This document shows, piece after piece, positions 1 through 64,000 of a DNA stretch of 64,000 nt (position 1 is the stretch's first letter; each line of letters opens with the position of its first letter). The notes beneath the pieces were generated by a model. It did no database searches, had not been told where the DNA came from, and saw nothing but the letters and a program-made list of their open reading frames with translations. The DNA is taken from NCBI RefSeq assembly GCF_900176365.1, contig NZ_FWXY01000005.1, forward strand, positions 186,001 through 250,000. The letters are read 5' to 3'. Source of the DNA: Desulfocicer vacuolatum DSM 3385 (GTDB taxonomy: Bacteria > Desulfobacterota > Desulfobacteria > Desulfobacterales > Desulfobacteraceae). Both the position numbers and the translations under genes were made by a program.

Positions 1-1219
1 TCACCGGATATCCCTTTTGCCTTAAATAATAGGCCACGGTGAGCCCGGCAGGGCCAGAACCCACAACGGCAACGGTTTCTTTTTTTTCAGGAACCTTTGG
101 CAGCACAATTTTACCCAAATCACCATGGTCGGCAGCCACGCGCTTTAAGTTACGAATGGAGATGGGAGCATCAATCAATGCCCTTCTACAGGCAGTTTCA
201 CAGGGATGGGGGCAAACTCTTCCAAGAACACCGGGCAGGGGCAGACGTTCCATGATAATGGACAGGGCTTCCTGGTATTTGCCCTGTTTCACCATTTGAA
301 CATACCCCTGGATATTGGTACCGGCAGGACAAGAGGTGCGACAGGGGGGCGTGGATTTCTTATCAATGGCAAAAGTAATGGGAACGGCCTGGGGAAAGGC
401 CCGGTATATGGCTGTTCGATTCTGGAGTCCCACATCCCATTCACTGGGAAGTTCCACCGGACAGACTGTGGTGCACTCACCGCACCCGGTGCATTTTGAA
501 TTAACATACCGGGCCTTTTTGCGCACGGTCACCGTGTAATTGCCAATATATCCGGACACATTTTCCACCACTGCATTGGACAATAAATTAATGTGATCGT
601 TCTGGGCCGTTTCCACCATTTTAGGGGTACCGATGCAGGCCGCGCAATCCAGGGTGGGAAAGGTTTTATCAAACTGGAGCATGTGACCGCCAATGGTGGT
701 ATCTTTTTCCACAAGCCAGGCAGTGAGGCCGGAATTGCCAATATCAATGGCCGCCTGCATGCCTGCAATGCCCCCGCCCACCACCATGATATCCGGATGA
801 ATGGCCACCTTTCTCTGGGCCAGGGACTGATGAAAGTTCACCCGGGCCAGGGCCGCTGCTGCCAGGGTTTTTGCCTTTTTGGTGGCACTGTCCCTGTCAT
901 CGGTGACCCAGGAGACCTGCTCCCTCACCGAGGCCATTTGAAATTGATAGGGATTAAGGCCGGATCGGGATAAAACACTTTGAAATGTTTTTTCATGGAG
1001 ACGGGGGGAACAGGATGCCACCACCACCCGGTTGAGCTTGTAATCCCGGATATCCTTTTCTATGAGCTCCTGACCGGGATCGGAACACATGAATTTGTAG
1101 TCCCTGGATATCACCACGTTTTTAATGGTTTTGGCATAGGCTGCCACCTCTTCCACGCGGACCATACCGGCAATGTTGATGCCGCAGTGACAGACATAAA
1201 ATCCTATTCTGATATTCAT
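1..1219 (-). CDS. HdrA-type flavoprotein fused to a GltD-like oxidoreductase (3' end outside window)
   Basis: The minus-strand frame stays open from an ATG at 1219 to the left edge, giving about 406 residues with the C-terminus missing; the ATG follows AGGGAG. The N-terminus has the HdrA-type CHCGINI segment. An FAD-binding GGGIAGMQAA loop follows near residue 165, then the cysteine pair LDCAACIG and a ferredoxin-like CTGCGECTTVCP. After this the protein changes family: CRTSCPAGTNIQGY, RVCPHPCETACRRALID and a second dinucleotide loop VVGSGPAGL match the small subunit of glutamate synthase (GltD). Such proteins move electrons between ferredoxin, NAD(P)H and a disulfide or other acceptor; flavin-based bifurcation is possible. 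Partner and acceptor cannot be read here. A receiver-domain gene lies 276 bases upstream on the same strand. Confidence 0.85.
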   Translation of the reverse strand, partial: MNIRIGFYVCHCGINIAGMVRVEEVAAYAKTIKNVVISRDYKFMCSDPGQELIEKDIRDYKLNRVVVASCSPRLHEKTFQSVLSRSGLNPYQFQMASVREQVSWVTDDRDSATKKAKTLAAAALARVNFHQSLAQRKVAIHPDIMVVGGGIAGMQAAIDIGNSGLTAWLVEKDTTIGGHMLQFDKTFPTLDCAACIGTPKMVETAQNDHINLLSNAVVENVSGYIGNYTVTVRKKARYVNSKCTGCGECTTVCPVELPSEWDVGLQNRTAIYRAFPQAVPITFAIDKKSTPPCRTSCPAGTNIQGYVQMVKQGKYQEALSIIMERLPLPGVLGRVCPHPCETACRRALIDAPISIRNLKRVAADHGDLGKIVLPKVPEKKETVAVVGSGPAGLTVAYYLRQKGYPV

Positions 1220-1495
1220 TTACATCTCCCTTTTTATCGTACATTTTTGTATCATTTTAGAAATCAATCTTAAAGAATAATAACTTCGCAAATTCTACGT
1301 TGGCCGGGATTTCAACAAATATATTGTGATTCAGATACAAGTCTTGACACAATATAGAATTATAACTGCCAAAATTTACATCGGGTTTAAATGCTGAATA
1401 AATTGATCCTTTTTATATATCAGGGAATCTGGACGTCTCGTGTGCATGTCCGCAGGTGTTATCATGGCGCGGACGATACATCCAAGCTCCCACCT

Positions 1496-1900
1496 TTAAG
1501 TTATTTCGGAGTCAATCCTTAACATGAGCTGATTTATCTGCTCTATGAGTTCGTCTTCCTGCAAGGGTTTTTCAAGAAATGGAATTTCCGCAGGAGAGAT
1601 GTAAAGTCCTGTTCCAAGTTGCAATTTATGACGGAAAAAAAGAACTTTTAACGGAATGGCAGAGATGAACAGTATGGGTGTTTTTTTTGCGTGGGTTAAC
1701 AGCGTCTGCATGCCCTGGTGGGGCAACATGGCATCCAGAATAAGCATATCCGGTTCCAGGGCCTGAAATTTATCAATACCTTCCTGCTCATCGACTGCCA
1801 GGGTCACCTCAAACTGCCTGTTGGTCAACACTGTTTGAAGAAATCCGCGAATGTCTGCTTCTTGATCCACAACAAGTATCTTAGTTAATTTTTGATCCAT
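1496..1900 (-). CDS. single-domain response regulator (receiver only)
   Basis: A 134-residue protein made of one CheY-like receiver domain. An acidic residue near the N-terminus (VVDQEAD), the phospho-acceptor aspartate in LILDAMLP and the late lysine in FLEKPL are visible. There is no output domain, so it would act through protein partners or as a phosphate relay. A TTG four codons upstream is in frame, but the ATG at 1900 sits five bases after GGAG and is the better start. The acidic pair is atypical (DQE instead of DDE). It precedes the HdrA-like gene on the same strand with a 276-base gap, in which I see only AT-rich sequence; co-regulation is possible but unproven. No cognate kinase is adjacent. 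Confidence 0.75.
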   Translation of the reverse strand: MDQKLTKILVVDQEADIRGFLQTVLTNRQFEVTLAVDEQEGIDKFQALEPDMLILDAMLPHQGMQTLLTHAKKTPILFISAIPLKVLFFRHKLQLGTGLYISPAEIPFLEKPLQEDELIEQINQLMLRIDSEIT

Positions 1901-1930
1901 GATCTCCGCCAATTAAATATTAACAGTTAG

Positions 1931-2232
1931 ATGCAACATTCATATTGATGGTATGTTTTTTTAATGAATGCAATTTAGGAGCCACTTTTTTTCTACATGG
2001 GAATAATTGCAAAAAGAGTCGTTCAAATATTTTTAATTCACTGTAATTACATGGTTTGTTTTTTTAATAAAAATATGGTTGCAAAAGAATAATGCATCTA
2101 AAACAAAAAAACCACGTTGCACTTAATGCAACATGGTATATACGCCGAAAAAATCAATCTATCCTTATATAATAAAACTTTAGCTTACTACGGAAGGTAT
2201 TGCAAAGTGATGCAACTATGCAACATTCCACA
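1931..2232. promoter_or_regulatory. cluster of TGCAAC motifs upstream of the receiver gene
   Basis: This gene-free stretch holds TGCAAC at 1932, an inverted pair GTTGCA-N5-TGCAAC at 2116-2132, and a direct pair TGCAACTATGCAACATTCC at about 2213. The rest is AT-rich. Repeated hexamers in both directions upstream of a gene suggest an operator, but the binding protein is unknown. Confidence 0.35.
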
Positions 2233-2253
2233 AATGGGATAATCAATCTCAAT

Positions 2254-2302
2254 AAAAAAAGGGTCAAACCTGCATAAAAGCAAGTCTGACCCTTTTTTTT
2301 AT
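2254..2302 (-). terminator. hairpin terminator after xsc
   Basis: AAAGGGTCA and TGACCCTTT arms flank a short loop, with A-runs on the left and T-runs on the right, so it could terminate from both directions. It lies about 55 bases past the xsc stop codon. Confidence 0.75.
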
Positions 2303-2357
2303 CTTACAAGCACCCGGTTCTGTTCTGGACTAAGCAGCAGAACCTGACATGAACTTT

Positions 2358-4136
2358 TTATGCATCCTGCTGGGGACACATGTCAGCCTTGTCAATACCG
2401 GCAACGGCAACGGGTTTTTTCATGGCGTCACGACGGAACGGGTCGCCCAGTTCCATGTTGGTCATAATTTCAATGAAGGTTGTTTTACCTTCTTCCATCT
2501 GGGCTTTCACAGCAATTTTAAGCTGTTCTGTGACTTCTTCCATGGTAAAAGCCTGTACACCGTTCACACCACAAGCTTTGGCAACATCTGCGTAGGAAAC
2601 ATCGCGGTTGAGCTCTGTTCCAACAAAGTTGTCATCATACCACAGTGTGCTGTTTCTCTTTTCTGCACCCCAGTGATAATTACGGAAAATAATCATGGTA
2701 ACGGCAGGCCACTCTTCACGACCGCAGGCAGCCATTTCATTCATGGAGATACCAAAGGCACCGTCACCGGCGAAACCCACAACAGGGACATCAGGTTTAG
2801 CAATTTTTGCACCAAGGATGGCGGGGAAACCGTATCCACAGGGTCCAAACATACCGGGAGCCAGGTATTTACGGCCTTTTTCAAAGGTGGGATAAGCAGC
2901 ACCAAGGGCACAGCTGTTTCCAATGTCGGAAGAGATGATGGCATCTTCGGGCAGACCTTCAACAATGGCACGCCATGCCATGCGTGAAGTGATTTTATCG
3001 GGATCTGCTTTTTGAGCACGTTCGTTCCAGGTTGTGCCGGGATCATCATTCTCGTGATCCATACCGGCCAGTTCAGCAGCCCAGTCAGCTTTGATTTTTG
3101 CAACAGTGGCTTTACGTTCTTCACGGTCGGCATCACCGGCTGTGGCAGAAAGTTTTGCCAGAATGCCGTTGGCAACTTTTTTGGCATCACCCACAATACC
3201 CACAGACACTTTCTTGGTCAGACCGATACGATTGGGGTTGATGTCCACCTGGATGACCTCAGCTTCTGTGGGCCAGTATTCAATGCCGTATCCGGGCAGG
3301 GTGGAAAAGGGGTTCAGACGGGTACCAAGGGCAAGAACCACATCTGCCTTGGCAATAAGCTGCATGGCAGCCTTTGATCCGTTATAACCCAGTGTTCCGG
3401 TGAACATGGGATGGCTTCCGGGAAAGGAGTCATTGTGCTGGTAACCACAGCATACAGGCGCATCCAGACGTTCAGCCAATGCAATGGAATCTTCAATGGC
3501 ACCGCCGATAACAACACCGCCACCGTTAAGAATTACGGGGAACTTGGCGTTGGAAAGGAGGTCTGCAGCACGGTTAAGGGCATCTTCACCACCGGCAGGA
3601 GCTTCGAAATCCACAACAACGGGAAGATCAATGTCAATTACCTGGGTCCAGAAATCACGGGGAACGTTGATCTGGGCAGGGGCAGAAGCTCGTTTTGCCT
3701 GGATAATAACCCGGTTAAGGACTTCAGCAACACGGGAAGGATGAAGCACTTCTTCCTGGTAGGCAACCATGTCCTCAAATACAGCCATCTGGGGAACTTC
3801 CTGGAAACCACCTTGACCCATGCTCATGTTGGCAGCCTGGGGGGTTACCAGAAGCAGGGGAGTGTGATTCCAGTAAGCTGTTTTTACAGGAGTAACAAAG
3901 TTGGTGATGCCAGGGCCGTTCTGGGCAATCATCATGGACATCTTACCGGAAGCCCGGGTAAAACCGTCTGCCATGGTACCGGCATTACCTTCATGTCCAC
4001 AATCCCAAAAAGAGATCCCTGCTTTGGGGAAAAGGTCAGAAACAGGCATCATTGCTGATCCGATAATACCAAACGCATGTTCGATGCCGTGCATCTGGAG
4101 TACTTTTACAAACGCTTCTTCTGTGGTCATTTTCAT
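2358..4136 (-). CDS. xsc: sulfoacetaldehyde acetyltransferase
   Basis: A 592-residue thiamine-diphosphate enzyme converting sulfoacetaldehyde and phosphate into acetyl phosphate and sulfite. It closely follows remembered Xsc sequences: FGIIGSAMMPVSDLFPKAGI, HEGNAGTMADGFTRASGKMS, QNGPGITNF, AYWNHTPLLLVTPQAANMS and QGGFQEVPQM. The ThDP-binding motif GDGAFGISMNE is in the C-terminal half. The ATG at 4136 has GGAG nine bases upstream; the longer reading frame lacks such a site. Length fits the family. It lies downstream of the BCCT gene, but a terminator and repeat between them indicate its own promoter. In a sulfate reducer the sulfite could be respired and acetyl phosphate used for ATP or acetyl-CoA. 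No enzyme making sulfoacetaldehyde from taurine (Tpa or taurine dehydrogenase) was recognised in the window. Confidence 0.92.
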   Translation of the reverse strand: MKMTTEEAFVKVLQMHGIEHAFGIIGSAMMPVSDLFPKAGISFWDCGHEGNAGTMADGFTRASGKMSMMIAQNGPGITNFVTPVKTAYWNHTPLLLVTPQAANMSMGQGGFQEVPQMAVFEDMVAYQEEVLHPSRVAEVLNRVIIQAKRASAPAQINVPRDFWTQVIDIDLPVVVDFEAPAGGEDALNRAADLLSNAKFPVILNGGGVVIGGAIEDSIALAERLDAPVCCGYQHNDSFPGSHPMFTGTLGYNGSKAAMQLIAKADVVLALGTRLNPFSTLPGYGIEYWPTEAEVIQVDINPNRIGLTKKVSVGIVGDAKKVANGILAKLSATAGDADREERKATVAKIKADWAAELAGMDHENDDPGTTWNERAQKADPDKITSRMAWRAIVEGLPEDAIISSDIGNSCALGAAYPTFEKGRKYLAPGMFGPCGYGFPAILGAKIAKPDVPVVGFAGDGAFGISMNEMAACGREEWPAVTMIIFRNYHWGAEKRNSTLWYDDNFVGTELNRDVSYADVAKACGVNGVQAFTMEEVTEQLKIAVKAQMEEGKTTFIEIMTNMELGDPFRRDAMKKPVAVAGIDKADMCPQQDA

Positions 4137-4429
4137 TTTGAAATTCTCCAATAAATATATAATGTCTAACCCTGATTTTGCAGGGTAAAAAAAGATACCC
4201 GCCATTGTAAGCCGGTATATCGTGATTAGTTGTTAGATATCTGATACATCACACATCAGGTCCCTGTCAAGCAAAATTTTCACAATATTTTTTATTTTAA
4301 TGGGCTTGAGTATTAGAGCGCCTGTTTTACGATAATTTAATTTTAAGGTTTCAGGTTTTAAGAAAATTTTTACTGGCGTTTATATTGAACAACTCATGGG
4401 TCCCAAGTTATCATTTCGTATACCACACA

Positions 4430-4604
4430 CGGGATGTTCGCTTCGTGGGGTCAGGCTTTCGTTATTGACATTATCGAGGTTTTTTTCGTTGGCAAAGGCC
4501 TTGGTCGATAACATCAATAACAAAAGCCTGACCCCGTCGGCACACTGAGCCCATCGGTACATTTAAAAATGCCAGCTTTGAAATAAAGCCCGAAAGTTGA
4601 GTTT
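4430..4604. repeat. repeat family C, copy 1 (long hairpin, left end degenerate)
   Basis: The core at 4447-4535 is a long imperfect hairpin: GGGGTCAGGCTTT and AAAGCCTGACCCC arms, extended inward by GTTATTGA/TCAATAAC and TTATCGA/TCGATAA. The right end carries CGAAAGTTGAGT as in copy 2 at 52580-52744; the matching left end is not recognisable. It lies between the BCCT gene and xsc. I see no gene in the AT-rich remainder of 4137-4776. Confidence 0.85.
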
Positions 4605-4708
4605 CAAACAAACACATTATGTGATGACAGTTTAGAGAACTTAATGGCTGAAAAATTGAACAATCTGCACCCTGAATTTTTTTTTGCCTTTTCAGAGATC
4701 ATAAATAA

Positions 4709-4746
4709 AAAACCCCCACTGCTTTAAAATACAATGGGGGTTTTGG
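4709..4746 (-). terminator. hairpin terminator after the BCCT transporter gene
   Basis: AAAACCCCCA and TGGGGGTTTT arms surround an AT-rich loop about 30 bases after the stop codon. It separates the transporter transcript from xsc. Confidence 0.8.
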
Positions 4747-4776
4747 AAGAATTAATATTTACTGAACCGAAAAGTT

Positions 4777-6354
4777 TTAAATTTTACCGGCCTTGGTATC
4801 CCGAAGCATGAAATACACCGAAAAGATAAAAGCAATCCCCACAAAAAAGAAAGGGGCACCCACCACAATGGCCAGACTCTTAATGGCCGTGAATCCACCG
4901 GTGAGCTGGAAGATAATACCGGTAAGACCAATGACAATGCCCCAAAGAAGACGCATGGAGATTTTGGGATCACGATCCCCTTTGGACATTTGCATGGCCA
5001 CAAAGAAAGATGCGGAATCAGAGGTTGTAACAGCAAAAATAATGATGTTAAACAAAACGATGAGGCTCAACCACCAGCCGCCCTTCATGTTTTCAAGGAG
5101 CATATACACGCCCGTTTCAGGATTGCTTTGAACACTTTCCCACAGGGGTACAGAACCTGTGATATCCACATAGGCGGCAGATCCCCCCCAGATGGAGAAC
5201 CAGAGAATGGCAAGAAGAAAGGGAACCAGAATAACCCCCAGCATAAATTCACGCAGGGTACGTCCTTTGGAAATACGGGCGATGAACCCACCGCAAAAAG
5301 GAATATAGGAGATCCACCACAGCCAGTAAAAAACAATCCACCAGCCAAGCCAGTCTCTTTGCTCAAAGCTACCCGCATCTGTCCAGAAGGTAAATTTCAG
5401 CAACCCACCAAAATAGTCACCACCCATCTGAACCATCATGTTAAACAGATATTGTGTGGGGGCCTGTCCAAAAAACAGAAGAATCACAAGCACACAACCT
5501 GCCAGGATCATGTTGGTCTGACTCAGGATCTTGATTCCTTTTTCAACACCCGTTGCAGCACTGATCACATAGGCCACAATAAGCACCATCATGACAATGA
5601 CTTTTCCGGGATTGTCAAGGTGAATGCCAAATACTTTTTCTATACCAAAACTGATGGATGCAACGCCAATACCGATCATGGCGGCATTACCGCCAATGGT
5701 ACCAAGGGCTCCCAGTCCATCGGCCACACGGCCCCATATGCTTGTGTTGCAACGATCCCCAAGGATACCGTAAAGTCCGGTGGCAACAGTCATGGGTTTG
5801 CCCAGACGATAGGAAGGAAAGGCAATGGCCCAGGCAGCCAAAGCAAAAAGCGCCCATCCATGAACACCCCAGTCAAGCAGGGTCATATGAATGGCCGTGG
5901 GAACACCGGCGGCTTTACCGGCAGCCCCCATGTCAATGACGTGGGAGGATTGATAGAGGTGATACAGTGGTTCTGTCACACTGTAAAAAACAAATCCAAT
6001 GCCAAGGCCACAGGAAAAAAGCATGGAAATCCAGGCAGAATAAGAAAAATCCGGCACATCGTCATCTTTTCCCAGTTTTAAATCAGCATAGGGGCTGAAC
6101 ATCAGGTATATACAGAACAAAAGGGTGACGCCCACCCCGAGAAGAAAGGCCCAGCTGAAATTGAAAATTAGAAAATTACGAATGGTGACAAGGGTTTTTG
6201 CGGTGCCGTCGGGGAAGAAAAGAGCGCAGATGAGAATGGCAATAAAAGATAAAAGTACCGGCCAGAAAAGAGTGGGGTCGTAATGGCCGAAAAGCTGACC
6301 GATGATTCCTTTGGGGGTGTCCTGGGTTTCTTCAGTTGCCAGGGTGGATTCCAT
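4777..6354 (-). CDS. BCCT-family betaine/choline/carnitine-type transporter
   Basis: A 525-residue inner-membrane protein with about twelve hydrophobic segments. The family hallmark is clear: WWIVFYWLWWISYIPFCGGF continuing into IARISKGRTLREF. An earlier WGVHGWALFALAAW and SSDSASFF-like sequence (TTSDSASFFV) also fit. BCCT carriers import quaternary ammonium compounds such as glycine betaine, choline or carnitine, usually with sodium or protons. The ATG at 6354 has AGGAG seven bases upstream; the longer frame to 6423 adds residues lacking a ribosome site. It lies 148 bases downstream of mttB on the same strand, so it probably brings in the substrate for the methyltransferases. The exact substrate cannot be read from sequence. 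Confidence 0.93.
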   Translation of the reverse strand: MESTLATEETQDTPKGIIGQLFGHYDPTLFWPVLLSFIAILICALFFPDGTAKTLVTIRNFLIFNFSWAFLLGVGVTLLFCIYLMFSPYADLKLGKDDDVPDFSYSAWISMLFSCGLGIGFVFYSVTEPLYHLYQSSHVIDMGAAGKAAGVPTAIHMTLLDWGVHGWALFALAAWAIAFPSYRLGKPMTVATGLYGILGDRCNTSIWGRVADGLGALGTIGGNAAMIGIGVASISFGIEKVFGIHLDNPGKVIVMMVLIVAYVISAATGVEKGIKILSQTNMILAGCVLVILLFFGQAPTQYLFNMMVQMGGDYFGGLLKFTFWTDAGSFEQRDWLGWWIVFYWLWWISYIPFCGGFIARISKGRTLREFMLGVILVPFLLAILWFSIWGGSAAYVDITGSVPLWESVQSNPETGVYMLLENMKGGWWLSLIVLFNIIIFAVTTSDSASFFVAMQMSKGDRDPKISMRLLWGIVIGLTGIIFQLTGGFTAIKSLAIVVGAPFFFVGIAFIFSVYFMLRDTKAGKI

Positions 6355-6502
6355 GATTTCTCCTAAAATTAAGATTAATACTGGATGCCCCTGCCACCCA
6401 ACCAACCGGTTAACAGGGGCCATATAAACGTCATTGCTGCGGGAGACTTAACCTGGCAATTACGGAGCCTTCCGATGTTCCGGGTAAATCTCCCATTTGC
6501 AA

Positions 6503-7993
6503 TTATTTTTTTGCTTCTCGTTCTTTTTCTTCCTGGATATCAGCTTCCACGTTTTCAACAATGGAGCGCATCTGGGAGCGAACTTCATCGGAAAGCGGTG
6601 TGGGCTTATGATTTTTCAGGATATCCCGGGCTTTGTCCAGGGCACGTTCATGCATGGTCTGGCCGCCTGCGGCTTTCCATTTATCCCGGACCCTGCGGTC
6701 GATGAGTTTGGGCTGGGACATGGTTCTCATGTTCTGAAAGGTGTGCTTTTCAGTGATGAACTGATTAAAGGGTCCTACCTTTGAAATCAGATCCACTGCA
6801 AGTGTGTCCTCGCTGACGGGGATACCGTTCACAACATGCTTGATCATCTCAGCAAATTCATTGTCCATGACCAGCTGGCCATAGTCAAAAGTGACCCCTG
6901 ATTCCAACATACCCAGGCCATAAATCAGATTGGCACCTGCCAACGCTGTGAGGAGACCTGTTAATGTTTTCTCATGGGCTGCCTGTCCATCGGGTACTTT
7001 GGAGTCAGCCTAACCACCGGCGACCCATGAGGGAAGCAGATAATAGGTGGACAGCGCTGCCACACCGGCATTGATCATGGCGCATTCAGGGGAACCCACC
7101 GTTGCCGTGGCCATTCTCAAGTCCAGGGGACAGGTGGAACTGCCGAACATCATGGGAGTGCCTTTTCGTACGGACTGTCCAAGAACAATACCGGAAAGCA
7201 CTTCAGCATTGTGAATAACCAGGGTACCTGCCAGGGTCACCGGGGCAGAACCGCCAGCCAGGGCCTGGGTCAGTACATTGACCAACACACCGGCCCTTGC
7301 GCCTGCAATGATAATCTCGGTGCAGTCACGGACCAATTTAAGGGGGCTGATGGGACAGGTGTTAAATGAAATTATGGGACGTTCCCGAAGTTTATCATGT
7401 CCGCCTGAAATGGCGGCGGCCAGATCAATGGCCCCCTGCATGAGTTTTCCGTTACCGGCACCGTGGAAGCAATGTTTGGTGGTGTTGCTCAAAAAGGCTT
7501 CGGCATTGTGCAGGGGCTGGGCATCCTGGTTTACATCATGGGCACCCACGGCACGCTCGTATACGTCAATGCCGTCCAGGTAATCCACCAGGACTGCACT
7601 TTCTTCAACGTCTTTTTTAACGGTTTCCCTGAGTTCTCCTGAATTAATATCAACAATGGAAATACCTTCTCCAAAGTTGGTGAAACCCACCCGATTGTTA
7701 CCCAGCAGATAATCTTTTTCCGGATCTCTTCCGCAAAGATTCACTGTGCCCGGGGCGGAACGGATGGCATCTTCCACCATATATGGGGGAAATTTTACAA
7801 TGTCGGTCTTGGGGTCCACAATGGCACCGGCACCGGCAAGGATTTCCCTTGCCTCTTCGTCTTCAAAGTAGACGCCGGTGTGCTGGAGCACATCCAGGGT
7901 GGCCAAATGAATCTCATAGAGTTCATCCTGGCTGAACATGTTCAGGCTCAAACCTCCGGTCTGGAGATAGCCTGCATGCTGATTTCGTTTCAA
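6503..7993 (-). CDS. mttB: trimethylamine methyltransferase with in-frame UAG (pyrrolysine)
   Basis: Two abutting minus-strand frames are one gene interrupted by TAG at 7010-7012. Around the codon the protein reads PSWVAGG-[UAG]-ADSKVPDGQAAHEK, which matches canonical archaeal MttB, where UAG encodes pyrrolysine. The frame continues through ALAGANLIYGLGMLESG and GIPVSEDTLAVD and ends with TAA, giving about 496 residues, the normal MttB length. MttB transfers a methyl group from trimethylamine to a corrinoid protein. The likely start is TTG at 7993, seven bases after GGAGG; TTG at 7999 is too close to that site. No corrinoid protein gene is adjacent, and no pylTSBCD genes are in the window. 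The adjacent BCCT gene suggests a quaternary amine supply. An alternative is a true nonsense mutation, but conservation on both sides argues against decay. Confidence 0.93.
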
Positions 7994-8174
7994 AATCAAA
8001 CCTCCTTGATTTTAAAGGTGTTTTAACGTTTAACCGAGAAGTGTCTTCTTTGAATTCATGATTCAAAAAAGACATGGCTATTTACTGATTTTAAAAAAAT
8101 TTAAAACAGCGTGGCAGATTGCCATTTTTTTTCATTGAAAATTGCATACGGAATGGATAGATCTGCAATTTTTT

Positions 8175-9605
8175 CTAACTTTTTTGTGCTTCGATATAAC
8201 GTTCAAGATCTTGATCAATATCATCGGAAATCATTTTATCCGGACATTGGCTCAAAATTTCCTTATAGGTTTCATTGGCCCGTGTTACCACGTCCTTTTC
8301 ACCTTTTTTCTCCCATTGTTCATAGCTGTCACATGTGGAAACAGAGGGGGTCCAGAAATTTCTACACTGTTTCATGGTGTCTGGCTGCATGAGGTATGAT
8401 CCCCCGTGACCCACATCCTGAATGGCTTTTCTGGAATAATCGGCATCAAAATTTTGAATCCCGCCAACGGCCAGGGCGGCCCTTGCCATTATTTCGTCAT
8501 CAATGATGAATTTCTCATAGGAAACCGTCATGATGGCATCTAAAATACCATAACACTCATTAACCATGTTCACCCCGGCCATGGCCAGCATGAGATAGTT
8601 CTGCATGGTTTCGTAACCGGCCTGGCAATCCACGTCCTTGGCATCGGTGAGCCCTGCCATGCACCGCGAAGGAATATCATAAAGCTCCCGGGCCAGCTGG
8701 ATACCCACCATATTTATAAGAGTGGATTCAGGAGAGCCTGTGATGTAAGAAGCGCTGCGCATATTGGGAATGGCCGAAGCCGGAGAATAGATAAAAGGTG
8801 TTCCCGGATTGATGAGCTGGGACAATACAAGTCCTGCCAGAATTTCAGCATTTTGAAGGGTCACAGTCCCCATGGGATTCACAGGAGAGGTAACACCGGC
8901 CATGGCGCACACCAATATCATGATGGGCTGGCCGTGTTTGGCATAGGCAAGAAGGGTCTCGCAGGGAATTTCATCATACTTCAGGGGACTCAGGGGATTA
9001 AGGGAAACACCGATGCGTTTTTTCTCCAGCACATCATCCCCGCCCCCCATGGATATTTTGATCATATCAAACATCTGCCCCACCTCTTTCTGGGTGCCCA
9101 CATAACCAAAAAGCGGTTTGTCCGTGTGGGTGAGCAGCTGACGAAAAATATCCAGATATCTCAGCGGATGGGTCACATCACTTGGTTCCACGGGAATCTG
9201 ACCGTTGATGTTACACACCTTGCTGTGCTGGGCAAGTTTGTAAAGATTAATCAGGTCAGCTTTGGTGCCAAGTCGCCTGCCTTTTTCCTGGTCCTGGATG
9301 TAAATGGGGCCGTTGTTCAGACTGACATGGATGCCCTTCTGGCCTTTTCCCACAATGATATTTTTTTCGGGATTACGCCCTTCCCACTGAAAACTGTTGG
9401 GTGCAGAGGCAATGGCCTTTTCCACCATCTCCGGGGGAATAAATACAATATCGCCCTGGACCCTGGCACCATGTCTCTTGAAAATTTCAAGACATTCCGA
9501 CGATTGAAACACAATGCCGGTGTGGGAGAGAATATCCAGAGTGGCTTCATGGATATTTTCCAAGGTATTTTTATCAACAACTCTGAAGCTGGATGCAATG
9601 CTCAT
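8175..9605 (-). CDS. non-pyrrolysine MttB-family methyltransferase (MtgB-like)
   Basis: A 476-residue COG5598/MttB-superfamily protein. It shares the fold signatures of its neighbour (HEATLDILSHTGIVF, NAEILAGLVLSQLINPGTPF, ITGSPESTL). At the pyrrolysine position it reads RCMAGLTDAKDVDCQAGYET with no UAG. Members lacking pyrrolysine include glycine betaine:corrinoid methyltransferases (MtgB) and enzymes for other quaternary amines, so demethylation of glycine betaine or a relative is the best guess. It lies 181 bases upstream of mttB on the same strand, with no gene between. The stop codon is TAG, unusual to note beside a pyrrolysine gene; readthrough would add about 27 residues. The start is ATG at 9605. 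Substrate remains unproven. Confidence 0.85.
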   Translation of the reverse strand: MSIASSFRVVDKNTLENIHEATLDILSHTGIVFQSSECLEIFKRHGARVQGDIVFIPPEMVEKAIASAPNSFQWEGRNPEKNIIVGKGQKGIHVSLNNGPIYIQDQEKGRRLGTKADLINLYKLAQHSKVCNINGQIPVEPSDVTHPLRYLDIFRQLLTHTDKPLFGYVGTQKEVGQMFDMIKISMGGGDDVLEKKRIGVSLNPLSPLKYDEIPCETLLAYAKHGQPIMILVCAMAGVTSPVNPMGTVTLQNAEILAGLVLSQLINPGTPFIYSPASAIPNMRSASYITGSPESTLINMVGIQLARELYDIPSRCMAGLTDAKDVDCQAGYETMQNYLMLAMAGVNMVNECYGILDAIMTVSYEKFIIDDEIMARAALAVGGIQNFDADYSRKAIQDVGHGGSYLMQPDTMKQCRNFWTPSVSTCDSYEQWEKKGEKDVVTRANETYKEILSQCPDKMISDDIDQDLERYIEAQKS

Positions 9606-10100
9606 GATTTTGATTCCTGTTATTCCTCTGGGTAAAATCTATTTCCCAAGGGCCGTTTTAATTTTAACGGGCCATGAAGTTGCCCGCGTTGTCACAGGAA
9701 TATCCTTTTTCAAGTTGCATGCCAGTGGAAAACATTGGTGGGAGAAGAAAGATCAGACAGGTCGTTTCATTGCAGTTTTTACATATAACAAAAAACCGGA
9801 ACAATCATTGCTTACAGCTAAGGTGGTGCTAAATATCTAAATATATTAGATATATATCTTTACCATCCTGTTATATTTTTTTTATTCTAAGGGGTGCAAA
9901 GAAATATAAGGGGTAATATTATTTTTAACAAAAAGGCAAAAGGAGTGAAATCGTAAAACAAGTGTCTGGAGAAAAGATGCAACGGGTTACACTGGTGTAA
10001 TGAAAAACGGTGTAACCCTTTACACACGAACATCGTGATTTTAATAATGCAGTCCGCCCGTTTTTGATTCGGTCCTGCCTGTAAAAAATTATTGAAAAGG
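9606..10100. other. gene-free stretch with two inverted repeats upstream of the mttB-like gene
   Basis: GGGTTACAC at 9984-9992 and GTGTAACCC at 10009-10017 form a perfect 9-bp inverted repeat with a 16-base spacer. A second, AT-rich dyad ATATCT...AGATAT lies near 9834-9856. Neither has a terminator-like T-run. Their place about 230-410 bases upstream of the mttB-like start would suit activator sites. I found no -24/-12 sequence in the correct direction and no coding frame. Confidence 0.4.
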
Positions 10101-10196
10101 GTATAATGCCGCCCCCCGAGGGGCAATGGGCCCGGCCGGAACTGTAGACAGCTCAATTGGCCGGTTCCCATTGCCCCTCGGGGGGCTCTGCTGGGG
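10101..10196 (+). repeat. repeat family A, copy 1 (core hairpin only)
   Basis: GCCCCCCGAGGGGCAATGG and CCATTGCCCCTCGGGGGGC arms enclose inner arms CCGGCC/GGCCGG and the loop AACTGTAGACAGCTCAATT. It is 9 bases past the regulator stop codon. It lacks the outer flanks present in copies 2-4 and differs from them by paired stem changes. Confidence 0.9.
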
Positions 10197-10204
10197 GTAG
10201 TTGG

Positions 10205-11953
10205 TTAGACCGTATCTTGAGGAGGATCTTCCAATTGATATTTTTCAAGCTTTCTATAGAGTGTGGGACGACTGACCCCAAGAAGCCTGGCTGTCTTTGC
10301 CTTGTTCCACCCTGTTTTTTTAAGAACAGACAGCAATTCCTCTTTTTCCATGGAAGGAGAAACCGTACGGCGGTGCAGATCAGGCATGAGAGCATCTTTT
10401 ATTTCACAGGGGATATGCTCCATTTCAATGGTTTCGGTGCGGCAAAGAACAAAGGCATGTTCAACAGCATGTTCCAGCTCCCTTACATTACCGGGCCACT
10501 GATAGGCCGTGAAGTTCTGCATCACTTCATTGGAAAGTGCTGTGATGGGTTTATTGTACCGTTGCTGAAATTTTGTAATAAAATGATTGACCAGAAGGGG
10601 AATATCCCCATGGCGCTCCCGCAGGGGGGGCATTTTAATCTCCACCACATTGAGACGGTAGTAAAGATCTTCCCTGAAATCTTTCTTTTTCACCTCGTCT
10701 TTTAAATTTTTATTGGTGGCGGCAATGATCCGGGTGTCCACCCGAATGGGTGTGGTATCCCCTACCCTTTCAAATTCCCTGTCCTGGAGAACACTTAAAA
10801 GTTTAAGCTGCATTACCGGAGAAATTTCACCGATTTCGTCCAAAAAGATGCTGCCCTTATCACACAGTTGAAACCGGCCGATTTTATCTTTCATGGCACC
10901 GGTAAAAGCCCCCTTGACATGGCCGAACAGTTCACTTTCCAGAAGATTCTCAGACAGGGAAGAACACCTTACAGTGACCATGGTATGCTGACATCGTCGG
11001 CTTAACTCATGAATTTCCCTGGCCACCAGGTTTTTTCCTGTACCTGTTTCACCGGTGATCAACACAGTGGCATCGGTGTCTGCCAGGGCACGGATCAAAT
11101 CATATACTTTATGCATTTTCAGGCTGTGGCCAATGAGACGGGTAAAGGGAGAGGACTCTTTAACAAGTGTTTCAAGAAAATCAAGCCGTGTCATATCCTT
11201 TACCACCAATGCGGCCCCCAGGGATTTGCCATGACTGCTGAGCAAGGGAGAACAGGTAATGCTTATCACCATGGGTGTTCCATTTGATGCGATGAACTCC
11301 TTTTTATCCACATGCATGGCCTCCCTTTTTTCCAGGGTGGCGTCAATGGTCCCAAGGCAGCTCATAAGACAAGGATTGTTTAAAGCATCAATTTTACACC
11401 CCCTAAGGGCATTTTCTTCCACCTGACAAATGGTATTTGCAGCATGGTTGGAGGCAATAATCCGTCGACTGTTATCAACGGTGATGATGGCGTCATTAAC
11501 ACTTGCAAACACAGCATCCAGATGATTTCTGTACCGATCTTTTTCTGCGGTTAATTTTTCTCTTTCATCAATGAGTTGCTTATTTTTCAGGGCCGATCTG
11601 GCCACCCTTAACAGGGTGTCCTTTATAATGGGTTTAACCATGTAGTCATAGGCCCCCAGACGCACCGCTTCTGAAGCCGTGTCAATGCTGGGCTGCCCCG
11701 TGATCATTATCACCGGGGTGTAAAGCTGAAGTTCCCGGACTTTTTCCAGTACTTTGAGCCCATTGTCATCCCCCAGAAGAATATCGGTAAAAATGATATC
11801 GGGAAACCGGCGATGGATCAACTCAAGTCCCACAGAAAGGGTTTCTGCACAGTCCACCTGGTATCCGTCATTGACCAGAAAGGTTTTAAATGAGTACCGG
11901 ATACTCTCCTCATCATCAATCACAACCACTCTGGGGGCATTTTTTACGCTCAT
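10205..11953 (-). CDS. sigma-54-dependent response regulator (REC-PAS-AAA+-HTH)
   Basis: A 582-residue NtrC-type activator. Order: receiver domain (VVVIDDEESIRYS, acceptor Asp in IIFTDILLGDD, Lys in YMVKPI) to about residue 120, a PAS domain at about 150-260, an AAA+ domain with Walker A GETGTGKN and the sigma-54-contact motif GAFTGA, and a C-terminal Fis-type helix-turn-helix (AKTARLLGVSRPTLYRKLEK). The ATG at 11953 has GGAG nine bases upstream; a TTG further up is less likely. It is the last gene of a three-gene operon after the sensor kinase and a betaine-binding-type protein. It probably activates the neighbouring mttB-like/mttB/BCCT genes or xsc in response to an extracellular quaternary amine; the target promoters are inferred. 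Confidence 0.9.
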   Translation of the reverse strand: MSVKNAPRVVVIDDEESIRYSFKTFLVNDGYQVDCAETLSVGLELIHRRFPDIIFTDILLGDDNGLKVLEKVRELQLYTPVIMITGQPSIDTASEAVRLGAYDYMVKPIIKDTLLRVARSALKNKQLIDEREKLTAEKDRYRNHLDAVFASVNDAIITVDNSRRIIASNHAANTICQVEENALRGCKIDALNNPCLMSCLGTIDATLEKREAMHVDKKEFIASNGTPMVISITCSPLLSSHGKSLGAALVVKDMTRLDFLETLVKESSPFTRLIGHSLKMHKVYDLIRALADTDATVLITGETGTGKNLVAREIHELSRRCQHTMVTVRCSSLSENLLESELFGHVKGAFTGAMKDKIGRFQLCDKGSIFLDEIGEISPVMQLKLLSVLQDREFERVGDTTPIRVDTRIIAATNKNLKDEVKKKDFREDLYYRLNVVEIKMPPLRERHGDIPLLVNHFITKFQQRYNKPITALSNEVMQNFTAYQWPGNVRELEHAVEHAFVLCRTETIEMEHIPCEIKDALMPDLHRRTVSPSMEKEELLSVLKKTGWNKAKTARLLGVSRPTLYRKLEKYQLEDPPQDTV

Positions 11954-12011
11954 TTTAGTTTTCTCCAATTCTGGGGTATGGCATCATTTGCCACTTGAAT
12001 ATTCAATTTTT

Positions 12012-14219
12012 TCATCGGGCTATGGGAAGATCAATGCTTACTTTTGTCCACTCTCCTTCCACGCTTTCAATATTAAGCTCTCCCCGGTGTTCTTCAATGA
12101 TGCCGTAACTGATGCTCAGACCAAGTCCTGTGCCGTGGCCCGGCGGTTTGGTGGAAAAAAAGGGATTACACAGTTTGTCCATGATTTTTTCAGGAATCCC
12201 AATGCCCCGATCCATGAAAACGGTACGCACCATCTGTTGATCATTGTTTGTCACGCTTTCACAGGAAATAATCAACTCTTTACGGGCATGGGAACCGGAG
12301 AATTTCTGATTTAAGGCATATCTTGCATTGCCAATGATATTTAAAAAAATCTGCTGCACCTGGTGGGTGACGGCATGGCACAAAGGTACCCCGCCCCCAG
12401 CCTCCCAGATAACCTTAATGTTGTCTTTTTTTACCATGGCCTGGGTCAGATCCAGAACATCATCAATGATTTCAGAAATGTTAACCGCTTCTTTTTCTTC
12501 ATTTCCTTCCCGGGCAAAGGAGAGTAATTTGCTGACAATATTGGCAATGCGCATGCTTTCGGCAATAATTCTCTGGGGCAGTTCAACATCTTCCTGGCCG
12601 CTTCCCCGGGTGTCTTCTATGATCTGGGCATAATTAATAATGCCGTTGATGGGGTTGTTGATCTCATGGGCCACGCCGGCGGCAAGTTCTCCCAGGGCTG
12701 CCAATTGGGCATTACGAAGAACTTCCTCACGCATTCTTTTCTTTTCTGCAAGGTTTCGACATACCAGAACCACCCGCCGGGGTGTGCCTTCCCTGGCCCA
12801 TAAAACCACATTACTGGTGCACCAAAAATCCATTATTTTACCGTTCACCGGTATTTTAAGCTCACTATCACTTTCAATACCCGTGGCAAAACAATTTTTT
12901 ACAATGCATGACCCCGGGGGAGGATTGTTGGGATAAAGCAGATCAACATATTTTTTTTCACCTGCCCCGGATCCAAACAGCTCTTTTCCCTTATCATTGA
13001 TCCACAGAATATCGCCATTTTCATGGATCATCATCATGGCATCGGCCACGGAATTGATGATACCGTTTATTTTTTCTTCACTGTTTTCCAATGCTGTCCG
13101 GGCGTTGTCCAAGGCCTCCACTCTGTTTTTTATATTGGCAAAAGAAGCTTTCAAGGCCCGGGCCATGGAGTTAAACTGCCGGGACAAAACCTCTATCTCA
13201 TCTCCGGTTTTTCGCACAGGTATTTCCGTAAAATCTCCCTGGGCAATGCGGTCTGCCCCCTGGGTGAGAACCCGTATGGGATTGAGATGCTTTTTGATAA
13301 AGAAAAAAACCAGGCCTGCGGAAACAATGCCGCCACACCATAGCACCGCTGTGAACAGGCGGATGTAAAAAAGAATGAGTTTTTCCACCTCTGTCCAGTT
13401 TCCCTGGGTGATCACCCCCCACCTTGTGCCGGGAACCGGTGCAAATCCGGAAATAAGCTTAATTCCAGATTCATCAAGGGAAAATGTGGCTCCGGTTTTA
13501 CCTTGAATCACCTTTTGTACTGCTTCCTGATCCATTAAACTTTGACCGAGAAGGGAGCTGTGACGATGGTAAAGCACATGGCCGTCACCGTCCACCAGAT
13601 AGCCGAAACTGCTTTTTCCTGATTTAAACTCCAGAACCTTGGTATAGGTGGTGCCAAGGGTGGAAAATTCCACAGAACAAATGCCTGCCACCACCCCCTG
13701 GAACCGGGACCGGTCATCAATAACAGGCACACCGATGAGGATGGCGTCCCTTCCAAGGGGGGCATGAAAAAAAATATCGGAAAACACAGGTCTGAGGTTA
13801 TTTTTAAGGGATTTAAAGTGGGAAGGAGAAGGGAAAAAATGCCCTTTTTTCTGAAAACCCAGGGGATAAGACCATACCACCCGGCCTTTTTTATTAAAAA
13901 TCACAATACCGCCGTCAAAAAAATGAATTCGACTTCTGGCCTGCACCAATAACGGTTCCATGTGGGTAAAAGACATCTCTTTACAGGCCTTGGTGTCTGC
14001 AATGGTCTGAAGAAAATAGCTGTATTTTTGAAGATTTTCCGACAGACGGACAGCGGCAATTTCAGCAAAGGCGGCATCACGACGTTTCACCACATCAAGG
14101 GCGCTGTTCTTAATGGTAAGATGGGACATGACAGGAACAATACTCACCACAAACAAAAATGGAATCAAGGCCCAAAAAATAATTTTAATGGAAATACGTT
14201 TAAAGTTCATTTGTTTCAT
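12012..14219 (-). CDS. membrane sensor histidine kinase (Cache-HAMP-PAS-HisKA-HATPase)
   Basis: A 735-residue kinase. A first membrane segment (IIFWALIPFLFVVSIVPVMS) is followed by a periplasmic region of about 250 residues resembling a double Cache domain, then a second membrane helix, HAMP, PAS, HisKA with the phospho-histidine in GVAHEINNPING, and a HATPase with FLNIIGNARYAL and GTGLGLSISYGI. The ATG at 14219 overlaps the upstream stop codon by one base (TGATG), showing translational coupling to the solute-binding protein gene. It should phosphorylate the regulator encoded next. The Cache domain, the partner binding protein, or both could sense the ligand. Confidence 0.92.
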   Translation of the reverse strand: MKQMNFKRISIKIIFWALIPFLFVVSIVPVMSHLTIKNSALDVVKRRDAAFAEIAAVRLSENLQKYSYFLQTIADTKACKEMSFTHMEPLLVQARSRIHFFDGGIVIFNKKGRVVWSYPLGFQKKGHFFPSPSHFKSLKNNLRPVFSDIFFHAPLGRDAILIGVPVIDDRSRFQGVVAGICSVEFSTLGTTYTKVLEFKSGKSSFGYLVDGDGHVLYHRHSSLLGQSLMDQEAVQKVIQGKTGATFSLDESGIKLISGFAPVPGTRWGVITQGNWTEVEKLILFYIRLFTAVLWCGGIVSAGLVFFFIKKHLNPIRVLTQGADRIAQGDFTEIPVRKTGDEIEVLSRQFNSMARALKASFANIKNRVEALDNARTALENSEEKINGIINSVADAMMMIHENGDILWINDKGKELFGSGAGEKKYVDLLYPNNPPPGSCIVKNCFATGIESDSELKIPVNGKIMDFWCTSNVVLWAREGTPRRVVLVCRNLAEKKRMREEVLRNAQLAALGELAAGVAHEINNPINGIINYAQIIEDTRGSGQEDVELPQRIIAESMRIANIVSKLLSFAREGNEEKEAVNISEIIDDVLDLTQAMVKKDNIKVIWEAGGGVPLCHAVTHQVQQIFLNIIGNARYALNQKFSGSHARKELIISCESVTNNDQQMVRTVFMDRGIGIPEKIMDKLCNPFFSTKPPGHGTGLGLSISYGIIEEHRGELNIESVEGEWTKVSIDLPIAR

Positions 14220-15289
14220 CAATCCATTAGGGGATCATCCAGGGCAAGGGAGATTTTTTTCCGGGCCTCCGGGGTGACCCACCCATGCCAGCTTGAACCG
14301 TGTTTCAATAAAAAAGTGCGGGCAGCCGCTTTAAAATTAGGTTGATTTTTGTTGCTGAGAAATAAAATCTCCTCAAGATGTTCAATATTTACACTCATTT
14401 TTCGAAACATTTTTGCAATGTCCGGTGCTTTTTCTATCAATTGTTTGTGGGCAATTTTCAAAACAGAATTGTTTCCATAGGCACAGGCGGTATCAATGGA
14501 TAAAGGGCCGTTCACACCGGATGCCTGATTGATATTATACCAGATTGCCGAGTCATAGGGCGGTTCTTTAAGTATATACCACTTATGGGTGGCCATGAGA
14601 GCGTTGGGTCTCCAGTAATATCCAAACACCGGAATGTGCATTTCCATGGCATTTTCATAAATGGCCCGCAGGGCTTCAGGAGAGGAGGGCGAAACAGTAT
14701 TGAAAAAACGATCCAGCCCATAGGCCTTGAGCTTTACTCTATTGATATCCCTACAGGTCCACCCAAAGATACAGTTAAAAAACAAACCCTTGGAGGGATC
14801 TTCCGGGTCAAGGAGTTTTCGCCATTGATGTTTCATGTCAAACACTGTTTCAATGCTGTTTTCCCTGGCAAACCATTCAGGAATAATCCAGAACTGGTGC
14901 CCGGTTGCGTAAAGGGTGCCAAGATCCACCACCCTGCCCGATGCAATGGCTTTTTCATACCACACAATGTTATTTTCCCGCCACATTTCAAGGGTAATAT
15001 CAATGTCTCCGTCCATGATCTTTGAATGCACCTCTTTTATGGTACTTTCCACCTTTTCCACCGGGTATCCATACCCCTTTTCAATGATGAAAACGGCAAT
15101 TTCATTGTTAAATTTTTGAATATCAATTTGATCGTCATGGATGTGAATAACCGTGGACGGGATATCTGGACCGCTTAATTGTTCATAGGAAACAATGACA
15201 GCCACACACAGTGTCAACAGAATCATGATGGTGACAAAACGGCCACGGCGGAAAATCGGGAAAAATATATTTTTTAGATATGTTTTCAT
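14219..15289 (-). CDS. membrane-anchored OpuAC-type betaine/choline-binding protein, likely sensor partner
   Basis: A 356-residue protein with one N-terminal hydrophobic segment (FVTIMILLTLCVAVIVS) and a periplasmic substrate-binding domain of the OpuAC/ProX family. Typical segments are DGDIDITLEMWRENN, ATGHQFWIIPEWFA, FGWTCRDINRVKLKAYGLD, IPVFGYYWRPNALMATHKW and EEPPYD-like KEPPYD. No lipobox cysteine is seen and the N-terminus looks like an uncleaved anchor. No ABC permease or ATPase gene is near; instead the gene starts an operon with a kinase and a regulator. This suggests that it delivers ligand information to the kinase instead of transporting it. The ligand is most likely a quaternary amine by family; binding residues were not modelled. 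Confidence 0.85.
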   Translation of the reverse strand: MKTYLKNIFFPIFRRGRFVTIMILLTLCVAVIVSYEQLSGPDIPSTVIHIHDDQIDIQKFNNEIAVFIIEKGYGYPVEKVESTIKEVHSKIMDGDIDITLEMWRENNIVWYEKAIASGRVVDLGTLYATGHQFWIIPEWFARENSIETVFDMKHQWRKLLDPEDPSKGLFFNCIFGWTCRDINRVKLKAYGLDRFFNTVSPSSPEALRAIYENAMEMHIPVFGYYWRPNALMATHKWYILKEPPYDSAIWYNINQASGVNGPLSIDTACAYGNNSVLKIAHKQLIEKAPDIAKMFRKMSVNIEHLEEILFLSNKNQPNFKAAARTFLLKHGSSWHGWVTPEARKKISLALDDPLMD

Positions 15290-15370
15290 GATGTTATCTC
15301 GGGAGAATATGGGAGGGATTGTTGGTTAAGAGCTAAAATCAGGTGCCAGAAACAATATTACCAGATCTGC

Positions 15371-15499
15371 TTTATTGTCAGAGTGCGGTCTGCCCGTAAC
15401 AATTTATATGAAAGAGTCTATAAATCTAACACTCTTTCATGCTTTATTGTGGGCGGAACCGGATCAAAATACGGTCCGGCCGTGACGGTTATATAAAAG
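15371..15499. repeat. repeat family B, copy 1
   Basis: A small hairpin ATATGAAAGAGT...ACTCTTTCAT is followed by TTGTGGGCGGAACCGGATCA continuing to GGTCC and GTGACGGTTATATA. The same two modules recur elsewhere in the window between genes. Confidence 0.8.
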
Positions 15500-15711
15500 G
15501 GTAAGCAAAAGCAATGCCATGCATCTATTTTGATATTTCATCAAACATTTATGGATTTTATATCTTCGGAAGGTGGCCAATCCACATGTAATGATTTACA
15601 ATAGTGTAACTGATAAGAGATGTCAATATTTACACATCTGGCTTGAACTTTTTGGCAATAAAGTATTGCCCGGCTTATGATTACAGGTGCCGGCAGTGGG
15701 CTAAAGCCCCA

Positions 15712-15727
15712 TGGCATAAAAGTTGCT
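15712..15727 (+). promoter_or_regulatory. candidate sigma-54 promoter upstream of the TauE-like gene
   Basis: TGGCATAAAAGTTGCT matches TGGCAY-N5-TTGCW with GG and GC exactly ten bases apart. The start codon is 255 bases downstream, so the leader would be long. TGATGCATCA at 15782-15791 lies just downstream. Apart from these and repeat B copy 1, I see no gene in 15290-15981. Confidence 0.5.
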
Positions 15728-15981
15728 CATTTATATATTGTATTTGCGGTATCTGCTGAGTGGCAACTGCTTGACAATGCGTGATGCATCAGATATTTAA
15801 TTCTTTTTTAATCTTTTAACGATACCTTCGTCAAGGGTCAAGACCAAGATTCCACTTGAAATCAGTTGATTTCAGCAGCATATGTTGTTTTATTATGGAT
15901 GTTATTTCCAATATATATGCGTACAAATGTGGTCAGAGCAAAATTGTCGAAGATATTATTTAGCATCCAAGGAAATACTCC

Positions 15982-16698
15982 GTGATAATAAGTCTTTGTC
16001 TTGCAATATCTGCTTTTGCCTTCAGCTTTGCCGGGTTTGGCTATGGGCTGCTGGCGGTTCCCCTTCTGGCCCTGGTTGTCCCCGTGAAAACAGCTGTGGC
16101 CATTCAGTTTCCCTTTTCTGTTCTTCTGGTGCTTTTAAACACGCTGAGGTATGGGCGGACATTAAAATGGATGGATTTAAAACCCTTATTCATCGGAGCG
16201 GCCATTGCCATTCCCCTTGGGGTTTTTTCCCTGCACTGGTTTTCAGAAATTGTAATGAAACGTGCTCTTGCCGTTTTTATAGTATTCACCGTGGTAAGCG
16301 CCAGAAATAAATCAGGGGAAAAAATGATCCATGGATTTGCAAGGACCGCCATGGGAGGCGGCATTCTTGGAATTATCAGCGGCTGGTTCATCGGTGCTTA
16401 TACAACAGGGGGGCCTCCGGCGGTGATTTACGCCACAGCCAGGTTTTCCAACGCAGAAAAAGCCAAGGGCATCATGGGGATTTATTTTCTTGTCACGGAT
16501 ATTGCTCTGGTAATTTTATTTTGTTTCACCGGTATTCTTACCACGGACACATTTATACAATCAATCACATATACCCCGGCCGTCGTTGTCGGTTTTCTTC
16601 TGGGAGCCCTGTCTTTAAAATGGGTCAGTCACCGGGGGTATATGGTGGGTGTACATATTCTATTGCTCGTTGCGGCAGCCATGTTGTGGGGCTTTTGA
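15982..16698 (+). CDS. TauE/SafE-family membrane exporter
   Basis: A 238-residue integral membrane protein with about seven or eight hydrophobic helices and the family's internal glycine-rich features (FAFSFAGFGYGLLAVPLL near the N-terminus, GIISGWFIGAYTTGGPPAV in the middle). The family exports sulfite, sulfoacetate or related sulfonates, or takes up organic anions; function varies. Start is GTG at 15982. A candidate sigma-54 promoter lies upstream and a sigma-54 activator gene downstream. With xsc in the neighbourhood, export of sulfite or a sulfonate is a reasonable guess, but nothing in the sequence fixes the substrate. Confidence 0.8.
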   Translation: MIISLCLAISAFAFSFAGFGYGLLAVPLLALVVPVKTAVAIQFPFSVLLVLLNTLRYGRTLKWMDLKPLFIGAAIAIPLGVFSLHWFSEIVMKRALAVFIVFTVVSARNKSGEKMIHGFARTAMGGGILGIISGWFIGAYTTGGPPAVIYATARFSNAEKAKGIMGIYFLVTDIALVILFCFTGILTTDTFIQSITYTPAVVVGFLLGALSLKWVSHRGYMVGVHILLLVAAAMLWGF

Positions 16699-16700
16699 TA

Positions 16701-16800
16701 ACTGACCTCTGCCCACCTGTAACGAAATCAGTTTTTCAAACTTTATTGTGGGCAGAACGAGGTCAGAATTAAGATCCGCCCGTGGCGGTTATAAAAAAAT
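16701..16800. repeat. repeat family B, copy 2
   Basis: TTTATTGTGGGCAGAACGAG and GATCCGCCCGTGGCGGTTAT carry the B hairpin module. It fills most of the gap between the TauE-like gene and the sigma-54 activator gene. Confidence 0.75.
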
Positions 16801-16816
16801 ATTATAGAGTGAAGCC

Positions 16817-18238
16817 ATGAAAAATACAGATAATGAATTACGACACAACTTGCAATCCCAGGATTTCGGTCTGATATTTGACGCCATCATGGCCCACTCC
16901 CGGGACGGTCTGTTTGTGGTGGACAGATCCGGTACCGTGGTCATGGTGAACCGGGCCACGGAAATGATGTTTGATTTTAAAGCGGCGGACATCCTGGGCA
17001 GAAATGTGAGAAATCTGGTGACAGAAGGCTTTTACAATCCCTCGGTTTCCCTTATTGTTATTCGGAAAAAAACAGCTGTTTCCCTCATCCAGACCACCCG
17101 GCACGGCAAAAAGATTTTATCCACAGGCATTCCCATATTTGATGATAAAAAAAACATTAAATATGTTCTGGTCAATGACAGAGACATCTCTTTAATCAAT
17201 TCCCTGGCAGAAAGCCTTTATCCTGAAGATCTCCAGGAGGATGGCTTTCACATGGATCTTTCCGATTTCGGCGTTGCCGCCACAGAGCTGCAGGGTCTTG
17301 TGATTAAAAGCCCGGCCATGGAAAAAGTGATTCGCACAGCAGTGCGGGCCGCCCGGTTTGACATTCCCCTGATCATCACCGGTGAATCAGGGGTGGGAAA
17401 AACCATGATCGTTAAATTGATTCATCAGCTTTCAGAACGAAGAAATCATCCCTTTGCTGATCTTAACTGCGGTGCCATCACTGAATCTCTCATTGAATCA
17501 GAATTGTTTGGCCACGAAAAAGGGGCATTCACAGGTGCATCCGCCGCCGGTAAAAAAGGGCTGTTTGAAATGGCTGACAAAGGTACCCTGTTTCTGGATG
17601 AAATTGGAGAAATTCCCCTGGCTGTCCAGGTAAAGCTTTTGAAGTTTCTTGAAAAAAAAGAGTTCATGCGGGTGGGCGGGACCCGGACCGTTTCCATAGA
17701 TACCCGGATTATTGCCGCCACCAACAGAGATCTTGAAGCCATGGTGTCCCAGGGCCGGTTCAGAAGCGATCTTTATTTCAGACTCAATGTGGTTCCCATT
17801 GAGATTCCCTCCCTGCGTGAACGAAAGGAGGAAATCCTTTCCCTGGCGCACTTTTTTCTGGAAAAGTTTAATAAAGAATTTAAAACTTATAAAGGCCTGT
17901 CCGCAGCTGCTGAAAATGTGCTCCAGGAGTACGCCTTCCCCGGCAATGTCCGGGAATTGGAAAATATCATGCAAAGATTGGTTGCCATGACCGAAGGAAA
18001 TACCATTCAGGTGAGGCACCTGCCTGATATGATGTCAGGAAAAGAAAAATCCGAATCAAAGACTGTTTCCAGCCCCAGGGATTACCAGGAAAAAATCAGT
18101 GATTTTGAAATTAAAATGATTATGGATGCCGTAAAAAAGTACGGCAGCCAGCGGAAAGCCGCCAAAGCCCTGGGAATCAGTCAGTCTACCCTCTCGCGCA
18201 AGCTTAAAAACACCACATCCCCCCATATTATTCATTGA
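16817..18238 (+). CDS. PAS-domain sigma-54-dependent transcriptional activator
   Basis: A 473-residue enhancer-binding protein without a receiver domain. An N-terminal PAS domain (HSRDGLFVVDRSGTVVMVNR, about residues 20-130) is followed by an AAA+ domain with Walker A GESGVGKT, the GAFTGA loop, Walker B TLFLDEIGEI, and a Fis-type helix-turn-helix at the C-terminus (RKAAKALGISQSTLSRKLKN). The PAS domain probably senses a cytoplasmic ligand or redox state. The gene sits directly upstream of a strong -24/-12 promoter with paired dyad sites serving the dimethylglycine-dehydrogenase-like gene, which is its most probable target. Start ATG at 16817. Compare the other sigma-54 activator at 10205, which has a receiver. 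Confidence 0.92.
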   Translation: MKNTDNELRHNLQSQDFGLIFDAIMAHSRDGLFVVDRSGTVVMVNRATEMMFDFKAADILGRNVRNLVTEGFYNPSVSLIVIRKKTAVSLIQTTRHGKKILSTGIPIFDDKKNIKYVLVNDRDISLINSLAESLYPEDLQEDGFHMDLSDFGVAATELQGLVIKSPAMEKVIRTAVRAARFDIPLIITGESGVGKTMIVKLIHQLSERRNHPFADLNCGAITESLIESELFGHEKGAFTGASAAGKKGLFEMADKGTLFLDEIGEIPLAVQVKLLKFLEKKEFMRVGGTRTVSIDTRIIAATNRDLEAMVSQGRFRSDLYFRLNVVPIEIPSLRERKEEILSLAHFFLEKFNKEFKTYKGLSAAAENVLQEYAFPGNVRELENIMQRLVAMTEGNTIQVRHLPDMMSGKEKSESKTVSSPRDYQEKISDFEIKMIMDAVKKYGSQRKAAKALGISQSTLSRKLKNTTSPHIIH

Positions 18239-18439
18239 GGGGTACCCTCCCCATCATTTCTCGCCTGTCACCAGAAACCTTTAATCATGCATGCTATAAA
18301 AAGTGACAGGGTCAATCATAAGCCGGATCACTATATGTGGGATAAAATTTATTAACTCGCAAGAGCTTGTAATTACAGGTATTATTTTTACCTCTAAAAT
18401 TTTATCATAAAATGACCGACGTTATGACTAAGCCCAAAG

Positions 18440-18489
18440 TGATGCATACAGACATCACTTTCATGAAAAATGATGCATGCGGACATCAT
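18440..18489 (+). promoter_or_regulatory. paired activator-binding sites (UAS) for the sigma-54 promoter
   Basis: TGATGCATACAGACATCA (18440-18457) and TGATGCATGCGGACATCA (18471-18488) differ at two positions. Each is a TGATG/CATCA dyad, and the two are 31 bases apart, about three helical turns. They lie about 220-265 bases upstream of the -24/-12 element, the usual arrangement for an enhancer-binding protein. In the remainder of 18239-18705 I see only AT-rich DNA. Confidence 0.75.
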
Positions 18490-18705
18490 ACCCATGCCCA
18501 TGAAATTATTTTAGCTTATTTTTACGCTATTAAAAACAAAGCAATCAATAATTAAAAAATAACGATCTCATCAACACATCCGATGCCACATACCCACAAA
18601 GCACTGTAATTAAATCAAAAAAACAGATCAATTTGTTTTTGAGGCAAACTGAACGGCAAATAAAACTCAGTATATCTAATTGTTTTTCATCAAAAGACAC
18701 CACAA

Positions 18706-18721
18706 TGGCATGTTGATTGCA
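18706..18721 (+). promoter_or_regulatory. sigma-54 (-24/-12) promoter of the dehydrogenase-etfBA genes
   Basis: TGGCATGTTGATTGCA matches the consensus TGGCAY-N5-TTGCA, with GG and GC ten bases apart. The dehydrogenase ATG is 88 bases downstream of its end. A sigma-54 activator gene and paired dyad sites lie upstream. Confidence 0.85.
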
Positions 18722-18808
18722 AATACAGATACTCAAAACAAGAAAATGTATTTGTTAAAATCATCTATAGTTTTCATTTTTACATACATAATTATCAGGA
18801 GATTTACC

Positions 18809-21259
18809 ATGTCAACAACATTACCTACCCATGCTCAAATCGTTATTATCGGTGGTGGAATTGTGGGCTGTAGCACGGCTTACCATCTTACGAAAAAAGG
18901 TTTTAAAGATATCGTTCTGCTGGAACGAAAAGAGCTGGGAGCCGGTACCACATTTGCCGCAGCTGGGCTTCTTGCTCAGTTGAGACAAAACCAGGAAATG
19001 ACCAACCTTGCCAAATATGCCGTGGAACTCTACTCCACCCTGGAACAGGAAACCGGAGTGAATACCGGGTTTGTGAAAACCGGTGCCATCGGTGTATGCC
19101 AGACCGAAGATCGTCGTCTGGAATGGCTCCGGGGATCTGCCATGGCCAAGGCCTTTGGCATTGACATGCATGAAATCAGCCTGAAAGAAGCAGAAGACAT
19201 GGTTCCCTGTATGAGCACCGAAGGTCTGGTATCAGCATTCTATCTTCCCAATGACGGTCAGGTGGACCCCATCAGTGCCACCCAGTCCCTGGCCAAGGGT
19301 GCCCGTAACGGCGGTGCCACCATCATTGAAAACTGCAAAGTCACTGATATTAAAACCAAAGACAAAACCATCACCGGGGTGAGCACCGAACTTGGTGACA
19401 TCTCCTGTGAATATGTGGTGAACTGTGCAGGCATGTGGGGACGGGACATTGGAAAAATTGTTAACGTAAGTATTCCCCTGCATCCGGCAGAGCATCTCCA
19501 TGCCATCACCACCCCCATTCCGGGATTGAAAAAACATTTCCCCACAGTTCGTGACTTTGACGGTGTGACCTACTTTAAAGAAGAGTCCGGCGGAATCCTG
19601 CTGGGTGGATTTGAAGTGGAAGCCAAACCCTGGGGTATGAAGGGCATTCCTGAAAACTGGAAATTTACTGAACTTCCCGAAGACTGGGATCAGCTTGAAG
19701 TATTCATGGAGTGTGGCTACGATCGTTTCCCGGCCCTGGAAGATGCCCAGATCAGACATCTCCAGATTTCAGCAGAAAGTTTTACTCCGGACAACGCCTT
19801 TATGATCGGTGAAGCCCCCGGTGTTAAAAACTTTTTTGTGGGATGCGGCATGAACTCCGTTGGTATTGCCGGATCTGCCGGTGTGGGTCGGGCCCTTTCC
19901 GAATGGATTGCCCAAGGATACCCCGAAGAGCAGCTGTGGCCCGTGGATGTGAGACGTTACTTCCCATGGCAGCAGAATAAAACCTATCTGCATGACCGTG
20001 TAAAAGAGTCTGTGGGTATCCTCTACGAACAACATTATCCCAACCGCCAGAGAGCCACTGCAAGACCGGTTATCTGTTCCCCTGTCCATGACAGACTCAA
20101 AGACAACGGGGCCTGCTTTTCCATGATCGCCGGTTGGGAAAGGGCGGACTGGTTTGCCCCCGAGGGTGTGGACGCGGTTCATAAATATGACTGGAGATCC
20201 CCCAACTGGCTTCCCTACCAGAAAGAAGAGCATTTGGCTGTGCGCCATGGCGTAGGTATGTATGAGCTCTCCTCCATGGGTAATATTCTGGTCCAGGGCC
20301 GGGATGCCATGTCTGTGCTTCAAAATATCTGCACCAATGACATTAATGTTCCCAAGGGCGGCGTGGTCTATACCCCGGTTGTCAATGAAAGGGGTGGATT
20401 TGAAACAGACATCACCGTTACCAGAACCGATGATGAAACTTTCTTTATTGTCACCGCAGCCGGTACAACTGTCCGGGATCTGGATTATATCCAGAGAAGA
20501 ATCCCCAAGGATGCCATCTGCACCGCCACTGACGTCACCCATGGCTATGCCATGCTGGCAATCATGGGACCCAAATCCCGGGATCTCATGCAGGCCCTGA
20601 CATCGGCAGATATGTCCAATGAAGCCTTTCCATTCAGCACAGCCCAGGAAATTGACATTGCCTACGCCAGATGTACCGCCGTTCGCATGTCCTATGTGGG
20701 CGAGCTTGGCTGGGAGCTTTACATTCCCTCTCATTTTACCCTGCCTGTGTTTGATGCCATCATGAAGGCCGGAAAGAAATTTGATCTGAAGCTTGTGGGT
20801 ATGCAGGCGGTGAACTCCCTTCGACTGGAAACAGGATACCGTCACTGGGAATCAGACATTACTCCTGATGACAATCCCTATGAGGCTGGCCTTGGCTTTG
20901 GTGTAAAACTTGACAAAGGCGACTTCATCGGTCGGGATGCCCTGGTAAAAATAAAGGAAGAGGGTATTGAACGAAAAATCGTCATGTTCACCCTGGATGA
21001 ATCTGATATCATGATTTACGGCAATGAGCCCATATACCGCGACGGTGTGTACATCAGCACCACCACATCAAGTGCCTATGGATTTGAGGTGGGAACAGCT
21101 GTGGCCATGGGTTATCTCAAGAATCCCGAAGGCGGCAAAATCACCAACGAATGGATTAAAGAGGGTAAATACGAAATCATGGTGGAAGGAAAAGCCCTTC
21201 CCGCCACTGTGGTTCTTGGCTCTCCCTATGATCCCAAAAATCTTAGAACCAAGATGTAA
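18809..21259 (+). CDS. dimethylglycine/sarcosine dehydrogenase-like flavoprotein (FAD-DAO plus GcvT domains)
   Basis: An 816-residue two-part enzyme. Residues 1-390 form a DAO-type FAD domain starting with IVIIGGGIVGCSTAYHL. After a linker, residues from about 440 form a GcvT-like folate-binding region (LAVRHGVGMYELSSMGNILV, LGFGVKLDKGDFIGRDAL). Relatives oxidise N-methyl groups of dimethylglycine or sarcosine, pass electrons to ETF and the one-carbon unit to tetrahydrofolate. Here etfB and etfA follow directly. The histidine that anchors FAD covalently in mammalian relatives (WHAAG) is replaced: this protein has FAAAG at residues 49-53. The ATG at 18809 has AGGAGA upstream; a 43-codon longer frame has no such site. 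Substrate could be dimethylglycine, sarcosine or an N-methyltaurine; the sequence alone does not decide. Confidence 0.88.
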   Translation: MSTTLPTHAQIVIIGGGIVGCSTAYHLTKKGFKDIVLLERKELGAGTTFAAAGLLAQLRQNQEMTNLAKYAVELYSTLEQETGVNTGFVKTGAIGVCQTEDRRLEWLRGSAMAKAFGIDMHEISLKEAEDMVPCMSTEGLVSAFYLPNDGQVDPISATQSLAKGARNGGATIIENCKVTDIKTKDKTITGVSTELGDISCEYVVNCAGMWGRDIGKIVNVSIPLHPAEHLHAITTPIPGLKKHFPTVRDFDGVTYFKEESGGILLGGFEVEAKPWGMKGIPENWKFTELPEDWDQLEVFMECGYDRFPALEDAQIRHLQISAESFTPDNAFMIGEAPGVKNFFVGCGMNSVGIAGSAGVGRALSEWIAQGYPEEQLWPVDVRRYFPWQQNKTYLHDRVKESVGILYEQHYPNRQRATARPVICSPVHDRLKDNGACFSMIAGWERADWFAPEGVDAVHKYDWRSPNWLPYQKEEHLAVRHGVGMYELSSMGNILVQGRDAMSVLQNICTNDINVPKGGVVYTPVVNERGGFETDITVTRTDDETFFIVTAAGTTVRDLDYIQRRIPKDAICTATDVTHGYAMLAIMGPKSRDLMQALTSADMSNEAFPFSTAQEIDIAYARCTAVRMSYVGELGWELYIPSHFTLPVFDAIMKAGKKFDLKLVGMQAVNSLRLETGYRHWESDITPDDNPYEAGLGFGVKLDKGDFIGRDALVKIKEEGIERKIVMFTLDESDIMIYGNEPIYRDGVYISTTTSSAYGFEVGTAVAMGYLKNPEGGKITNEWIKEGKYEIMVEGKALPATVVLGSPYDPKNLRTKM

Positions 21260-21262
21260 ATA

Positions 21263-21353
21263 AATGCTGTGGGCAAAAACCCTATTCTAAACCGGATTTG
21301 CCCACAATAAAGCTTGAAATACGCCTCTGAATTGCGGAGTATTTTATATAAAA
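21263..21353. repeat. repeat family B, copy 3
   Basis: GTGGGCAAAA...TTTGCCCACAA forms one hairpin, followed by a degenerate second module ending in AGTATTTTATATAAAA. It fills the gap between the dehydrogenase and etfB and ends about 25 bases before the etfB start. Confidence 0.75.
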
Positions 21354-21377
21354 AAAACAAAAAAGAGGAATCACGCT

Positions 21378-22181
21378 GTGAATATAGTTGTCCTGATGAA
21401 ACAGGTACCAGACACGGAAGCCCCGGTGGAAATCGCCGAGTCCAATGTCGCTATCGACACTGAAGATACAAAGTGGGCCATTAACCCCTACGATGAATTT
21501 TCCCTGGAAGAAGCCCTGCTCATTAAAGAAGCAAAGGGAGACAGCAAAGTAACCCTGGTCACCGTGGGACCTGACCATGTGGCTGAGGCCATCCGGGTTG
21601 CCTATGCCATGGGTGTTGATGAGGCCATTCACATCAATGATGAAATTGATGACGAAGTATACGGAGCCGTTGATCCCCACACCACAGCCGCCATCATTGC
21701 CGCAGCTTTAAAGGATGTTCCTTTTGATCTGATCATTGCCGGTCAGCGGGCCGTGGATGATGACAGTTATCTGGTACCAGCCCTGGTGGCAAACAAACTC
21801 AATCTGCCCATTATTTCTCTGGTTACCAAACAGGAAACCACTGACACTGAAATTAATTGTGTGCAATCCATTGACGGCGGTACTGCCGTTGTAAAAGCCG
21901 CTCTTCCGGCATTGATCACCACCCAGAAAGGTATTAATGAACCCCGCTATCCCAACTTCCGGGCCATCATGAAAGCCAAAAAGAAAAAGGTGGATGAAAG
22001 AGAGCTTGAAGACATTGGCCTTGATCCTGAAAACTTTGGTATCAATGGAGCAAAGGTTAAAATAAGATCCATGGAATTTCCTCCGGAACGGGGCCAGGGT
22101 AAAATTATTGAGGGAAGCTCACCGGCAGAAAAAGCAAAAATATTGGTGAATTTGCTCAAGGAAGAAGCCTCTGTAATCTAA
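21378..22181 (+). CDS. etfB: electron transfer flavoprotein beta subunit
   Basis: A 267-residue protein starting MNIVVLMKQVPDTEAPVEI, the typical EtfB opening. It contains the ETF signature region (VAEAIRVAYAMGVDEAIHI, IIAGQRAVDDDSYLVPALVA) and ends with the usual extended helix after MKAKKKKVDE. EtfB binds AMP or, in bifurcating versions, a second FAD, and pairs with EtfA. Start is GTG at 21378 after AGAGGAAT. Placed between the dehydrogenase and etfA, it most likely takes electrons from the dehydrogenase. Whether it is a bifurcating type was not determined. Confidence 0.95.
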   Translation: MNIVVLMKQVPDTEAPVEIAESNVAIDTEDTKWAINPYDEFSLEEALLIKEAKGDSKVTLVTVGPDHVAEAIRVAYAMGVDEAIHINDEIDDEVYGAVDPHTTAAIIAAALKDVPFDLIIAGQRAVDDDSYLVPALVANKLNLPIISLVTKQETTDTEINCVQSIDGGTAVVKAALPALITTQKGINEPRYPNFRAIMKAKKKKVDERELEDIGLDPENFGINGAKVKIRSMEFPPERGQGKIIEGSSPAEKAKILVNLLKEEASVI

Positions 22182-22245
22182 CATTTTCAAATCCTGTAGG
22201 TCTGGAAGACTTTTCGGATTTGCAAGTATAGGAGTATATATTATC

Positions 22246-23211
22246 ATGGCACAAGGTGTAATGGTTGTAGCTGAGCTGTTTAACGGCAGTTTTAAAAAAG
22301 TTTCTCTGGAGGCCCTCAGTAAGGGAAAAGCCCTTGCCGATTCATTGGGAGAATCCCTGGTGGCAGTTGTCATGGGAGCTGCTGTTTCAGAGCCTGCCAA
22401 AGAGCTGGCAAAATATGGTGCGGATCTCATTGTGGTGGCCCAGGACGCTGATCTTGAAGGTTATCGTCCCTGTCAACAACACAATGTACTTGTGGATATC
22501 ATTAATGACAAGGCACCGCGCATGGTTCTCTTTGGTGCCACCCGCCAGGGTAAAGAGTTGTCAGCCAATGTGTCTGCCACCCTGGATGTGGGCCTGGCCC
22601 AGGAGTGTCTGGATCTTTTTATTGAAGATCAAAAACTGGTGGCAAAACGTACCCTTTTCGGGGGTAAGATCATTGCCACAGTAGACATTGAAGGCGACAC
22701 CCAGCTTGCCACCATTCGTCCCAATGTATTTGAAATCACAGAAGCTACAGGGGCAGGAGTCGTTGAAGAATGTGCTGTAAATCTCGGAACCGTTAATGTA
22801 ACCCTTATTGAAGAAAAGGTTGAGGTTTCAAGTAAAATTGAACTCACCGAAGCTGATTACATTGTTTCCGGGGGGCGGGCCATGGACGGCCCGGATTTTT
22901 CCATCCTGGAAAATCTTGCTGCCACCCTTGGCGGGGCCGTGGGGGCCTCCCGAAATGCAGTGGATGCGGGCTGGCGTCCCCAGACAGATCAGGTGGGTCA
23001 GACCGGAAAGGTGGTTTCTCCCAAGCTGTACATTGCCTGCGGTATTTCCGGCGCCATGCAGCACATTGCCGGCATGAGCACATCGGATGTTATTGTGGCC
23101 ATTAACAATGATCCGGATGCGTTGATTTTCAAGACCTCTGACTACAGTATTGTTGATGATCTTTTTGACGTGGTGCCTGCCATCACAGAAGAGATTAAAA
23201 AACTGGCCTAA
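22246..23211 (+). CDS. etfA: electron transfer flavoprotein alpha subunit
   Basis: A 321-residue EtfA. The N-terminal half has the ETF fold; the C-terminal half carries the FAD-binding signature: [54 protein letters not shown] and [18 protein letters not shown]. It forms the heterodimer with EtfB and would pass electrons to a membrane quinone reductase or another acceptor not encoded here. The ATG has AGGAG upstream, 64 bases after etfB. A strong hairpin terminator follows, closing the transcript. Confidence 0.95.
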
Positions 23212-23220
23212 CTTAATCGC

Positions 23221-23258
23221 AACATGGGGCAAAAAAAATTTTTGTCCCATGTTTTTTT
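23221..23258 (+). terminator. hairpin terminator after etfA
   Basis: AACATGGG and CCCATGTT arms, extended by CAAAAA/TTTTTG, are followed by a T-run; it starts ten bases after the etfA stop codon. Confidence 0.85.
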
Positions 23259-23300
23259 ATCAGTATATTTGTTGTGTTCCACAGGGCATACCCGTTTAAG

Positions 23301-23369
23301 GAGTATATTTCAAGCTTTGTTGTGGGTGGAACCGGATCAAAATACGATTTGTCCGTGACAGTTATATTA
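23301..23369. repeat. repeat family B, copy 4
   Basis: GTTGTGGGTGGAACCGGATC and GATTTGTCCGTGACAGTTAT repeat the B sequence seen at 15447-15495. It touches the end of the convergent metallo-beta-lactamase-fold gene. Confidence 0.75.
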
Positions 23370-24125
23370 TGGTGAACTTGGCGGAATGCACTCCCCCCCG
23401 GCAAATTCAGGTTCATGCAATGGAATTAGAATATCTGCCATGTCCCGGATTTTCAGCATGATATCATAAGCATCAAAGGCATTTACCAAGGTTCCGGGAG
23501 GAATAACTTCCATCTCCATGGCCCGGATCTCTTTGGGGGGATGAAAATTCTCCTTGATTACACAAAATCCTGTGATAACGGCCTTTCCTTTATCCGTATC
23601 AATGGCAATGCTCATGCCGCCGTCGGTGTGAACCGGAGTATGAATACAGGCGATACCCGGCACCACCTCGGTGTCGCCGGTCATTACCTTGATTTGACCA
23701 TTTTCTTCCACATCCTCGATGTAATCCTCCAGATACCGAAAATCCAATGGATGGGGATCATGGATTCGCTTTAACTCTTTTTCATGGACATAAATGGCCG
23801 CATTAATGCATTTATAATCGTTTTCACAATGATCATTGTGAAGATGGGTGTGAATGATAATATCAATGGATTCAGGGGTGAGTCCAAATTGGGCAAGGCC
23901 TTCCTCAAATCTATAAATCTTTCCCCCTATTGCCTTTTCCCGCTCTTTGGATTGAATGGGGCTCATCTCCCCGGTATCCACCAGAATATTTTTATCCCCC
24001 CCTTTGATGTACCAGCCATAAATGGGAATGGTGTAAGACTCCCCTGCCCCGTGCTGATAGGTCATCATACTTTTATCAAACACCTTGGTGCCCAGTACAA
24101 TGGGATAAATGGTATAGGTTGTCAT
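23367..24125 (-). CDS. metallo-beta-lactamase-fold hydrolase (lactonase-like)
   Basis: A 252-residue metallohydrolase with the metal motif HTHLHNDHCEND. Further ligands are probably the His in CIHTPVHTDGG and the Asp in the following strand. The arrangement resembles the N-acyl-homoserine lactonase branch (IYGWYIKGGDKNILVDTG near the N-terminus), but many members hydrolyse other lactones or thioesters. The ATG at 24125 overlaps the stop codon of the upstream CGGC gene by four bases (ATGA), so the two are translationally coupled. The substrate is unknown. Confidence 0.8.
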   Translation of the reverse strand: MTTYTIYPIVLGTKVFDKSMMTYQHGAGESYTIPIYGWYIKGGDKNILVDTGEMSPIQSKEREKAIGGKIYRFEEGLAQFGLTPESIDIIIHTHLHNDHCENDYKCINAAIYVHEKELKRIHDPHPLDFRYLEDYIEDVEENGQIKVMTGDTEVVPGIACIHTPVHTDGGMSIAIDTDKGKAVITGFCVIKENFHPPKEIRAMEMEVIPPGTLVNAFDAYDIMLKIRDMADILIPLHEPEFAGGECIPPSSP

Positions 24126-24514
24126 GCCTGTTTCTCCCACACCCTGGGGGTGTAATTTTCCGGCAGATGGGCACTTCCTTTCACACAGCTCATACCGGTT
24201 TCCCGGTGAACTTTTTCAATGATGGCATCAATGTCCTCACAAAAACCGCCCTGGGCATCGTCCCATTTACCCTCTTTTTTGGCGGCAAAGGTGCAGGTTA
24301 CAAAATGTATGGCATCAACCCCTTTGGATTTTAAAATTTTTGCAAACCCCACCACATTATCCCCGGGACATCTACAGGTGAAAACCCCACCGGGCACAGA
24401 GGCATCCTCATACCGGGCAAATCCTTGTTTGTTACCAACCAGACACGTAAAACACCCGGTCAACGGGCAGCGATCTTCATTTTTTTCACAGCGGATAATG
24501 GCAATTTTTGTCAT
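24122..24514 (-). CDS. CGGC-domain protein
   Basis: A 130-residue cysteine-rich protein of the CGGC family, with cysteines in RCEKNEDRCPLTGCFTC, FTCRCPGDN, VTCTFAA and GGFCED. The family is thought to bind metal or an iron-sulfur cluster; no reaction is established. Start ATG at 24514 after AGGGAAA. It is coupled to the downstream metallo-hydrolase gene. Both are divergent from iorA, with 462 bases between. Confidence 0.75.
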   Translation of the reverse strand: MTKIAIIRCEKNEDRCPLTGCFTCLVGNKQGFARYEDASVPGGVFTCRCPGDNVVGFAKILKSKGVDAIHFVTCTFAAKKEGKWDDAQGGFCEDIDAIIEKVHRETGMSCVKGSAHLPENYTPRVWEKQA

Positions 24515-24976
24515 GAAATTTCCCTAATGATTATTTAATTAATATTATGATATCCATGGATTATCGCAGTTAATTCAAATTTATTTCCCCCTTCTTGGCT
24601 TGCCCATATTACAATGAATATTGAGCATATGTCAATAAGTTGAACCTAATATTTCCATGGGCGTATGGAGATCAGTAGCCCAGTAATTTATAGAGTCGCT
24701 CTCTGCGCCAAAGAAACTAACACCATAATTGACATGCCTAAAACGATTACATATAGTTTAAATTTATTGCTGTGTCGGATTTAAACAACGCAAAAAAAGC
24801 TTGAAAAAAAATTCATTTGCTGTAGGTATCTCCACAGAGAAACACTTTTCAGAAGAGAGATACCATGGCAGAAGCATTAATTCCATTTTTATGCAAACCA
24901 TGGCGGTCACCTCTCTTTTGTTGAACATATTGAGCTTGAGAATAAAATTCAGGCATTTTGAAACAAGGAGACTTAC
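24515..24976. other. divergent intergenic region with an inverted repeat
   Basis: GGTATCTC (24824-24831) and GAGATACC (24857-24864) form an 8-bp inverted repeat, 113 bases upstream of iorA. It may be an operator. I see no convincing promoter consensus or coding frame in the rest. Confidence 0.35.
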
Positions 24977-26806
24977 GTGACGCAAACAGACAGCAAACAA
25001 TTAATGCTGGGAAACCAGGCCCTGGCCAGGGGGCTTGTGGAAAACGGCTGCCGCATGGCAACAGCCTACCCCGGCACCCCCTCATCGGAAATACTCACCT
25101 CTGTGGCTGCATGGAAAAAACAAGAAGCCCTGGATGACATGCATGTGCAATGGGGTATCAATGAAAAAGTGTCCTTTGAAATTGCCTATGCCGGCAGCAT
25201 TGCAGGGCTTAGATGTGCTGTGGCCATGAAACAGGTGGGACTCAATGTGGCCTCAGACCCCTTTATGAGCGCTGCATACCTCGGAGTAAAAGGCGGTTTC
25301 CTTATTATAAGTGCAGATGATCCCGGCCCCCATTCTTCCCAGACCGAACAGGACAGCCGTCTTTATGCCATGTCCGCCAAGGTACCGGTGCTGGACCCGG
25401 ACTCCCCGGAGCAGGCCCGGAAAATGGCAAAACTGGGATTTGAACTATCCGAAGCCTTTGAGATCCCTGTGATGATCCGCCCCACCACCCGGGTGTGCCA
25501 TGCAAGGCAGGATGTCTCCCTTTTGCCCATCACTGCCCGGGAAAAATCAGCTGAATTTGAAAAAAATCCAGGAAGATGGGCCGCCACCCCCAAGTTCCGG
25601 TATATTCTTCACAATCAATTGGAAGAAAAACTCAAAAAAATAGCCGCCTGGGAAGACACGGCCCCTGTGTGCCTGAACCCGTCTGTTCAATCGGACAAGG
25701 CTGTTGTGGTGGCAGGCGTATCTGCGGCCCATGCCAGGGATATTATAAAGGAGCTGGATCTGTGGGACACCGTGCGCCTTTATCAGGTATTCCAGCCCTT
25801 TCCTCTGCACACCGCATTTGTGGAACAAATATTGTCCGATCATTCAGATATCCTGGTGCTGGAAGAGACCACCGGGGTCATTGAAATGCAACTTGCCCGG
25901 AGAGATCGGGTCCAGGGTAAAAAATCAGGCGCTGTTCCGGAAACAGGAGAGTTGTTGCCGGAAATCATGGAAGGGATCATTGCCGGATTCTTATCTGTTG
26001 AACCCAAGTCTGCCATCATGGAATCCAAACCCGGCAGACGTCCCACTTTGTGCGCAGGCTGTCCCCACAGGGCAAGTTTTTTTGCCATTAAGCGGGCCGC
26101 CCCCAAGGGCATTTATACCAGTGATATCGGATGTTATACATTGGGCATGAATCTGGGTGCCGTGGATACGGTTTTGTGCATGGGCGCTGCCATCAGCCAG
26201 GCTGCGGGATTTGCCCATGCCTACACCGATGACAAACGTCCTCCCATTGTGGCCACCATGGGGGATTCCACCTTTTTCCATTCCGGGGTTCCGGCCCTTA
26301 TTGATGCTGTGGTTCAAAAGGCCCCATTTCTTCTGGTAATTCTGGACAACCGCACCACTGCCATGACCGGAAATCAACCCACCCCGGCCACGGGCAGGGG
26401 CATCATGGGTGAAGAGACCGTATCCGTGGACATTGAAAAACTGGTGACCGGATGCGGCATTGACTATTGCATCACCGCTGATCCCATGGATTATCCCAAT
26501 TTTCTGGATCACATGAAGGCGGCTGTGGCCCATGCCCGGGAAAACGGTCCTGCGGTTCTGATTTCACGCTCTCCCTGTGTGCTGTCCCTTTCAAAGGAGA
26601 CCCGTAAAGCCCAGTTTCAAAAAGTTGTGGTCAACGACAACTGTGACGGATGCGGATATTGTGTATCCCATTTTGAATGTCCGGCCCTGGTCATGGATGA
26701 AAACGCAGAACTTGTGCACATTGATACCACCCTTTGCACGGGTTGCGGTGTCTGCGTCAATGTCTGTCCCAAAAAATCCATTGAGATCAAAATAAGTGAG
26801 GTGTAA
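24977..26806 (+). CDS. iorA: indolepyruvate ferredoxin oxidoreductase alpha subunit
   Basis: A 609-residue subunit of the enzyme that oxidises aryl-2-oxo acids (indolepyruvate, phenylpyruvate and relatives) with CoA to aryl-acyl-CoA, reducing ferredoxin. The pyrimidine-binding half starts LMLGNQALARGLVENGC; the ThDP-binding half has GDSTFFHSGVPALIDAV. Two 4Fe-4S motifs end the protein: CDGCGYCVSHFEC and CTGCGVCVNVCPKKS. Start is GTG at 24977 after GGAG. The beta-subunit gene follows with no spacer and a CoA-ligase-like gene comes next, consistent with catabolism or reversible synthesis of aromatic amino-acid derivatives. Confidence 0.93.
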   Translation: MTQTDSKQLMLGNQALARGLVENGCRMATAYPGTPSSEILTSVAAWKKQEALDDMHVQWGINEKVSFEIAYAGSIAGLRCAVAMKQVGLNVASDPFMSAAYLGVKGGFLIISADDPGPHSSQTEQDSRLYAMSAKVPVLDPDSPEQARKMAKLGFELSEAFEIPVMIRPTTRVCHARQDVSLLPITAREKSAEFEKNPGRWAATPKFRYILHNQLEEKLKKIAAWEDTAPVCLNPSVQSDKAVVVAGVSAAHARDIIKELDLWDTVRLYQVFQPFPLHTAFVEQILSDHSDILVLEETTGVIEMQLARRDRVQGKKSGAVPETGELLPEIMEGIIAGFLSVEPKSAIMESKPGRRPTLCAGCPHRASFFAIKRAAPKGIYTSDIGCYTLGMNLGAVDTVLCMGAAISQAAGFAHAYTDDKRPPIVATMGDSTFFHSGVPALIDAVVQKAPFLLVILDNRTTAMTGNQPTPATGRGIMGEETVSVDIEKLVTGCGIDYCITADPMDYPNFLDHMKAAVAHARENGPAVLISRSPCVLSLSKETRKAQFQKVVVNDNCDGCGYCVSHFECPALVMDENAELVHIDTTLCTGCGVCVNVCPKKSIEIKISEV

Positions 26807-27334
26807 ATGAACCAGCAAATCGTTATCAGTGGTGTGGGGGGACAAGGGGTTTTGTTTATCACAGGGCTTCTGGCAAAGGCATGCATGGCAAAGGGTTCCC
26901 ATGTCCTTACATCGGAAACCCATGGCATGGCCCAACGGGGGGGAACCGTGATTTCCCATCTTAAAATAGGAGACTATGCCAGTCCCTTGATCCGGCCAGG
27001 CAATGCGGACCTGTTGATTGTTCTGAAATCAGAAAATCTGGCTCAACACCGGGATTTTCTGAATCCCCGGGGCAAGGCTGTTGTCAATGCACAAACAACA
27101 TTTGAAAAATCAGCCTCCACAGCCATCACATTGGATGCCGACAAAATGGCAGAAGATGAAAACAATCCCGGCTCTGTGAATCTTTACATGCTGGGGGGGG
27201 CACTTGCCGTGACCCAGGTGTGCAGCCTTTATGATGTAAAAGAACAGATCAAAAACCGACTTCAAGGAAAACCCGAAGCCCTGCTCACAGGGGCACTGAA
27301 CGCCCTTGATAAAGGTTACAATCAAATAATTTAA
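26807..27334 (+). CDS. iorB: indolepyruvate ferredoxin oxidoreductase beta subunit
   Basis: A 175-residue gamma-type subunit of the 2-oxoacid oxidoreductase family, starting QIVISGVGGQGVLFITGLLA. HGMAQRGGTVISHLKIG is also typical. It completes the IorA-IorB heterodimer. The start codon immediately follows the iorA stop codon, with GAGGTG inside the end of iorA as ribosome site. Length is slightly short of the usual 190-200 residues but no domain appears missing. Confidence 0.93.
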   Translation: MNQQIVISGVGGQGVLFITGLLAKACMAKGSHVLTSETHGMAQRGGTVISHLKIGDYASPLIRPGNADLLIVLKSENLAQHRDFLNPRGKAVVNAQTTFEKSASTAITLDADKMAEDENNPGSVNLYMLGGALAVTQVCSLYDVKEQIKNRLQGKPEALLTGALNALDKGYNQII

Positions 27335-27375
27335 ACGTCTTACAGACCCTGTTTGATAAGGAAAAAGGTTGGAAA

Positions 27376-28671
27376 ATGGGATTTATACCCGATAATTTAA
27401 CAGATGAAAATATTAATGAAATTCAGCTCAAAGGCCTGAAATGGACCTTGAACCATGCCCTCCGGAATTCACCTTTTTATCAAAAAAAATACCGGGGCAC
27501 AGGCATCACCGCCAATGATATCACCCAATTGTCTGATCTTGAAAAACTTCCGTTCATTGACAAACATGATCTCCAGAACGACTACCCCCTGCCTCTTAAA
27601 TCCGTGTCCGATGAAAAAGTGGTGAGAATCCACGGATCTTCCGGCACCACGGGTAAAAGAAAGGTGATGTGCTATACCCGAAGGGACATTGACACCTGGG
27701 CTGACATGTTTGCAAGATGTTATGAGATATCGGGTATGACCCGGAAAGACCGGGTGCACATAGCCGTGGGGTATGGATTGTGGACCGCAGGCGCAGGATT
27801 TCAGACAGGGTGCGAACGATTTGGTGCCATGGCCGTTCCCCTGGGGCCGGTGAACACGGACATGCATGTGGAAATGCTGGTGGACATGCAGTCCACGGTG
27901 TTTTGTTCCACAGCCTCCATGGCCCTTCTCATGGCCGAAGAGGTTAAAAAAAGAGATCTTAAATCCAAAATTGCTCTGAAAAAAATCATCCTGGGTGCCG
28001 AGCGCCACAGCGATGCCATGCGGGCCCATATCAGCGAGCTTCTGGGGGTTGAGCAGATCTATGATATTTACGGGCTCACTGAAATGTATGGACCGGGCAC
28101 CGGACTCGATTGTGCGTACCACCAGGGAATCCATTACTGGAACGATCTTTTTATCTATGAAATCATTGATCCCACCACCTTGAAACCGGTTGCCCCCGGG
28201 GAAGAAGGGGAGCTGGTGATCACCTCCCTTCAAAAGGAGGCAAGTCCCCTGATCCGCTACAGAACCCATGACATCACCCGACTGATTCCGGGAAAATGCC
28301 CCTGCGGGTGCAATTTCCCAAGACACGGCAGAATCCGGGGCAGAAGTGATGACATGTTTATTTACCGGGCTGTGAACATTTATCCCAGCCAGATTGATAT
28401 CCTGCTGAGCACCGTTGAAAGTGTGGGCAGTGAATACCAGATTCATCTGCATCATCAAAAAGACGGTCGGGATCTCATGACGGTGAAGGTGGAAAGGGGC
28501 CAGGGAGTTTCTCCAGATCTTGATCCAGACATTGAGAAACAGATATCCGATAAAATCAGGCGACGTCTTCTGGTGCGACCCGCCGTGGAAGTGGTGGATT
28601 ATCACACCCTGCCCAGAACCCAGAGAAAAAATCAGCGGGTCTTTGACAAGCGTAACGGCAACTCAAAATAA
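27376..28671 (+). CDS. phenylacetate-CoA ligase-like adenylate-forming enzyme
   Basis: A 431-residue member of the PaaK/F390-synthetase family. The ATP-binding P-loop is HGSSGTTGKRKVM; DIYGLTEMYGPG and the conserved Asp in YRTHDITRLIPG follow; the C-terminal domain has RGRSDDMFIYRAVNIYPSQI. It should activate an aryl or related carboxylic acid to its CoA ester. It is 41 bases after iorB, so arylacetyl-CoA could be made either from the oxo acid by IorAB or from the free acid by this ligase. Assignment to phenylacetate itself is a family-level guess. Confidence 0.88.
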   Translation: MGFIPDNLTDENINEIQLKGLKWTLNHALRNSPFYQKKYRGTGITANDITQLSDLEKLPFIDKHDLQNDYPLPLKSVSDEKVVRIHGSSGTTGKRKVMCYTRRDIDTWADMFARCYEISGMTRKDRVHIAVGYGLWTAGAGFQTGCERFGAMAVPLGPVNTDMHVEMLVDMQSTVFCSTASMALLMAEEVKKRDLKSKIALKKIILGAERHSDAMRAHISELLGVEQIYDIYGLTEMYGPGTGLDCAYHQGIHYWNDLFIYEIIDPTTLKPVAPGEEGELVITSLQKEASPLIRYRTHDITRLIPGKCPCGCNFPRHGRIRGRSDDMFIYRAVNIYPSQIDILLSTVESVGSEYQIHLHHQKDGRDLMTVKVERGQGVSPDLDPDIEKQISDKIRRRLLVRPAVEVVDYHTLPRTQRKNQRVFDKRNGNSK

Positions 28672-28676
28672 CGGGC

Positions 28677-28833
28677 ATGTCCTGTGGGACACAACAAATA
28701 TAGGGTCGTAGACGCGGAGCCAAATGGTATTATACCGCCGCCCCCCGACGGGCAATGGTCCCGGACCGGAACTGTAGACAGCTCAATTGTCCGGTTCCTA
28801 TTACCCGTCGGGGGGCGGCTCTGCTGAGGTTAC
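28677..28833 (+). repeat. repeat family A, copy 2 (full length)
   Basis: It begins ATGTCCTGTGGGACACAACA, runs through AGACGCGGAGCCAAATGGTA, and contains the hairpin with arms GCCGCCCCCCGACGGGCAAT and (A)CCCGTCGGGGGGCGGC, inner arms CCGGAC/GTCCGG and the invariant loop AACTGTAGACAGCTCAATT. Copy 3 at 32011-32183 is the inverted partner across the TRAP operon. Confidence 0.92.
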
Positions 28834-28837
28834 CTTT

Positions 28838-29031
28838 TTATATAAACATACATGGCTGTAAGTACCAGCCACAACGAAAATTGAAACTCTTATGATGCCA
28901 GTATTTTGGATGGAGTTTCATATAAAACTGCCATGGGCAGATCATATTGGAATTTGATCTGCCCACAACGAAAAACAAAAACTCTAATTATTACAAGTCT
29001 TTGGCTGGAGTTTCATATAAAAAAACAACTA
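28838..29031. repeat. repeat family B, copy 5 (tandem modules)
   Basis: Two successive modules end in GGATGGAGTTTCATATAAAA and GGCTGGAGTTTCATATAAAA. Between them ATGGGCAGATC...GATCTGCCCAC forms a hairpin. The element ends 15 bases before the dctP start and includes its likely leader. No gene is seen in 28672-29045. Confidence 0.75.
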
Positions 29032-29045
29032 ATAAGGAGAAAAAC

Positions 29046-30050
29046 ATGAGCCAATTTTTTGGCAGCATCTTAACGGTATTTTTTATCATGTTAACCATTG
29101 TCATGCCGGGCAGTGCAGAGGCCGGAACCACCAAGTTAAATTACGCCAATTTTCCACCGGCCCCCACCTTTCCCTGTGTACAGATGGAACGTTGGAAGGT
29201 TGAAGTGGAAAAACGCACCCAGGGTGCCGTAAAAATAAACACCTTTCCCGGAGGTACTCTTTTGGGAGCCAAAGGCATGATGGACGGTGTCATTGCAGGG
29301 CAGGCTGACATCGGGTGTATCTGCATGGCCTACCAGCCCGGACGATTTGTCATCACCAATGGCGTGAGTCTGCCCCTGGGAATTCCCAATTCTAAAACCG
29401 GCAGCCTTGTGCTCTTTGATCTTTTTCAAAAATATAAACCTGCCGCCTTTGACAAAGTAAAGGTGCTGACCCTGTTCACCACCGCCCCCACCAACATCAT
29501 GAGTAAAAAACCGGTGCGAACCCTGGAAGATATCAAGGGAATGGACTTAAGAGCCTCGGGGGGAGCTGCAGAAATACTGAAAAACTGGGGAGCAAACCAG
29601 ATCGGCATGCCCATGTCTGCCACACCGGAAGCCCTTCAAAAGGGAGTTGTTCAGGGGCTGTTTTCTTCCCTTGAAGTTATGAAAGACCTTAAATTTGCTG
29701 ACGATTGCAAATATGTGACCATGACCAACACAGTGGTCTATCCCTTTGCTGTTATCATGAATAAATCCAAATGGAAGGCCCTGCCCCAGGATGTTAAAAA
29801 AATTATGGATGACCTTGGCCGGGAACAGGCTGAATGGACAGGCACCTACATGGACGGCCATGTGGACAATGCCGTTGCCTGGTCCAAAGAGACCCATAAG
29901 GTGGAATTTATCACCTTTGATGAAAAAACAGCTCAATCATGGAATGCCCCCCTGTCCCCCATCACAGAAAAATGGATTACCAAGGCAGATGACAAGGGGT
30001 TTCCGGGAAAAGCCATTGTTGACGATATTTCAGAGCTCATTGCCCGATAA
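29046..30050 (+). CDS. TRAP transporter solute-binding protein (DctP family)
   Basis: A 334-residue periplasmic protein with a signal peptide (ILTVFFIMLTIVMPGSAEA). The mature part has the DctP-type segments FPGGTLLGAKGMMDGVIAGQ, IKGMDLRASGGAAEILKNWG, where the arginine typically binds the substrate carboxylate, and MSATPEALQKGVVQGLFSS. It captures an organic acid for the two membrane proteins encoded next. The ATG at 29046 has AAGGAG upstream; the longer frame overlaps repeat B. Substrate is unknown; the aryl-acid genes upstream make an aromatic or oxo acid possible. Confidence 0.93.
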   Translation: MSQFFGSILTVFFIMLTIVMPGSAEAGTTKLNYANFPPAPTFPCVQMERWKVEVEKRTQGAVKINTFPGGTLLGAKGMMDGVIAGQADIGCICMAYQPGRFVITNGVSLPLGIPNSKTGSLVLFDLFQKYKPAAFDKVKVLTLFTTAPTNIMSKKPVRTLEDIKGMDLRASGGAAEILKNWGANQIGMPMSATPEALQKGVVQGLFSSLEVMKDLKFADDCKYVTMTNTVVYPFAVIMNKSKWKALPQDVKKIMDDLGREQAEWTGTYMDGHVDNAVAWSKETHKVEFITFDEKTAQSWNAPLSPITEKWITKADDKGFPGKAIVDDISELIAR

Positions 30051-30101
30051 TTTTTTTATATGAAATACTTCCCTGATTGGCGGAGTGTTTCATATAAAAA
30101 A
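30051..30101. repeat. repeat family B, copy 6 (intercistronic hairpin)
   Basis: TTATATGAAATACT...AGTGTTTCATATAAAA is an imperfect hairpin starting at the dctP stop codon and ending 30 bases before dctQ. Such a position could protect the dctP transcript or reduce downstream expression. Confidence 0.8.
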
Positions 30102-30130
30102 GAAATAACAACTATTTAAAAAAGATAACA

Positions 30131-30601
30131 ATGACTGATTTCCTGAAAAAAATAACCCGCATACAGCTCACCCTGGGGGGCTGTTTTCTGATATTGATGA
30201 TATGTGTCACCTGTGCCAATATTTTGTTTCGGCAGTTTGGCATGCCCCTGAGGGGAACCTTTGAGGTCATGGGGTTCATGGGTGCCCTTATATTTGCTCT
30301 GGCCTTTGGCTATTCCCTGGAAAAAAAAGAACATATCTATGTGAGCATTCTGTTTGATCTATTTCCGCCAAAAGTACAACGGGCCGCCCGCCGTATCAAT
30401 GCGCTTCTGGGCATGGTGTTTTTTTCTCTGCTCTCTTTTCAACTGGTGAAAAATGCCCTGAACCTGAAGGCCGTTGAAGAAGTATCAGAGACCCTTAGAA
30501 TACCCTATTATCCCGTTATTCTGGTGCTTGCCTTTGGAACAGCTTACATTGTTCTGTTGATTGTCTGTGAACTTTTCAACCCATCTGGAGATAAATCTTG
30601 A
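30131..30601 (+). CDS. TRAP transporter small membrane subunit (DctQ family)
   Basis: A 156-residue membrane protein with four hydrophobic helices. The family pattern is visible in VTCANILFRQFGMPLRGTFE and ALAFGYSLEKKEHIYVSIL. It joins the large subunit in the inner membrane. The TGA stop codon overlaps the TTG start of the next gene. Confidence 0.9.
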   Translation: MTDFLKKITRIQLTLGGCFLILMICVTCANILFRQFGMPLRGTFEVMGFMGALIFALAFGYSLEKKEHIYVSILFDLFPPKVQRAARRINALLGMVFFSLLSFQLVKNALNLKAVEEVSETLRIPYYPVILVLAFGTAYIVLLIVCELFNPSGDKS

Positions 30602-31902
30602 GCCTTGCATTCATCGGCATTACAGGTATTCTGGCGCTTCTTTTTATTCTTTTTGTTCTGGGCATGCCCGTGGGTTTTTCCATGGCCATTGTGGGCTTTG
30701 CCGGGTTCTGCCATGTGATCAGCCTTCCTGCCGGTATGAACATGGCAGGTTCTGTGTTTTGGGCTGTGTGTTCCAAATACGGCCTCACCGTCATTCCTCT
30801 GTTTGTATTCATGGGGCAGATTGCCTTTTATTCCGGTGTCAATGAAAGGCTCTACAAGGCAGCACACACCTGGGTGGGACATATCCGGGGGGGACTTGCC
30901 ATGGCAACGGTGATGGCTTGCAGCGCCTTTGCCGCCATCTGCGGTTCCAACACTGCCACCGCCGCCACCATGAGTACGGTGGCCCTGCCGGAAATGAAAA
31001 AATATGGATATGCACCGGGCCTGAGCACCGGTGCCATTGCCTGCGGCTCCACCCTGGGAGTGGTGATTCCCCCCAGTGTGGTGCTGATCATCATCGGCCT
31101 TGCCACAGAGCAGTCCATTGCCAGACTTTTTTATGGGGGAATTGGGGCCGGGGTGCTTTTGACATTGCTTTTAACCCTGTCCATTTCACTGTTGTGTAAA
31201 ATACGCCCGGACTGGGGACCTGTGGTGGCCAAACGCTCATTAAAGGATCGCATTAATTCTCTCAGCGGTGGAGCAGAGATGTTGATTTTATTTTTGCTGA
31301 TCATGACAGGTCTTTATGCCGGAATTTTCACCCCTGCCGAGGCCGGGGCTGCTGGCTCTTTTTTTGCCCTGGTGATCAGCCTTGTGAGACGCACCCTTTC
31401 CCTGGAAAACTTTAAAAAAGCCGTCAAGGATACCCTTCGGATATCCTGCATGGTGATCATGCTGGTGGCAGGGGCCATGATTTTTGGCAGGTTCCTGGCC
31501 ATCACACGAATTCCCTTTGATTTGGCGGATTTTGTGGCAGGGCTGAATCTGTCCGACGGGCTTGTCATGCTTTTGATCAGCCTTATCTACATTGCCGGAG
31601 GGGCCATCATGGATGCCCTGGCCCTTCTTTTAATCACCATTCCCATATTTTTTCCCCTGGCCGTTCAAATGGGGTATGACCCGGTGTGGTTTGCTGTCAC
31701 CATCACCGTTATCACCACTCTGGGTGCAGTTACCCCGCCGGTGGGTGCCACCACCTTTGTGGTGGCTGGCATGGCATCCGGGGTGCCCATGAAAGAAGTG
31801 TTTAAAGGCGTGGCATTGTTTTTACCCGCCTATATTGTAACCATCATGCTCTTAATTTTATTTCCCGGCATTATCACCTGGCTGCCGGGCCTTCTCCATT
31901 AA
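30598..31902 (+). CDS. TRAP transporter large membrane subunit (DctM family)
   Basis: A 434-residue protein with about twelve or more helices. Typical segments are GMPVGFSMAIVGFAGF, ICGSNTATAATMSTVALPEM, GSTLGVVIPPSVVLIIIGL and GAVTPPVGATTFVVAGMA. It forms the sodium-driven channel part of the TRAP system. Start is TTG at 30598, eight or nine bases after GGAG and overlapping the dctQ stop codon, implying coupled translation. The operon ends in a family B repeat. Confidence 0.93.
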   Translation: MSLAFIGITGILALLFILFVLGMPVGFSMAIVGFAGFCHVISLPAGMNMAGSVFWAVCSKYGLTVIPLFVFMGQIAFYSGVNERLYKAAHTWVGHIRGGLAMATVMACSAFAAICGSNTATAATMSTVALPEMKKYGYAPGLSTGAIACGSTLGVVIPPSVVLIIIGLATEQSIARLFYGGIGAGVLLTLLLTLSISLLCKIRPDWGPVVAKRSLKDRINSLSGGAEMLILFLLIMTGLYAGIFTPAEAGAAGSFFALVISLVRRTLSLENFKKAVKDTLRISCMVIMLVAGAMIFGRFLAITRIPFDLADFVAGLNLSDGLVMLLISLIYIAGGAIMDALALLLITIPIFFPLAVQMGYDPVWFAVTITVITTLGAVTPPVGATTFVVAGMASGVPMKEVFKGVALFLPAYIVTIMLLILFPGIITWLPGLLH

Positions 31903-32006
31903 TTTTTTTTATATGAAATACTCTACAGATCAGGGGCGTACTTCATGCTTCGTTGTGGGCAGGAGCGGATCAAAATAAGGTCCGCCCGTGGCGGTTTTAT
32001 ATATAA
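31903..32006. repeat. repeat family B, copy 7
   Basis: It follows the dctM stop codon at once: TTATATGAAATACTC, then CGTTGTGGGCAGGAGCGGAT and GGTCCGCCCGTGGCGGTTTT. Both B modules are present. Confidence 0.8.
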
Positions 32007-32010
32007 TACA

Positions 32011-32183
32011 GCCTCCAAGGCAAGCTAAGGCAGAGCCGCCCCCCGACGGGCAATAGGAATAGGAACCGGACAATTGAGCTGTCTACAGTTCCGGTCCGGG
32101 CCCATTGCCTGTCGGGGGGCGGCGGTATAATACCATTTGGCTCCGCGTCTACGACCCTATATTTGTTGTGTCCGTCAGGACAT
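32011..32183 (-). repeat. repeat family A, copy 3 (full length, inverted)
   Basis: The inverted counterpart of copy 2. It opens with GCCTCCAAGGCAAGCTAAGG, has the hairpin and the complement of the invariant loop, and ends with TTGTGTCCGTCAGGACAT. The arm region contains a small extra duplication (AATAGGAATAGGAACC) absent from copy 4. Confidence 0.92.
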
Positions 32184-32231
32184 ATCAGGCATGCTTAACA
32201 TTGTCATTACATGAAGAAAGGTGCAAATTTA

Positions 32232-32885
32232 ATGAGCGTTGAAAACAAATGCAAACGATGCGGTACCTGCTGTGAAAACGGAGGCCCCGCACTGCACAGC
32301 CAGGATATCTCTTTAATAGAAAAAGGCCTTTTAGCCTTTGAGGAGATCATCACCATCAGAAAAGGAGAACTTGTTGATGATCCCGTCACAAAGTCCATTG
32401 CGCCTGCAAAAAATGAATTTTTAAAAGTAAAAGGAAGCAAGGGGTCATGGAGCTGTACTTTTTATGATAAAAGCCGGAACCAATGCAGCAGATACGAGCA
32501 TCGCCCCTTTGCCTGCGGGGTGCTTAAATGCTGGGATACAAAAGAGATTCTTGATCTGGCCGGGAAAGATCTGTTGTCAAGACTTGATATCATAAAAGAG
32601 AATAATCCATTAACACAACGGCTGATTGAACATGAATCTCTGTTCCCAGTGCCCGATCTGAAAGGTATCTCCAGAACAATTTCCCGTTCATCCAAAAAAA
32701 CCATAAAAAAACTTGAGCGGATGTGCAATAAAGACATTGCCCATCGCATTGAATCTGTAGATACCTTTCACCTGTGTGTAAATCTGGAGCTGTTCTATTT
32801 TGGTCGACCTATTTTTGAAATGCTCACACCCCTGGGATTTGACATAAGGGAAACAGCTTCCGGGATTAAACTCAAGTTCAGATAA
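32232..32885 (+). CDS. YkgJ-type cysteine-cluster protein
   Basis: A 217-residue protein of the YkgJ/UPF0153 family. The cluster motif CKRCGTCCENGG is near the N-terminus, with further cysteines in WSCTFYDKSRNQCSRY and FACGVLKCWD. The family is believed to hold zinc or an iron-sulfur cluster; its function is unsettled. ATG at 32232 is favoured by AAAGGTG nine bases upstream; ATG at 32211 lacks a site. It stands alone between repeat A copy 3 and the chemosensory cluster. Confidence 0.75.
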   Translation: MSVENKCKRCGTCCENGGPALHSQDISLIEKGLLAFEEIITIRKGELVDDPVTKSIAPAKNEFLKVKGSKGSWSCTFYDKSRNQCSRYEHRPFACGVLKCWDTKEILDLAGKDLLSRLDIIKENNPLTQRLIEHESLFPVPDLKGISRTISRSSKKTIKKLERMCNKDIAHRIESVDTFHLCVNLELFYFGRPIFEMLTPLGFDIRETASGIKLKFR

Positions 32886-33009
32886 GAATGCCATGCCTCC
32901 GAACGTTCCGTTTTTCATACCACATGGGATGATTGCATTTTTTCCGGCTCCATGCTTGATCAGTCTAAGGTGAAATTTTCATTTTTCCGATATGAACCGT
33001 GGACATCCA

Positions 33010-33489
33010 CTACTTAAGAATGGAAGAGCCGCCGTCCTCCTCCTGAACCTTTACCTTTCCACCTTCAAGCATTTGAATTGTAAAGGGAAACCACAACCGT
33101 GTAACATGGGGCTGCACCGCAAAAAAATTGGTGGAAAAGGCCCCCATGATTTTACTGTAAAAAAGGCTTGCAGTGCCCTGTTTGGCCTCTTCATTAAAAT
33201 CAATGAGATACCTCACCCGGGCAAGCTCCCCGTGGGTATTATCCACACAGGCGGCCATAAAAGGGGCAGAAGGCTTGTCTCCGGCAATGGTGATCCTGGA
33301 AAAATCGCACCCGGCATAATCATTGAGGTACGCCATCACTTTTTCCCGGCCCAGTTCCCGGAACCGCTTATTTAGCAGTTCCCCCCGGGCCACAATAAAA
33401 TTGAGATTTTTCTCTTCAATATAATGGGCCACCCGATTCAGCAATGCCCCCCCAAAGCTTATCTCATTAATATCTTTTAAATCCAGCAC
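33010..33489 (-). CDS. uncharacterised protein with STAS-like N-terminal half
   Basis: A 159-residue protein I cannot assign firmly. Residues 1-48 (LDLKDINEISFGGALLNRV, then NFIVARGELLNKRFRELG) resemble the second half of a STAS anti-anti-sigma domain. The first half of such a domain would be missing. The rest (residues 55-159) matches no family I recall. Start is GTG at 33489 with GGAGAGG upstream, and an in-frame TGA lies three codons upstream, so it is not a longer protein. It is the last gene of the Wsp-like operon, 34 bases after the diguanylate cyclase gene, and may tune its output. Confidence 0.6.
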   Translation of the reverse strand: MLDLKDINEISFGGALLNRVAHYIEEKNLNFIVARGELLNKRFRELGREKVMAYLNDYAGCDFSRITIAGDKPSAPFMAACVDNTHGELARVRYLIDFNEEAKQGTASLFYSKIMGAFSTNFFAVQPHVTRLWFPFTIQMLEGGKVKVQEEDGGSSILK

Positions 33490-33523
33490 GATTGTTCACC
33501 TCTCCAAAACAATGTATATAGAG

Positions 33524-34495
33524 TTAATCATCACTATCCGTATTGTCATCTGAACTGCAAATCTTGTTTCTGCCCTTTTTTTTGGCATTGTACAGACAAT
33601 TGTCCGCCTTTCCAATTAATTGGGTGGACTCACTTCCCTTTTGGGGAACGGTGCAGGCAAGACCGATGCTCACTGTTACCAGTTCTGACACCTCGGACAA
33701 TTCATGGGGAATGGTCAGCCTTTTGATGTTATGCTGCATTCTTGATGCCACCTCCAATGCCCCGTCCAGTCCGATGTTGGTCATCACAGCAACAAACTCT
33801 TCCCCCCCGTACCTGGCTATGAAATCCCCGGGACGGAAAAGGGCATCTTTCAAAGCATGTGCCACCTTTTTTAAACAATCATCTCCGTTTTGATGGCCGT
33901 AGGTATCATTGTATAATTTAAAATAATCAATATCAATCATAGCAATGGAGATGGGGGAATGATCCCGCATGCTCCGGCGCCACTCCTTGGTAATGATGGC
34001 ATCAAAATACCTGCGGTTTGAGATACCGGTGAGACCGTCAAGGTAAGAGAGTTGCTCAAGTTTCCGGTTTTTTTCTTCAAGCTCTGCCATCAGTCGATCT
34101 TTTTCCCGGGCCAGCTGATAATGGTCCCATGCATGGTCAATGGCATGGCCAAAGGTATCTTCAATGTTTTCATCTTTTATAAGATAGGCATTGGCCCCTC
34201 CATAGATGGCTTTCACCGCAGTTTTAATTTCAAGGTTGCTGGTCAGCACAATGATGGGAACATCCTGTTTTGCATCGCGCAGCTCCTGGATAAGTTCCAA
34301 TCCATCCATTTTCGGCATGTTCATATCGGTAATGATGAGATCCACATCATTGCCTTCATAAAATATTCTTAGCCCCTCCAATCCATTTTGTGCCATTTTA
34401 ACCCGATAGCCTTTATCAGTAAGAATCTGCTCCAGCATGGCCCGGGCAAAAGGATCATCCTCCACCAGCAAAATGGTTAAATCTCGGGTAGACAT
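33524..34495 (-). CDS. response regulator diguanylate cyclase (REC-GGDEF, WspR-like)
   Basis: A 323-residue protein. The receiver domain is residues 1-125 (VEDDPFARAML, acceptor Asp in LIITDMNMPKMD, Lys in YLIKDEN); a coiled-coil linker follows; the GGDEF domain is residues 160-315. The active-site signature reads GGEEF, the active variant. The product-binding inhibitory site RPGD lies five residues before it, so cyclic-di-GMP synthesis with feedback inhibition is expected. It is downstream of cheA-type genes, matching WspR in the Wsp system, with CheA-REC as its probable phosphodonor. Confidence 0.93.
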   Translation of the reverse strand: MSTRDLTILLVEDDPFARAMLEQILTDKGYRVKMAQNGLEGLRIFYEGNDVDLIITDMNMPKMDGLELIQELRDAKQDVPIIVLTSNLEIKTAVKAIYGGANAYLIKDENIEDTFGHAIDHAWDHYQLAREKDRLMAELEEKNRKLEQLSYLDGLTGISNRRYFDAIITKEWRRSMRDHSPISIAMIDIDYFKLYNDTYGHQNGDDCLKKVAHALKDALFRPGDFIARYGGEEFVAVMTNIGLDGALEVASRMQHNIKRLTIPHELSEVSELVTVSIGLACTVPQKGSESTQLIGKADNCLYNAKKKGRNKICSSDDNTDSDD

Positions 34496-34534
34496 ATCAT
34501 ATTCCTCTTTGGTAAAATATTTTTTAATAACATT

Positions 34535-36835
34535 TCAGAGTCCCAGTAAATTTTCAATGGTTTCCAGCAGATTATTTTTATCAAAATCTCCTTTCACAAT
34601 GTAGGCATTGGCACCGGATGAAATCCCTTTTTTCATATCGCTTTGGCTGTCCCGGGCCGTGACAATGACAATGGGCGTATGGGCATGCATGTCAATGGCC
34701 CGAATTTTTTCTGTCATGGCAAAACCGTCAAGACGGGGCATATCCACATCGGAAACAATGAGATCATAGGCAAATTCCCCGGCCTTTTTAAACCCATCCA
34801 CCCCATCTATTGCAACAGTCACTTTATATCCATGGGATTCCAGAATTGATTTTTCAATTTCCCGGGTGGTGACGGCGTCATCCACCACCAGAATATGGGG
34901 GGGAAAACGTTCCGGGTCATGCTCTTTTTCCGAAGAGGCAGTGACCGGACTGTGAATTTTTTTTGCCTGTTCAACCATGTGCAGCATGTGCAACACCAGA
35001 ATAATTCCATGGCTATCAGATAAAATGGCACCGGTGACCAGGTGCAGCCCCCGCATGTGGAGCGGCAGGGGTTTTACCACCTGCTCTTCTTCGCTGAGCA
35101 GGGAATCGATAATCATTCCCAGACGATCTTCTTTCTGGCCTGAAATGAGAATTAACACAGAGGTTTCTTTCCGGATATCAACGCCATGGGAAAAAGGGGC
35201 ATGCCCCAGTACTTCCCCCATGGAAACCACAGGGACAAGTTCCCCCCGAAGGCGCAATACATCTTTTTCCTGGGCTTTAAAGATTTCATTTGCCGGAATG
35301 CTGACAATTTCTGTGACATGGCTTGCGGGAATGGCATAGCACACCGAATTCAAGGTCACAATAAACACATGGATAATGGCAATGGTTTCCGGCAACCGAA
35401 TGTGAAAAACAGTTCCCCGGCCCGGAGTGGTCTCCACAGTGATGGTGCCGTTGAGTATATTTTCAATATTCTGCCGCACCACATCCATACCCACCCCCCG
35501 ACCGGAAATATCGGTGATGATCTCCGCTGTACTCAGTCCGGGGTTAAAAATAAGTTGGGCCACCTGCAACGGTTTCATCTCTTTAAGGCTTGATTCAGTT
35601 ACAATGCCCCGGGACAGGGCTTTTTCGGCAACCTTGTCCACAAGGATGCCGCCTCCGTCATCGGCAACGCTGATACAGACGCGTCCTCCTTCAATGCCTG
35701 CACCAATAGAAATGGTACCGTGGGGGGGTTTTCCCGCCTTGAGACGCACCGCCTCGGGTTCCACCCCATGGTCAATGCAGTTTCGAACCATGTGAAGAAG
35801 GGGATCTTTGAGATGTTCTGTCATTTTTTTATCCATCTCTGTGTCACCGCCGGAAACTTCAAGGGAAACCGTTTTTTCCGAATGACGGCAAAGATCCCGG
35901 ACCACCATGTGAAGCGTGTCAAAAACAGTGGATAAAGGCACCATGCGAAGCTCCAGGGAACGCTCCTGCATTTGCCCCATCAAAGGGTGGAACTGTCCCA
36001 GGTATCCTTGCATTTTTCTGTCTAACTGCTTTAGTCTATCATGTAAGGAATGAAAAAATTTCTCAAAAGCATGGGAATTTTCCTCATCATGGATCTGTTC
36101 TTTTTTTTCAAAAAAAGGCTTAAAATCATCCACCGTTAAAAAGAGATCATGGAGCTGTCGGGCATGGGTTTCGGCTTTTTTGTGGGTGGAAACCACTTCC
36201 CCCATGAGATTAATCAAGGCATCCAGCTTGTTCACATCCACGCGGATGGTTTCTTCAACCGCTCCCATTGCCGTACCGGATATTTCATTTTTTTTCAAGG
36301 AATCCCGGGAGACGTTGCCATCATCTTTTTGGACATCGGTATCAGTTCTAACCACGGCACCGGTATCCGGGGAGAGGCTGTCTTCTATTTCAGAATCAAT
36401 TTTCGGGTCCGGGCAATTCTCCTGATCTTCCTGATCCACCTGATCTTCCAGTTCACCCTGGGCTGCCTGCTTGAGCAGAGCCATGATTTTTTTTGGGGGT
36501 TCTGTTTCTTCGCCCTGGGAAAGGGAGGTCATCATTTTGGAAAGGGTATCCATGCCGTCAAACAATACCGTGGAAACGGTATGGGAATAGGCAATATTTT
36601 TTTTTCTTAATCCATCCAGCACATCCTCCAGCACATGGGCCATTTCACTGATATGAATTAATTTCATCATTCTGGATGACCCCTTAATGGTGTGCGCGGC
36701 CCGGAACACTGCATCCACCAAAGAGGAATCCGATGGATTTTCAACCAGAGAAACCAATCCCCGGTTCATTGCACGCAGGTGGTCATTGGCATCTTCTATG
36801 AATCGGGGAATGAACTTGGATCTGTCAAACGCCAT
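34535..36835 (-). CDS. CheA-type hybrid histidine kinase with receiver (WspE-like)
   Basis: A 766-residue kinase. Order: Hpt domain with the phospho-histidine in FRAAHTIKGSSRMM, an acidic linker (residues about 130-190), dimerisation helices, HATPase with HMVRNCIDHGVEPEAV and DDGGGI, a CheW-like domain, and a C-terminal receiver with acceptor Asp in LIVSDVDMPRLDGF. No separate P2 domain is evident. ATG at 36835 is 14 bases after the cheR stop codon; an upstream GTG would overlap cheR. A CheA with its own receiver beside REC-GGDEF and CheR-TPR genes is the Wsp arrangement. Confidence 0.93.
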   Translation of the reverse strand: MAFDRSKFIPRFIEDANDHLRAMNRGLVSLVENPSDSSLVDAVFRAAHTIKGSSRMMKLIHISEMAHVLEDVLDGLRKKNIAYSHTVSTVLFDGMDTLSKMMTSLSQGEETEPPKKIMALLKQAAQGELEDQVDQEDQENCPDPKIDSEIEDSLSPDTGAVVRTDTDVQKDDGNVSRDSLKKNEISGTAMGAVEETIRVDVNKLDALINLMGEVVSTHKKAETHARQLHDLFLTVDDFKPFFEKKEQIHDEENSHAFEKFFHSLHDRLKQLDRKMQGYLGQFHPLMGQMQERSLELRMVPLSTVFDTLHMVVRDLCRHSEKTVSLEVSGGDTEMDKKMTEHLKDPLLHMVRNCIDHGVEPEAVRLKAGKPPHGTISIGAGIEGGRVCISVADDGGGILVDKVAEKALSRGIVTESSLKEMKPLQVAQLIFNPGLSTAEIITDISGRGVGMDVVRQNIENILNGTITVETTPGRGTVFHIRLPETIAIIHVFIVTLNSVCYAIPASHVTEIVSIPANEIFKAQEKDVLRLRGELVPVVSMGEVLGHAPFSHGVDIRKETSVLILISGQKEDRLGMIIDSLLSEEEQVVKPLPLHMRGLHLVTGAILSDSHGIILVLHMLHMVEQAKKIHSPVTASSEKEHDPERFPPHILVVDDAVTTREIEKSILESHGYKVTVAIDGVDGFKKAGEFAYDLIVSDVDMPRLDGFAMTEKIRAIDMHAHTPIVIVTARDSQSDMKKGISSGANAYIVKGDFDKNNLLETIENLLGL

Positions 36836-36849
36836 GGTGAAGTCCAGTG

Positions 36850-38433
36850 TTAAGTGGTTAAAAGAGCGTGCTGTCGGCACAATTCAAGTATCTGTTTCCT
36901 GGAAAAAGAAAGGGGAAAATAGTCAAGCCCGTGGTGGACAAGGTTCTGTTTTTCCAGGAGTCTGACCACAATCGTGGCCTGGCGGGAGGCTTCTTTTTCT
37001 CTTCCCAGGTTCCGGAACGCTTGAAACATTAAAAAATGAGCCAGCCAGTTATCCGGCTGAATGTAGGTGGTTTCACGCAATCGGCTCAAACTTTTCAAGG
37101 GATTGTTTTCCATTCCTTCAATCATCCCCAAAAGCAGATAGGCAGGAGAATAAATGATATTTTGACCAATCAGATGGCGGCAAAGTTTTTTGGCCCCGTC
37201 ACCATCACCCTGTTGCATGAGAATTCCTGCCCTTAAGATGAAAATTTTTTCCATGAAATCATCCCGGGTATCCTCTTTTGTTTCCACAATTGTGGAAAGT
37301 AGAGATAAGGCAGCATCAAATTGTTTCTGCCGGGCCAGGGCCAATGCCTTTTTATAAGTCATTTCAGAGTTTTTTAGAAATTTTTCATCAATTCCTTTGG
37401 GCGGCAAATCGTCGGTTTTGCCATTTGTCTTCCCCAATGATTCATGAACGCCAAGCCTTAATTTCCCTTTCTTTCCCGTTGCAATATCAGATAAATTACC
37501 CTTATTAGAAAAATGTCCGTGGATACCGGTGGTACACCAAGGGACTCTTGGCTTTTCTCTCTTCCGGAAGCCGGGCCGGAGATGTCTTGCACTTTCAACG
37601 GGCCCCATCCCTTCATGGGAACAGGATTTATCTGATTTTTTTTGATAAACAAAACAACCGTTTATTTCCACCAGGCAAAGGGTTCCTGTATCATGGGAAA
37701 GGGTTTCTGCAGATCCCAACACAAGAAATCCTCCGGGATTTAATGCCCTTTCCAGGTGCATCAAAACCTTTGCCCGGGTGCTCTCATCAAAATAGATGGA
37801 TACATTTCGATAAAAAATAACATCCACGGTGCCGATGATTTCCGGCAGTGGCCCTTTCACCAGATTTGTACGATGGTATTCTATTTTTTCAAGGATATCA
37901 GGTCTTATGGCATACTTTTTTTTTGAAATATGCTTAAAATAAAGGGATTTTAATTCACAGGAAAGTTGTCGAAGTTTCCATTTTCCGTATATGCCGCTGC
38001 GGGCCGTCAAAAGAGCGGTATTATCAATGTCCAGCCCCATGATTCGAACCGTGGACAGAAAGGAAGATCCATGGGTCTGCTCCAGGGCCATGGCAATGGA
38101 ACAGGGCTCTTCCCCTGTGGCGCACCCGGCACTGAGAATGGAAAATCTCTTTATTTTCTTTTCATGGGCAAACATTGGAACCATGGCATGGCACAAAAGA
38201 TCAAGGTGGGCCGGTTCCCGGAAAAAATAACTTTCATTAATGGTCAACTCATCCACAAGGGCATTAAAAACAGCCTGATCCGTGCAAAGATATTTGTAAT
38301 AATCTCCCACGCTGTCCAGGTCCAATACTGCCATGTGCCGGGCAACCTTATCCTTTAAAACAGTTGTCCGATGGGCGTCAAAGGTAAGCCCTGTACGTTG
38401 ATAAATTATTTTTTCAATGGCAGAAAGGGACAT
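36850..38433 (-). CDS. CheR-type methyltransferase with C-terminal TPR region (WspC-like)
   Basis: A 527-residue protein. Residues 1-270 are a CheR methyltransferase that methylates receptor glutamates with S-adenosylmethionine: LTINESYFFREPAHLDLL and SAGCATGEEPCSIAMAL are the substrate and SAM motifs. A low-complexity linker follows, and residues from about 370 form TPR-like helices (KKALALARQKQFDAALSLLS, YSPAYLLLGMIEGMEN). CheR with TPRs corresponds to WspC. The start overlaps the cheB stop by one base, so the two are coupled. Confidence 0.92.
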   Translation of the reverse strand: MSLSAIEKIIYQRTGLTFDAHRTTVLKDKVARHMAVLDLDSVGDYYKYLCTDQAVFNALVDELTINESYFFREPAHLDLLCHAMVPMFAHEKKIKRFSILSAGCATGEEPCSIAMALEQTHGSSFLSTVRIMGLDIDNTALLTARSGIYGKWKLRQLSCELKSLYFKHISKKKYAIRPDILEKIEYHRTNLVKGPLPEIIGTVDVIFYRNVSIYFDESTRAKVLMHLERALNPGGFLVLGSAETLSHDTGTLCLVEINGCFVYQKKSDKSCSHEGMGPVESARHLRPGFRKREKPRVPWCTTGIHGHFSNKGNLSDIATGKKGKLRLGVHESLGKTNGKTDDLPPKGIDEKFLKNSEMTYKKALALARQKQFDAALSLLSTIVETKEDTRDDFMEKIFILRAGILMQQGDGDGAKKLCRHLIGQNIIYSPAYLLLGMIEGMENNPLKSLSRLRETTYIQPDNWLAHFLMFQAFRNLGREKEASRQATIVVRLLEKQNLVHHGLDYFPLSFSRKQILELCRQHALLTT

Positions 38434-39467
38434 TATTTTTTCTTGACCAACCCATTGAGGCAGGAACCGATATCATTTAAAGACATCACTTCATCAATGC
38501 ATCCGCTTTCCAGGGCCGCCTTTGGCATTCCATACACCACACAGGACGCTTCATCCTGGGCAATGGTTCTGCCCCCTGCCCGTTTAACTGCCCGGGCACC
38601 CTTTGTTCCATCATTGCCCATGCCGGTGAGCACCACGGCCACACTCTTAGGGCCATAAGTTCCGGCAACGGATTTAAATAATTTATCACAGGAAGGAGTA
38701 TAGATATCCCCTGGAGCAAAGGGAGAAATCTCAATAATACCCTTTGATGTAATTTCCATATTGCCATTGGCTGGGGAAAGATAAATAGTACCCGGTAAAA
38801 TTTTTTCCCCGGATATCCCGATTTTTACCCGGGCATGCGAGGTCTCCCGGTTCAACCATTCCATCAACCCATCATCAAATCCCCTGGCAATGTGCTGGGA
38901 CACCACCACCGGCACATCCAGGGTATGGGTAAGCCCGGCAAAAAGCCCTATCAAGGCACTGGGGCCCCCTGTGGAACTTGCAATGGCAACGATTTCCGGA
39001 AAAATCTGCCCCGACGATCCACTGTCGGGTTGTTTTATTTTATTTTCCTTTGTTGCGGCATTGCGTCTGATATGGCGAACCACTTTTACCTTGGAAAGCA
39101 GTTTAATTCTCCTGGCAAAATGATCGCTGTTAAAACTGTCCATACTCGGTTTGGGTAACAGCTCCAAAGCCCCCCGGGAGATGGCATCATAGGCGGTTCC
39201 TGCATCGTCAAGGGAGGTGAAAACCAGGATGGGCAGGGCATTGTCTCCCCCCATGATCCGCTCAATGGCCTCAAGACCGTTCATTTCAGGCATTTCAATG
39301 TCCATGGTGACAAGATCGGGCTTAAGCTCAGAAATTTTTTCCAGGGCATCCAGCCCGTTAACCGCCTCCCCCACCACATCAATATCCGGATCTGATTTCA
39401 ATAGATCCTTAAGGACCGCCCGGACAAATGTACTGTCATCCACAATCACTACCCGTACAGGTGCCAT
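38433..39467 (-). CDS. CheB-type methylesterase (WspF-like)
   Basis: A 344-residue protein. The N-terminal receiver has VIVDDSTFVRAVL and acceptor Asp in VTMDIEMPEMNG. The catalytic domain starts near residue 155 with the Ser region AIASSTGGPSAL, the His in VSQHIARGFDDGL and the Asp in LTGMGNDGTKGA. It removes methyl groups from the receptor, giving adaptation; in Wsp the equivalent protein restrains the kinase. Start ATG at 39467, 170 bases after the MCP gene. Confidence 0.94.
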   Translation of the reverse strand: MAPVRVVIVDDSTFVRAVLKDLLKSDPDIDVVGEAVNGLDALEKISELKPDLVTMDIEMPEMNGLEAIERIMGGDNALPILVFTSLDDAGTAYDAISRGALELLPKPSMDSFNSDHFARRIKLLSKVKVVRHIRRNAATKENKIKQPDSGSSGQIFPEIVAIASSTGGPSALIGLFAGLTHTLDVPVVVSQHIARGFDDGLMEWLNRETSHARVKIGISGEKILPGTIYLSPANGNMEITSKGIIEISPFAPGDIYTPSCDKLFKSVAGTYGPKSVAVVLTGMGNDGTKGARAVKRAGGRTIAQDEASCVVYGMPKAALESGCIDEVMSLNDIGSCLNGLVKKK

Positions 39468-39637
39468 GGTAATTCTCCAAAAATTAAAATTTCAAAAACC
39501 GCTTTAAGGTCTTGTAAAAGGTCCAAAATTTATTTTTCACTCCAATCCCCTGCGAATAAGCAAGGTCTAAGTCCATATATGTTGGATAAGAATTCATGGG
39601 CCCACTTTTTACAGGTCCATGAATTTTAAACAGATTT

Positions 39638-41659
39638 TTAAAGTTTAAAGTCTTTGACAAGGACTTGTAGCTGGGATGCCAGCTGATTTAAAACTTCACC
39701 GTTTTCACCAATCTGTGTGATGGCCCGGGTGGTTTGCCTGCCACTGTCATCAATCTCTTTAAGGGCCTGGACCACCTGCTCACTGGCAGTTTTCTGCTGC
39801 TGGGTGGAAAGGGTGATCTGTTGGGCCGCATCCCGGGTATCCTGGGATTTTTCAACAATATTAACAAGGGTGTCCCGGGTGTGGGAAGTAAAACTTAATC
39901 CTTCATTGATGCAGCCGGTGTTTTTCTCCGAGGCCAGCATCATGTGATCCACGGCATCTTGAATTTCAGTGATCCGTTTTTCCGTCTCCCTGGTGGAGGC
40001 TTCCACGTTTTCAGCCAGCCGTCTGATCTCCACCGCCACAACCCCGAACCGCTTACCTGCTTCACCGGCACTGGATGCCTCCAACGCCGCATTAAAGGCA
40101 ATGAGTTTGGTTTGATCTGCAATATTGTTGATAATACCCATGATTTTTGAAATTTCACGGGTTTTATTACCCAGTTCATGGACACCTTTCACTGTCTGGG
40201 TATTATCGGTGTAAATTTCCTCCATTTTATCGCCCACAAGGGAAACAGACCTTTCCCCTTCATTGGCGTGCGCAAGGGCCTCTTCTGCAATGGTGAGCAC
40301 CCGGTTTGCATGTTCTGCTATCTGCTGGGAGGATGCGGAAAATTCAGCCATGGTGGAGGTGATTTCCGTCACCGATGCCGATTGTTCCGATGCACTTGCC
40401 ACCTGGTTCTGGAGGGCAGTATTGATCTCCTGGCTGTTGGCCGTAAGACGGGTCACCACTTCAATGATTTTACCCACCATTTCCCTCACTGCCTGGATCA
40501 TGAAATTCATGGTTTTGGAAAGATGTCCCATTTCATCTGTGGAGACCACACCAATCTCATCCCTGAGATCCCCGTGGGAGAGTTTTTTTGACACCCTCAT
40601 GATTCCCGCCACAGGCTGGAGCACTGTTCTGGATAAAAAGAGAGAACAGACGCCCCCCATTACAAATAGAATCACAAACAGCATCACCACCTGAAAAACA
40701 ATAATATTACGAATTAAAGCCGATTCATAGGAGGTATCGGTCTCCAGGGTCATCACACCGACCTGCTTTGATTTATAATCTTTTATGGGAAAGGCTGCCA
40801 TGGCTTTTTTTCCATCCAGCCGTGCAATAAAACCGTTTTGTCCCTGATCAAGCAAGGAAAGAAAAGTTCCTTTGGAAGAAATTTGGTTCTGATTTCCCAT
40901 AACCTGGACATACCGATCATCCACAAGGGGATATTTTTCATTGTCCTGGAGCCGATGGGTAATGGAGAGAAAAGATTTATTCATATAAAGCCGCACCAGA
41001 TAATGATCATGGGCAAACAAGGTTTTTACCAGGGGGGCAAAATCAAACAACACCTCCACCGAGCCAAGGGGTTTACCGTTGGTGTTTACCACCGGGGAAA
41101 GGCCCCGGATCACAAAACCGCCCCGGCCAAGCTCAATGCCTTTCACCGGTTTTCCCGTGGCATTGACATCCAGCACAGTTTGTCTGAAATCAGAGATATC
41201 ATCGGACCTGTCCTCCCATTTTCCATTGAGCTTAATCTGCTGTTTTCGCCACATGCGAACCAGGCTGCGCCCGTTGGGTAGATGAAAATGAAGTTTCATT
41301 TTTCCACTGCCGGTGAGGGTCTCATATCCATCCAGGGCCTCCTTTAAATCCCGGCGTAACATCTGCCGGGCCTGCTGGGATTGGGGAGATAGGGGATCAT
41401 CAATATCACCGGAGTGGGCCAGTTCAAAGGCCTCTATCACCTGGGGTAAGCGGGAAAAAAGGGAGGATTTTTCCAATACCTGCTGGGCCGTGAATTCCAC
41501 GCTTTTTAAAAGAACTGCCATGGAATTTTCCATGGGTTTGGAAATCATCTCTGTTTTTAGCTTGTTCAACTGATTCACGGTCACCAGGCATCCCAGGGAG
41601 AACATGACAAGCATTATAATAAACGGGAGGAGGGTATTCTTCTGTTTCAAGTTCATCAT
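39638..41659 (-). CDS. methyl-accepting chemotaxis receptor (WspA-like)
   Basis: A 673-residue membrane receptor. A first helix (LLPFIIMLVMFSLGCLVTV) is followed by a periplasmic region of about 290 residues with double-Cache character. The second helix is FQVVMLFVILFVMGGVCSLF, then HAMP and the cytoplasmic signalling domain with the hairpin-tip core IADQTKLIAFNAALEASSAGEAGKRFGVVA. No C-terminal CheR-docking pentapeptide is seen. It is the only receptor in the cluster. The ligand is unknown. Confidence 0.94.
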   Translation of the reverse strand: MMNLKQKNTLLPFIIMLVMFSLGCLVTVNQLNKLKTEMISKPMENSMAVLLKSVEFTAQQVLEKSSLFSRLPQVIEAFELAHSGDIDDPLSPQSQQARQMLRRDLKEALDGYETLTGSGKMKLHFHLPNGRSLVRMWRKQQIKLNGKWEDRSDDISDFRQTVLDVNATGKPVKGIELGRGGFVIRGLSPVVNTNGKPLGSVEVLFDFAPLVKTLFAHDHYLVRLYMNKSFLSITHRLQDNEKYPLVDDRYVQVMGNQNQISSKGTFLSLLDQGQNGFIARLDGKKAMAAFPIKDYKSKQVGVMTLETDTSYESALIRNIIVFQVVMLFVILFVMGGVCSLFLSRTVLQPVAGIMRVSKKLSHGDLRDEIGVVSTDEMGHLSKTMNFMIQAVREMVGKIIEVVTRLTANSQEINTALQNQVASASEQSASVTEITSTMAEFSASSQQIAEHANRVLTIAEEALAHANEGERSVSLVGDKMEEIYTDNTQTVKGVHELGNKTREISKIMGIINNIADQTKLIAFNAALEASSAGEAGKRFGVVAVEIRRLAENVEASTRETEKRITEIQDAVDHMMLASEKNTGCINEGLSFTSHTRDTLVNIVEKSQDTRDAAQQITLSTQQQKTASEQVVQALKEIDDSGRQTTRAITQIGENGEVLNQLASQLQVLVKDFKL

Positions 41660-41799
41660 TTCACCTTATTCAAATTATGAAGGAAAAGATGCCTTCAGGG
41701 GCGACACCGTATATAACTGCCACGGCAGGCTTTATTTTGATAGTGTAGTGTATGGATTGATCTACTTCAAGAAAAATTTACAGTGTAAGGCAATAAGCG

Positions 41800-42183
41800 T
41801 CATGGAAACATGGCAAGTGGTTCCACCACCAGCATCATGCGTTTTTCCATAAGATACACTGCCCGGAAGGGGCTATCCTTGGTGAACTGATTCACCAGAA
41901 CAGGAAAAGGATTGATCTGCTCAGCGGGAACCTCGACGGGCATATCCCGGGGCGCATCAATGATCAAATGAAACGGCCCGGTGCCTGATACAATATGTAA
42001 GGCTTTGGGGGAATCATATACCACAGGGGTCTGGGGGAAATTAACTTTTTCATGGAACCACACAATGCCTGATTTTTTATTTGTCAGTGATTCCACCGGT
42101 ACCATGGCTGTGATGTGTTCCACGTCCATGGCAAAGTCAATGCCCATGATGGTAAATAAAAGCAGGGTCATCTCATTTTTCAC
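41800..42183 (-). CDS. short CheW-like protein
   Basis: A 127-residue protein. Its opening (LLLFTIMGIDFAMDVEHITAM) and its end (FRAVYLMEKRMMLVVEP) have the pattern of a CheW domain, but the protein is shorter than usual and the middle is not recognisable. Start GTG at 42183 after GGAAGG. It lies between cheW and the MCP gene, where a second CheW (WspB/WspD pair) is expected. It may be a reduced adaptor; a different small periplasm-independent sensor is also possible. Confidence 0.6.
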   Translation of the reverse strand: MKNEMTLLLFTIMGIDFAMDVEHITAMVPVESLTNKKSGIVWFHEKVNFPQTPVVYDSPKALHIVSGTGPFHLIIDAPRDMPVEVPAEQINPFPVLVNQFTKDSPFRAVYLMEKRMMLVVEPLAMFP

Positions 42184-42266
42184 AATTAAATTCCTTCCAT
42201 GCTTTGGTCAAAATAAAAATGTTACCCATCCTATATGCCATTATTATCTTTCTGGGGGGAAGCGCT

Positions 42267-42782
42267 TTATTTGATCAGTTCAGCAAATATTTTTTTCACA
42301 CTGAGCAAAACCACATAATGGTCTTTGTAGAGTTCTCCGCCGCCCAGGGCATATTTTCTGGTGGCAGCAGGCAGGGTGGATATCACCGGTTTTATCCGGC
42401 AAGGGTCAATGGAAAGCACATCTTCAACACTTTCCACCTGGATACCGGATAAGATATCCTCGCACTGCGCCAGGATAAACCGGGTAGAAGCACCAATGGG
42501 GGCATCGTCCATTTCAAGCAGGTCATGAAGGTTCACCACCGATTCAATGACGCCGCGCACATTAATAATCCCACGGATTGTCCGGGGGCATCCCGGTACC
42601 TGGGTGACCGGGGTGTGTGGTAAAATTTCCCTCACTTCGGCCCCTTTAAATGCAAAATAACGCCGGGCCATGGAAAATATGACAATTTCTATTTTTTCAT
42701 TGGAACTGTCCGAGGGATGATTTTCCACGTCTTTGTCCTGGACAGCATCCTGACGGGTTTGATCTTTTTGGATGTCACTCAT
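42267..42782 (-). CDS. cheW: CheW adaptor protein
   Basis: A 171-residue CheW with the usual beta-rich domain after a polar N-terminal tail of about 30 residues. IEIVIFSMARRYFAFKGAEV, VPGCPRTIRGIINVRGVIE and a final DHYVVLLSVKKIF fit the family. It links the receptor to the CheA-type kinase. ATG at 42782 has GAGG upstream; the longer GTG frame reads through that site. It is the first gene of the Wsp-like operon. Confidence 0.92.
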   Translation of the reverse strand: MSDIQKDQTRQDAVQDKDVENHPSDSSNEKIEIVIFSMARRYFAFKGAEVREILPHTPVTQVPGCPRTIRGIINVRGVIESVVNLHDLLEMDDAPIGASTRFILAQCEDILSGIQVESVEDVLSIDPCRIKPVISTLPAATRKYALGGGELYKDHYVVLLSVKKIFAELIK

Positions 42783-42837
42783 TTTTATCCGCCTCACACA
42801 ACTTTTATCGGGTCTGGAATCAACTATGGATTAAATT

Positions 42838-43956
42838 TTAAAACAAAACTTCCTGGGGTTTAATTTTGGACACCCCGGGTATCAAGGTTTTAGTACTGAT
42901 CACCCCATTAAACTGCCTGATTTTATCATGGACAAAATTGGAAATAACCTCAGCATCGGAGCTGAGCAAATCCCTTGTCAACACCGTTTTAACCAATAAA
43001 TCCACATCTCCATGCACCGCATGGACCTCCATCACTTCATCCAGTTCATACAGGCGTTCTAGAATCCGATTCTCCTGCTTTCCCTTGACATTCATGAGAA
43101 CAAAGGCAGTGATTCCCTGCTTCATCTCCGGGTATTCCAGCTCTTTGAGCTTTGCCATATTGGATCGGAAATCCTCCATATTATTGGGAATCATGCGCCC
43201 CAGGCCAATGCCGTAGGCCACGTTCTTTTTCTTTCCCCAATACCCGGAAGAAATATAAGTATAAAGATCTGCCAGGGTACGATTGGAAAATCGTTCCAAC
43301 AGCCCTCCCCTTTTGATAATGGCACAAAAAGGGGTGTAAATGGTTTTATACCAGTCCCTGGCAGCCTTGAAAAGAGTGACATCACCCTTGGTCTCACCTT
43401 TAAGATATTGATGATGCTGCTGAATCTGCCCTGAAAGTTGACGGTATTTACCGGGTTCAGTGAGCTTGATCACCCGGGGAAGGCCTGTCTCTTCACAAAA
43501 CTGCACCATTTCCTTATAAAGAAGGTTATCAAGGGTTTCAATGCTGGGGATAAATTCCAGAATGGTGGCCAGAATTTCATCGTGCTTCAACTGCTTTGCC
43601 GCAGCCACCCTGTGATTGCCGTCCATGACATAGTATTCATCCTTGATCTGGTACAGCTTGATGGGGGGGAGTACTTTGCCGGTGCGCATGGCCTCCAGCA
43701 CGCTTAGAAACCGTTCCGAGGTTTTATTGCCCCGGAATCGGAATTGATCATCAAAATCTTGATAACGTCCCACGCTTCCTGTGATCTGGGCCACTTTAAC
43801 GGTTTGAACCCCTCGATCCTTTGTATCAAAAGCGCCTTCTATCTCTTGCCTGGTCTTGAAATAATTTGCATCCTTGAGCCTGGTATCAGAATCCTTTTGA
43901 CCGGTTAATTTCCGAAACCAGCGTTTAAGGGTGGATGTGGATGATGTTGTAACCAT
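42838..43956 (-). CDS. ParB-like domain protein with C-terminal Lrp/AsnC-type ligand domain
   Basis: A 372-residue protein of unusual composition. Residues 45-140 resemble the ParB/Srx N-terminal domain, with YVMDGNHRVAAAKQL as the nucleotide-binding signature. The middle has no recognised match. The last 90 residues (ITAFVLMNVKGKQENRILER, VMEVHAVHGDVDLLVKTVL) look like the RAM ligand-binding domain of Lrp/AsnC regulators, without the helix-turn-helix. No parA is near, so plasmid or chromosome partitioning is unlikely. The ATG at 43956 lies inside the end of the metallophosphoesterase gene (32-base overlap), so the two probably work together. Function unknown. Confidence 0.75.
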   Translation of the reverse strand: MVTTSSTSTLKRWFRKLTGQKDSDTRLKDANYFKTRQEIEGAFDTKDRGVQTVKVAQITGSVGRYQDFDDQFRFRGNKTSERFLSVLEAMRTGKVLPPIKLYQIKDEYYVMDGNHRVAAAKQLKHDEILATILEFIPSIETLDNLLYKEMVQFCEETGLPRVIKLTEPGKYRQLSGQIQQHHQYLKGETKGDVTLFKAARDWYKTIYTPFCAIIKRGGLLERFSNRTLADLYTYISSGYWGKKKNVAYGIGLGRMIPNNMEDFRSNMAKLKELEYPEMKQGITAFVLMNVKGKQENRILERLYELDEVMEVHAVHGDVDLLVKTVLTRDLLSSDAEVISNFVHDKIRQFNGVISTKTLIPGVSKIKPQEVLF

Positions 43957-44521
43957 AGGTATTAATCACCTTTGTTTTATTAACCCGGGTTATGCGTTCC
44001 TCCGGAGAATCAAAATCCCGATGGATATGGCCATGGATAAAATAGGCAGGCCCATATTTATCAATAAAAGTACCAAAACACCTGAAACCTCTGTGGCAAG
44101 GGTCTTCTGCATCATGGATGTATCTTGGTGATGCATGGGTGATGACAATATCCACCCCCCGGTTCCGCCACAGGGAAAATTTCAATCTACGGATATACCT
44201 TTTCATCTCTTGTTCCGTATATTGATTGACACCGCCATTGTACCATCTTGAGCCCCCAAGCCCCAGGATTTTCAGGCCCTGGTATTTTGCAATGCGTCCA
44301 TGGATATCAGTGCATCCCTGGGGCGGTTTTTCATTGTATCGGATATCATGGTTACCCCGGACATAAAAAAGAGGCCCCCCAAATACGTGACATAAAAAGG
44401 AGAGATACTCTGGAGGCAGATCCCCACAGGCCATGACAAGGTCAATGTCCGGGAATGCCTTTTTATCCAGTTCTTTGTAAAGTTCAGGAACCACCACATC
44501 TGATACAGTCAATATTTTCAT
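43925..44521 (-). CDS. metallophosphoesterase
   Basis: A 198-residue calcineurin-like phosphoesterase. Metal motifs are MACGDLPPE, VRGNHD, THASP and HGHIH. The first motif, usually DxH, reads SDVVVPE, so one ligand may be absent or replaced. It is followed by, and overlaps, the ParB-like gene. Substrate unknown; small members act on phosphodiesters or nucleotides. Confidence 0.8.
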   Translation of the reverse strand: MKILTVSDVVVPELYKELDKKAFPDIDLVMACGDLPPEYLSFLCHVFGGPLFYVRGNHDIRYNEKPPQGCTDIHGRIAKYQGLKILGLGGSRWYNGGVNQYTEQEMKRYIRRLKFSLWRNRGVDIVITHASPRYIHDAEDPCHRGFRCFGTFIDKYGPAYFIHGHIHRDFDSPEERITRVNKTKVINTYGYNIIHIHP

Positions 44522-44650
44522 CGGGTGATCATAATCCTTTTATTTTTTCATACAACGGTCATGGCCTGCCGGACACAGCGAATATTGGAATATGCTATCA
44601 TACCGCCCCCCACGGGAAAACTTTTCTCCAAGTTCAAGGAATAAAAACAA

Positions 44651-46582
44651 TCATATGGATCGAGCAATTTCCTCGGCTTCGCTGATGCAGAACATCAGAT
44701 GGCGGGGCAGTTTAGCATCTCCGATGACATGGAATGTGGCATCGGTTTTATCTTCCAATGTTTTGATTTCACGCACGGAGACCTGCTTTTCAGAAATCAC
44801 AACCATGTCACATCCTTCCAGGGAAAGGCTCTCTCCCCGGGTTTTAAAGCTGACCCCATCCCGGGTAAATCCCTTGATGCTGACTTTTTTATAAAGGGTA
44901 ATATTTTTTTCCTTAATACTTTCCCGGAGATAATAGCGATCATTGGCAGACATCTCTTCGGCAAAACGGTTTTTGCGGTTTAACACATGCACTTCACAGC
45001 CCTGCTGTCCCAGAAAATCAGCAGTGACCAACCCGGTCATCCCGCCCCCCAGTACAATGACTTTTTTCCCGGGGGGTTCTTCGCCGGAAAGGATATCCAC
45101 ATTGGTTACAAGGGCCATATGGGTCTGAAATAAGCCTTTAATTACGGGCATATCCGGCATGGAGCCCGTGGCCAGGATCACTTTGTCCGGTTTAAATTCA
45201 TCTAAAACAGCCTCATCCAGCATGGTATCATGCTCAATCTCAATGCCAAGACGGACAAGTTCATTTCTAAAAAAATTAAGGATATCATTGATCTCCCCCC
45301 GCCCGGGTGCCTTGGATGCAAGGGCCATGAGACCACCGGTGTCCGGTCCTTTTTCCACCACCTTCACCCCATGGCCCCTCAGGGCAAAAAGGCGTGCGGC
45401 AGCCATGCCCGACGGGCCTGCCCCCACCACCAAAATTTTTTGTGGGTTTAATGTTTTGCCTTCATCCCTTACCTGGGCTTCACGCCCCACGTCAGGGTTC
45501 ACCACGCAGGAACCGGGTTCCCCGGCAAGTACGGCATGGATGCATCCCAGACAACACCCCACACAGGGCCTTATGGCGGAAAAATTGCCAGCCAGGGCTT
45601 TGGCTGGCATGTGGGGATCGGCAAGGAGCGCCCGGCCCATGGCCACCATGTCTGCATCCCCCCTGGCCAAAATTTCATCGGCAAACTGCGGATCTTTGAT
45701 TCTACCCACAGCGATCACCGGCACCGTTGCCACAGCCTTCACAGCCTTTGCCAGGTGAACAAAACACCCATGGGGGGAGTACATGGAAGGAATGGTCAGT
45801 TCTGTGGAGCCATACACCCCCGCTGACACATGGATGTATGCGGCCCCTGCCTTTTCAATAAAAGGTACCAGACGTACGGTATCTTCCAGGGTCCAGCCAT
45901 TTTCCATGAAATCATTGCCGTTAATCCGAATACCCACGGGAAAATCAGGCCCGGTTTTTTCCCGGATATCAGCCATGACTTCAAAAAAGAAACGGGTTCT
46001 GTTCTCAAAGCTGCCGCCGTATTCATCGGTGCGAACATTGGCATTGGGGGACATGAATTGATTGATCAAATAACCGTGGGCCGCATGGATCTCCACAAAA
46101 TCAAACCCGGCATCCTTGCATCTCCGGGTGGCGTCGCCAAAACAACCTGCAATTTCTTTTATTTCCGGAACTTCAAGGGCCCGCACCTCTCCCTTCACCA
46201 CTGCAGGGGCCGGAATGGCGGAAGGGGCTACTTTTTGGGGAAGATAGCATTGACGCCCTCCATGCATGAGCTGGACCCCGAACCGGGTACCATACCCCTT
46301 GACTTTGTCAACCATTTGTTTTAAGGCTGGGATACATTTATCGTCATAAAGCAATGGCAGATCCGGCTGTTCCTGTCCTCCGGGATGAACGCCGCCCCCG
46401 CCCACCATCATCATTCCTACGCCCCCCCTGGCCCGCTCCAGAAAATACTCTGTCAGCTGATCGGTGACATAGCAATTATCGTCCACACCAAAATTAATAC
46501 TCATGGATGGCATTAAAAGGCGATTTTTAACTGTCATGGAACCGATTTCAATGGGTGAAAACAGATGGCTCAGTTGGGGCAT
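44651..46582 (-). CDS. Old Yellow Enzyme-family NADH:flavin oxidoreductase with FAD/NAD domain
   Basis: A 643-residue protein built like 2,4-dienoyl-CoA reductase and trimethylamine dehydrogenase. Residues 1-340 form an FMN-binding TIM barrel (FDFVEIHAAHGYLINQF, SPNANVRTDEYGGSFENRTR). A 4Fe-4S cysteine cluster CVGCCLGCIHAVLAGEPGSC follows, then FAD- and NAD-binding loops ILVVGAGPSGMAAA and VIVLGGGMTGLVTADFL. It reduces an enoyl-type double bond or oxidises a related substrate. ATG at 46582 is eight bases after GGAGG; the longer frame has no such site. Trimethylamine-dehydrogenase activity is not implied by sequence alone. Confidence 0.88.
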   Translation of the reverse strand: MPQLSHLFSPIEIGSMTVKNRLLMPSMSINFGVDDNCYVTDQLTEYFLERARGGVGMMMVGGGGVHPGGQEQPDLPLLYDDKCIPALKQMVDKVKGYGTRFGVQLMHGGRQCYLPQKVAPSAIPAPAVVKGEVRALEVPEIKEIAGCFGDATRRCKDAGFDFVEIHAAHGYLINQFMSPNANVRTDEYGGSFENRTRFFFEVMADIREKTGPDFPVGIRINGNDFMENGWTLEDTVRLVPFIEKAGAAYIHVSAGVYGSTELTIPSMYSPHGCFVHLAKAVKAVATVPVIAVGRIKDPQFADEILARGDADMVAMGRALLADPHMPAKALAGNFSAIRPCVGCCLGCIHAVLAGEPGSCVVNPDVGREAQVRDEGKTLNPQKILVVGAGPSGMAAARLFALRGHGVKVVEKGPDTGGLMALASKAPGRGEINDILNFFRNELVRLGIEIEHDTMLDEAVLDEFKPDKVILATGSMPDMPVIKGLFQTHMALVTNVDILSGEEPPGKKVIVLGGGMTGLVTADFLGQQGCEVHVLNRKNRFAEEMSANDRYYLRESIKEKNITLYKKVSIKGFTRDGVSFKTRGESLSLEGCDMVVISEKQVSVREIKTLEDKTDATFHVIGDAKLPRHLMFCISEAEEIARSI

Positions 46583-46860
46583 GTGGATATCCTCCTGCAT
46601 AAAAATAAATGATTAAACTCTGTTCGTATGATAACGAATAGAGTCAAAATAAAGAAATATTGCAGTCTGGTGGATCTTTCAGGGTCTGTTTTAAAATAGA
46701 TGAATGGGCAGCTTTCCACTGATTTTAAAACAAGCTTTTAAAATTCTGTGAATTATATATAGATCTATTCAAAAAATTTGTAAAAGTATTTCTGGAAAGA
46801 ATAATCGCTTCTTTTACCCCTTTGTATCTCTAAAAAAACAAACCCCAAAAATTCAAACCA

Positions 46861-46904
46861 GAACACCCCTTCTGAGTCTACGATTCAGAAGGGGTGTTTT
46901 TTAA
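46861..46904 (-). terminator. strong hairpin terminator in the 46583-47224 gap
   Basis: AACACCCCTTCTGA and TCAGAAGGGGTGTT arms with an 8-base loop and a T-run on the plus strand and A-rich left flank. It may stop transcripts from the secreted-protein gene. The rest of the gap is AT-rich DNA plus repeats A and B. Confidence 0.7.
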
Positions 46905-46938
46905 TTTCTAAATGCTCATATTTTTTTTATATGAAAGG

Positions 46939-47107
46939 CAGCCTCCAAGGCAAGCTAAGGCAGAGCCGCCCCCCGATGGGCAATAGGAACCGGACAATTG
47001 AGCTGTCTACAGTTCCGGTCCGGGCCCATTGCCCGTCGGGGGGCGGCGGTATAATACCATTTGGCTCCGCGTCGACGACCTTATATTTGTTGTGTCCGCC
47101 AGGACAT
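46939..47107 (-). repeat. repeat family A, copy 4 (full length)
   Basis: Same orientation as copy 3: GCCTCCAAGGCAAGCTAAGG start, hairpin with the conserved loop, and TTGTGTCCGCCAGGACAT end. It lies between the OYE-family gene and the secreted-protein gene. Confidence 0.92.
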
Positions 47108-47216
47108 GTGAGTTATATAAAACTCCATCCAAAAAGCTGTAATAATTAGAGTTTCATTTTTCTTTGTGGGCAGAGCCGGATCAAAATAAGGTCTTCCCAA
47201 GGCAGTTATTAAAAAA
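47107..47216. repeat. repeat family B, copy 8
   Basis: TTATATAAAACTCCATCC...AGAGTTTCATTTTT, then TTTGTGGGCAGAGCCGGATC and GGTCTTCCCAAGGCAGTTAT. It ends nine bases before the stop codon of the secreted-protein gene. Confidence 0.75.
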
Positions 47217-47224
47217 TGAATGTA

Positions 47225-49402
47225 TCAATATAGCGTGCCTTCCAGGGTGAACCCGGAAATGCCAAGCTTTTTACCACAATACTGCGCATCAAAGGGGTAG
47301 ACCCGGAACTCAATGGCATTGTCAATGGCAGTATATCCCTCCCGGGGCAGATTAAAAGAGAGCACCACATCTTTAACCGACCAGAAGTCATAATAATCTG
47401 AAACAAAAATCTCGTCACCGTTTTTAAATCCGTCAACACTGGAAAAAACAGCATATTGATGTCCCCCATGGTTATCCATCCGACGAATGGTCAAGGTCAC
47501 AGCGGCCCCGCCAAGATCCATGGTCCACCCCACTGCCGGTTCCAGTGAGACAGCAGCATATTGATTTTCTTTAACGGCGGTGCTCAGGGATGTCAGCTTC
47601 TTTTTATTGCAAAGGGAAAACACCATGGCATCATCATCCCCAAGGGGCGTTACCCCACTTCCCAGGGTCCATCCATGATAAATAATATTGGGATACAGTT
47701 CATCGGTAAGATCCCATGGAGTGTTCAAGGCTGGAGACACCCCCGTAAGCCTGGAGGTGACCAAGGTGGGAGGTCCCACCACAGGTTCCGGTTCTTCCGG
47801 TGGTGGTGGATTTTCATCAATCCAGGTATTGAGAATTTGAAATTTAGGGGATGTGTCACTTGCCTGAAACAAATGTTCAAAAACACCCCAGCTACCCCAT
47901 TTATTGTAGGCACCAATATAGGAAAAATTATTAAAATGGCTTACCCCCTTTGTTTGAAGCAAGGTAAGATACTGGGTATACAATGCCCCCATTTCCAAAG
48001 ATCGGTTGGCTGCAAGCAGTTTGCCCGTTAATATGTCGTTGTTTTCATTGCCCAGGGTTCCCACCAGATGCTGGCCGCCCTCATAACATATCAACTCCAG
48101 ATTATGAGCCATGGCCAAGGCTTTTTGGGCCGTTATTTCATCAGGCAGGGTAAGCTCAATGTCTTCCTGTGCCCGGGATAAAATGTCCGTGACAGAAATA
48201 GAATCCACCTCCTGTCTGTCCACAATATCATCTGCCACATCCCCTCCAAAATAAGGTGCCATGGCCAGAGCGTCAGGCTGTATACCATCCGGGTTAAGCT
48301 GAGGATCAGAAAAAATGTCAAGCCGCATTTCAGAAATGCCGCTGTTCGCCGACTGGGTGGCCAAAACCTTCACAATCCTTGTGTGCATATCTGCACCAAA
48401 AACCTCTTGAAAAAGACGCCATATTTCAGCAGAGCGCACCCCTGCGTATTTTTGTCCAGCTTTCCAGCGGTCCCCATCCAACCCCAAAGCAACGCCTTTA
48501 TCTTGAACCCAGAGGGTCTGGGAGAACGAAGAACTGCAATTCCAGGTTTCATTGGAATATTCCACATAAATTTTAATATCAGGACCCACCGTGTTTTTTA
48601 ACAATTGGGCACATTGGGAAATATAATTATCATCTGCCTGATGGGGGATACATATCCACAGATCTTTTTCCAGATCATTGGCCAGCATGACCATGTATTC
48701 CAAAGCCACCCCATTGTTTCCGGCCTGGGTATAATCACCGGGTTGGGTGCGATCATTCCATGTTACCACCGGTGATGCATTGGTGCGTCCCCAGTCCATG
48801 AACCTGAGCACTGAAAAATTTGTCAGCCGTGTTTTATATTCTGGATGAAAGGGATTTGATTCATCAGATATATAGCCCGGGGTCATGATTTTAAAATTTC
48901 TTAGATAATCGCTGCTGTCTGTGGATAAAATTTCCAGCCATATGGTGCCGGTCTGCTCCTCGTCCATGGTCACATCAAATGAAAATGTTTTGATTCCCTG
49001 GGTGTCCGATTCAATGATGTTCAATGCTCCGCCCGACCCTTTGATTGTAAAGTTCCCCATGCCTTCATAGGTCAGGGTGTAGGTGCCACCTTTCACCACG
49101 GTGACCAGGGTATGAACCGTCTGGGGAAAATCTGAAGTTGCGGGTACAAAGGGTACCTGGGTGGGCCATCCATTTGCATCCCTGGGGATATCATCGTAAA
49201 ATTTTGTATTCCAGGAGCCTGAATCATCGGCATTTTGTGTGCACCAGGGTCTTGCTTTTTTAAAAACATCCAGGAAGACATGGTCAAAGGACCAGTCTGA
49301 AACGGAATTAAGATTCATTCCAATATCCATGGAAAACGCAGATAAAGGTAAAAATAATACCAAAGTCATCGCCAAGACGAATCTTTGTATCTTTTTTATC
49401 AT
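47225..49402 (-). CDS. large secreted protein, possible glycoside-hydrolase-like
   Basis: A 725-residue exported protein with a signal peptide (FVLAMTLVLFLPLSAFS). The mature start MDIGMNLNSVSDWSFDHVFL and WICIPHQADDNYISQCAQLL, then YVEYSNETWNCS, resemble a family of putative carbohydrate-active proteins with a TIM-barrel core; conserved aromatic residues and the acidic EYSNE fit a possible catalytic region. A proline-rich linker (NPPPPEEPEPVVGPP) near residue 540 precedes a C-terminal beta-rich domain. ATG at 49402 has GAGGTG upstream. It stands alone, with no secretion or sugar-uptake genes next to it. Substrate unknown; polysaccharide binding is a guess. Confidence 0.65.
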   Translation of the reverse strand: MIKKIQRFVLAMTLVLFLPLSAFSMDIGMNLNSVSDWSFDHVFLDVFKKARPWCTQNADDSGSWNTKFYDDIPRDANGWPTQVPFVPATSDFPQTVHTLVTVVKGGTYTLTYEGMGNFTIKGSGGALNIIESDTQGIKTFSFDVTMDEEQTGTIWLEILSTDSSDYLRNFKIMTPGYISDESNPFHPEYKTRLTNFSVLRFMDWGRTNASPVVTWNDRTQPGDYTQAGNNGVALEYMVMLANDLEKDLWICIPHQADDNYISQCAQLLKNTVGPDIKIYVEYSNETWNCSSSFSQTLWVQDKGVALGLDGDRWKAGQKYAGVRSAEIWRLFQEVFGADMHTRIVKVLATQSANSGISEMRLDIFSDPQLNPDGIQPDALAMAPYFGGDVADDIVDRQEVDSISVTDILSRAQEDIELTLPDEITAQKALAMAHNLELICYEGGQHLVGTLGNENNDILTGKLLAANRSLEMGALYTQYLTLLQTKGVSHFNNFSYIGAYNKWGSWGVFEHLFQASDTSPKFQILNTWIDENPPPPEEPEPVVGPPTLVTSRLTGVSPALNTPWDLTDELYPNIIYHGWTLGSGVTPLGDDDAMVFSLCNKKKLTSLSTAVKENQYAAVSLEPAVGWTMDLGGAAVTLTIRRMDNHGGHQYAVFSSVDGFKNGDEIFVSDYYDFWSVKDVVLSFNLPREGYTAIDNAIEFRVYPFDAQYCGKKLGISGFTLEGTLY

Positions 49403-49478
49403 GACCACCTCACTGATATGATTGAAATTTGTTCTGAATCATAGCAGGAGATCTCTCAAAAGACCACAACTATTTCAA

Positions 49479-50375
49479 TCAAAACAAACTTTTAAATATA
49501 TCAAACTGCTCCTTTGAGATGCCTGCCACTCCGGCAGGTCGCTGCACTTCATCGTGACAGTCAGAACCTCCGGTGACCACAAGGTTGTATTTTTCAGCCC
49601 ATCCCCTTAACAAGGTTCGGTGCTCCAAGGTATGGCCCGGATAGCTGACTTCAATGCCATGGAGCCCCACATCCAGAAACCGGGGAAAGAGCCTTTCCAC
49701 GGTCTCCACCGGGGGAAGCACCTCTCTGTAGTGCCCTTTGCCGGGGAAAGACCCTGCAGCAGGATGGGCCAATACTGTTACCACAGGAAATGCTGATGTA
49801 AATGATTTCACCAGGGCAATATCAATGCCCGATGGCAGGTAGGCCGGACTATTGTTGCCAATGACATGGTTAATCTGATCCCGGTCTGTGATGCCATGTT
49901 TTTCTGCCAGGGCCAGGGCAAAATGGCGCCGGGACACCGAAGGCGCATACGCTGCAATTTCATCATGGGTCATGGGCCTTGACAACACGGCCTCGTCTCC
50001 CTCCGGGCCGAATATACGATTTATTTCCGCCACCCTGGCCCGGATCAGGGCTTCCCCCCTGCCCTTTCCAAGGGTTGTTTTCAAGGTATCTATAAATTCA
50101 TGATTTTTAAGTAAATCCGGTGAAAAATAACATAACAGGTGCAAGGTTCCGGTGAAAAAAGACTCCTTAAACCGCACAGACACCTCCACCCCGGGCACCA
50201 CCTCAATGCCCAGACGGGTCCCCTGTTCCAGGGCCGTTTCCAGCCCCCCCACGGTATCATGATCCGTTACCCCCACAGCAGAAACACCCAGGCGTGCCAT
50301 GATGGAAATGAGCGTTTCCGGGGTATAATCGCCATCGGATGCTGTGGTGTGATTATGCAAATCTGCGTAAAACAT
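49479..50375 (-). CDS. PHP-domain phosphoesterase
   Basis: A 298-residue metal-dependent phosphoesterase. The PHP metal motifs are DLHNHTTASDGDYTPE and GVTDHDTVGG near the N-terminus, VPGVEVS, and TVLAHPAAG plus GGSDCHDEV toward the end. Members of this stand-alone type hydrolyse nucleoside 3',5'-bisphosphates or trim short nucleic acids. Start ATG at 50375. There is no obvious operon partner. Confidence 0.85.
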   Translation of the reverse strand: MFYADLHNHTTASDGDYTPETLISIMARLGVSAVGVTDHDTVGGLETALEQGTRLGIEVVPGVEVSVRFKESFFTGTLHLLCYFSPDLLKNHEFIDTLKTTLGKGRGEALIRARVAEINRIFGPEGDEAVLSRPMTHDEIAAYAPSVSRRHFALALAEKHGITDRDQINHVIGNNSPAYLPSGIDIALVKSFTSAFPVVTVLAHPAAGSFPGKGHYREVLPPVETVERLFPRFLDVGLHGIEVSYPGHTLEHRTLLRGWAEKYNLVVTGGSDCHDEVQRPAGVAGISKEQFDIFKSLF

Positions 50376-50426
50376 TAAAACACTCCAAAATTATAAATTT
50401 TATTCATGGTGATAACCCAGAAACCC

Positions 50427-50532
50427 TTAGGCAGTCAGCAGTTTTCAATTTACCGTTTATATAAGATGCTACCCATAAAATATGGCGGTCTGAATTTTGT
50501 AAATGGTAAATCAATAAGATCTGACTCCCTTA
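50427..50532 (-). repeat. repeat family D, copy 1
   Basis: It ends AGATCTGACTCCCTTA and contains TTTACCGTTTATATAAG and TTTGTAAATGGTAAATCAAT. Read on the other strand it matches copy 2 at 54566-54672 over almost the full length with few differences. It finishes five bases before the stop codon of the response regulator. Confidence 0.85.
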
Positions 50533-50536
50533 TTTA

Positions 50537-51301
50537 TCAATCATCATCCAGATGGAAATCAGGATAAAGCTTTCTGGCACAATCAGGACAGATACTGTGG
50601 CTGAACTGGGCCTCGGAATATTTCTGGATATAGGCCTCAAATCGACGCCAGCATCCATCATCATCCCGGATTTTTTTACAATTTGAGCATATGGGAATAA
50701 TCCCCCGGAGCATTTTTATTTCATCCAGGGCCTGTTGCAGGGACGCTGTCCTCTGGGCCACTTCCTGCTCCAGTTTTTTTTGATAATGCTCCCTGGTATT
50801 CATTGCCTCGTAGGTTCGCAACCCCACCATCATGGCTGTGAATAATTTCTCTGAGGTTAATTCAGTTTTACTTTTATAGTCATCAATTTCATACTCCCGA
50901 ATCACCTCTTGTTCCGGTGCAACCCCCGGCTGACCGGTTCTCAACACAATACGGATGGATTCGTTTTTAAGCTCATTTCGAACATAATCCACAAGGTTCA
51001 GCCCTGCCGTGTCACTCTCCATAACCACATCAACCAGCATCAGGGCAATATCGGGATGATCCTTTAAAATCTCTCTGGCCGATTTGTCTGAATGGGCCTC
51101 CAGAATAATGAGATTTTTCCCCTGGAATGAAAATCCCTGTAAGGCCAACCGGGTCACCGCATGGACATCCTCGTCATCATCAACCACAAGAATTTTCCAT
51201 TGTTTCTCACTGTTTTGAAAAATATTCCGGCCATCTTCATCATTGAATTCCTGTACAAAAAGATCGTCAAATTCATCGCTATCGTTCATTTGAGTACCCA
51301 T
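50537..51301 (-). CDS. response regulator with coiled coil and CxxC zinc-ribbon-like tail
   Basis: A 254-residue protein. The receiver domain spans about residues 35-160 (ILVVDDDEDVHAVTRL, acceptor Asp in LMLVDVVMESD). A coiled coil follows (EHYQKKLEQEVAQRTASLQQ), then a motif found at the end of many deltaproteobacterial signalling proteins: LRGIIPICSNCKKIRDDDG and HSICPDCARKLYP, two CxxC pairs. There is no DNA-binding domain. The ATG directly follows the kinase stop codon and has GGAG nine bases upstream, so it is the cognate partner of the kinase. Confidence 0.88.
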   Translation of the reverse strand: MGTQMNDSDEFDDLFVQEFNDEDGRNIFQNSEKQWKILVVDDDEDVHAVTRLALQGFSFQGKNLIILEAHSDKSAREILKDHPDIALMLVDVVMESDTAGLNLVDYVRNELKNESIRIVLRTGQPGVAPEQEVIREYEIDDYKSKTELTSEKLFTAMMVGLRTYEAMNTREHYQKKLEQEVAQRTASLQQALDEIKMLRGIIPICSNCKKIRDDDGCWRRFEAYIQKYSEAQFSHSICPDCARKLYPDFHLDDD

Positions 51302-52549
51302 TTAAATTGCTCCTTCACGGGGAAGGACGATTTTAAAATTCACACCATGTCCCGGGCTGCTCTCACAGGAAATGGTTCCCTTGAGTTTCTGGGTGACAAT
51401 ATTATAAACGATGTGCATTCCCAACCCTGTGCCATCTTCTTTATTGGTTGTGAAAAAAGGATCAAATATCCGTTGTTTGTTTTCCGTTGTCATGCCGTTT
51501 CCATCATCACTGTATTGAATCACCAGCTCTTCTTTTTGTTTTGCAGCAAAAAGCATTATCTTTCCACCCTCTTTTTCTTTATACCCATGGGTAAAAGAAT
51601 TAACCAGTAAATTTGTCAAAATCTGGGAATAAAGTCCCGGGTAGCTTGTCACTTCAATGGCGCTTTGAAAGGCAAGACAGATCTGAACATTTCTTCTTCC
51701 AAATTTAGGTTTCAGACTTCTGATAACATCCCTGAAATAAGGTTCCAGGCTGAACTTTCGCAATTGGTCTGTCATTTGATCCACGGACACCTGTTTAAAA
51801 CCGCTAACCAACTCCCCTGCCCGTTTCAAATTTTTTAAAACAAGCGCCCCTGTATCATCTGTGAATTGAATAAAGCTCTCAAGGTCAGAGCGTTTCATTT
51901 TCTTTTCACTGAATAATTTTCCAAGATTGTTGTTTTTATCCACCATGGAGGAGACTGCGGTGACACACACCCACACAGGCGTGTTGATTTCGTGGGCCAC
52001 ACCTGCCACAAGGGTTCCCAGAGCTGCCATTTTTTCGGATTCCACCAGTTGAGCCTGGGTTTTCTTAAGTTTTTTCAGAGTCAGGGCAAGACGTTTCTTC
52101 TGTTCTATAATCTTTTCATATCTTCTGGCATTTTCAATGACAAGACCACATACATCGGCAATGGAAAGGGCCAGATTAAAATAACTTTCCCGGTATTGTA
52201 CAAAGGCAAGGTCATCCACCTCCACTATGCCCATGGGCTCACCATTGTATTGCATTGTAAATACAAACCCGGTTTCTGAATCTGTCCGGTAATGAAGAGC
52301 TTTGGAGCCCAGTAACCGCGCCTCCACCCCGCGACGGGATTCTGTGTGAAGGGGAAGATAAACAGTATTTTTGTGAATTCCCCGGCCAAGGCAAAGAAAA
52401 GCGATTTTCCCCGGTGAAAACAGCATGACAAACAGATCAATAATGCCGTCAACGGCCTCTTTTTCACTGGTACAACCGGTCATTTTACCCAGCAGATCCA
52501 GGGCCATGGCATATTCTGATATCTGTTTGTCAAGATCTTTTTTTTCCAT
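51302..52549 (-). CDS. soluble sensor histidine kinase
   Basis: A 415-residue kinase without membrane helices. Residues 1-140 look like a GAF-type sensing domain. A coiled coil leads to HisKA with the phospho-histidine in GVAHEINTPVW and a HATPase (LTNLLVNSFTHGY, GTGLGMHIVYNI). It is preceded, in transcript order, by a corrinoid protein and a UroD-type methyltransferase gene, so it may sense a methyl-corrinoid or a related metabolite. A MITE lies between it and the methyltransferase gene. Confidence 0.9.
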   Translation of the reverse strand: MEKKDLDKQISEYAMALDLLGKMTGCTSEKEAVDGIIDLFVMLFSPGKIAFLCLGRGIHKNTVYLPLHTESRRGVEARLLGSKALHYRTDSETGFVFTMQYNGEPMGIVEVDDLAFVQYRESYFNLALSIADVCGLVIENARRYEKIIEQKKRLALTLKKLKKTQAQLVESEKMAALGTLVAGVAHEINTPVWVCVTAVSSMVDKNNNLGKLFSEKKMKRSDLESFIQFTDDTGALVLKNLKRAGELVSGFKQVSVDQMTDQLRKFSLEPYFRDVIRSLKPKFGRRNVQICLAFQSAIEVTSYPGLYSQILTNLLVNSFTHGYKEKEGGKIMLFAAKQKEELVIQYSDDGNGMTTENKQRIFDPFFTTNKEDGTGLGMHIVYNIVTQKLKGTISCESSPGHGVNFKIVLPREGAI

Positions 52550-52579
52550 ATTTCACCAAATTATCGGCATTTATCTTAA

Positions 52580-52744
52580 ACTCAACTTTCGGTGTTCGCA
52601 TTGGTGGGGTCAGGCTTTCGTTATTGACATTATCGAGGCTTTTTTCGTTGGCAAAGGCCTTGGTCGATAACATCAATAACAAAAGCCTGACCCCATCGGT
52701 ACATTTAAAAATGCTGGCTTTGAAATGAAGCCCGAAAGTTGAGT
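52580..52744. mobile_element. MITE, repeat family C copy 2, with terminal inverted repeats and target duplication
   Basis: A 165-bp element with ends ACTCAACTTTCGG and CCGAAAGTTGAGT. CTTAA flanks it on both sides (52575-52579 and 52745-52749), as expected for a 5-bp target duplication. The interior is the long GGGGTCAGGC...GCCTGACCCC hairpin shared with copy 1. It has no coding capacity, so an unseen transposase would have moved it. Confidence 0.9.
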
Positions 52745-52797
52745 CTTAAACATGTGTTGGGACATGATATGGTTAAAGCACAGCCCATGGCCACACC

Positions 52798-53850
52798 TCA
52801 TGAAGAGATCCAGTCCAGGGGATATTGTCCCCATTGGCGCACTGCCCGGGATATGGCCAGAAGCACTTCATCCGGAACCTGAAAGGGAATCTCTCCATGG
52901 TTATCTGACAGCAGAAAACCACCCCCCGGACCTGCGGCGGCAATGGCTTTTTTTACTTCTTCTTCTGCCTGTTCCGGTGTCCAGCCACACATGCCAATGC
53001 CATTGAGATCCCCCAGCACCGTTAATTTTCCCCTGCACGCCGCCTTTACCCGGCCAAGATCCTCCAGAGAACTGCTCCCCATGATGTCTGTGCCGGTTTT
53101 GACAAGATCATCCACAATGGATAGTCCCCGTCCCGATGCCAAGTGGGTGGCTGTGGGGCCGTTGATTTGCGCAATGGTATTTTTTGCCACCTTGAATCCT
53201 GTCTTTAAATAAAGTTCCCGGGGAATGATGGTGGGGGACGACACCGGATCAAAATAACAGATGGCTGTGCTGCCGGCGTCCAGCTGGGCATTGGCCCAGT
53301 TCACACAAAAGCGGGTATTGACCTCCATCAATCGCCGGAACAAGAGGGGAGATTCATAGATCAGTTCAATGTATTTGTTAAAACCAAGCTGCATCACCGG
53401 CAAAGAAAAAGGAGACATCACCACCCCTATAATAGGTACTTGATCCTGGACATGCTCTTTTAAAAGCCGGGCAGAGGTCAACACTTTTTCAAGGCAGGTA
53501 CATGCATCAATGAGAGGTGGCTCAAGGGAATCAATTTCTTTAATATCTTTTATAAAAGGTGTGCCGGAATTTGGAGGGCCGTCTTCACAATAAACAACCT
53601 CGCCCCCCCAGGCTTCCACTTCCAGGGGGGCATGATAAAAATTATAAATGCAGTCATGCCCATATTTTTCAAGGAGCTTGAGCTGACCCTGCACCACATG
53701 TTCTCCCCGGGAAAAATAGTCCTTTATGGACAATCCCAGCTCTTTGGCACCGTGCATGGTTAAAAATAAAAACAGGGGAACACGGTCCGGTTCATTATGT
53801 CCCAATGTTGTCAAAACCCGTTCAAGTGAAGTCATATGATCAGTTTCCAT
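52798..53850 (-). CDS. UroD-family methyltransferase (MtbA/MtaA-like)
   Basis: A 350-residue protein of the uroporphyrinogen decarboxylase/methylcobamide methyltransferase family: TSLERVLTTLGHNEPDRVPL at the start, ICYFDPVSSP in the middle, TVLGDLNGIGMCGWTPEQAE and FLLSDNHGEIPFQVPDEVL near the end. In MtaA/MtbA a zinc-binding HxC motif is expected; here the matching place reads THLASGRG with Ala for Cys, so the acceptor may not be CoM or another thiol. The ATG at 53850 has GGAGGT upstream and overlaps the corrinoid gene by 11 bases, so the two are coupled. The pair should move a methyl group from a corrinoid. Confidence 0.85.
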   Translation of the reverse strand: METDHMTSLERVLTTLGHNEPDRVPLFLFLTMHGAKELGLSIKDYFSRGEHVVQGQLKLLEKYGHDCIYNFYHAPLEVEAWGGEVVYCEDGPPNSGTPFIKDIKEIDSLEPPLIDACTCLEKVLTSARLLKEHVQDQVPIIGVVMSPFSLPVMQLGFNKYIELIYESPLLFRRLMEVNTRFCVNWANAQLDAGSTAICYFDPVSSPTIIPRELYLKTGFKVAKNTIAQINGPTATHLASGRGLSIVDDLVKTGTDIMGSSSLEDLGRVKAACRGKLTVLGDLNGIGMCGWTPEQAEEEVKKAIAAAGPGGGFLLSDNHGEIPFQVPDEVLLAISRAVRQWGQYPLDWISS

Positions 53851-54478
53851 GGGACACCTCCATGATTTTTTCAATAACCGGTACCACACTGGATGCTGTG
53901 GTGCACATGGCATCTGCCCCCACGACCTGGAACAATTGGTCATCAAATTTAAAAGGAGCCCCTCCCACCACAATTTTCACATCAAGCCCCATGTCGTCAA
54001 AAGCTGTGGTGACTTTTCTTATTTTTAAAGCCGAGGGAAGCATGAGCACAGAAATTAAAAGCACTTTTATGCCATCGCTCTTTACCCGTTTCACCACCTC
54101 ATCCACAGAAATATTGCCATAATCAAGAAGCTCAAACCCGGCGGCACGGAGAAGAGAATAGACAATTTGTTTTCCCAGCAGATGGTGATCCTGCAACACG
54201 CAAAGTGCCATGCGGGGCTGATCCTTACGATCAGGCGCCCCCGGCGGCAAAAGGATATTCACCATTTTTTCACAGATTCGTCCCCCCATGTAAACCTGGG
54301 ACAAGGCCACGGAACCGTCTTCCCAGCCCCTGCCGATGTGCTCCAAAGCCGGCACAATGAGCGTTTCAATGATGCTGATGGGGGAAACGTCTTGTGTTAA
54401 TTCATTAACAATGCCTTCAGCCGCCAGACGATCAGCCACCAAAAGGGACTCCACCAGTAATGAAATGTCATGCTTCAT
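53840..54478 (-). CDS. corrinoid (B12)-binding methyl carrier protein
   Basis: A 212-residue protein of the MtaC/MttC type. A helical cap (residues 1-80) precedes a B12-binding Rossmann domain with the cobalt-ligand motif DHHLLG (pattern DxHxxG), SVLMLPS and VVGGAPF. It carries the methyl group between substrate-specific and acceptor methyltransferases. ATG at 54478 has AAAGGTG upstream; the longer start at 54493 has none. It heads the operon with the UroD-type methyltransferase, kinase and regulator. It is the only such carrier in the window, about 46 kb from mttB. Confidence 0.9.
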   Translation of the reverse strand: MKHDISLLVESLLVADRLAAEGIVNELTQDVSPISIIETLIVPALEHIGRGWEDGSVALSQVYMGGRICEKMVNILLPPGAPDRKDQPRMALCVLQDHHLLGKQIVYSLLRAAGFELLDYGNISVDEVVKRVKSDGIKVLLISVLMLPSALKIRKVTTAFDDMGLDVKIVVGGAPFKFDDQLFQVVGADAMCTTASSVVPVIEKIMEVSHGN

Positions 54479-54565
54479 GCACACACCTTTCATACAAAAT
54501 TAAAGATTTAGGCTATTGGCGGATAAAATACAAACAGATCAGTATATTCTTTACCACAAATAGCC

Positions 54566-54672
54566 TTAAGGAGTCAGATCTTATTGATTTACCATTTACA
54601 AAATTTAGACCACCATATTTTATGGGTGGAACATTGAATAAACGGTAAATTAAAAACTGCTAACTCCCTTAA
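54566..54672 (+). repeat. repeat family D, copy 2
   Basis: A 107-bp element running from TTAAGGAGTCAG to TAACTCCCTTAA, so the ends are inverted repeats with extended partial symmetry (TTTACCATTTA / TAAACGGTAAA). It is inverted relative to copy 1 and lies between the corrinoid gene and the Rel gene. Confidence 0.88.
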
Positions 54673-54676
54673 ATCA

Positions 54677-56860
54677 TCAAAAATTAATGCTGTCCCTTCC
54701 ATAGGCCTCGATCACAGGATAAAAATCTCTTTGTTCAAAGCTTTCAAAAAAAGTTTTTGAAGCGTTGAATCCGATGAGAGTCACCAGCATTGTGACCCCC
54801 TTGCCTTCATTGCCCGTCTGTTCAATCTGATGCAATGTAACGCCATGGGGAATGTCTGCCATAACTTTAAGACACTCTCCCACGGTTTTTCCCTTGAGAA
54901 AAAGTTTAAATTTTAAGGCATTGCGCCACACCGACGCCAGATCCCAGTATACATCCAGAATTTTATCCGCAGAATAACTGCTGCTTGCCATGTATTCCCG
55001 GCAATGATCCCGGTGGAAGGAAACCCCCCTTTTACTCAAAGTGGCAACGGTATTCTCAAGCCCGGGAAGGGGCTTACAACATCTGGAAAATTTATGGACA
55101 CCCGGCTCCACCCGGGAAATATTGATAAAATTACGAACCCCTTTCTTTTCCATGACTCTTTTTCCGGTCTGGGAAAGAATAGATGCCATTTCCCATAATA
55201 TTTCACGGGGTTGAACAATGTCTTGTCCCACACTTTCAAAAAGATCGTCCAGGCTGTCAAAATTTTTATAAATTAAAAAATTGGACATGGACGGAGAATA
55301 CAAAAGATTTATGGAAATGCCGTGGCGATTCATCTCCTGCAATAGAAAATCCCATCCAATTTTAATGGCATGGACCCGCCGCCTTTTCTGGAGATATTTG
55401 TTAACGGCATTTCTGGCCTTGGGGGTTTTGCAGATCTGTTCAAATCCCGGCCCCACCCCCAGGACTTTTTGGTCTGTGACAATTTTCACCATATCGCCGT
55501 CGCTGAGCTGATACCCGGGGGACACCCGCAAATTGTTCACCCAGGCATATTTACATCTATCGCCCAGGGAGGTATGAACTTTATAGGCAAAATCCAGCAC
55601 AACACTTCCCTGGGGCAGGTACTCAATGTCTCCCCGGGGGGTATAAACAAAAATTTCCTGCTCCTGGGACAATTGGCCAAAAAGATTTTTACGGCCCGCA
55701 GGTGATCCTTCAAACTCACCGATATTTTTCAGGGCATCACTGATCATCTGGCGATACTCCCGGAACATCTCTTTATCATCCCAATGGAGCAATACCCCCC
55801 GCTGGGCCACCTGATTCATTTCCCGGTTACGAATTTTCACAAGATATTTCCGATCCTTGCAGGAAATTCTCACATGAAGACTCTGATAACCGTTAACCTT
55901 GGGATTGGCAATATAATCCCGGATGCTCTTGGGAACAGGTGGATAAAGTTGATTCACCATGCCCAGCACGCGGTAACATTCCGGTATGACATCTGTATGC
56001 AGTATAATGGTAAAATCCACCATGTTTTCTGCATTTTCCCGTTCAAGGGTCTTTTTGGCCGGAGAATATAGTGACCACAAGGTTTTTAAGCGGGCTTTCA
56101 CCGTCACCGGAAATGGAAGTTCTGCACACACCGCTTCAAAACCCGACTTCATCTCTTTTACTTCCCGGGACTCCATGAGTTTATTGAGCATGCCCATCAA
56201 TCGTTTGCTTTTTTTGGGAAAACGCTGCTGAAGGGAGAGATGATAGAGTCTGCGCTTAAAGGTAAACAAATTTAACTTGGCTGCCAAAGGGGCATACACT
56301 TCCATGGTTTCCTGGGCAATGCGCTGGCGTCGACTCTCCTGCAGTGCACCAAGGGTTTCCATATTATGCATGCGATCGGCCATTTTAATCAAAAGAATTT
56401 CCGGATGCTTACTGGCCATGAGCACCATTTTCTGGTAGGTGAGATCCTTGCTCTGGGATGCCTTCATGCGGCTGAGTTTAAATTTGGTGCACCCGTCCAC
56501 AAAAGCTGCCACATTTTTGCCAAAAAGCCTTTGAATATCATGGAGGTTCAAGCCGGGGACATCCTCCACAATATCATGTAAAATGGCAGCGGCAATGAGT
56601 TCAGGATCGCTCAACCCCAGGTCTCCGGCCAGAATTTCCGCTGCTGCAATGGGATGGGTGATATATTGCTCACCGGATCGTCGGGTCTGGCCGGCATGGT
56701 GTTTATGGGCAAATGCCAGGGCCTTCAGCACCAGGTTTTTTCCTTTTCCCGGGTTTTCCCGGGAACATAAAGCAATCACATTTTTAAAATTATCCAGCGG
56801 TAACTCTTTGGCCAGTTCCTCCACCACATATGGCCTTTTAACCGCTTGATGGTCATTCAT
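54677..56860 (-). CDS. RelA/SpoT-family (p)ppGpp protein
   Basis: A 727-residue protein with the long Rel/Spo layout. The HD hydrolase domain is at about 40-190 (HAGQTRRSGEQYITHPIAAA, LHDIVEDV), the synthetase domain at 230-390 (IRDYIANPKVNGYQSLHVRI), and the TGS domain at about 420-480 (IFVYTPRGDIEYLPQGSVVL). The C-terminus may be a divergent ACT region. The usual arginine in the synthetase strand (YAVRI-type) is not evident here (VDFTIIL), so synthesis may be weak and the protein mainly a hydrolase; this was not tested. ATG at 56860 after AAGGA is preferred over 56896. Confidence 0.88.
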   Translation of the reverse strand: MNDHQAVKRPYVVEELAKELPLDNFKNVIALCSRENPGKGKNLVLKALAFAHKHHAGQTRRSGEQYITHPIAAAEILAGDLGLSDPELIAAAILHDIVEDVPGLNLHDIQRLFGKNVAAFVDGCTKFKLSRMKASQSKDLTYQKMVLMASKHPEILLIKMADRMHNMETLGALQESRRQRIAQETMEVYAPLAAKLNLFTFKRRLYHLSLQQRFPKKSKRLMGMLNKLMESREVKEMKSGFEAVCAELPFPVTVKARLKTLWSLYSPAKKTLERENAENMVDFTIILHTDVIPECYRVLGMVNQLYPPVPKSIRDYIANPKVNGYQSLHVRISCKDRKYLVKIRNREMNQVAQRGVLLHWDDKEMFREYRQMISDALKNIGEFEGSPAGRKNLFGQLSQEQEIFVYTPRGDIEYLPQGSVVLDFAYKVHTSLGDRCKYAWVNNLRVSPGYQLSDGDMVKIVTDQKVLGVGPGFEQICKTPKARNAVNKYLQKRRRVHAIKIGWDFLLQEMNRHGISINLLYSPSMSNFLIYKNFDSLDDLFESVGQDIVQPREILWEMASILSQTGKRVMEKKGVRNFINISRVEPGVHKFSRCCKPLPGLENTVATLSKRGVSFHRDHCREYMASSSYSADKILDVYWDLASVWRNALKFKLFLKGKTVGECLKVMADIPHGVTLHQIEQTGNEGKGVTMLVTLIGFNASKTFFESFEQRDFYPVIEAYGRDSINF

Positions 56861-56961
56861 ATACACTGTTCCTTGCGTTCCGTTTTGCTCACCCATCCCA
56901 ATTCATTCGAACAGGTTTAAAATACCGTTTAATCCACGGTACTGCTATTGTTTATCCTGCC

Positions 56962-57489
56962 TTACGAAAGTTCAATGTCCACATTCAACTCATTACCGAT
57001 GCGCTCCAGTCCTTCTTCAATGACCTCCACGGAAACCCCACGGGGAAAAGAGGCAATTATTTTCATGGTATAAAGGGGGGTTCCGCTCTCCGGAGTCAGG
57101 CGGGTCCGGGTGGAAAGGGTCTCGATGTTGACACTGTTCTGGGAAAGAAATTTACTGATGGTATGGACAATACCGCCCTGGTCAAAGCCCTCCACCCGAA
57201 TGGTATGCATCAAGGTATTTTCTTTTAATTCCGATACATGGTAATCCAGTGCACGGATAAAAACAGAAATACCCTTTTCTTTTTCAAGCCTTCTGATATC
57301 CCTGTACAGATCATTTTCAAGATTTTCACCCTGCCCTGTTAAAAGAAGCATCAAGGTGAACTCATCCCCCAGAATCCCCATACTGGAATCCTCAAGGTTA
57401 CATCCATTTTCGTAAATAATTTCGGAAACATCTGCCACAATACCGGGCCTGTCTTTGCCAAAAGCGGTCATGATAAACTTCTGATTCAT
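56962..57489 (-). CDS. two-ACT-domain protein (GcvR-like)
   Basis: A 175-residue protein made of two ACT domains: FIMTAFGKDRPGIVADVSEI and MHTIRVEGFDQGGIVHTISK. The family includes the glycine-cleavage regulator GcvR and other amino-acid sensors; no DNA-binding part is present. ATG at 57489 has GGAG seven bases upstream. It lies about 100 bases upstream of the Rel gene. A role in glycine metabolism would fit the dimethylglycine-type genes elsewhere but is not shown. Confidence 0.8.
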   Translation of the reverse strand: MNQKFIMTAFGKDRPGIVADVSEIIYENGCNLEDSSMGILGDEFTLMLLLTGQGENLENDLYRDIRRLEKEKGISVFIRALDYHVSELKENTLMHTIRVEGFDQGGIVHTISKFLSQNSVNIETLSTRTRLTPESGTPLYTMKIIASFPRGVSVEVIEEGLERIGNELNVDIELS

Positions 57490-57615
57490 GTGTACTCCAT
57501 ATCCCATGTTTAAAAATTAAGCATTATTCTCTATTTCCATGAAGCTTACAATAGCACAGATATTTCTTGCAAGGAAATTCCAAGATAATAGCGGATGTTG
57601 ATTAGCCTATGCTTT

Positions 57616-60576
57616 TCAGGACGGTTTTCGGATAACAGCTGTGGAATCTTTTCCGTTAATTTTGATCAAAGCCGGTTTTTTCAATGAAATATATTTTAAA
57701 TATCGGGTTTCTTTTTCCACCCTTTGACTATCCAGCCAATGCCAGTCAATTACATTATTGTCTTTTTGGGAAACCCCGAGATAGTTAATACCCAGAGAAG
57801 TGATATTATGAAAAAAGTGGCTCCCCTGGGAGGGATCTGCACTGAGCTTTTCCGAGGTGGTTTCAATAATGGTACCCACCCCGGTGATGTGTGACCATTT
57901 TACGGGAATTCCCAGCCATGGGTCTGCGGTTCCCCATCGCCCCGGACCAATGAGAAGATATTTTCGATCATTGTGCTTGAGCAACTCATTCATCTGTCCA
58001 ATTTCTTCGGCAATCTCCACGGTTCCGGTGGTATCAAAATCATGGAGTTTTACATATATGATATCATGGATCGAGGTTTCCTGGCTCCTGCCCATGGCCT
58101 GTTCTGAATAGCAAAAGGAACGATTTAAATCATTTTGATTGATTTCCACGTTAAGTTTGTCCCGGGCCACCATCATGGGCCTGATCTGGAGCAGATAAAA
58201 CTCAGCTGTTTTGCGGTCATTGAAATTAACAGCAAACTCCATCTCCACAGGACATCCCATGCCCTTCCGGCCCACTTCCAGTAATTGAGACAAAATTTTT
58301 CCCAGGGGAAATTCCTTAAATTTTAAAATGGAGGCAAAGGTGAGCACAGGATATCCCTTTTGAGTGAATACATCCCGGATACGTCCATCTTCGGGGACAT
58401 AGGTGCTGGAAAAGCGTTGTACCGGTGCATGATCCATGGCGTCATCCACATTAATTTTTTCAAGTTCCATGTCAGGATGGGTTATATAGTCTTCATTCTC
58501 TGTTTTCATCCTTAAGGCATAAAAATAACGCTGGGCATTCTTAAGAATATTTTCCACCGTGGAAAATTGAGGCAAAAATTGGGGATACCTGGGGGAAAAT
58601 CGTATGGCCACCCCGCCGTCCATCACAATTTTACCCAATCCCAGTGCCATGTGTGCCACCCCCTCTTCCGGCTTCATGTAATCCACCGGATAAAAATTAT
58701 AGGATTGCGCCACACCGGAGATACCTGGATAGAAAAAGTCACCGTGTTGACATCCCACAAGCTTCTGGATGATCACTGCCATCTTGTCGTCCTCGGGCCG
58801 ATAAATGGATCGACGGGCCAGCACCCGGGGGGCTTCTTTGTATAATGAAGCGTACACAAGTTTGATGGCCTGGATTAACTGATCCAGACGCACCTGAATT
58901 TTAGGATGGTTGTTGGGCAGCATATAGGTGGCATAGGCACCGGCACTGGGCCTGTAGTGGGCATCCTCCAATATGGCTGAGGATCTCACAGCAAGGGGAC
59001 CCTGGGTGTGGCGCAGAAAAATTCTTAAATCATTGGCCAGCCATTGGGGAAAGCCGGCTTTTTTAAAATAATCTTCAATTTCCCCATCCGTGTGAACCTT
59101 GTTTCGAAATTTCCAGAGATCATTTTCCAACTCAAAGGCGTCAAATCCATCGGTGGTTATCACCACAATTCTTGGCAAAACAATATTGGCTTCTGAAAAT
59201 AAATTTTTAAATTCAGAATTTTCCCGGAACATGCTCGAAATAAATGCAAGCCCCCTGGCTTTGCCCCCCAGGGACCCTTTCCCGATTTTCACAAAATCAA
59301 TATCAGGATCATACTCTTTGCTTACAAAATCAGAGATCAACCCCTTTTGTTTGATCTTAAGTCGATCCCGGATAACATCGGTGAGCATCTCTTTCAAGTG
59401 GCGGGTGCTGGGAAAATCACTCACCTTGATGGGACGGATGCCAGCGGCCAATTGCATTTCAAAACGTGCCATGAGCCAGCGTGAAAAATGATTATGGCTT
59501 GCATGGTAGGCTATGGATTCATCCGGCACAGAGTGCAGAATGCTGGCAAGGCTTCTCAGGTTGGATGCCCGGGCCACCACCCTGCCGTCGGGCATGCGAA
59601 ATAAAAAATCTCCAAACCCAAGATAGTGGACAAAAAAATACCGGATATCGGCATGTAAAGACGCAGAATTTTTATCCAGAAAAAAGGCAGGAATGGCATC
59701 GGCCCGTTCTCTGTTCTCAGGCTCTGAAGAGAGCATCAAAAGGGGAAGGTCCGGAACTTCCCGGTTGATGGTCAATAACAGTTTAATGCCGGCCTCTGCA
59801 TCCTCTTTTCCCTGTTTTTCATAGCGCACATCAGACACCACGCACATGAGATATTCTTTGTATTTTTCATACAGGGCCCATGCCTGCTCATAATTTTCCG
59901 CCACCAGGATTTTGGGACGGGTTCGCATCCTTAATATGCGCTCCTTTTCATTGAGGGAATCATCCATAACCGCCTGGGTCTGCATGACAATTTCCTTGTA
60001 AAGATAGGGAAGAAGGGTGGAAAGATAAAAGGGAGAGTCCTCCACAAAAATCACCACCCGCACGTCGGCAAGCCTTGTGTCGGTATCCACGTTCATACTG
60101 TCTTCCCGGTTTTTCACCAGGGCCAACAAAAGATCGGTGTTTCCCCTCCATATAAAAGTCCGGTCAATGATTTTCCGATTATAGCACTGCTTTTCCTTTA
60201 GGACTTTACCGGCATCATAGGCAAAATAATACACCGGCAGATCCGGGTACAGGGATTTAATTTTGCCACAAAGGGCATAGGAGTCCATATCACTGATATG
60301 GGGCATGACAATGACAATATCATATGAAACGGCAGCCAGATCTTTCAGGGCTTCGGCGGCATTGGAAACCCAGGAAAGCCGGGGAGGACGACTTAGATTT
60401 AATCCCTGGTACTCATGGATGATCCGCTCGGAGAGATGACCGTCCTCCTGCATGACAAAGGCATCATAGGGGCTTGAAATTAAAAGAATTTCATTTACGC
60501 GCAGGGCAATGAGTTCATGAAAGGATTTAAAACAGGATTTTTGGGGACTTTTCTGGTGGATTGGGCATTTTTTCAT
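57616..60576 (-). CDS. receiver-like plus PEP-synthase-type ATP-grasp protein without the phosphohistidine domain
   Basis: A 986-residue protein. Residues about 30-135 form a degenerate receiver-like fold. A second receiver at about 170-320 keeps the key residues (FVEDSPFYL, VVSDVRYEKQG, FFLDKNSA). From about residue 430 a pyruvate-phosphate-dikinase N-terminal (ATP-grasp) domain follows: GKGSLGGKARGLAFISSMF, AVRSSAILEDAHY, GHF-type metal region YLLQIRPMMV near 835. The central phosphohistidine domain and the C-terminal PEP/pyruvate barrel of true PEP synthases are not seen, so it cannot make PEP alone. It may phosphorylate another target under receiver control. Start ATG at 60576 after GGGGGG-rich DNA. 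A 44-codon ORF lies just upstream. Confidence 0.8.
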   Translation of the reverse strand: MKKCPIHQKSPQKSCFKSFHELIALRVNEILLISSPYDAFVMQEDGHLSERIIHEYQGLNLSRPPRLSWVSNAAEALKDLAAVSYDIVIVMPHISDMDSYALCGKIKSLYPDLPVYYFAYDAGKVLKEKQCYNRKIIDRTFIWRGNTDLLLALVKNREDSMNVDTDTRLADVRVVIFVEDSPFYLSTLLPYLYKEIVMQTQAVMDDSLNEKERILRMRTRPKILVAENYEQAWALYEKYKEYLMCVVSDVRYEKQGKEDAEAGIKLLLTINREVPDLPLLMLSSEPENRERADAIPAFFLDKNSASLHADIRYFFVHYLGFGDFLFRMPDGRVVARASNLRSLASILHSVPDESIAYHASHNHFSRWLMARFEMQLAAGIRPIKVSDFPSTRHLKEMLTDVIRDRLKIKQKGLISDFVSKEYDPDIDFVKIGKGSLGGKARGLAFISSMFRENSEFKNLFSEANIVLPRIVVITTDGFDAFELENDLWKFRNKVHTDGEIEDYFKKAGFPQWLANDLRIFLRHTQGPLAVRSSAILEDAHYRPSAGAYATYMLPNNHPKIQVRLDQLIQAIKLVYASLYKEAPRVLARRSIYRPEDDKMAVIIQKLVGCQHGDFFYPGISGVAQSYNFYPVDYMKPEEGVAHMALGLGKIVMDGGVAIRFSPRYPQFLPQFSTVENILKNAQRYFYALRMKTENEDYITHPDMELEKINVDDAMDHAPVQRFSSTYVPEDGRIRDVFTQKGYPVLTFASILKFKEFPLGKILSQLLEVGRKGMGCPVEMEFAVNFNDRKTAEFYLLQIRPMMVARDKLNVEINQNDLNRSFCYSEQAMGRSQETSIHDIIYVKLHDFDTTGTVEIAEEIGQMNELLKHNDRKYLLIGPGRWGTADPWLGIPVKWSHITGVGTIIETTSEKLSADPSQGSHFFHNITSLGINYLGVSQKDNNVIDWHWLDSQRVEKETRYLKYISLKKPALIKINGKDSTAVIRKPS

Positions 60577-60595
60577 TTATTACCCCCCGGTCGGT

Positions 60596-60730
60596 TTAAT
60601 TATTGTCAATCTGCCGCAGGGCATTTGCGATTTTTGCCCTGACGATTTTTAAGCTTTTGAGGGCATCCACCTTTTTCTGGCAGCTGTCTTTCAAAATTTT
60701 TTTTACCGTCCTGACGGGACCCCAAATCAT
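60596..60730 (-). CDS. possible 44-residue basic protein upstream of the receiver-PPDK_N gene
   Basis: The frame starts at ATG 60730, seven bases after TGGGGA, and ends at TAA 60596-60598. It reads MIWGPVRTVKKILKDSCQKK and continues as a lysine-rich, helix-forming sequence to IDNN. It ends 19 bases before the next start codon, an operon-like spacing. Composition fits coding DNA but no family is recognised. I see no other gene in 60731-61000. Confidence 0.45.
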   Translation of the reverse strand: MIWGPVRTVKKILKDSCQKKVDALKSLKIVRAKIANALRQIDNN

Positions 60731-61000
60731 CAATTTCCCCAAAGGTGGCTAAAACTTTCCCACGCCTTACTGATAAATACCCAGGATGACGGAGAGCACA
60801 TCTGCCCTGAATCACTGAATAGGTGTAAGCGAAAGGATTTCCGTTGTTTATCTCCAATGAAAGCGCTTTTGAAACTGGCCTTTGGATATGTATAAAAGCT
60901 TAACATATCTTTAATAATCTTGCAATTGGGGAAAAAGAGGGATAGGCCGTGTTTAATTTTAAAATATTGGCCTATCCATTTTTGCTTGCTCACCGAGATT

Positions 61001-61915
61001 TCACAAAAAAATTTTAAATGCACCTGTGCCAGCCCGGTCTTCGCCATAATCCCGGTGCCATCCCGGAGGAACCGGCATTTTGTCATAAAGGCTTTCCCTT
61101 TCTGCCTCAAGAAGACGCCGGGGTGATTCCATGAAATCAGCCGCACAAATAACCCGTCCACCGGATTCAGCTGAAATTCCCTCCAGCCATTGCACCCCTT
61201 CATGGCTTCTCATGAGGTGATGGTCCAGGACCAGGGTATCCACGGAACCTGCCAGGCGCACGGCATTGTTCCAGGCCCGGTGTCGTAATTCTGTATTCAT
61301 TTTATCAAAATAAATCGGCGGACCGTCAGCCAGCACAATATCCGGTTGCCATTCAAGGACCCGGTCAACCGTGTCATCATCCAGGAGTTGAATGTCCGAG
61401 GTGTGGACAAATACCGTGTCATTCTCAATGCGGGTCATCATCACCCTGTCATTGCGCTCTATATTTTCTCCATGGGGAACGGGCAGGGAAAAGGAAAACG
61501 CTCCTGTGCCGGGTTTTCCCTCCTCCCATGGGACATCCAGAACTTCTTTAAGGGCAGTGGCTCTTTTTTGTTCTTTTGAAGATAAAAATTGAGCTGATTT
61601 ACTCCAGATCCGAACCCCGGGATTCAAATTCACCACCCGCTTGATATCCAGTTGATAGGGATTTGCATCCGTCAATGGAACATGGTCGCCATGGAAATGA
61701 CTGAAAACAATGTCCGTGGCAAGCTTCCAGGCGTGTATGATCTTTTCTCGTATGACCTCTGCCACGGCCACCTGGGCCGGATGGGGCAACAGACCTTTGC
61801 GAATAAACCCCAACGCAATGCCGGGATCAATGAGAATTTTTTGCTCTTTAACAGTGATAAAACAGCACAATCCCCGGACACCAAGTGATTCAGCGCCGAT
61901 TATTTCTATTTTCAT
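61001..61915 (-). CDS. UPF0282-like metallo-beta-lactamase-fold protein
   Basis: A 304-residue metallohydrolase. It opens with EIIGAESLGVRGLCCFI and ILIDPGIALG, as in the UPF0282 family best known from archaea. The metal motif FSHFHGDH is clear, with further histidines in FVHTSDIQLLDDD and LVLDHHLMRSHEG. Function of the family is unknown. Start ATG at 61915. It stands divergent from the AhpD-like gene. It might have come by transfer from archaea, but no composition test was possible. Confidence 0.8.
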   Translation of the reverse strand: MKIEIIGAESLGVRGLCCFITVKEQKILIDPGIALGFIRKGLLPHPAQVAVAEVIREKIIHAWKLATDIVFSHFHGDHVPLTDANPYQLDIKRVVNLNPGVRIWSKSAQFLSSKEQKRATALKEVLDVPWEEGKPGTGAFSFSLPVPHGENIERNDRVMMTRIENDTVFVHTSDIQLLDDDTVDRVLEWQPDIVLADGPPIYFDKMNTELRHRAWNNAVRLAGSVDTLVLDHHLMRSHEGVQWLEGISAESGGRVICAADFMESPRRLLEAERESLYDKMPVPPGWHRDYGEDRAGTGAFKIFL

Positions 61916-62179
61916 AATTTATTCTCTCCTGATCTCCTGGTTTATATAATGGAAATGCCCTGCCACACACAACCAAATATTAAAAATGGTATTAATTGAC
62001 AAGGCTGTCAGGCTTATATTCTGGAAATTCTCCATGACAATCTGGGATCGCACAGGTAAAATCCTTGACAATCCTTTGTCGGTGTGACTTTTTGAAGGAC
62101 AATTAACAAAATAATTTTTTTTCCACCACTGGCCCCTGACCATGGATGCCAGGACATTGACTTAATTAAGGATGGACAC

Positions 62180-62575
62180 ATGGACGACAAAGAAGCGGCA
62201 AAAAGGACCAGAGACACGGCAAATCTATATTTTAAAGGGGTAAAAAACGAAGACAAACCCTATGGATTGTGGCAGCATTTTGATAAAGAGCTGGCCAAGG
62301 ACATGTCCCTTTATATCACCGGTAGAATGTATTCCCGGGAGAAAATTCCCCATCCCACCCGCCAGCTGGTGACCGTGGCGGCCCTGGCTGTGCTTTCCCG
62401 CCCGGAAGAGTTGAAACTTCATATCCATGCGGCATTAAATGTGGGATGCACTGCAGAGGAAGTGGCTGAGGTCATTTTTCAAACCAGTATTTATGGTGGT
62501 GTACCTTCGGCAAATACCGCCTTAAAGGTACTGAAAACCGTGATGGAAGAGCGCGACGAAATAAAAGAATCCTGA
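62180..62575 (+). CDS. carboxymuconolactone decarboxylase/AhpD-like protein
   Basis: A 131-residue helical protein of the AhpD-like fold. LVTVAALAVLSRPEELKLHI and CTAEEVAEVIFQTSIYGGVP are the family core. Only one cysteine is in that region, so the AhpD CxxC pair is missing; a decarboxylase-type or unknown activity is more likely than peroxidase support. ATG at 62180 after AAGGATGG. The HMGL-family gene follows after 75 bases, suggesting an operon. Confidence 0.8.
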   Translation: MDDKEAAKRTRDTANLYFKGVKNEDKPYGLWQHFDKELAKDMSLYITGRMYSREKIPHPTRQLVTVAALAVLSRPEELKLHIHAALNVGCTAEEVAEVIFQTSIYGGVPSANTALKVLKTVMEERDEIKES

Positions 62576-62603
62576 TCGGCAGATATTAAAAACATGCAGA
62601 TAA

Positions 62604-62638
62604 GGGAGTCAGAAAATTTCAATCCAGTTCTGACTCCC
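62604..62638 (+). other. hairpin between the AhpD-like and HMGL genes
   Basis: GGGAGTCAGAA and TTCTGACTCCC form an 11-bp perfect stem just before the ribosome site (GGGGGAA) of the next gene. It lacks a T-run, so it is not a normal terminator. Its arms resemble the ends of repeat family D. Confidence 0.5.
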
Positions 62639-62650
62639 CGGGGGAACAAA

Positions 62651-63775
62651 ATGCCAGAGCAGAAAATTATTATTATGGACCAGACCCTCCGGGAGGGCAT
62701 GCAGCACCGGGGCATTGTTTTTTCCAGCAAAGAAAAGGAAGAGATCTTAAGATTTCAACACCGCCTGGGGGTGGATATCTGCCAGGCAGGATATCCCCCG
62801 GCCCACACCAGCGAAAAACAAAGCGTGGCCCATCTGCACGGTCTTGCCACAAAGGAAAAATTTCATATCCAGGTGGCAGGCATGGGTAGAGCCAATCCAA
62901 GGGATGTGCCGGTGCTCATTGACACGGGAATGAACCATTTTCATCTCCATGCCCACATCCAGCCCCAGGATGAAAAAAAAAAGCAGGAGCTGGCGCTAAA
63001 CCGGATCACAGATACGGTGACGGCCCTTCGCGCCCAACGATCTGATGCCGTTATCTCCATGGCCATGCTGGACATCGGCAACACCCCCCGGGCCTTTTTG
63101 GAACAATATGGCGATTTTCTCATCAACACCCTTGCCATTGATATTCTTTCCGTGCCGGACACCTCCGGTCAGATGGCGCCCAACACCTTTCATGATGCCG
63201 TGAAATTCATGGTGTCAAAGGCTGCCGGTACATGTACACGCATCAGCGTCCATTGTCACAACGACCTTGGCATGGCAACGGCCAATACGGTCATGGGCGT
63301 AGTGGCAGGAGCCACTGTGGTGGAAGTATCAGCCCTTGGCATTGGGGAGCGCAACGGCATTGGGGATCTTTTCACTGTGGGAAAAATTCTCAAAGATCAA
63401 CACCGTGACATAAACCTGAAAATTGAAGAAATAGATATTTTCAGACAATATTACACCCTTGTCAATGGAATATGTACCCGCCAGACCGGCCAAGACCTTT
63501 TGTCTTATAACACACCGTTTTTCGGGGATGCCGTAAATACCCACGTGGCCGGAACCCATGCAGACACCGCCTTTGGCATGGGCAATACGGAAAAATATTA
63601 TCTCAATGTGCTTTGCGGCCAGGGCCTTGTGAAGAAATATCTCACCATGAAACAGATAACCTTTACCGCTGAAGCATTGCCCCGGATCACCCGGGCCATT
63701 AAGGATGAAAGTGCCCGGCGGAGTCGTCGTCTTTTTGATGGGGAAATCCGGGACATCGCAACTGGCAAAAATTAA
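62651..63775 (+). CDS. HMGL/2-isopropylmalate-synthase-family enzyme
   Basis: A 374-residue protein of the HMGL-like TIM-barrel family: IMDQTLREGMQHRG at the start, VPDTSGQMAPNTF, the metal-binding histidines in ISVHCHNDLGMATANT, and EVSALGIGERNGIGDL. The family includes isopropylmalate, homocitrate and (R)-citramalate synthases and HMG-CoA lyase. There is no C-terminal LeuA regulatory domain, so it is closer in size to homocitrate-synthase-like or lyase-type members. Start ATG at 62651; the longer frame covers a hairpin. The substrate is undetermined. Confidence 0.85.
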   Translation: MPEQKIIIMDQTLREGMQHRGIVFSSKEKEEILRFQHRLGVDICQAGYPPAHTSEKQSVAHLHGLATKEKFHIQVAGMGRANPRDVPVLIDTGMNHFHLHAHIQPQDEKKKQELALNRITDTVTALRAQRSDAVISMAMLDIGNTPRAFLEQYGDFLINTLAIDILSVPDTSGQMAPNTFHDAVKFMVSKAAGTCTRISVHCHNDLGMATANTVMGVVAGATVVEVSALGIGERNGIGDLFTVGKILKDQHRDINLKIEEIDIFRQYYTLVNGICTRQTGQDLLSYNTPFFGDAVNTHVAGTHADTAFGMGNTEKYYLNVLCGQGLVKKYLTMKQITFTAEALPRITRAIKDESARRSRRLFDGEIRDIATGKN

Positions 63776-63785
63776 TTGATCAAAC

Positions 63786-64000
63786 TCAAACAGTTCCCCG
63801 TATTTCCATGCTGGATAATCCGGCAATGAACGCCCGGGAAAGACTCATGTCCATGGGATGTTCAAATATACGTCCATCGGGCATTATACCCTTGATGACA
63901 CCGTCGTTTAAAAAGCTTTGGAGCAGCTTCAGGGAAGATTCCAGGCGCTGGAAAGGATCAAGGATTTCCTCTTTTTTAAGGGGGTGGGCCAGGGGTATTT
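63786..64000 (-). CDS. C-terminal end of an uncharacterised gene (cut by the right edge)
   Basis: An open frame runs from the right edge to TGA at 63786-63788, about 71 residues. It contains KKEEILDPFQRLESSLKLLQ, GIMPDGRIFEHPMDMS and ends SSMEIRGTV. Amino-acid composition is protein-like and codon use matches its neighbours, but I do not recognise the family. It converges on the HMGL-family gene with only ten bases between. Confidence 0.6.
   Translation of the reverse strand, partial: IPLAHPLKKEEILDPFQRLESSLKLLQSFLNDGVIKGIMPDGRIFEHPMDMSLSRAFIAGLSSMEIRGTV

Follow-up and report, generated by a model that had tools for sequence, protein, structure and literature searches.

Pyrrolysine-containing trimethylamine (TMA) methyltransferases, together with a full set of pyl genes, have been described in marine Deltaproteobacteria (Kivenson et al., 2021; PMC8318568). 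Genomes in that study carry up to five TMA methyltransferase copies, with a corrinoid protein gene within 10 genes of the TMA methyltransferase, and the system includes a dimethylamine methyltransferase with in-frame pyrrolysine (Pyl) and a second methyltransferase of the metH family (PMC8318568). Pyrrolysine occupies position 327 of 485 in the deltaproteobacterial enzymes and position 334 in the methanogen enzyme (PMC8318568). The locus described here comes from the same bacterial group, in a genome that likewise has the full pyl set, several predicted Pyl-MttB proteins, predicted Pyl dimethylamine methyltransferases and a second methyltransferase. It differs from the published system in that the pyl genes lie on two contigs and in that no corrinoid protein gene was found near the mttB at 6503-7993. 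The Methanosarcina-type MttB (7XCM, 7XCL, 7XCN) can be aligned with our protein over ~480 residues, with its Pyl site in register at 334. In the methanogen route, methyl groups go on to coenzyme M, whereas the present genome pairs a methyl-tetrahydrofolate-type methyltransferase with a corrinoid protein. The glycine betaine methyltransferase MtgB (2QNE, 9YCE), a non-Pyl homologue, belongs to the same superfamily but encodes an ordinary amino acid where Pyl would stand; mttB2, the upstream partner of mttB, falls in this non-Pyl part of the family.

We analysed a window of 64,000 nucleotides on contig C39 of the Desulfocicer vacuolatum DSM 3385 genome (5.04 Mb assembly, 98% complete). With a probability of about 0.96, mttB would be one functional gene with an internal UAG that is translated as pyrrolysine. 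The CTA at the UAG site on the plus strand reads TAG on the minus strand. If TAG is counted as a residue, the frame runs for 496 codons from a TTG at 7993 to a TAA at 6503-6505 and is otherwise open; the TTG, 7 nt after GGAGG (AAGGAGGT upstream), is the probable start. The TAG lies in the context PSWVAGG-O-ADSKVPDGQAAHEKT and is residue 328 of this frame, in agreement with the first-pass annotation, which had the first fragment end at residue 327. That annotation also anticipated that automatic gene calling would report two fragments, and a standard-code ORF call does yield two pieces, 7010-7999 and 6503-6943. RNA structure 3' of the UAG gave no significant signal (z -0.75). Features of the locus, and the genes elsewhere in the genome that bear on it, are listed in Table 1.

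Table 1. Features of the mttB locus, the pyrrolysine machinery and related genes. Positions without a prefix are those of the window.
Feature	Position	Strand	Evidence
mttB, pyrrolysine-type trimethylamine:corrinoid methyltransferase (predicted)	6503..7993	minus	TIGR02369, PF06253, phmmer to 7XCM, sequence
In-frame UAG (codon 328), predicted pyrrolysine codon	7010..7012	minus	alignment, paralogues/orthologues, pyl genes
mttB2, non-pyrrolysine MttB-superfamily methyltransferase, upstream partner of mttB	8175..9605	minus	PF06253, 391 bits
BCCT-family quaternary amine transporter, directly downstream of mttB	4777..6423	minus	PF02028, 467 bits
Sigma-54-dependent response regulator, upstream of mttB2 and mttB	10205..11968	minus	Response_reg, Sigma54_activat, HTH_8
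dCache-HAMP-PAS histidine kinase	12012..14222	minus	Pfam; conserved neighbour
OpuAC/ProX-like quaternary amine binding protein	14219..15289	minus	PF04069, 118 bits; homologue in L042
pylT	C29:188243-188315 (= L026:6244-6316)		covariance model 80.3 bits, E 3.9e-19; ARAGORN
pylSn	C29		136 bits, NCBIfam cut-off 51
Methyl-THF:corrinoid methyltransferase	C29		333 bits, cut-off 259
pylB	C29		549 bits, cut-off 348
pylC	C27		388 bits, cut-off 248
pylD	C27		250 bits, cut-off 150
pylSc	C27		326 bits, cut-off 178
Sense-codon MttB near the Pyl group	L014:5035-6453 (own genome, C71); L100:10544-11965, 17180-18601; L101:2057-3475, 3548-4960		

The read-through product scores 736 bits against TIGR02369, the NCBI trimeth_pyl equivalog (cut-off 525), and 298 bits against Pfam MTTB (PF06253). 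The TIGR02369 match is single and continuous across the TAG (residues 16-483 on profile positions 2-469 of 469). A phmmer search of the PDB matched mttB to 7XCM (E 5.7e-124) and placed its residue 328 opposite residue 334 of the trimethylamine methyltransferase structures 7XCM and 7XCL. That residue is entered as K in 7XCM and, in 7XCL and 7XCN, as X, which denotes a modified or unusual residue. The initial proposal that the UAG sits at the pyrrolysine position is thus borne out.

The first-pass annotation saw no mttC or pyl genes in the window and placed the machinery elsewhere in the genome. We likewise found no tRNA, mttC or pyl genes in the window, and a search of the genome for pylS, pylBCD and tRNA-Pyl recovered them all: pylT, pylSn, pylSc, pylB, pylC and pylD form a complete set. 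On C29, pylT is followed within ~4 kb by pylSn, a corrinoid protein, a methyl-THF:corrinoid methyltransferase and pylB; pylC, pylD and pylSc are on C27. The pylT gene has a CUA anticodon, a 6-bp anticodon stem and a GCCA 3' end (model alignment, sequence). It was detected with a covariance model built on the tRNA-Pyl sequences of Methanosarcina barkeri and Desulfitobacterium hafniense; ARAGORN independently calls the locus tRNA-Pyl, anticodon cta, so that the identification does not depend on the sequences used for the model. Because the whole pyrrolysine machinery is present elsewhere in the genome, the UAG is almost certainly read as pyrrolysine. A genome lacking pylS and tRNA-Pyl, which would have refuted the first-pass annotation, is not what we observe, and both its observation and its interpretation are upheld.

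The pyl genes form two unlinked sets, pylT-pylSn-mttC-methyltransferase-pylB at C29:188243-192319 (L026) and pylC-pylD-pylSc at C27:60757-64009 (L020); in several relatives they form a single cluster. Both sites are well inside long contigs, which makes it improbable that the split arose from contig ends in the assembly. In a related genome (G001), pylT and pylSc are likewise apart, by ~295 kb. The corrinoid protein beside pylSn and pylB (L026:7592-8224) has its best matches to MtbC, MtgC and pyl_corrinoid, all below curated cut-offs; corrinoid protein homologues are also present at L011 and L013, in the vicinity of further TAG-mttB copies. The weakest general tRNA match, at C44:21357, was rejected as a tRNA-Pyl because it is located in a prophage-like region and has an anticodon other than CUA. 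A locus on C44 (L009) carries a C4 antisense RNA above the gathering score at 2382-2558 and an isrK-like match below it, which points to a prophage, as well as a poor tRNA-like match at 13358-13425.

The UAG of mttB is one of several in the genome. Exactly one TAG occurs in five of the 21 full-length MttB-family ORFs, in the same alignment column each time, and the remaining 16 have a sense codon there. Three Dimeth_Pyl genes (MtbB, dimethylamine-type) contain one TAG each in the context GLOxGVGD. The methylamine methyltransferase genes with a UAG thus number at least eight, five of them mttB and three mtbB. The genome also holds an MtmB-family gene without UAG (L121, C76:3165-4511, 296 bits); tetramethylammonium demethylation was recently shown for MtqB, a non-Pyl MtmB homologue (PMC13044021).

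On the same strand as mttB lie genes for a ProX-like binding protein, a dCache histidine kinase, a sigma-54 response regulator, MttB2 and a BCCT transporter. MttB2 scores 340 bits against TIGR02369, below the cut-off of 525, and has Leu at the Pyl column; it also neighbours mttB at six other loci (L040, L041, L042, L046, L059, L113). A BCCT orthologue adjoins the mttB orthologue in L040, L041, L044 and L113, and the sigma-54 regulator is a conserved neighbour in L039-L041 and L113. The kinase is probably the partner of this regulator, and the binding protein is possibly part of the sensing set; the three may together control mttB. A search for sigma-54 promoters gave matches no more frequent than chance. 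Downstream of the BCCT gene is a sulfoacetaldehyde acetyltransferase gene (xsc; 2358-4205, minus strand, 906 bits to TIGR03457), which suggests use of taurine or other sulfonates; xsc was not found beside mttB in the relatives' flanks examined.

This neighbourhood bears on the alternative that survives best, namely that UAG encodes pyrrolysine but this mttB copy acts on a tertiary amine other than TMA. The cluster of MttB2, Pyl-MttB, BCCT transporter and kinase/regulator recurs in several genomes, and the divergence among the five Pyl-MttB copies of the present genome suggests specialisation. We nevertheless regard the alternative as improbable. The match to the TMA-methyltransferase equivalog is at full strength, TMA is to our knowledge the only established substrate of Pyl-MttB, and the BCCT and quaternary amine genes would also fit a choline/betaine-to-TMA regulon. 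Its most explicit form is a two-step pathway in which the BCCT protein would import a quaternary amine, MttB2 would demethylate it first and Pyl-MttB would take the resulting tertiary amine. We consider this slightly less probable again; if it were true, some bacterial Pyl-MttB copies would be demethylases of substrates other than TMA.

Far less weight attaches to a true nonsense mutation or a sequencing error, which would leave a pseudogene or two fragments. Such an event would account for the two pieces of the standard-code call, and TAG also serves the genome as a normal stop codon (at the loci sampled, 34 of 233 long ORFs have apparent TAG ends, TAG-split methyltransferases included). Against it, the column is TAG in the five paralogues, and near orthologues in other, independent genomes share it: those 85-87% identical to mttB, from Desulforhopalus singaporensis (86%), a Desulfobacula MAG and a Desulfobacteraceae MAG, all have it. 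The genome from a marsh in Singapore in the earlier study (PMC8318568) is probably that of D. singaporensis. Across the present and related genomes, the column is TAG in 33 distinct MttB ORFs, and a scan of the window for stops flanked on each side by 100 or more open codons in the same frame found mttB as the sole TAG join; from these two results we conclude that the TAG is not due to chance. The three longest TGA joins in the scan (62573, 34535, 19769) were rejected as recoding candidates, since they connect neighbouring genes that are unrelated or stretches that match no family.

Selection also argues against a pseudogene. In seven comparisons with homologues, the part of mttB 3' of the TAG has pN of 0.11-0.29 versus pS of 0.55-0.72, close to the values 5' of the TAG. 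By this measure, the stretch beyond the TAG is translated and constrained as protein, under strong purifying selection. The TAG column in paralogues and orthologues and the selection on the 3' part lead us to reject a pseudogene or sequencing error, and the full pyl gene set and the near-perfect co-occurrence of TAG-mttB with pylS tell against it as well. In a sample of 58 genomes (the present one and 57 relatives), with TAG-mttB counted above the family cut-off, TAG-mttB and pylS agree in 57: 13 have both, 44 neither, one TAG only and none pylS only (Fisher p 4e-12, with genomes treated as independent, though they are not). The sole TAG-only genome (G010) is 81% complete in 1180 contigs and has pylT. 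For TAG-mttB and pylT, 14 genomes have both, none TAG only, two pylT only and 42 neither (p 1e-11, again with genomes treated as independent, though they are not); this count leaves out weak matches in G054 and G056 that are not tRNA-Pyl by sequence. In one close relative (L113 in G034), an 85% identical mttB orthologue lies ~2.3 kb from pylSc, in ~16 kb that hold the orthologous cluster, two tRNA-Pyl, mttC, the methyltransferase, pylB, pylSn, pylC, pylD and pylSc. Amber read-through occurs in bacteria generally, but near-cognate suppression by a tRNA other than tRNA-Pyl has next to no likelihood here, given a dedicated tRNA-Pyl and synthetase in the genome and a residue that is the known catalytic pyrrolysine.

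We therefore return to mttB as a single gene with a pyrrolysine codon, for which we infer actual decoding, TMA as the substrate and methyl flow to tetrahydrofolate. PylB, PylC and PylD would convert lysine to pyrrolysine, and the split synthetase PylSn plus PylSc would charge the CUA-anticodon tRNA-Pyl. The charged tRNA would read UAG 328 to yield the 496-aa enzyme. By homology, its pyrrolysine ring would activate TMA, and the methyl group would pass to a corrinoid protein encoded elsewhere and on to tetrahydrofolate. Points that weigh against this reading are the other genes with apparent TAG ends, the lack of a significant RNA structure 3' of the UAG, the lack of a corrinoid protein gene close to mttB and the below-cut-off scores of the corrinoid protein beside pylB.

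The history of the codon can be approached through the MttB proteins that lack it. A quick tree was built from 67 MttB proteins with the TAG residues masked; on it, the Pyl/sense label requires two changes (shuffled mean 22.8). Five sense-codon proteins, with A, A, A, V and H at the site, fall inside the Pyl clade on this tree, and all but one of them pass the trimeth_pyl cut-off. Their position would suggest loss of the UAG. A constrained tree with all Pyl proteins in one clade is slightly better (p-AU 0.65), and both UAG loss and a sister group to Pyl-MttB are possible.

Two relatives bear traces of the tRNA. A genome of another genus (G016; 100% complete, 2 contigs) has an intact pylT, identical to the present one at 73/73 bases, with pylSn (82%) and pylB (81%) at L099:8596-10822; pylSc and a TAG-containing MttB were not found in this genome, and its pyl genes are apparently the remnant of a lost pyrrolysine system. 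A second genome (G030), without pylS, carries a decayed tRNA-Pyl with degraded T arm and 3' end (L112:6864-6936, 59 bits), and one of its MttB-family genes, below the family cut-off, contains a TAG.

The present mttB is an ordinary addition to the system already published for marine relatives (PMC8318568), and it leaves current understanding of pyrrolysine unchanged. It is a further example of UAG-containing methyltransferase genes being split by standard gene callers. D. vacuolatum joins those members of the marine sulfate-reducer group whose genomes have an expanded genetic code, a point relevant to how sulfate reducers compete with methanogens for the methylamines in sediment.

Follow-up and report, generated by a model that had tools for sequence, protein, structure and literature searches.

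Judging from conserved gene order, the four genes described here are, on balance, probably one case of a sensory module of the form CP-MT-(DUF1638)-GAF-like-output, in which a corrinoid protein (CP) and a methyltransferase (MT) serve as the front end. The original prediction had tied a two-component pair to the methyl-transfer genes, and that link is borne out as a gene order conserved across relatives rather than a chance one. The window, that is the whole 64,000-nucleotide stretch of Desulfocicer vacuolatum DNA that was analysed, includes the locus, which lies on contig 39 of a 5.04 Mb genome in 80 contigs. A RelA/SpoT-like gene at 54677-56896 and a PHP-domain gene at 49479-50375 enclose only four genes, all on the minus strand and coding for the CP, the MT, a kinase and a regulator. 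The features of the locus are as follows.

50430..50529, minus strand: D1, MITE copy with 3-bp TTA flanks (TAA on the element's strand)
50537..51301, minus strand: response regulator with receiver, coiled coil and C-terminal CxxC...CxxC domain (PF00072, 28.3 bits, cut-off 30.2)
50543..50710, minus strand: Zn-finger-like C-terminal domain of the regulator (CSNC...CPDC; profile from relatives' loci)
51302..52549, minus strand: sensor histidine kinase, 415 aa (HATPase_c, E 6e-20)
52070..52534, minus strand: GAF-like input domain of the kinase, residues ~6-160 (profile comparison)
52580..52744, no strand: C element, palindromic MITE-like repeat of 165 bp (strong hairpin, z -8.8)
52798..53850, minus strand: UroD-fold methyltransferase, MT (PF01208, E 3e-48)
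53840..54493, minus strand: corrinoid protein, CP, with B12-binding_2 cap and B12-binding domain (PF02607 and PF02310 above cut-off)
54569..54668, plus strand: D2, MITE copy with 3-bp TTA flanks

The ATG of the MT overlaps the CP stop by 11 nt and the regulator starts directly after the kinase stop, while the MT and kinase genes are separated by a 248-nt gap holding the C element. Around the four genes, promoter-like sites occur at shuffled expectation (7 found versus 7.8), and terminator-like sites number 8 versus 4.4 expected, none of them inside the D copies. In the relatives searched, the RelA/SpoT-like and PHP genes that border the four do not lie side by side; matches occur in 10/59 and 56/59 genomes, respectively, own genome included. 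Rfam matched only PYLIS_3 in the window, which contains an mttB element of the pyrrolysine type.

The CP has the features of a corrinoid-binding protein of the MtaC/MtbC kind, namely the cap and B12 domains and the motif D102-x-H104-x-x-G107, in which D, H and G are all kept in 78 of 79 aligned CPs, the remaining row being gapped there. It scores below the TIGR02370 cut-off for methyltransferase cognate corrinoid proteins (72.5 versus 215.3 bits) and matches a solved GGDEF protein chain, 8j2y. The MT belongs to the UroD superfamily (PF01208, 164.9 bits versus a cut-off of 23.9), with a profile match to the methylcobalamin:CoM methyltransferase 4ay7 and a score below the TIGR01463 (MtaA/CmuA) cut-off (96.2 versus 235.4 bits). 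At the HxC of MtaA, which we take to be a zinc motif, the window MT has HLA, and across 81 MTs the Cys column holds Ala 79 times and Ser twice; with HxA in place of HxC, a thiol such as coenzyme M is a less likely acceptor. Given that the CP motif is kept and that the aligned MTs are highly conserved with many invariant residues, both proteins are, as far as sequence can tell, likely active.

The kinase combines a HATPase_c domain above cut-off with an HEINTP motif, the His of which is nearly invariant in the kinase alignment, and a weak HisKA match (E 0.021). Its structural model (pLDDT 85.8) matches solved histidine kinases in the PDB over residues ~168-415, and the GAF-like part is not covered as a domain of its own in those matches. 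That GAF-like domain is common to the third gene of the module in other loci; Pfam gives no GAF hit in the window kinase, and the GAF-like profile matches a Pfam-recognised GAF at E 4e-4 over 58 columns and a second GAF at E 8e-4. The receiver of the regulator falls just below its cut-off, and Pfam scans of the window proteins found no PocR domain. The window kinase is without DUF1638, as are the GAF-Zn-finger-like proteins of relatives.

At E 1e-60, relatives of the MT are present in 20 of 98 genomes, own included, and in all 19 of the other loci read the CP adjoins the MT and a gene with DUF1638 or the kinase N-terminal domain comes next. The MT is broken or partial in two of these (L081 and L082), and the CP of L082 was seen by profile only. 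When genome contigs were scanned more broadly with the MT alignment, by matches to two MT peptide patterns, 302 relatives came up, of which the best 80 were read. The CP adjoins the MT in 80/80 of these (78 upstream, one downstream and one fused), and the next gene carries DUF1638 and/or the GAF-like domain in 75/80, the GAF-like and Zn-finger-like labels resting on profiles made from these same loci and those for DUF1638, HATPase, HisKA, receiver, PAS and GGDEF on profiles made from examples that Pfam had confirmed. In four of the five misses (L091, L103, L124 and L141) the contig breaks off no more than 243 nt from the MT. The genuine exception is L100, a complete CP-MT locus that has no sensor but a DUF6994 gene in its place. 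Thinning at 80% MT identity leaves 64 of 69 clusters, window included, that keep the sensor gene, with the same five misses and a median pairwise MT identity of 64%. Other gene families within 9 kb each occur in no more than 3 of the best 80 loci by clustering at 60% mutual coverage, by which split or fused relatives could be missed. Near the same 80 loci no conserved second methyltransferase or corrinoid activase was found, although both could sit elsewhere in these genomes.

The outputs, by comparison, vary among relatives between kinase, diguanylate cyclase and zinc-finger-like forms, and the MT tree shows 10 or more switches of output type. Among the best 80 of the 302, the architectures include DUF1638-GAF-HATPase (16), GAF-Zn-finger-like (13), DUF1638-GAF-HisKA-HATPase (10), the latter with an added receiver (7) and GGDEF forms (8); Pfam confirmed DUF1638, HATPase, HisKA, receiver and GGDEF in example third genes. 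Often the third gene encodes a protein of ~240 aa in which the kinase N-terminal domain is fused to the Zn-finger-like domain, so the window has the two halves of this fusion on its kinase and regulator. Of 32 kinases in the best 80 that are complete, lack a receiver of their own and have more than 500 nt beyond them, 14 are followed by a receiver gene, in 9 cases of the window's type (114-159 bits). According to their sequence records, these nine loci (L112, L121, L125, L126, L142, L143, L148, L149 and L162) are carried by an Anaerolineales bacterium, Magnetocorallium, a Thiotrichales bacterium, a Rhodocyclaceae bacterium, a deltaproteobacterium, Thiobacillus, Rhodoferax, a beta proteobacterium and a gamma proteobacterium. 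With a kinase and then a window-type receiver in nine loci, the four-gene cassette is a recurring unit.

The genome of D. vacuolatum has several other corrinoid methyltransferase loci, among them a second UroD-MT locus on contig 46 consisting of a CP, an MT, a DUF1638 gene (PF07796, E 9e-25) and a PAS-containing hybrid kinase. Six relatives of the contig 46 MT share its gene order, five with a kinase and one with a GGDEF output. Thus, with the own genome included, this second subfamily shows CP-MT-DUF1638-GAF-like-output in 7/7 loci (six kinase, one GGDEF), although the two MT subfamilies have a mean identity of only 24%. At their N-termini, the fourth-gene products match the GAF-like domain of the first subfamily (probability 95%, E 3e-8, 146 columns), while control profiles of PAS and DUF1638 gave E 0.4 or worse against them. 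With the same profiles, no DUF1638, GAF-like or histidine-kinase neighbour was found at the CP loci L167 and L169-L173 of this genome. PAS-containing genes are nearby at L171 and L172; L169 is on a short contig, and its CP is absent from the gene calls.

By NCBI taxonomy, the best 80 of the 302 loci fall in 13 named phyla, with three loci lacking a phylum; one of the 13 is represented by an archaeal bin that may be mis-binned. The carriers include sulfate reducers, magnetotactic and cable bacteria, methanotrophs and Chloroflexota; one locus (L099) belongs to the culturable Desulfonema magnum. When the window's own phylum was sampled evenly, the MT was present in just 3 of 297 genomes at E 1e-90 or better, a strict cut-off that favours the first MT subfamily, and the module thus appears sporadic. 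Its sporadic presence, together with MT identity of at least 54% across phyla, suggests horizontal spread; the changes of phylum lie on a tree with many weak forks and are no proof of it. On that weakly supported tree the nearest rows to the window MT come from outside its own group. No published description of the module was found in the open-access literature searched.

If these genes form a sensory module, the MT would transfer methyl groups from or to a small molecule, with the cobalt of the CP as the other partner, and the methylation or redox state of the CP would be read by DUF1638 and/or the GAF-like domain. In the window, the state of the CP would gate autophosphorylation of the kinase, which would then pass its phosphate to the receiver of the regulator, with the Zn-finger-like end as the putative output. 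In relatives, the same front end would drive diguanylate cyclases, hybrid kinases or, directly, a Zn-finger-like domain. A sensor role is favoured because the input side is constant while the output side changes, and because no second methyltransferase or activase recurs near the loci, though a methyl-using pathway requires both. It is also favoured because the CP motif and the MT are conserved, so that the pair is likely active. The DUF1638 alignment has one invariant cysteine and two more that are nearly invariant; the DUF1638 model had a best E of 0.011 against the PDB, with no match at 0.001 or better. Genetic work, as far as the available part of that report goes, showed that B12-dependent methionine synthesis requires DUF1638 as well as a RamA-like activase and offered no specific function for DUF1638 (PMC5764234), and the accessible text of a later paper places it with the reductive recharging of cobalamin (PMC12478193). 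Being tied to corrinoid redox handling and set before a kinase or cyclase, DUF1638 may be a reader of the corrinoid redox state. Likewise, the kinase may be a sensor of methyl-transfer state, as the original prediction suggested of the two-component pair. We count against the module the C element inside the MT-kinase gap, which makes co-transcription of the two genes uncertain, the sensorless L100, the lack of DUF1638 in the window kinase and the GAF-like domain there that Pfam does not call.

Gene order speaks for co-function and not for its direction: control of a metabolic MT could be all that the kinase does. The locus would then encode a catabolic demethylase with its own regulators, the two-component system merely controlling CP and MT expression, as proposed for the mec cassette, in which, in the part of the paper available, a kinase and a response regulator sit beside a corrinoid protein and methyltransferases (PMC9768040). 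The several other corrinoid methyltransferase loci of the genome and the mttB element in the window fit that explanation. We nevertheless regard it as unlikely, if the most serious of the alternatives: the 80 loci (best of 302) have no conserved MTII or activase neighbour, the outputs are often GGDEF or Zn-finger-like proteins and not transcription factors, and the constant part is the sensor domain and not the output. A second alternative makes the corrinoid itself the sensor, of redox state or of light, and leaves the MT only to reset or maintain its methylated state; we consider this improbable. Corrinoid domains that sense light are known in fusions with DGC, GAF and other domains, as the accessible text of one paper describes (PMC11796333), the CP matches the GGDEF protein chain 8j2y, and the link of DUF1638 to reductive reactivation, in the portions of the two reports at hand (PMC5764234, PMC12478193), would suit such a role. 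However, the high conservation of the MT and its many invariant residues suggest substrate recognition.

The remaining alternative, a composite mobile element with D ends that carries the four genes, starts from an accurate observation of the original prediction, that two nearly identical inverted D repeats enclose four genes on one strand. The arms (50429-50528 and 54570-54669) are 100 nt long and 89% complementary. Its distances held nearly as given: D2 is upstream of the CP by ~77-88 nt, a range that reflects which ATG is taken as the start and that includes the 88 nt given, and D1 with its flank is 4 nt from the regulator stop codon, not five. Identity between D1 and D2 is far above chance, yet D recurs throughout the genome, where a search returned 42 rows at E 0.01 or better at no fewer than 40 distinct places, a lower bound as 40 of 73 first-look candidates were scored. 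Alignment of all 40 copies places the element ends at GGGAGTCAG...CTGACTCCC. Identical 3-bp flanks border 32 of the 40 (TAA/TAA 18, TTA/TTA 13, TTG/TTG 1), indicating separate transpositions with a 3-bp target duplication, while in the other eight the flanks differ or are cut. An open frame of at least 85 codons across D is absent in 34 of the 40 copies. With many short copies, terminal inverted repeats and target duplication, D is a MITE; its 3-bp TNA-type duplication is, we presume, reminiscent of the IS1031 group of IS5.

D1 is flanked by TTA at 50427-50429 and 50530-50532 (plus strand) and D2 by TTA at 54566-54568 and 54669-54671; all four are the same on the plus strand, so that the flanks by themselves are compatible with a composite, as is the position of the MT on its tree next to rows from other groups. 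Against a composite, each D copy has its own 3-bp repeat amid ~40 copies genome-wide, a Pfam scan found no transposase among the four genes, and none of 105 relative loci contains D. The closest relative of D1 is a copy on another contig (96% identical, versus 88% to D2); among the 40 aligned copies D2 ranks 10th among the relatives of D1 and D1 ranks 9th among those of D2. Thus the two are no closer to each other than to other copies, which contradicts paired ends from one event. Pairs of D copies are in weak excess only: 4 versus 1.55 expected within 5 kb (P 0.07) and 6 versus 2.17 within 7 kb (P 0.02), assuming uniform placement. A composite is therefore largely refuted and extremely improbable, and D repeats as cassette ends are ruled out by copy number, copy relationships and their absence from the 105 relative loci. 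The C element likewise has some 40 or more copies, full or partial, across the genome, and we conclude that it and the D elements are MITE insertions unrelated to the module. The proposal that the D bracket marks a cassette that moved or is expressed as a unit is not supported. The cassette may have moved by a route other than D, the nearest rows to its MT on the weakly supported tree being from outside its own group. The original prediction had named common D repeats at unrelated places, together with no conserved kinase-methyltransferase linkage, as speaking against it; D is indeed common at such places, and the linkage is nonetheless conserved.

Returning to the sensory module, it may even be a new receptor class, present in at least a dozen named phyla, though we hold this tentatively, at slightly less than an even chance. 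The MT and CP cascade would be a detector that consumes a methylated or redox-active molecule and hands the corrinoid state, through DUF1638 and the GAF-like domain, to an exchangeable output. If so, cells would measure methylated compounds or redox state by catalysis and not by binding, many outputs would plug into one front end and DUF1638 would gain a testable job. The pairing of CP-MT with a sensor across many phyla suggests widespread, perhaps undescribed, chemical sensing, and the presence of the module in diverse bacteria means that the question can be asked in several organisms.

Among known systems, the window CP is a separate protein, unlike B12-based photoreceptors, and we know of no methyltransferase partner in those photoreceptors (CarH and relatives). 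Like CarH and its relatives, as the available part of one account describes them, the module uses a corrinoid domain as signal input, which there is also coupled to DGC (PMC11796333). With MtaA/CmuA (TIGR01463) the MT shares the UroD fold and cobamide association; unlike them it is far below the family cut-off and has Ala at the motif Cys position. As with DUF1638 (PF07796) of methionine and betaine corrinoid systems, the gene adjoins a corrinoid protein; there, in the accessible text, it is a separate protein needed with methionine synthase pieces, whereas here it is mostly fused or adjacent to sensor outputs (PMC5764234, PMC12478193). The window kinase recalls MsmS and RdmS of Methanosarcina, PAS/GAF kinases with heme or thiol redox sensing that are tied to corrinoid methyltransferase genes, but in the portions of the reports available those lack an H-box and their downstream regulators lack receivers, whereas the window has the HEINTP H-box and a probable receiver partner (PMC11784639, PMC6944256). 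The dichloromethane mec cassette also clusters a kinase (MecA) and a receiver (MecD) with a corrinoid protein (MecB), an MTI (MecC) and more methyltransferases. As the available text has it, mec is an eight-gene cassette with these further methyltransferases and a transporter, its kinase has PocR, and the DUF1638/GAF-like module is not among the features described there; the window cluster, in contrast, has four genes without such additions and a kinase in which Pfam scans found no PocR (PMC9768040).

The C-terminal domain of the window response regulator (50543-50710), with the pattern CxxCK-IRDDxGxW...FSHxICxxCxxxxYP, also occurs in the loci L064-L077, and it turns up time and again among regulators and GAF-like proteins of the Desulfobacterales; Pfam scans gave no model above cut-off for it. 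The 727-residue protein encoded at 47225-49408 (minus strand) was without a match in the Pfam scan at E 0.01.

Two further elements of the window are the following:
52580-52744, C element: inverted ends ACTCAACTTTCGG enclosing a GGGGTCAGGC palindrome
6913-7012, minus strand, PYLIS_3 element (the mttB pyrrolysine insertion element): score 94 bits, where the gathering threshold is 38

The C element occupies about 40 or more genomic sites, and at one of them (L020, G000:C32) a copy of the D repeat is cut off by the adjoining C element.

Among related loci, L164 from a Candidatus Brocadia bin encodes the corrinoid protein and the methyltransferase as a fusion in a single 566-residue frame, followed by a DUF1638-GAF-PAS-kinase. 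In locus L160, an additional, divergent corrinoid protein (13265-13924) lies immediately after the DUF1638-GAF kinase gene.

The PYLIS_3 element adjoins an open frame at 7010-7999, which by eye looks MttB-like. In L081, a locus of genome G001, the methyltransferase frame (8906-10008) is broken in two, with one in-frame TAG; in a group of organisms that uses pyrrolysine, such a frame could be a pseudogene or the TAG could be a read-through codon.
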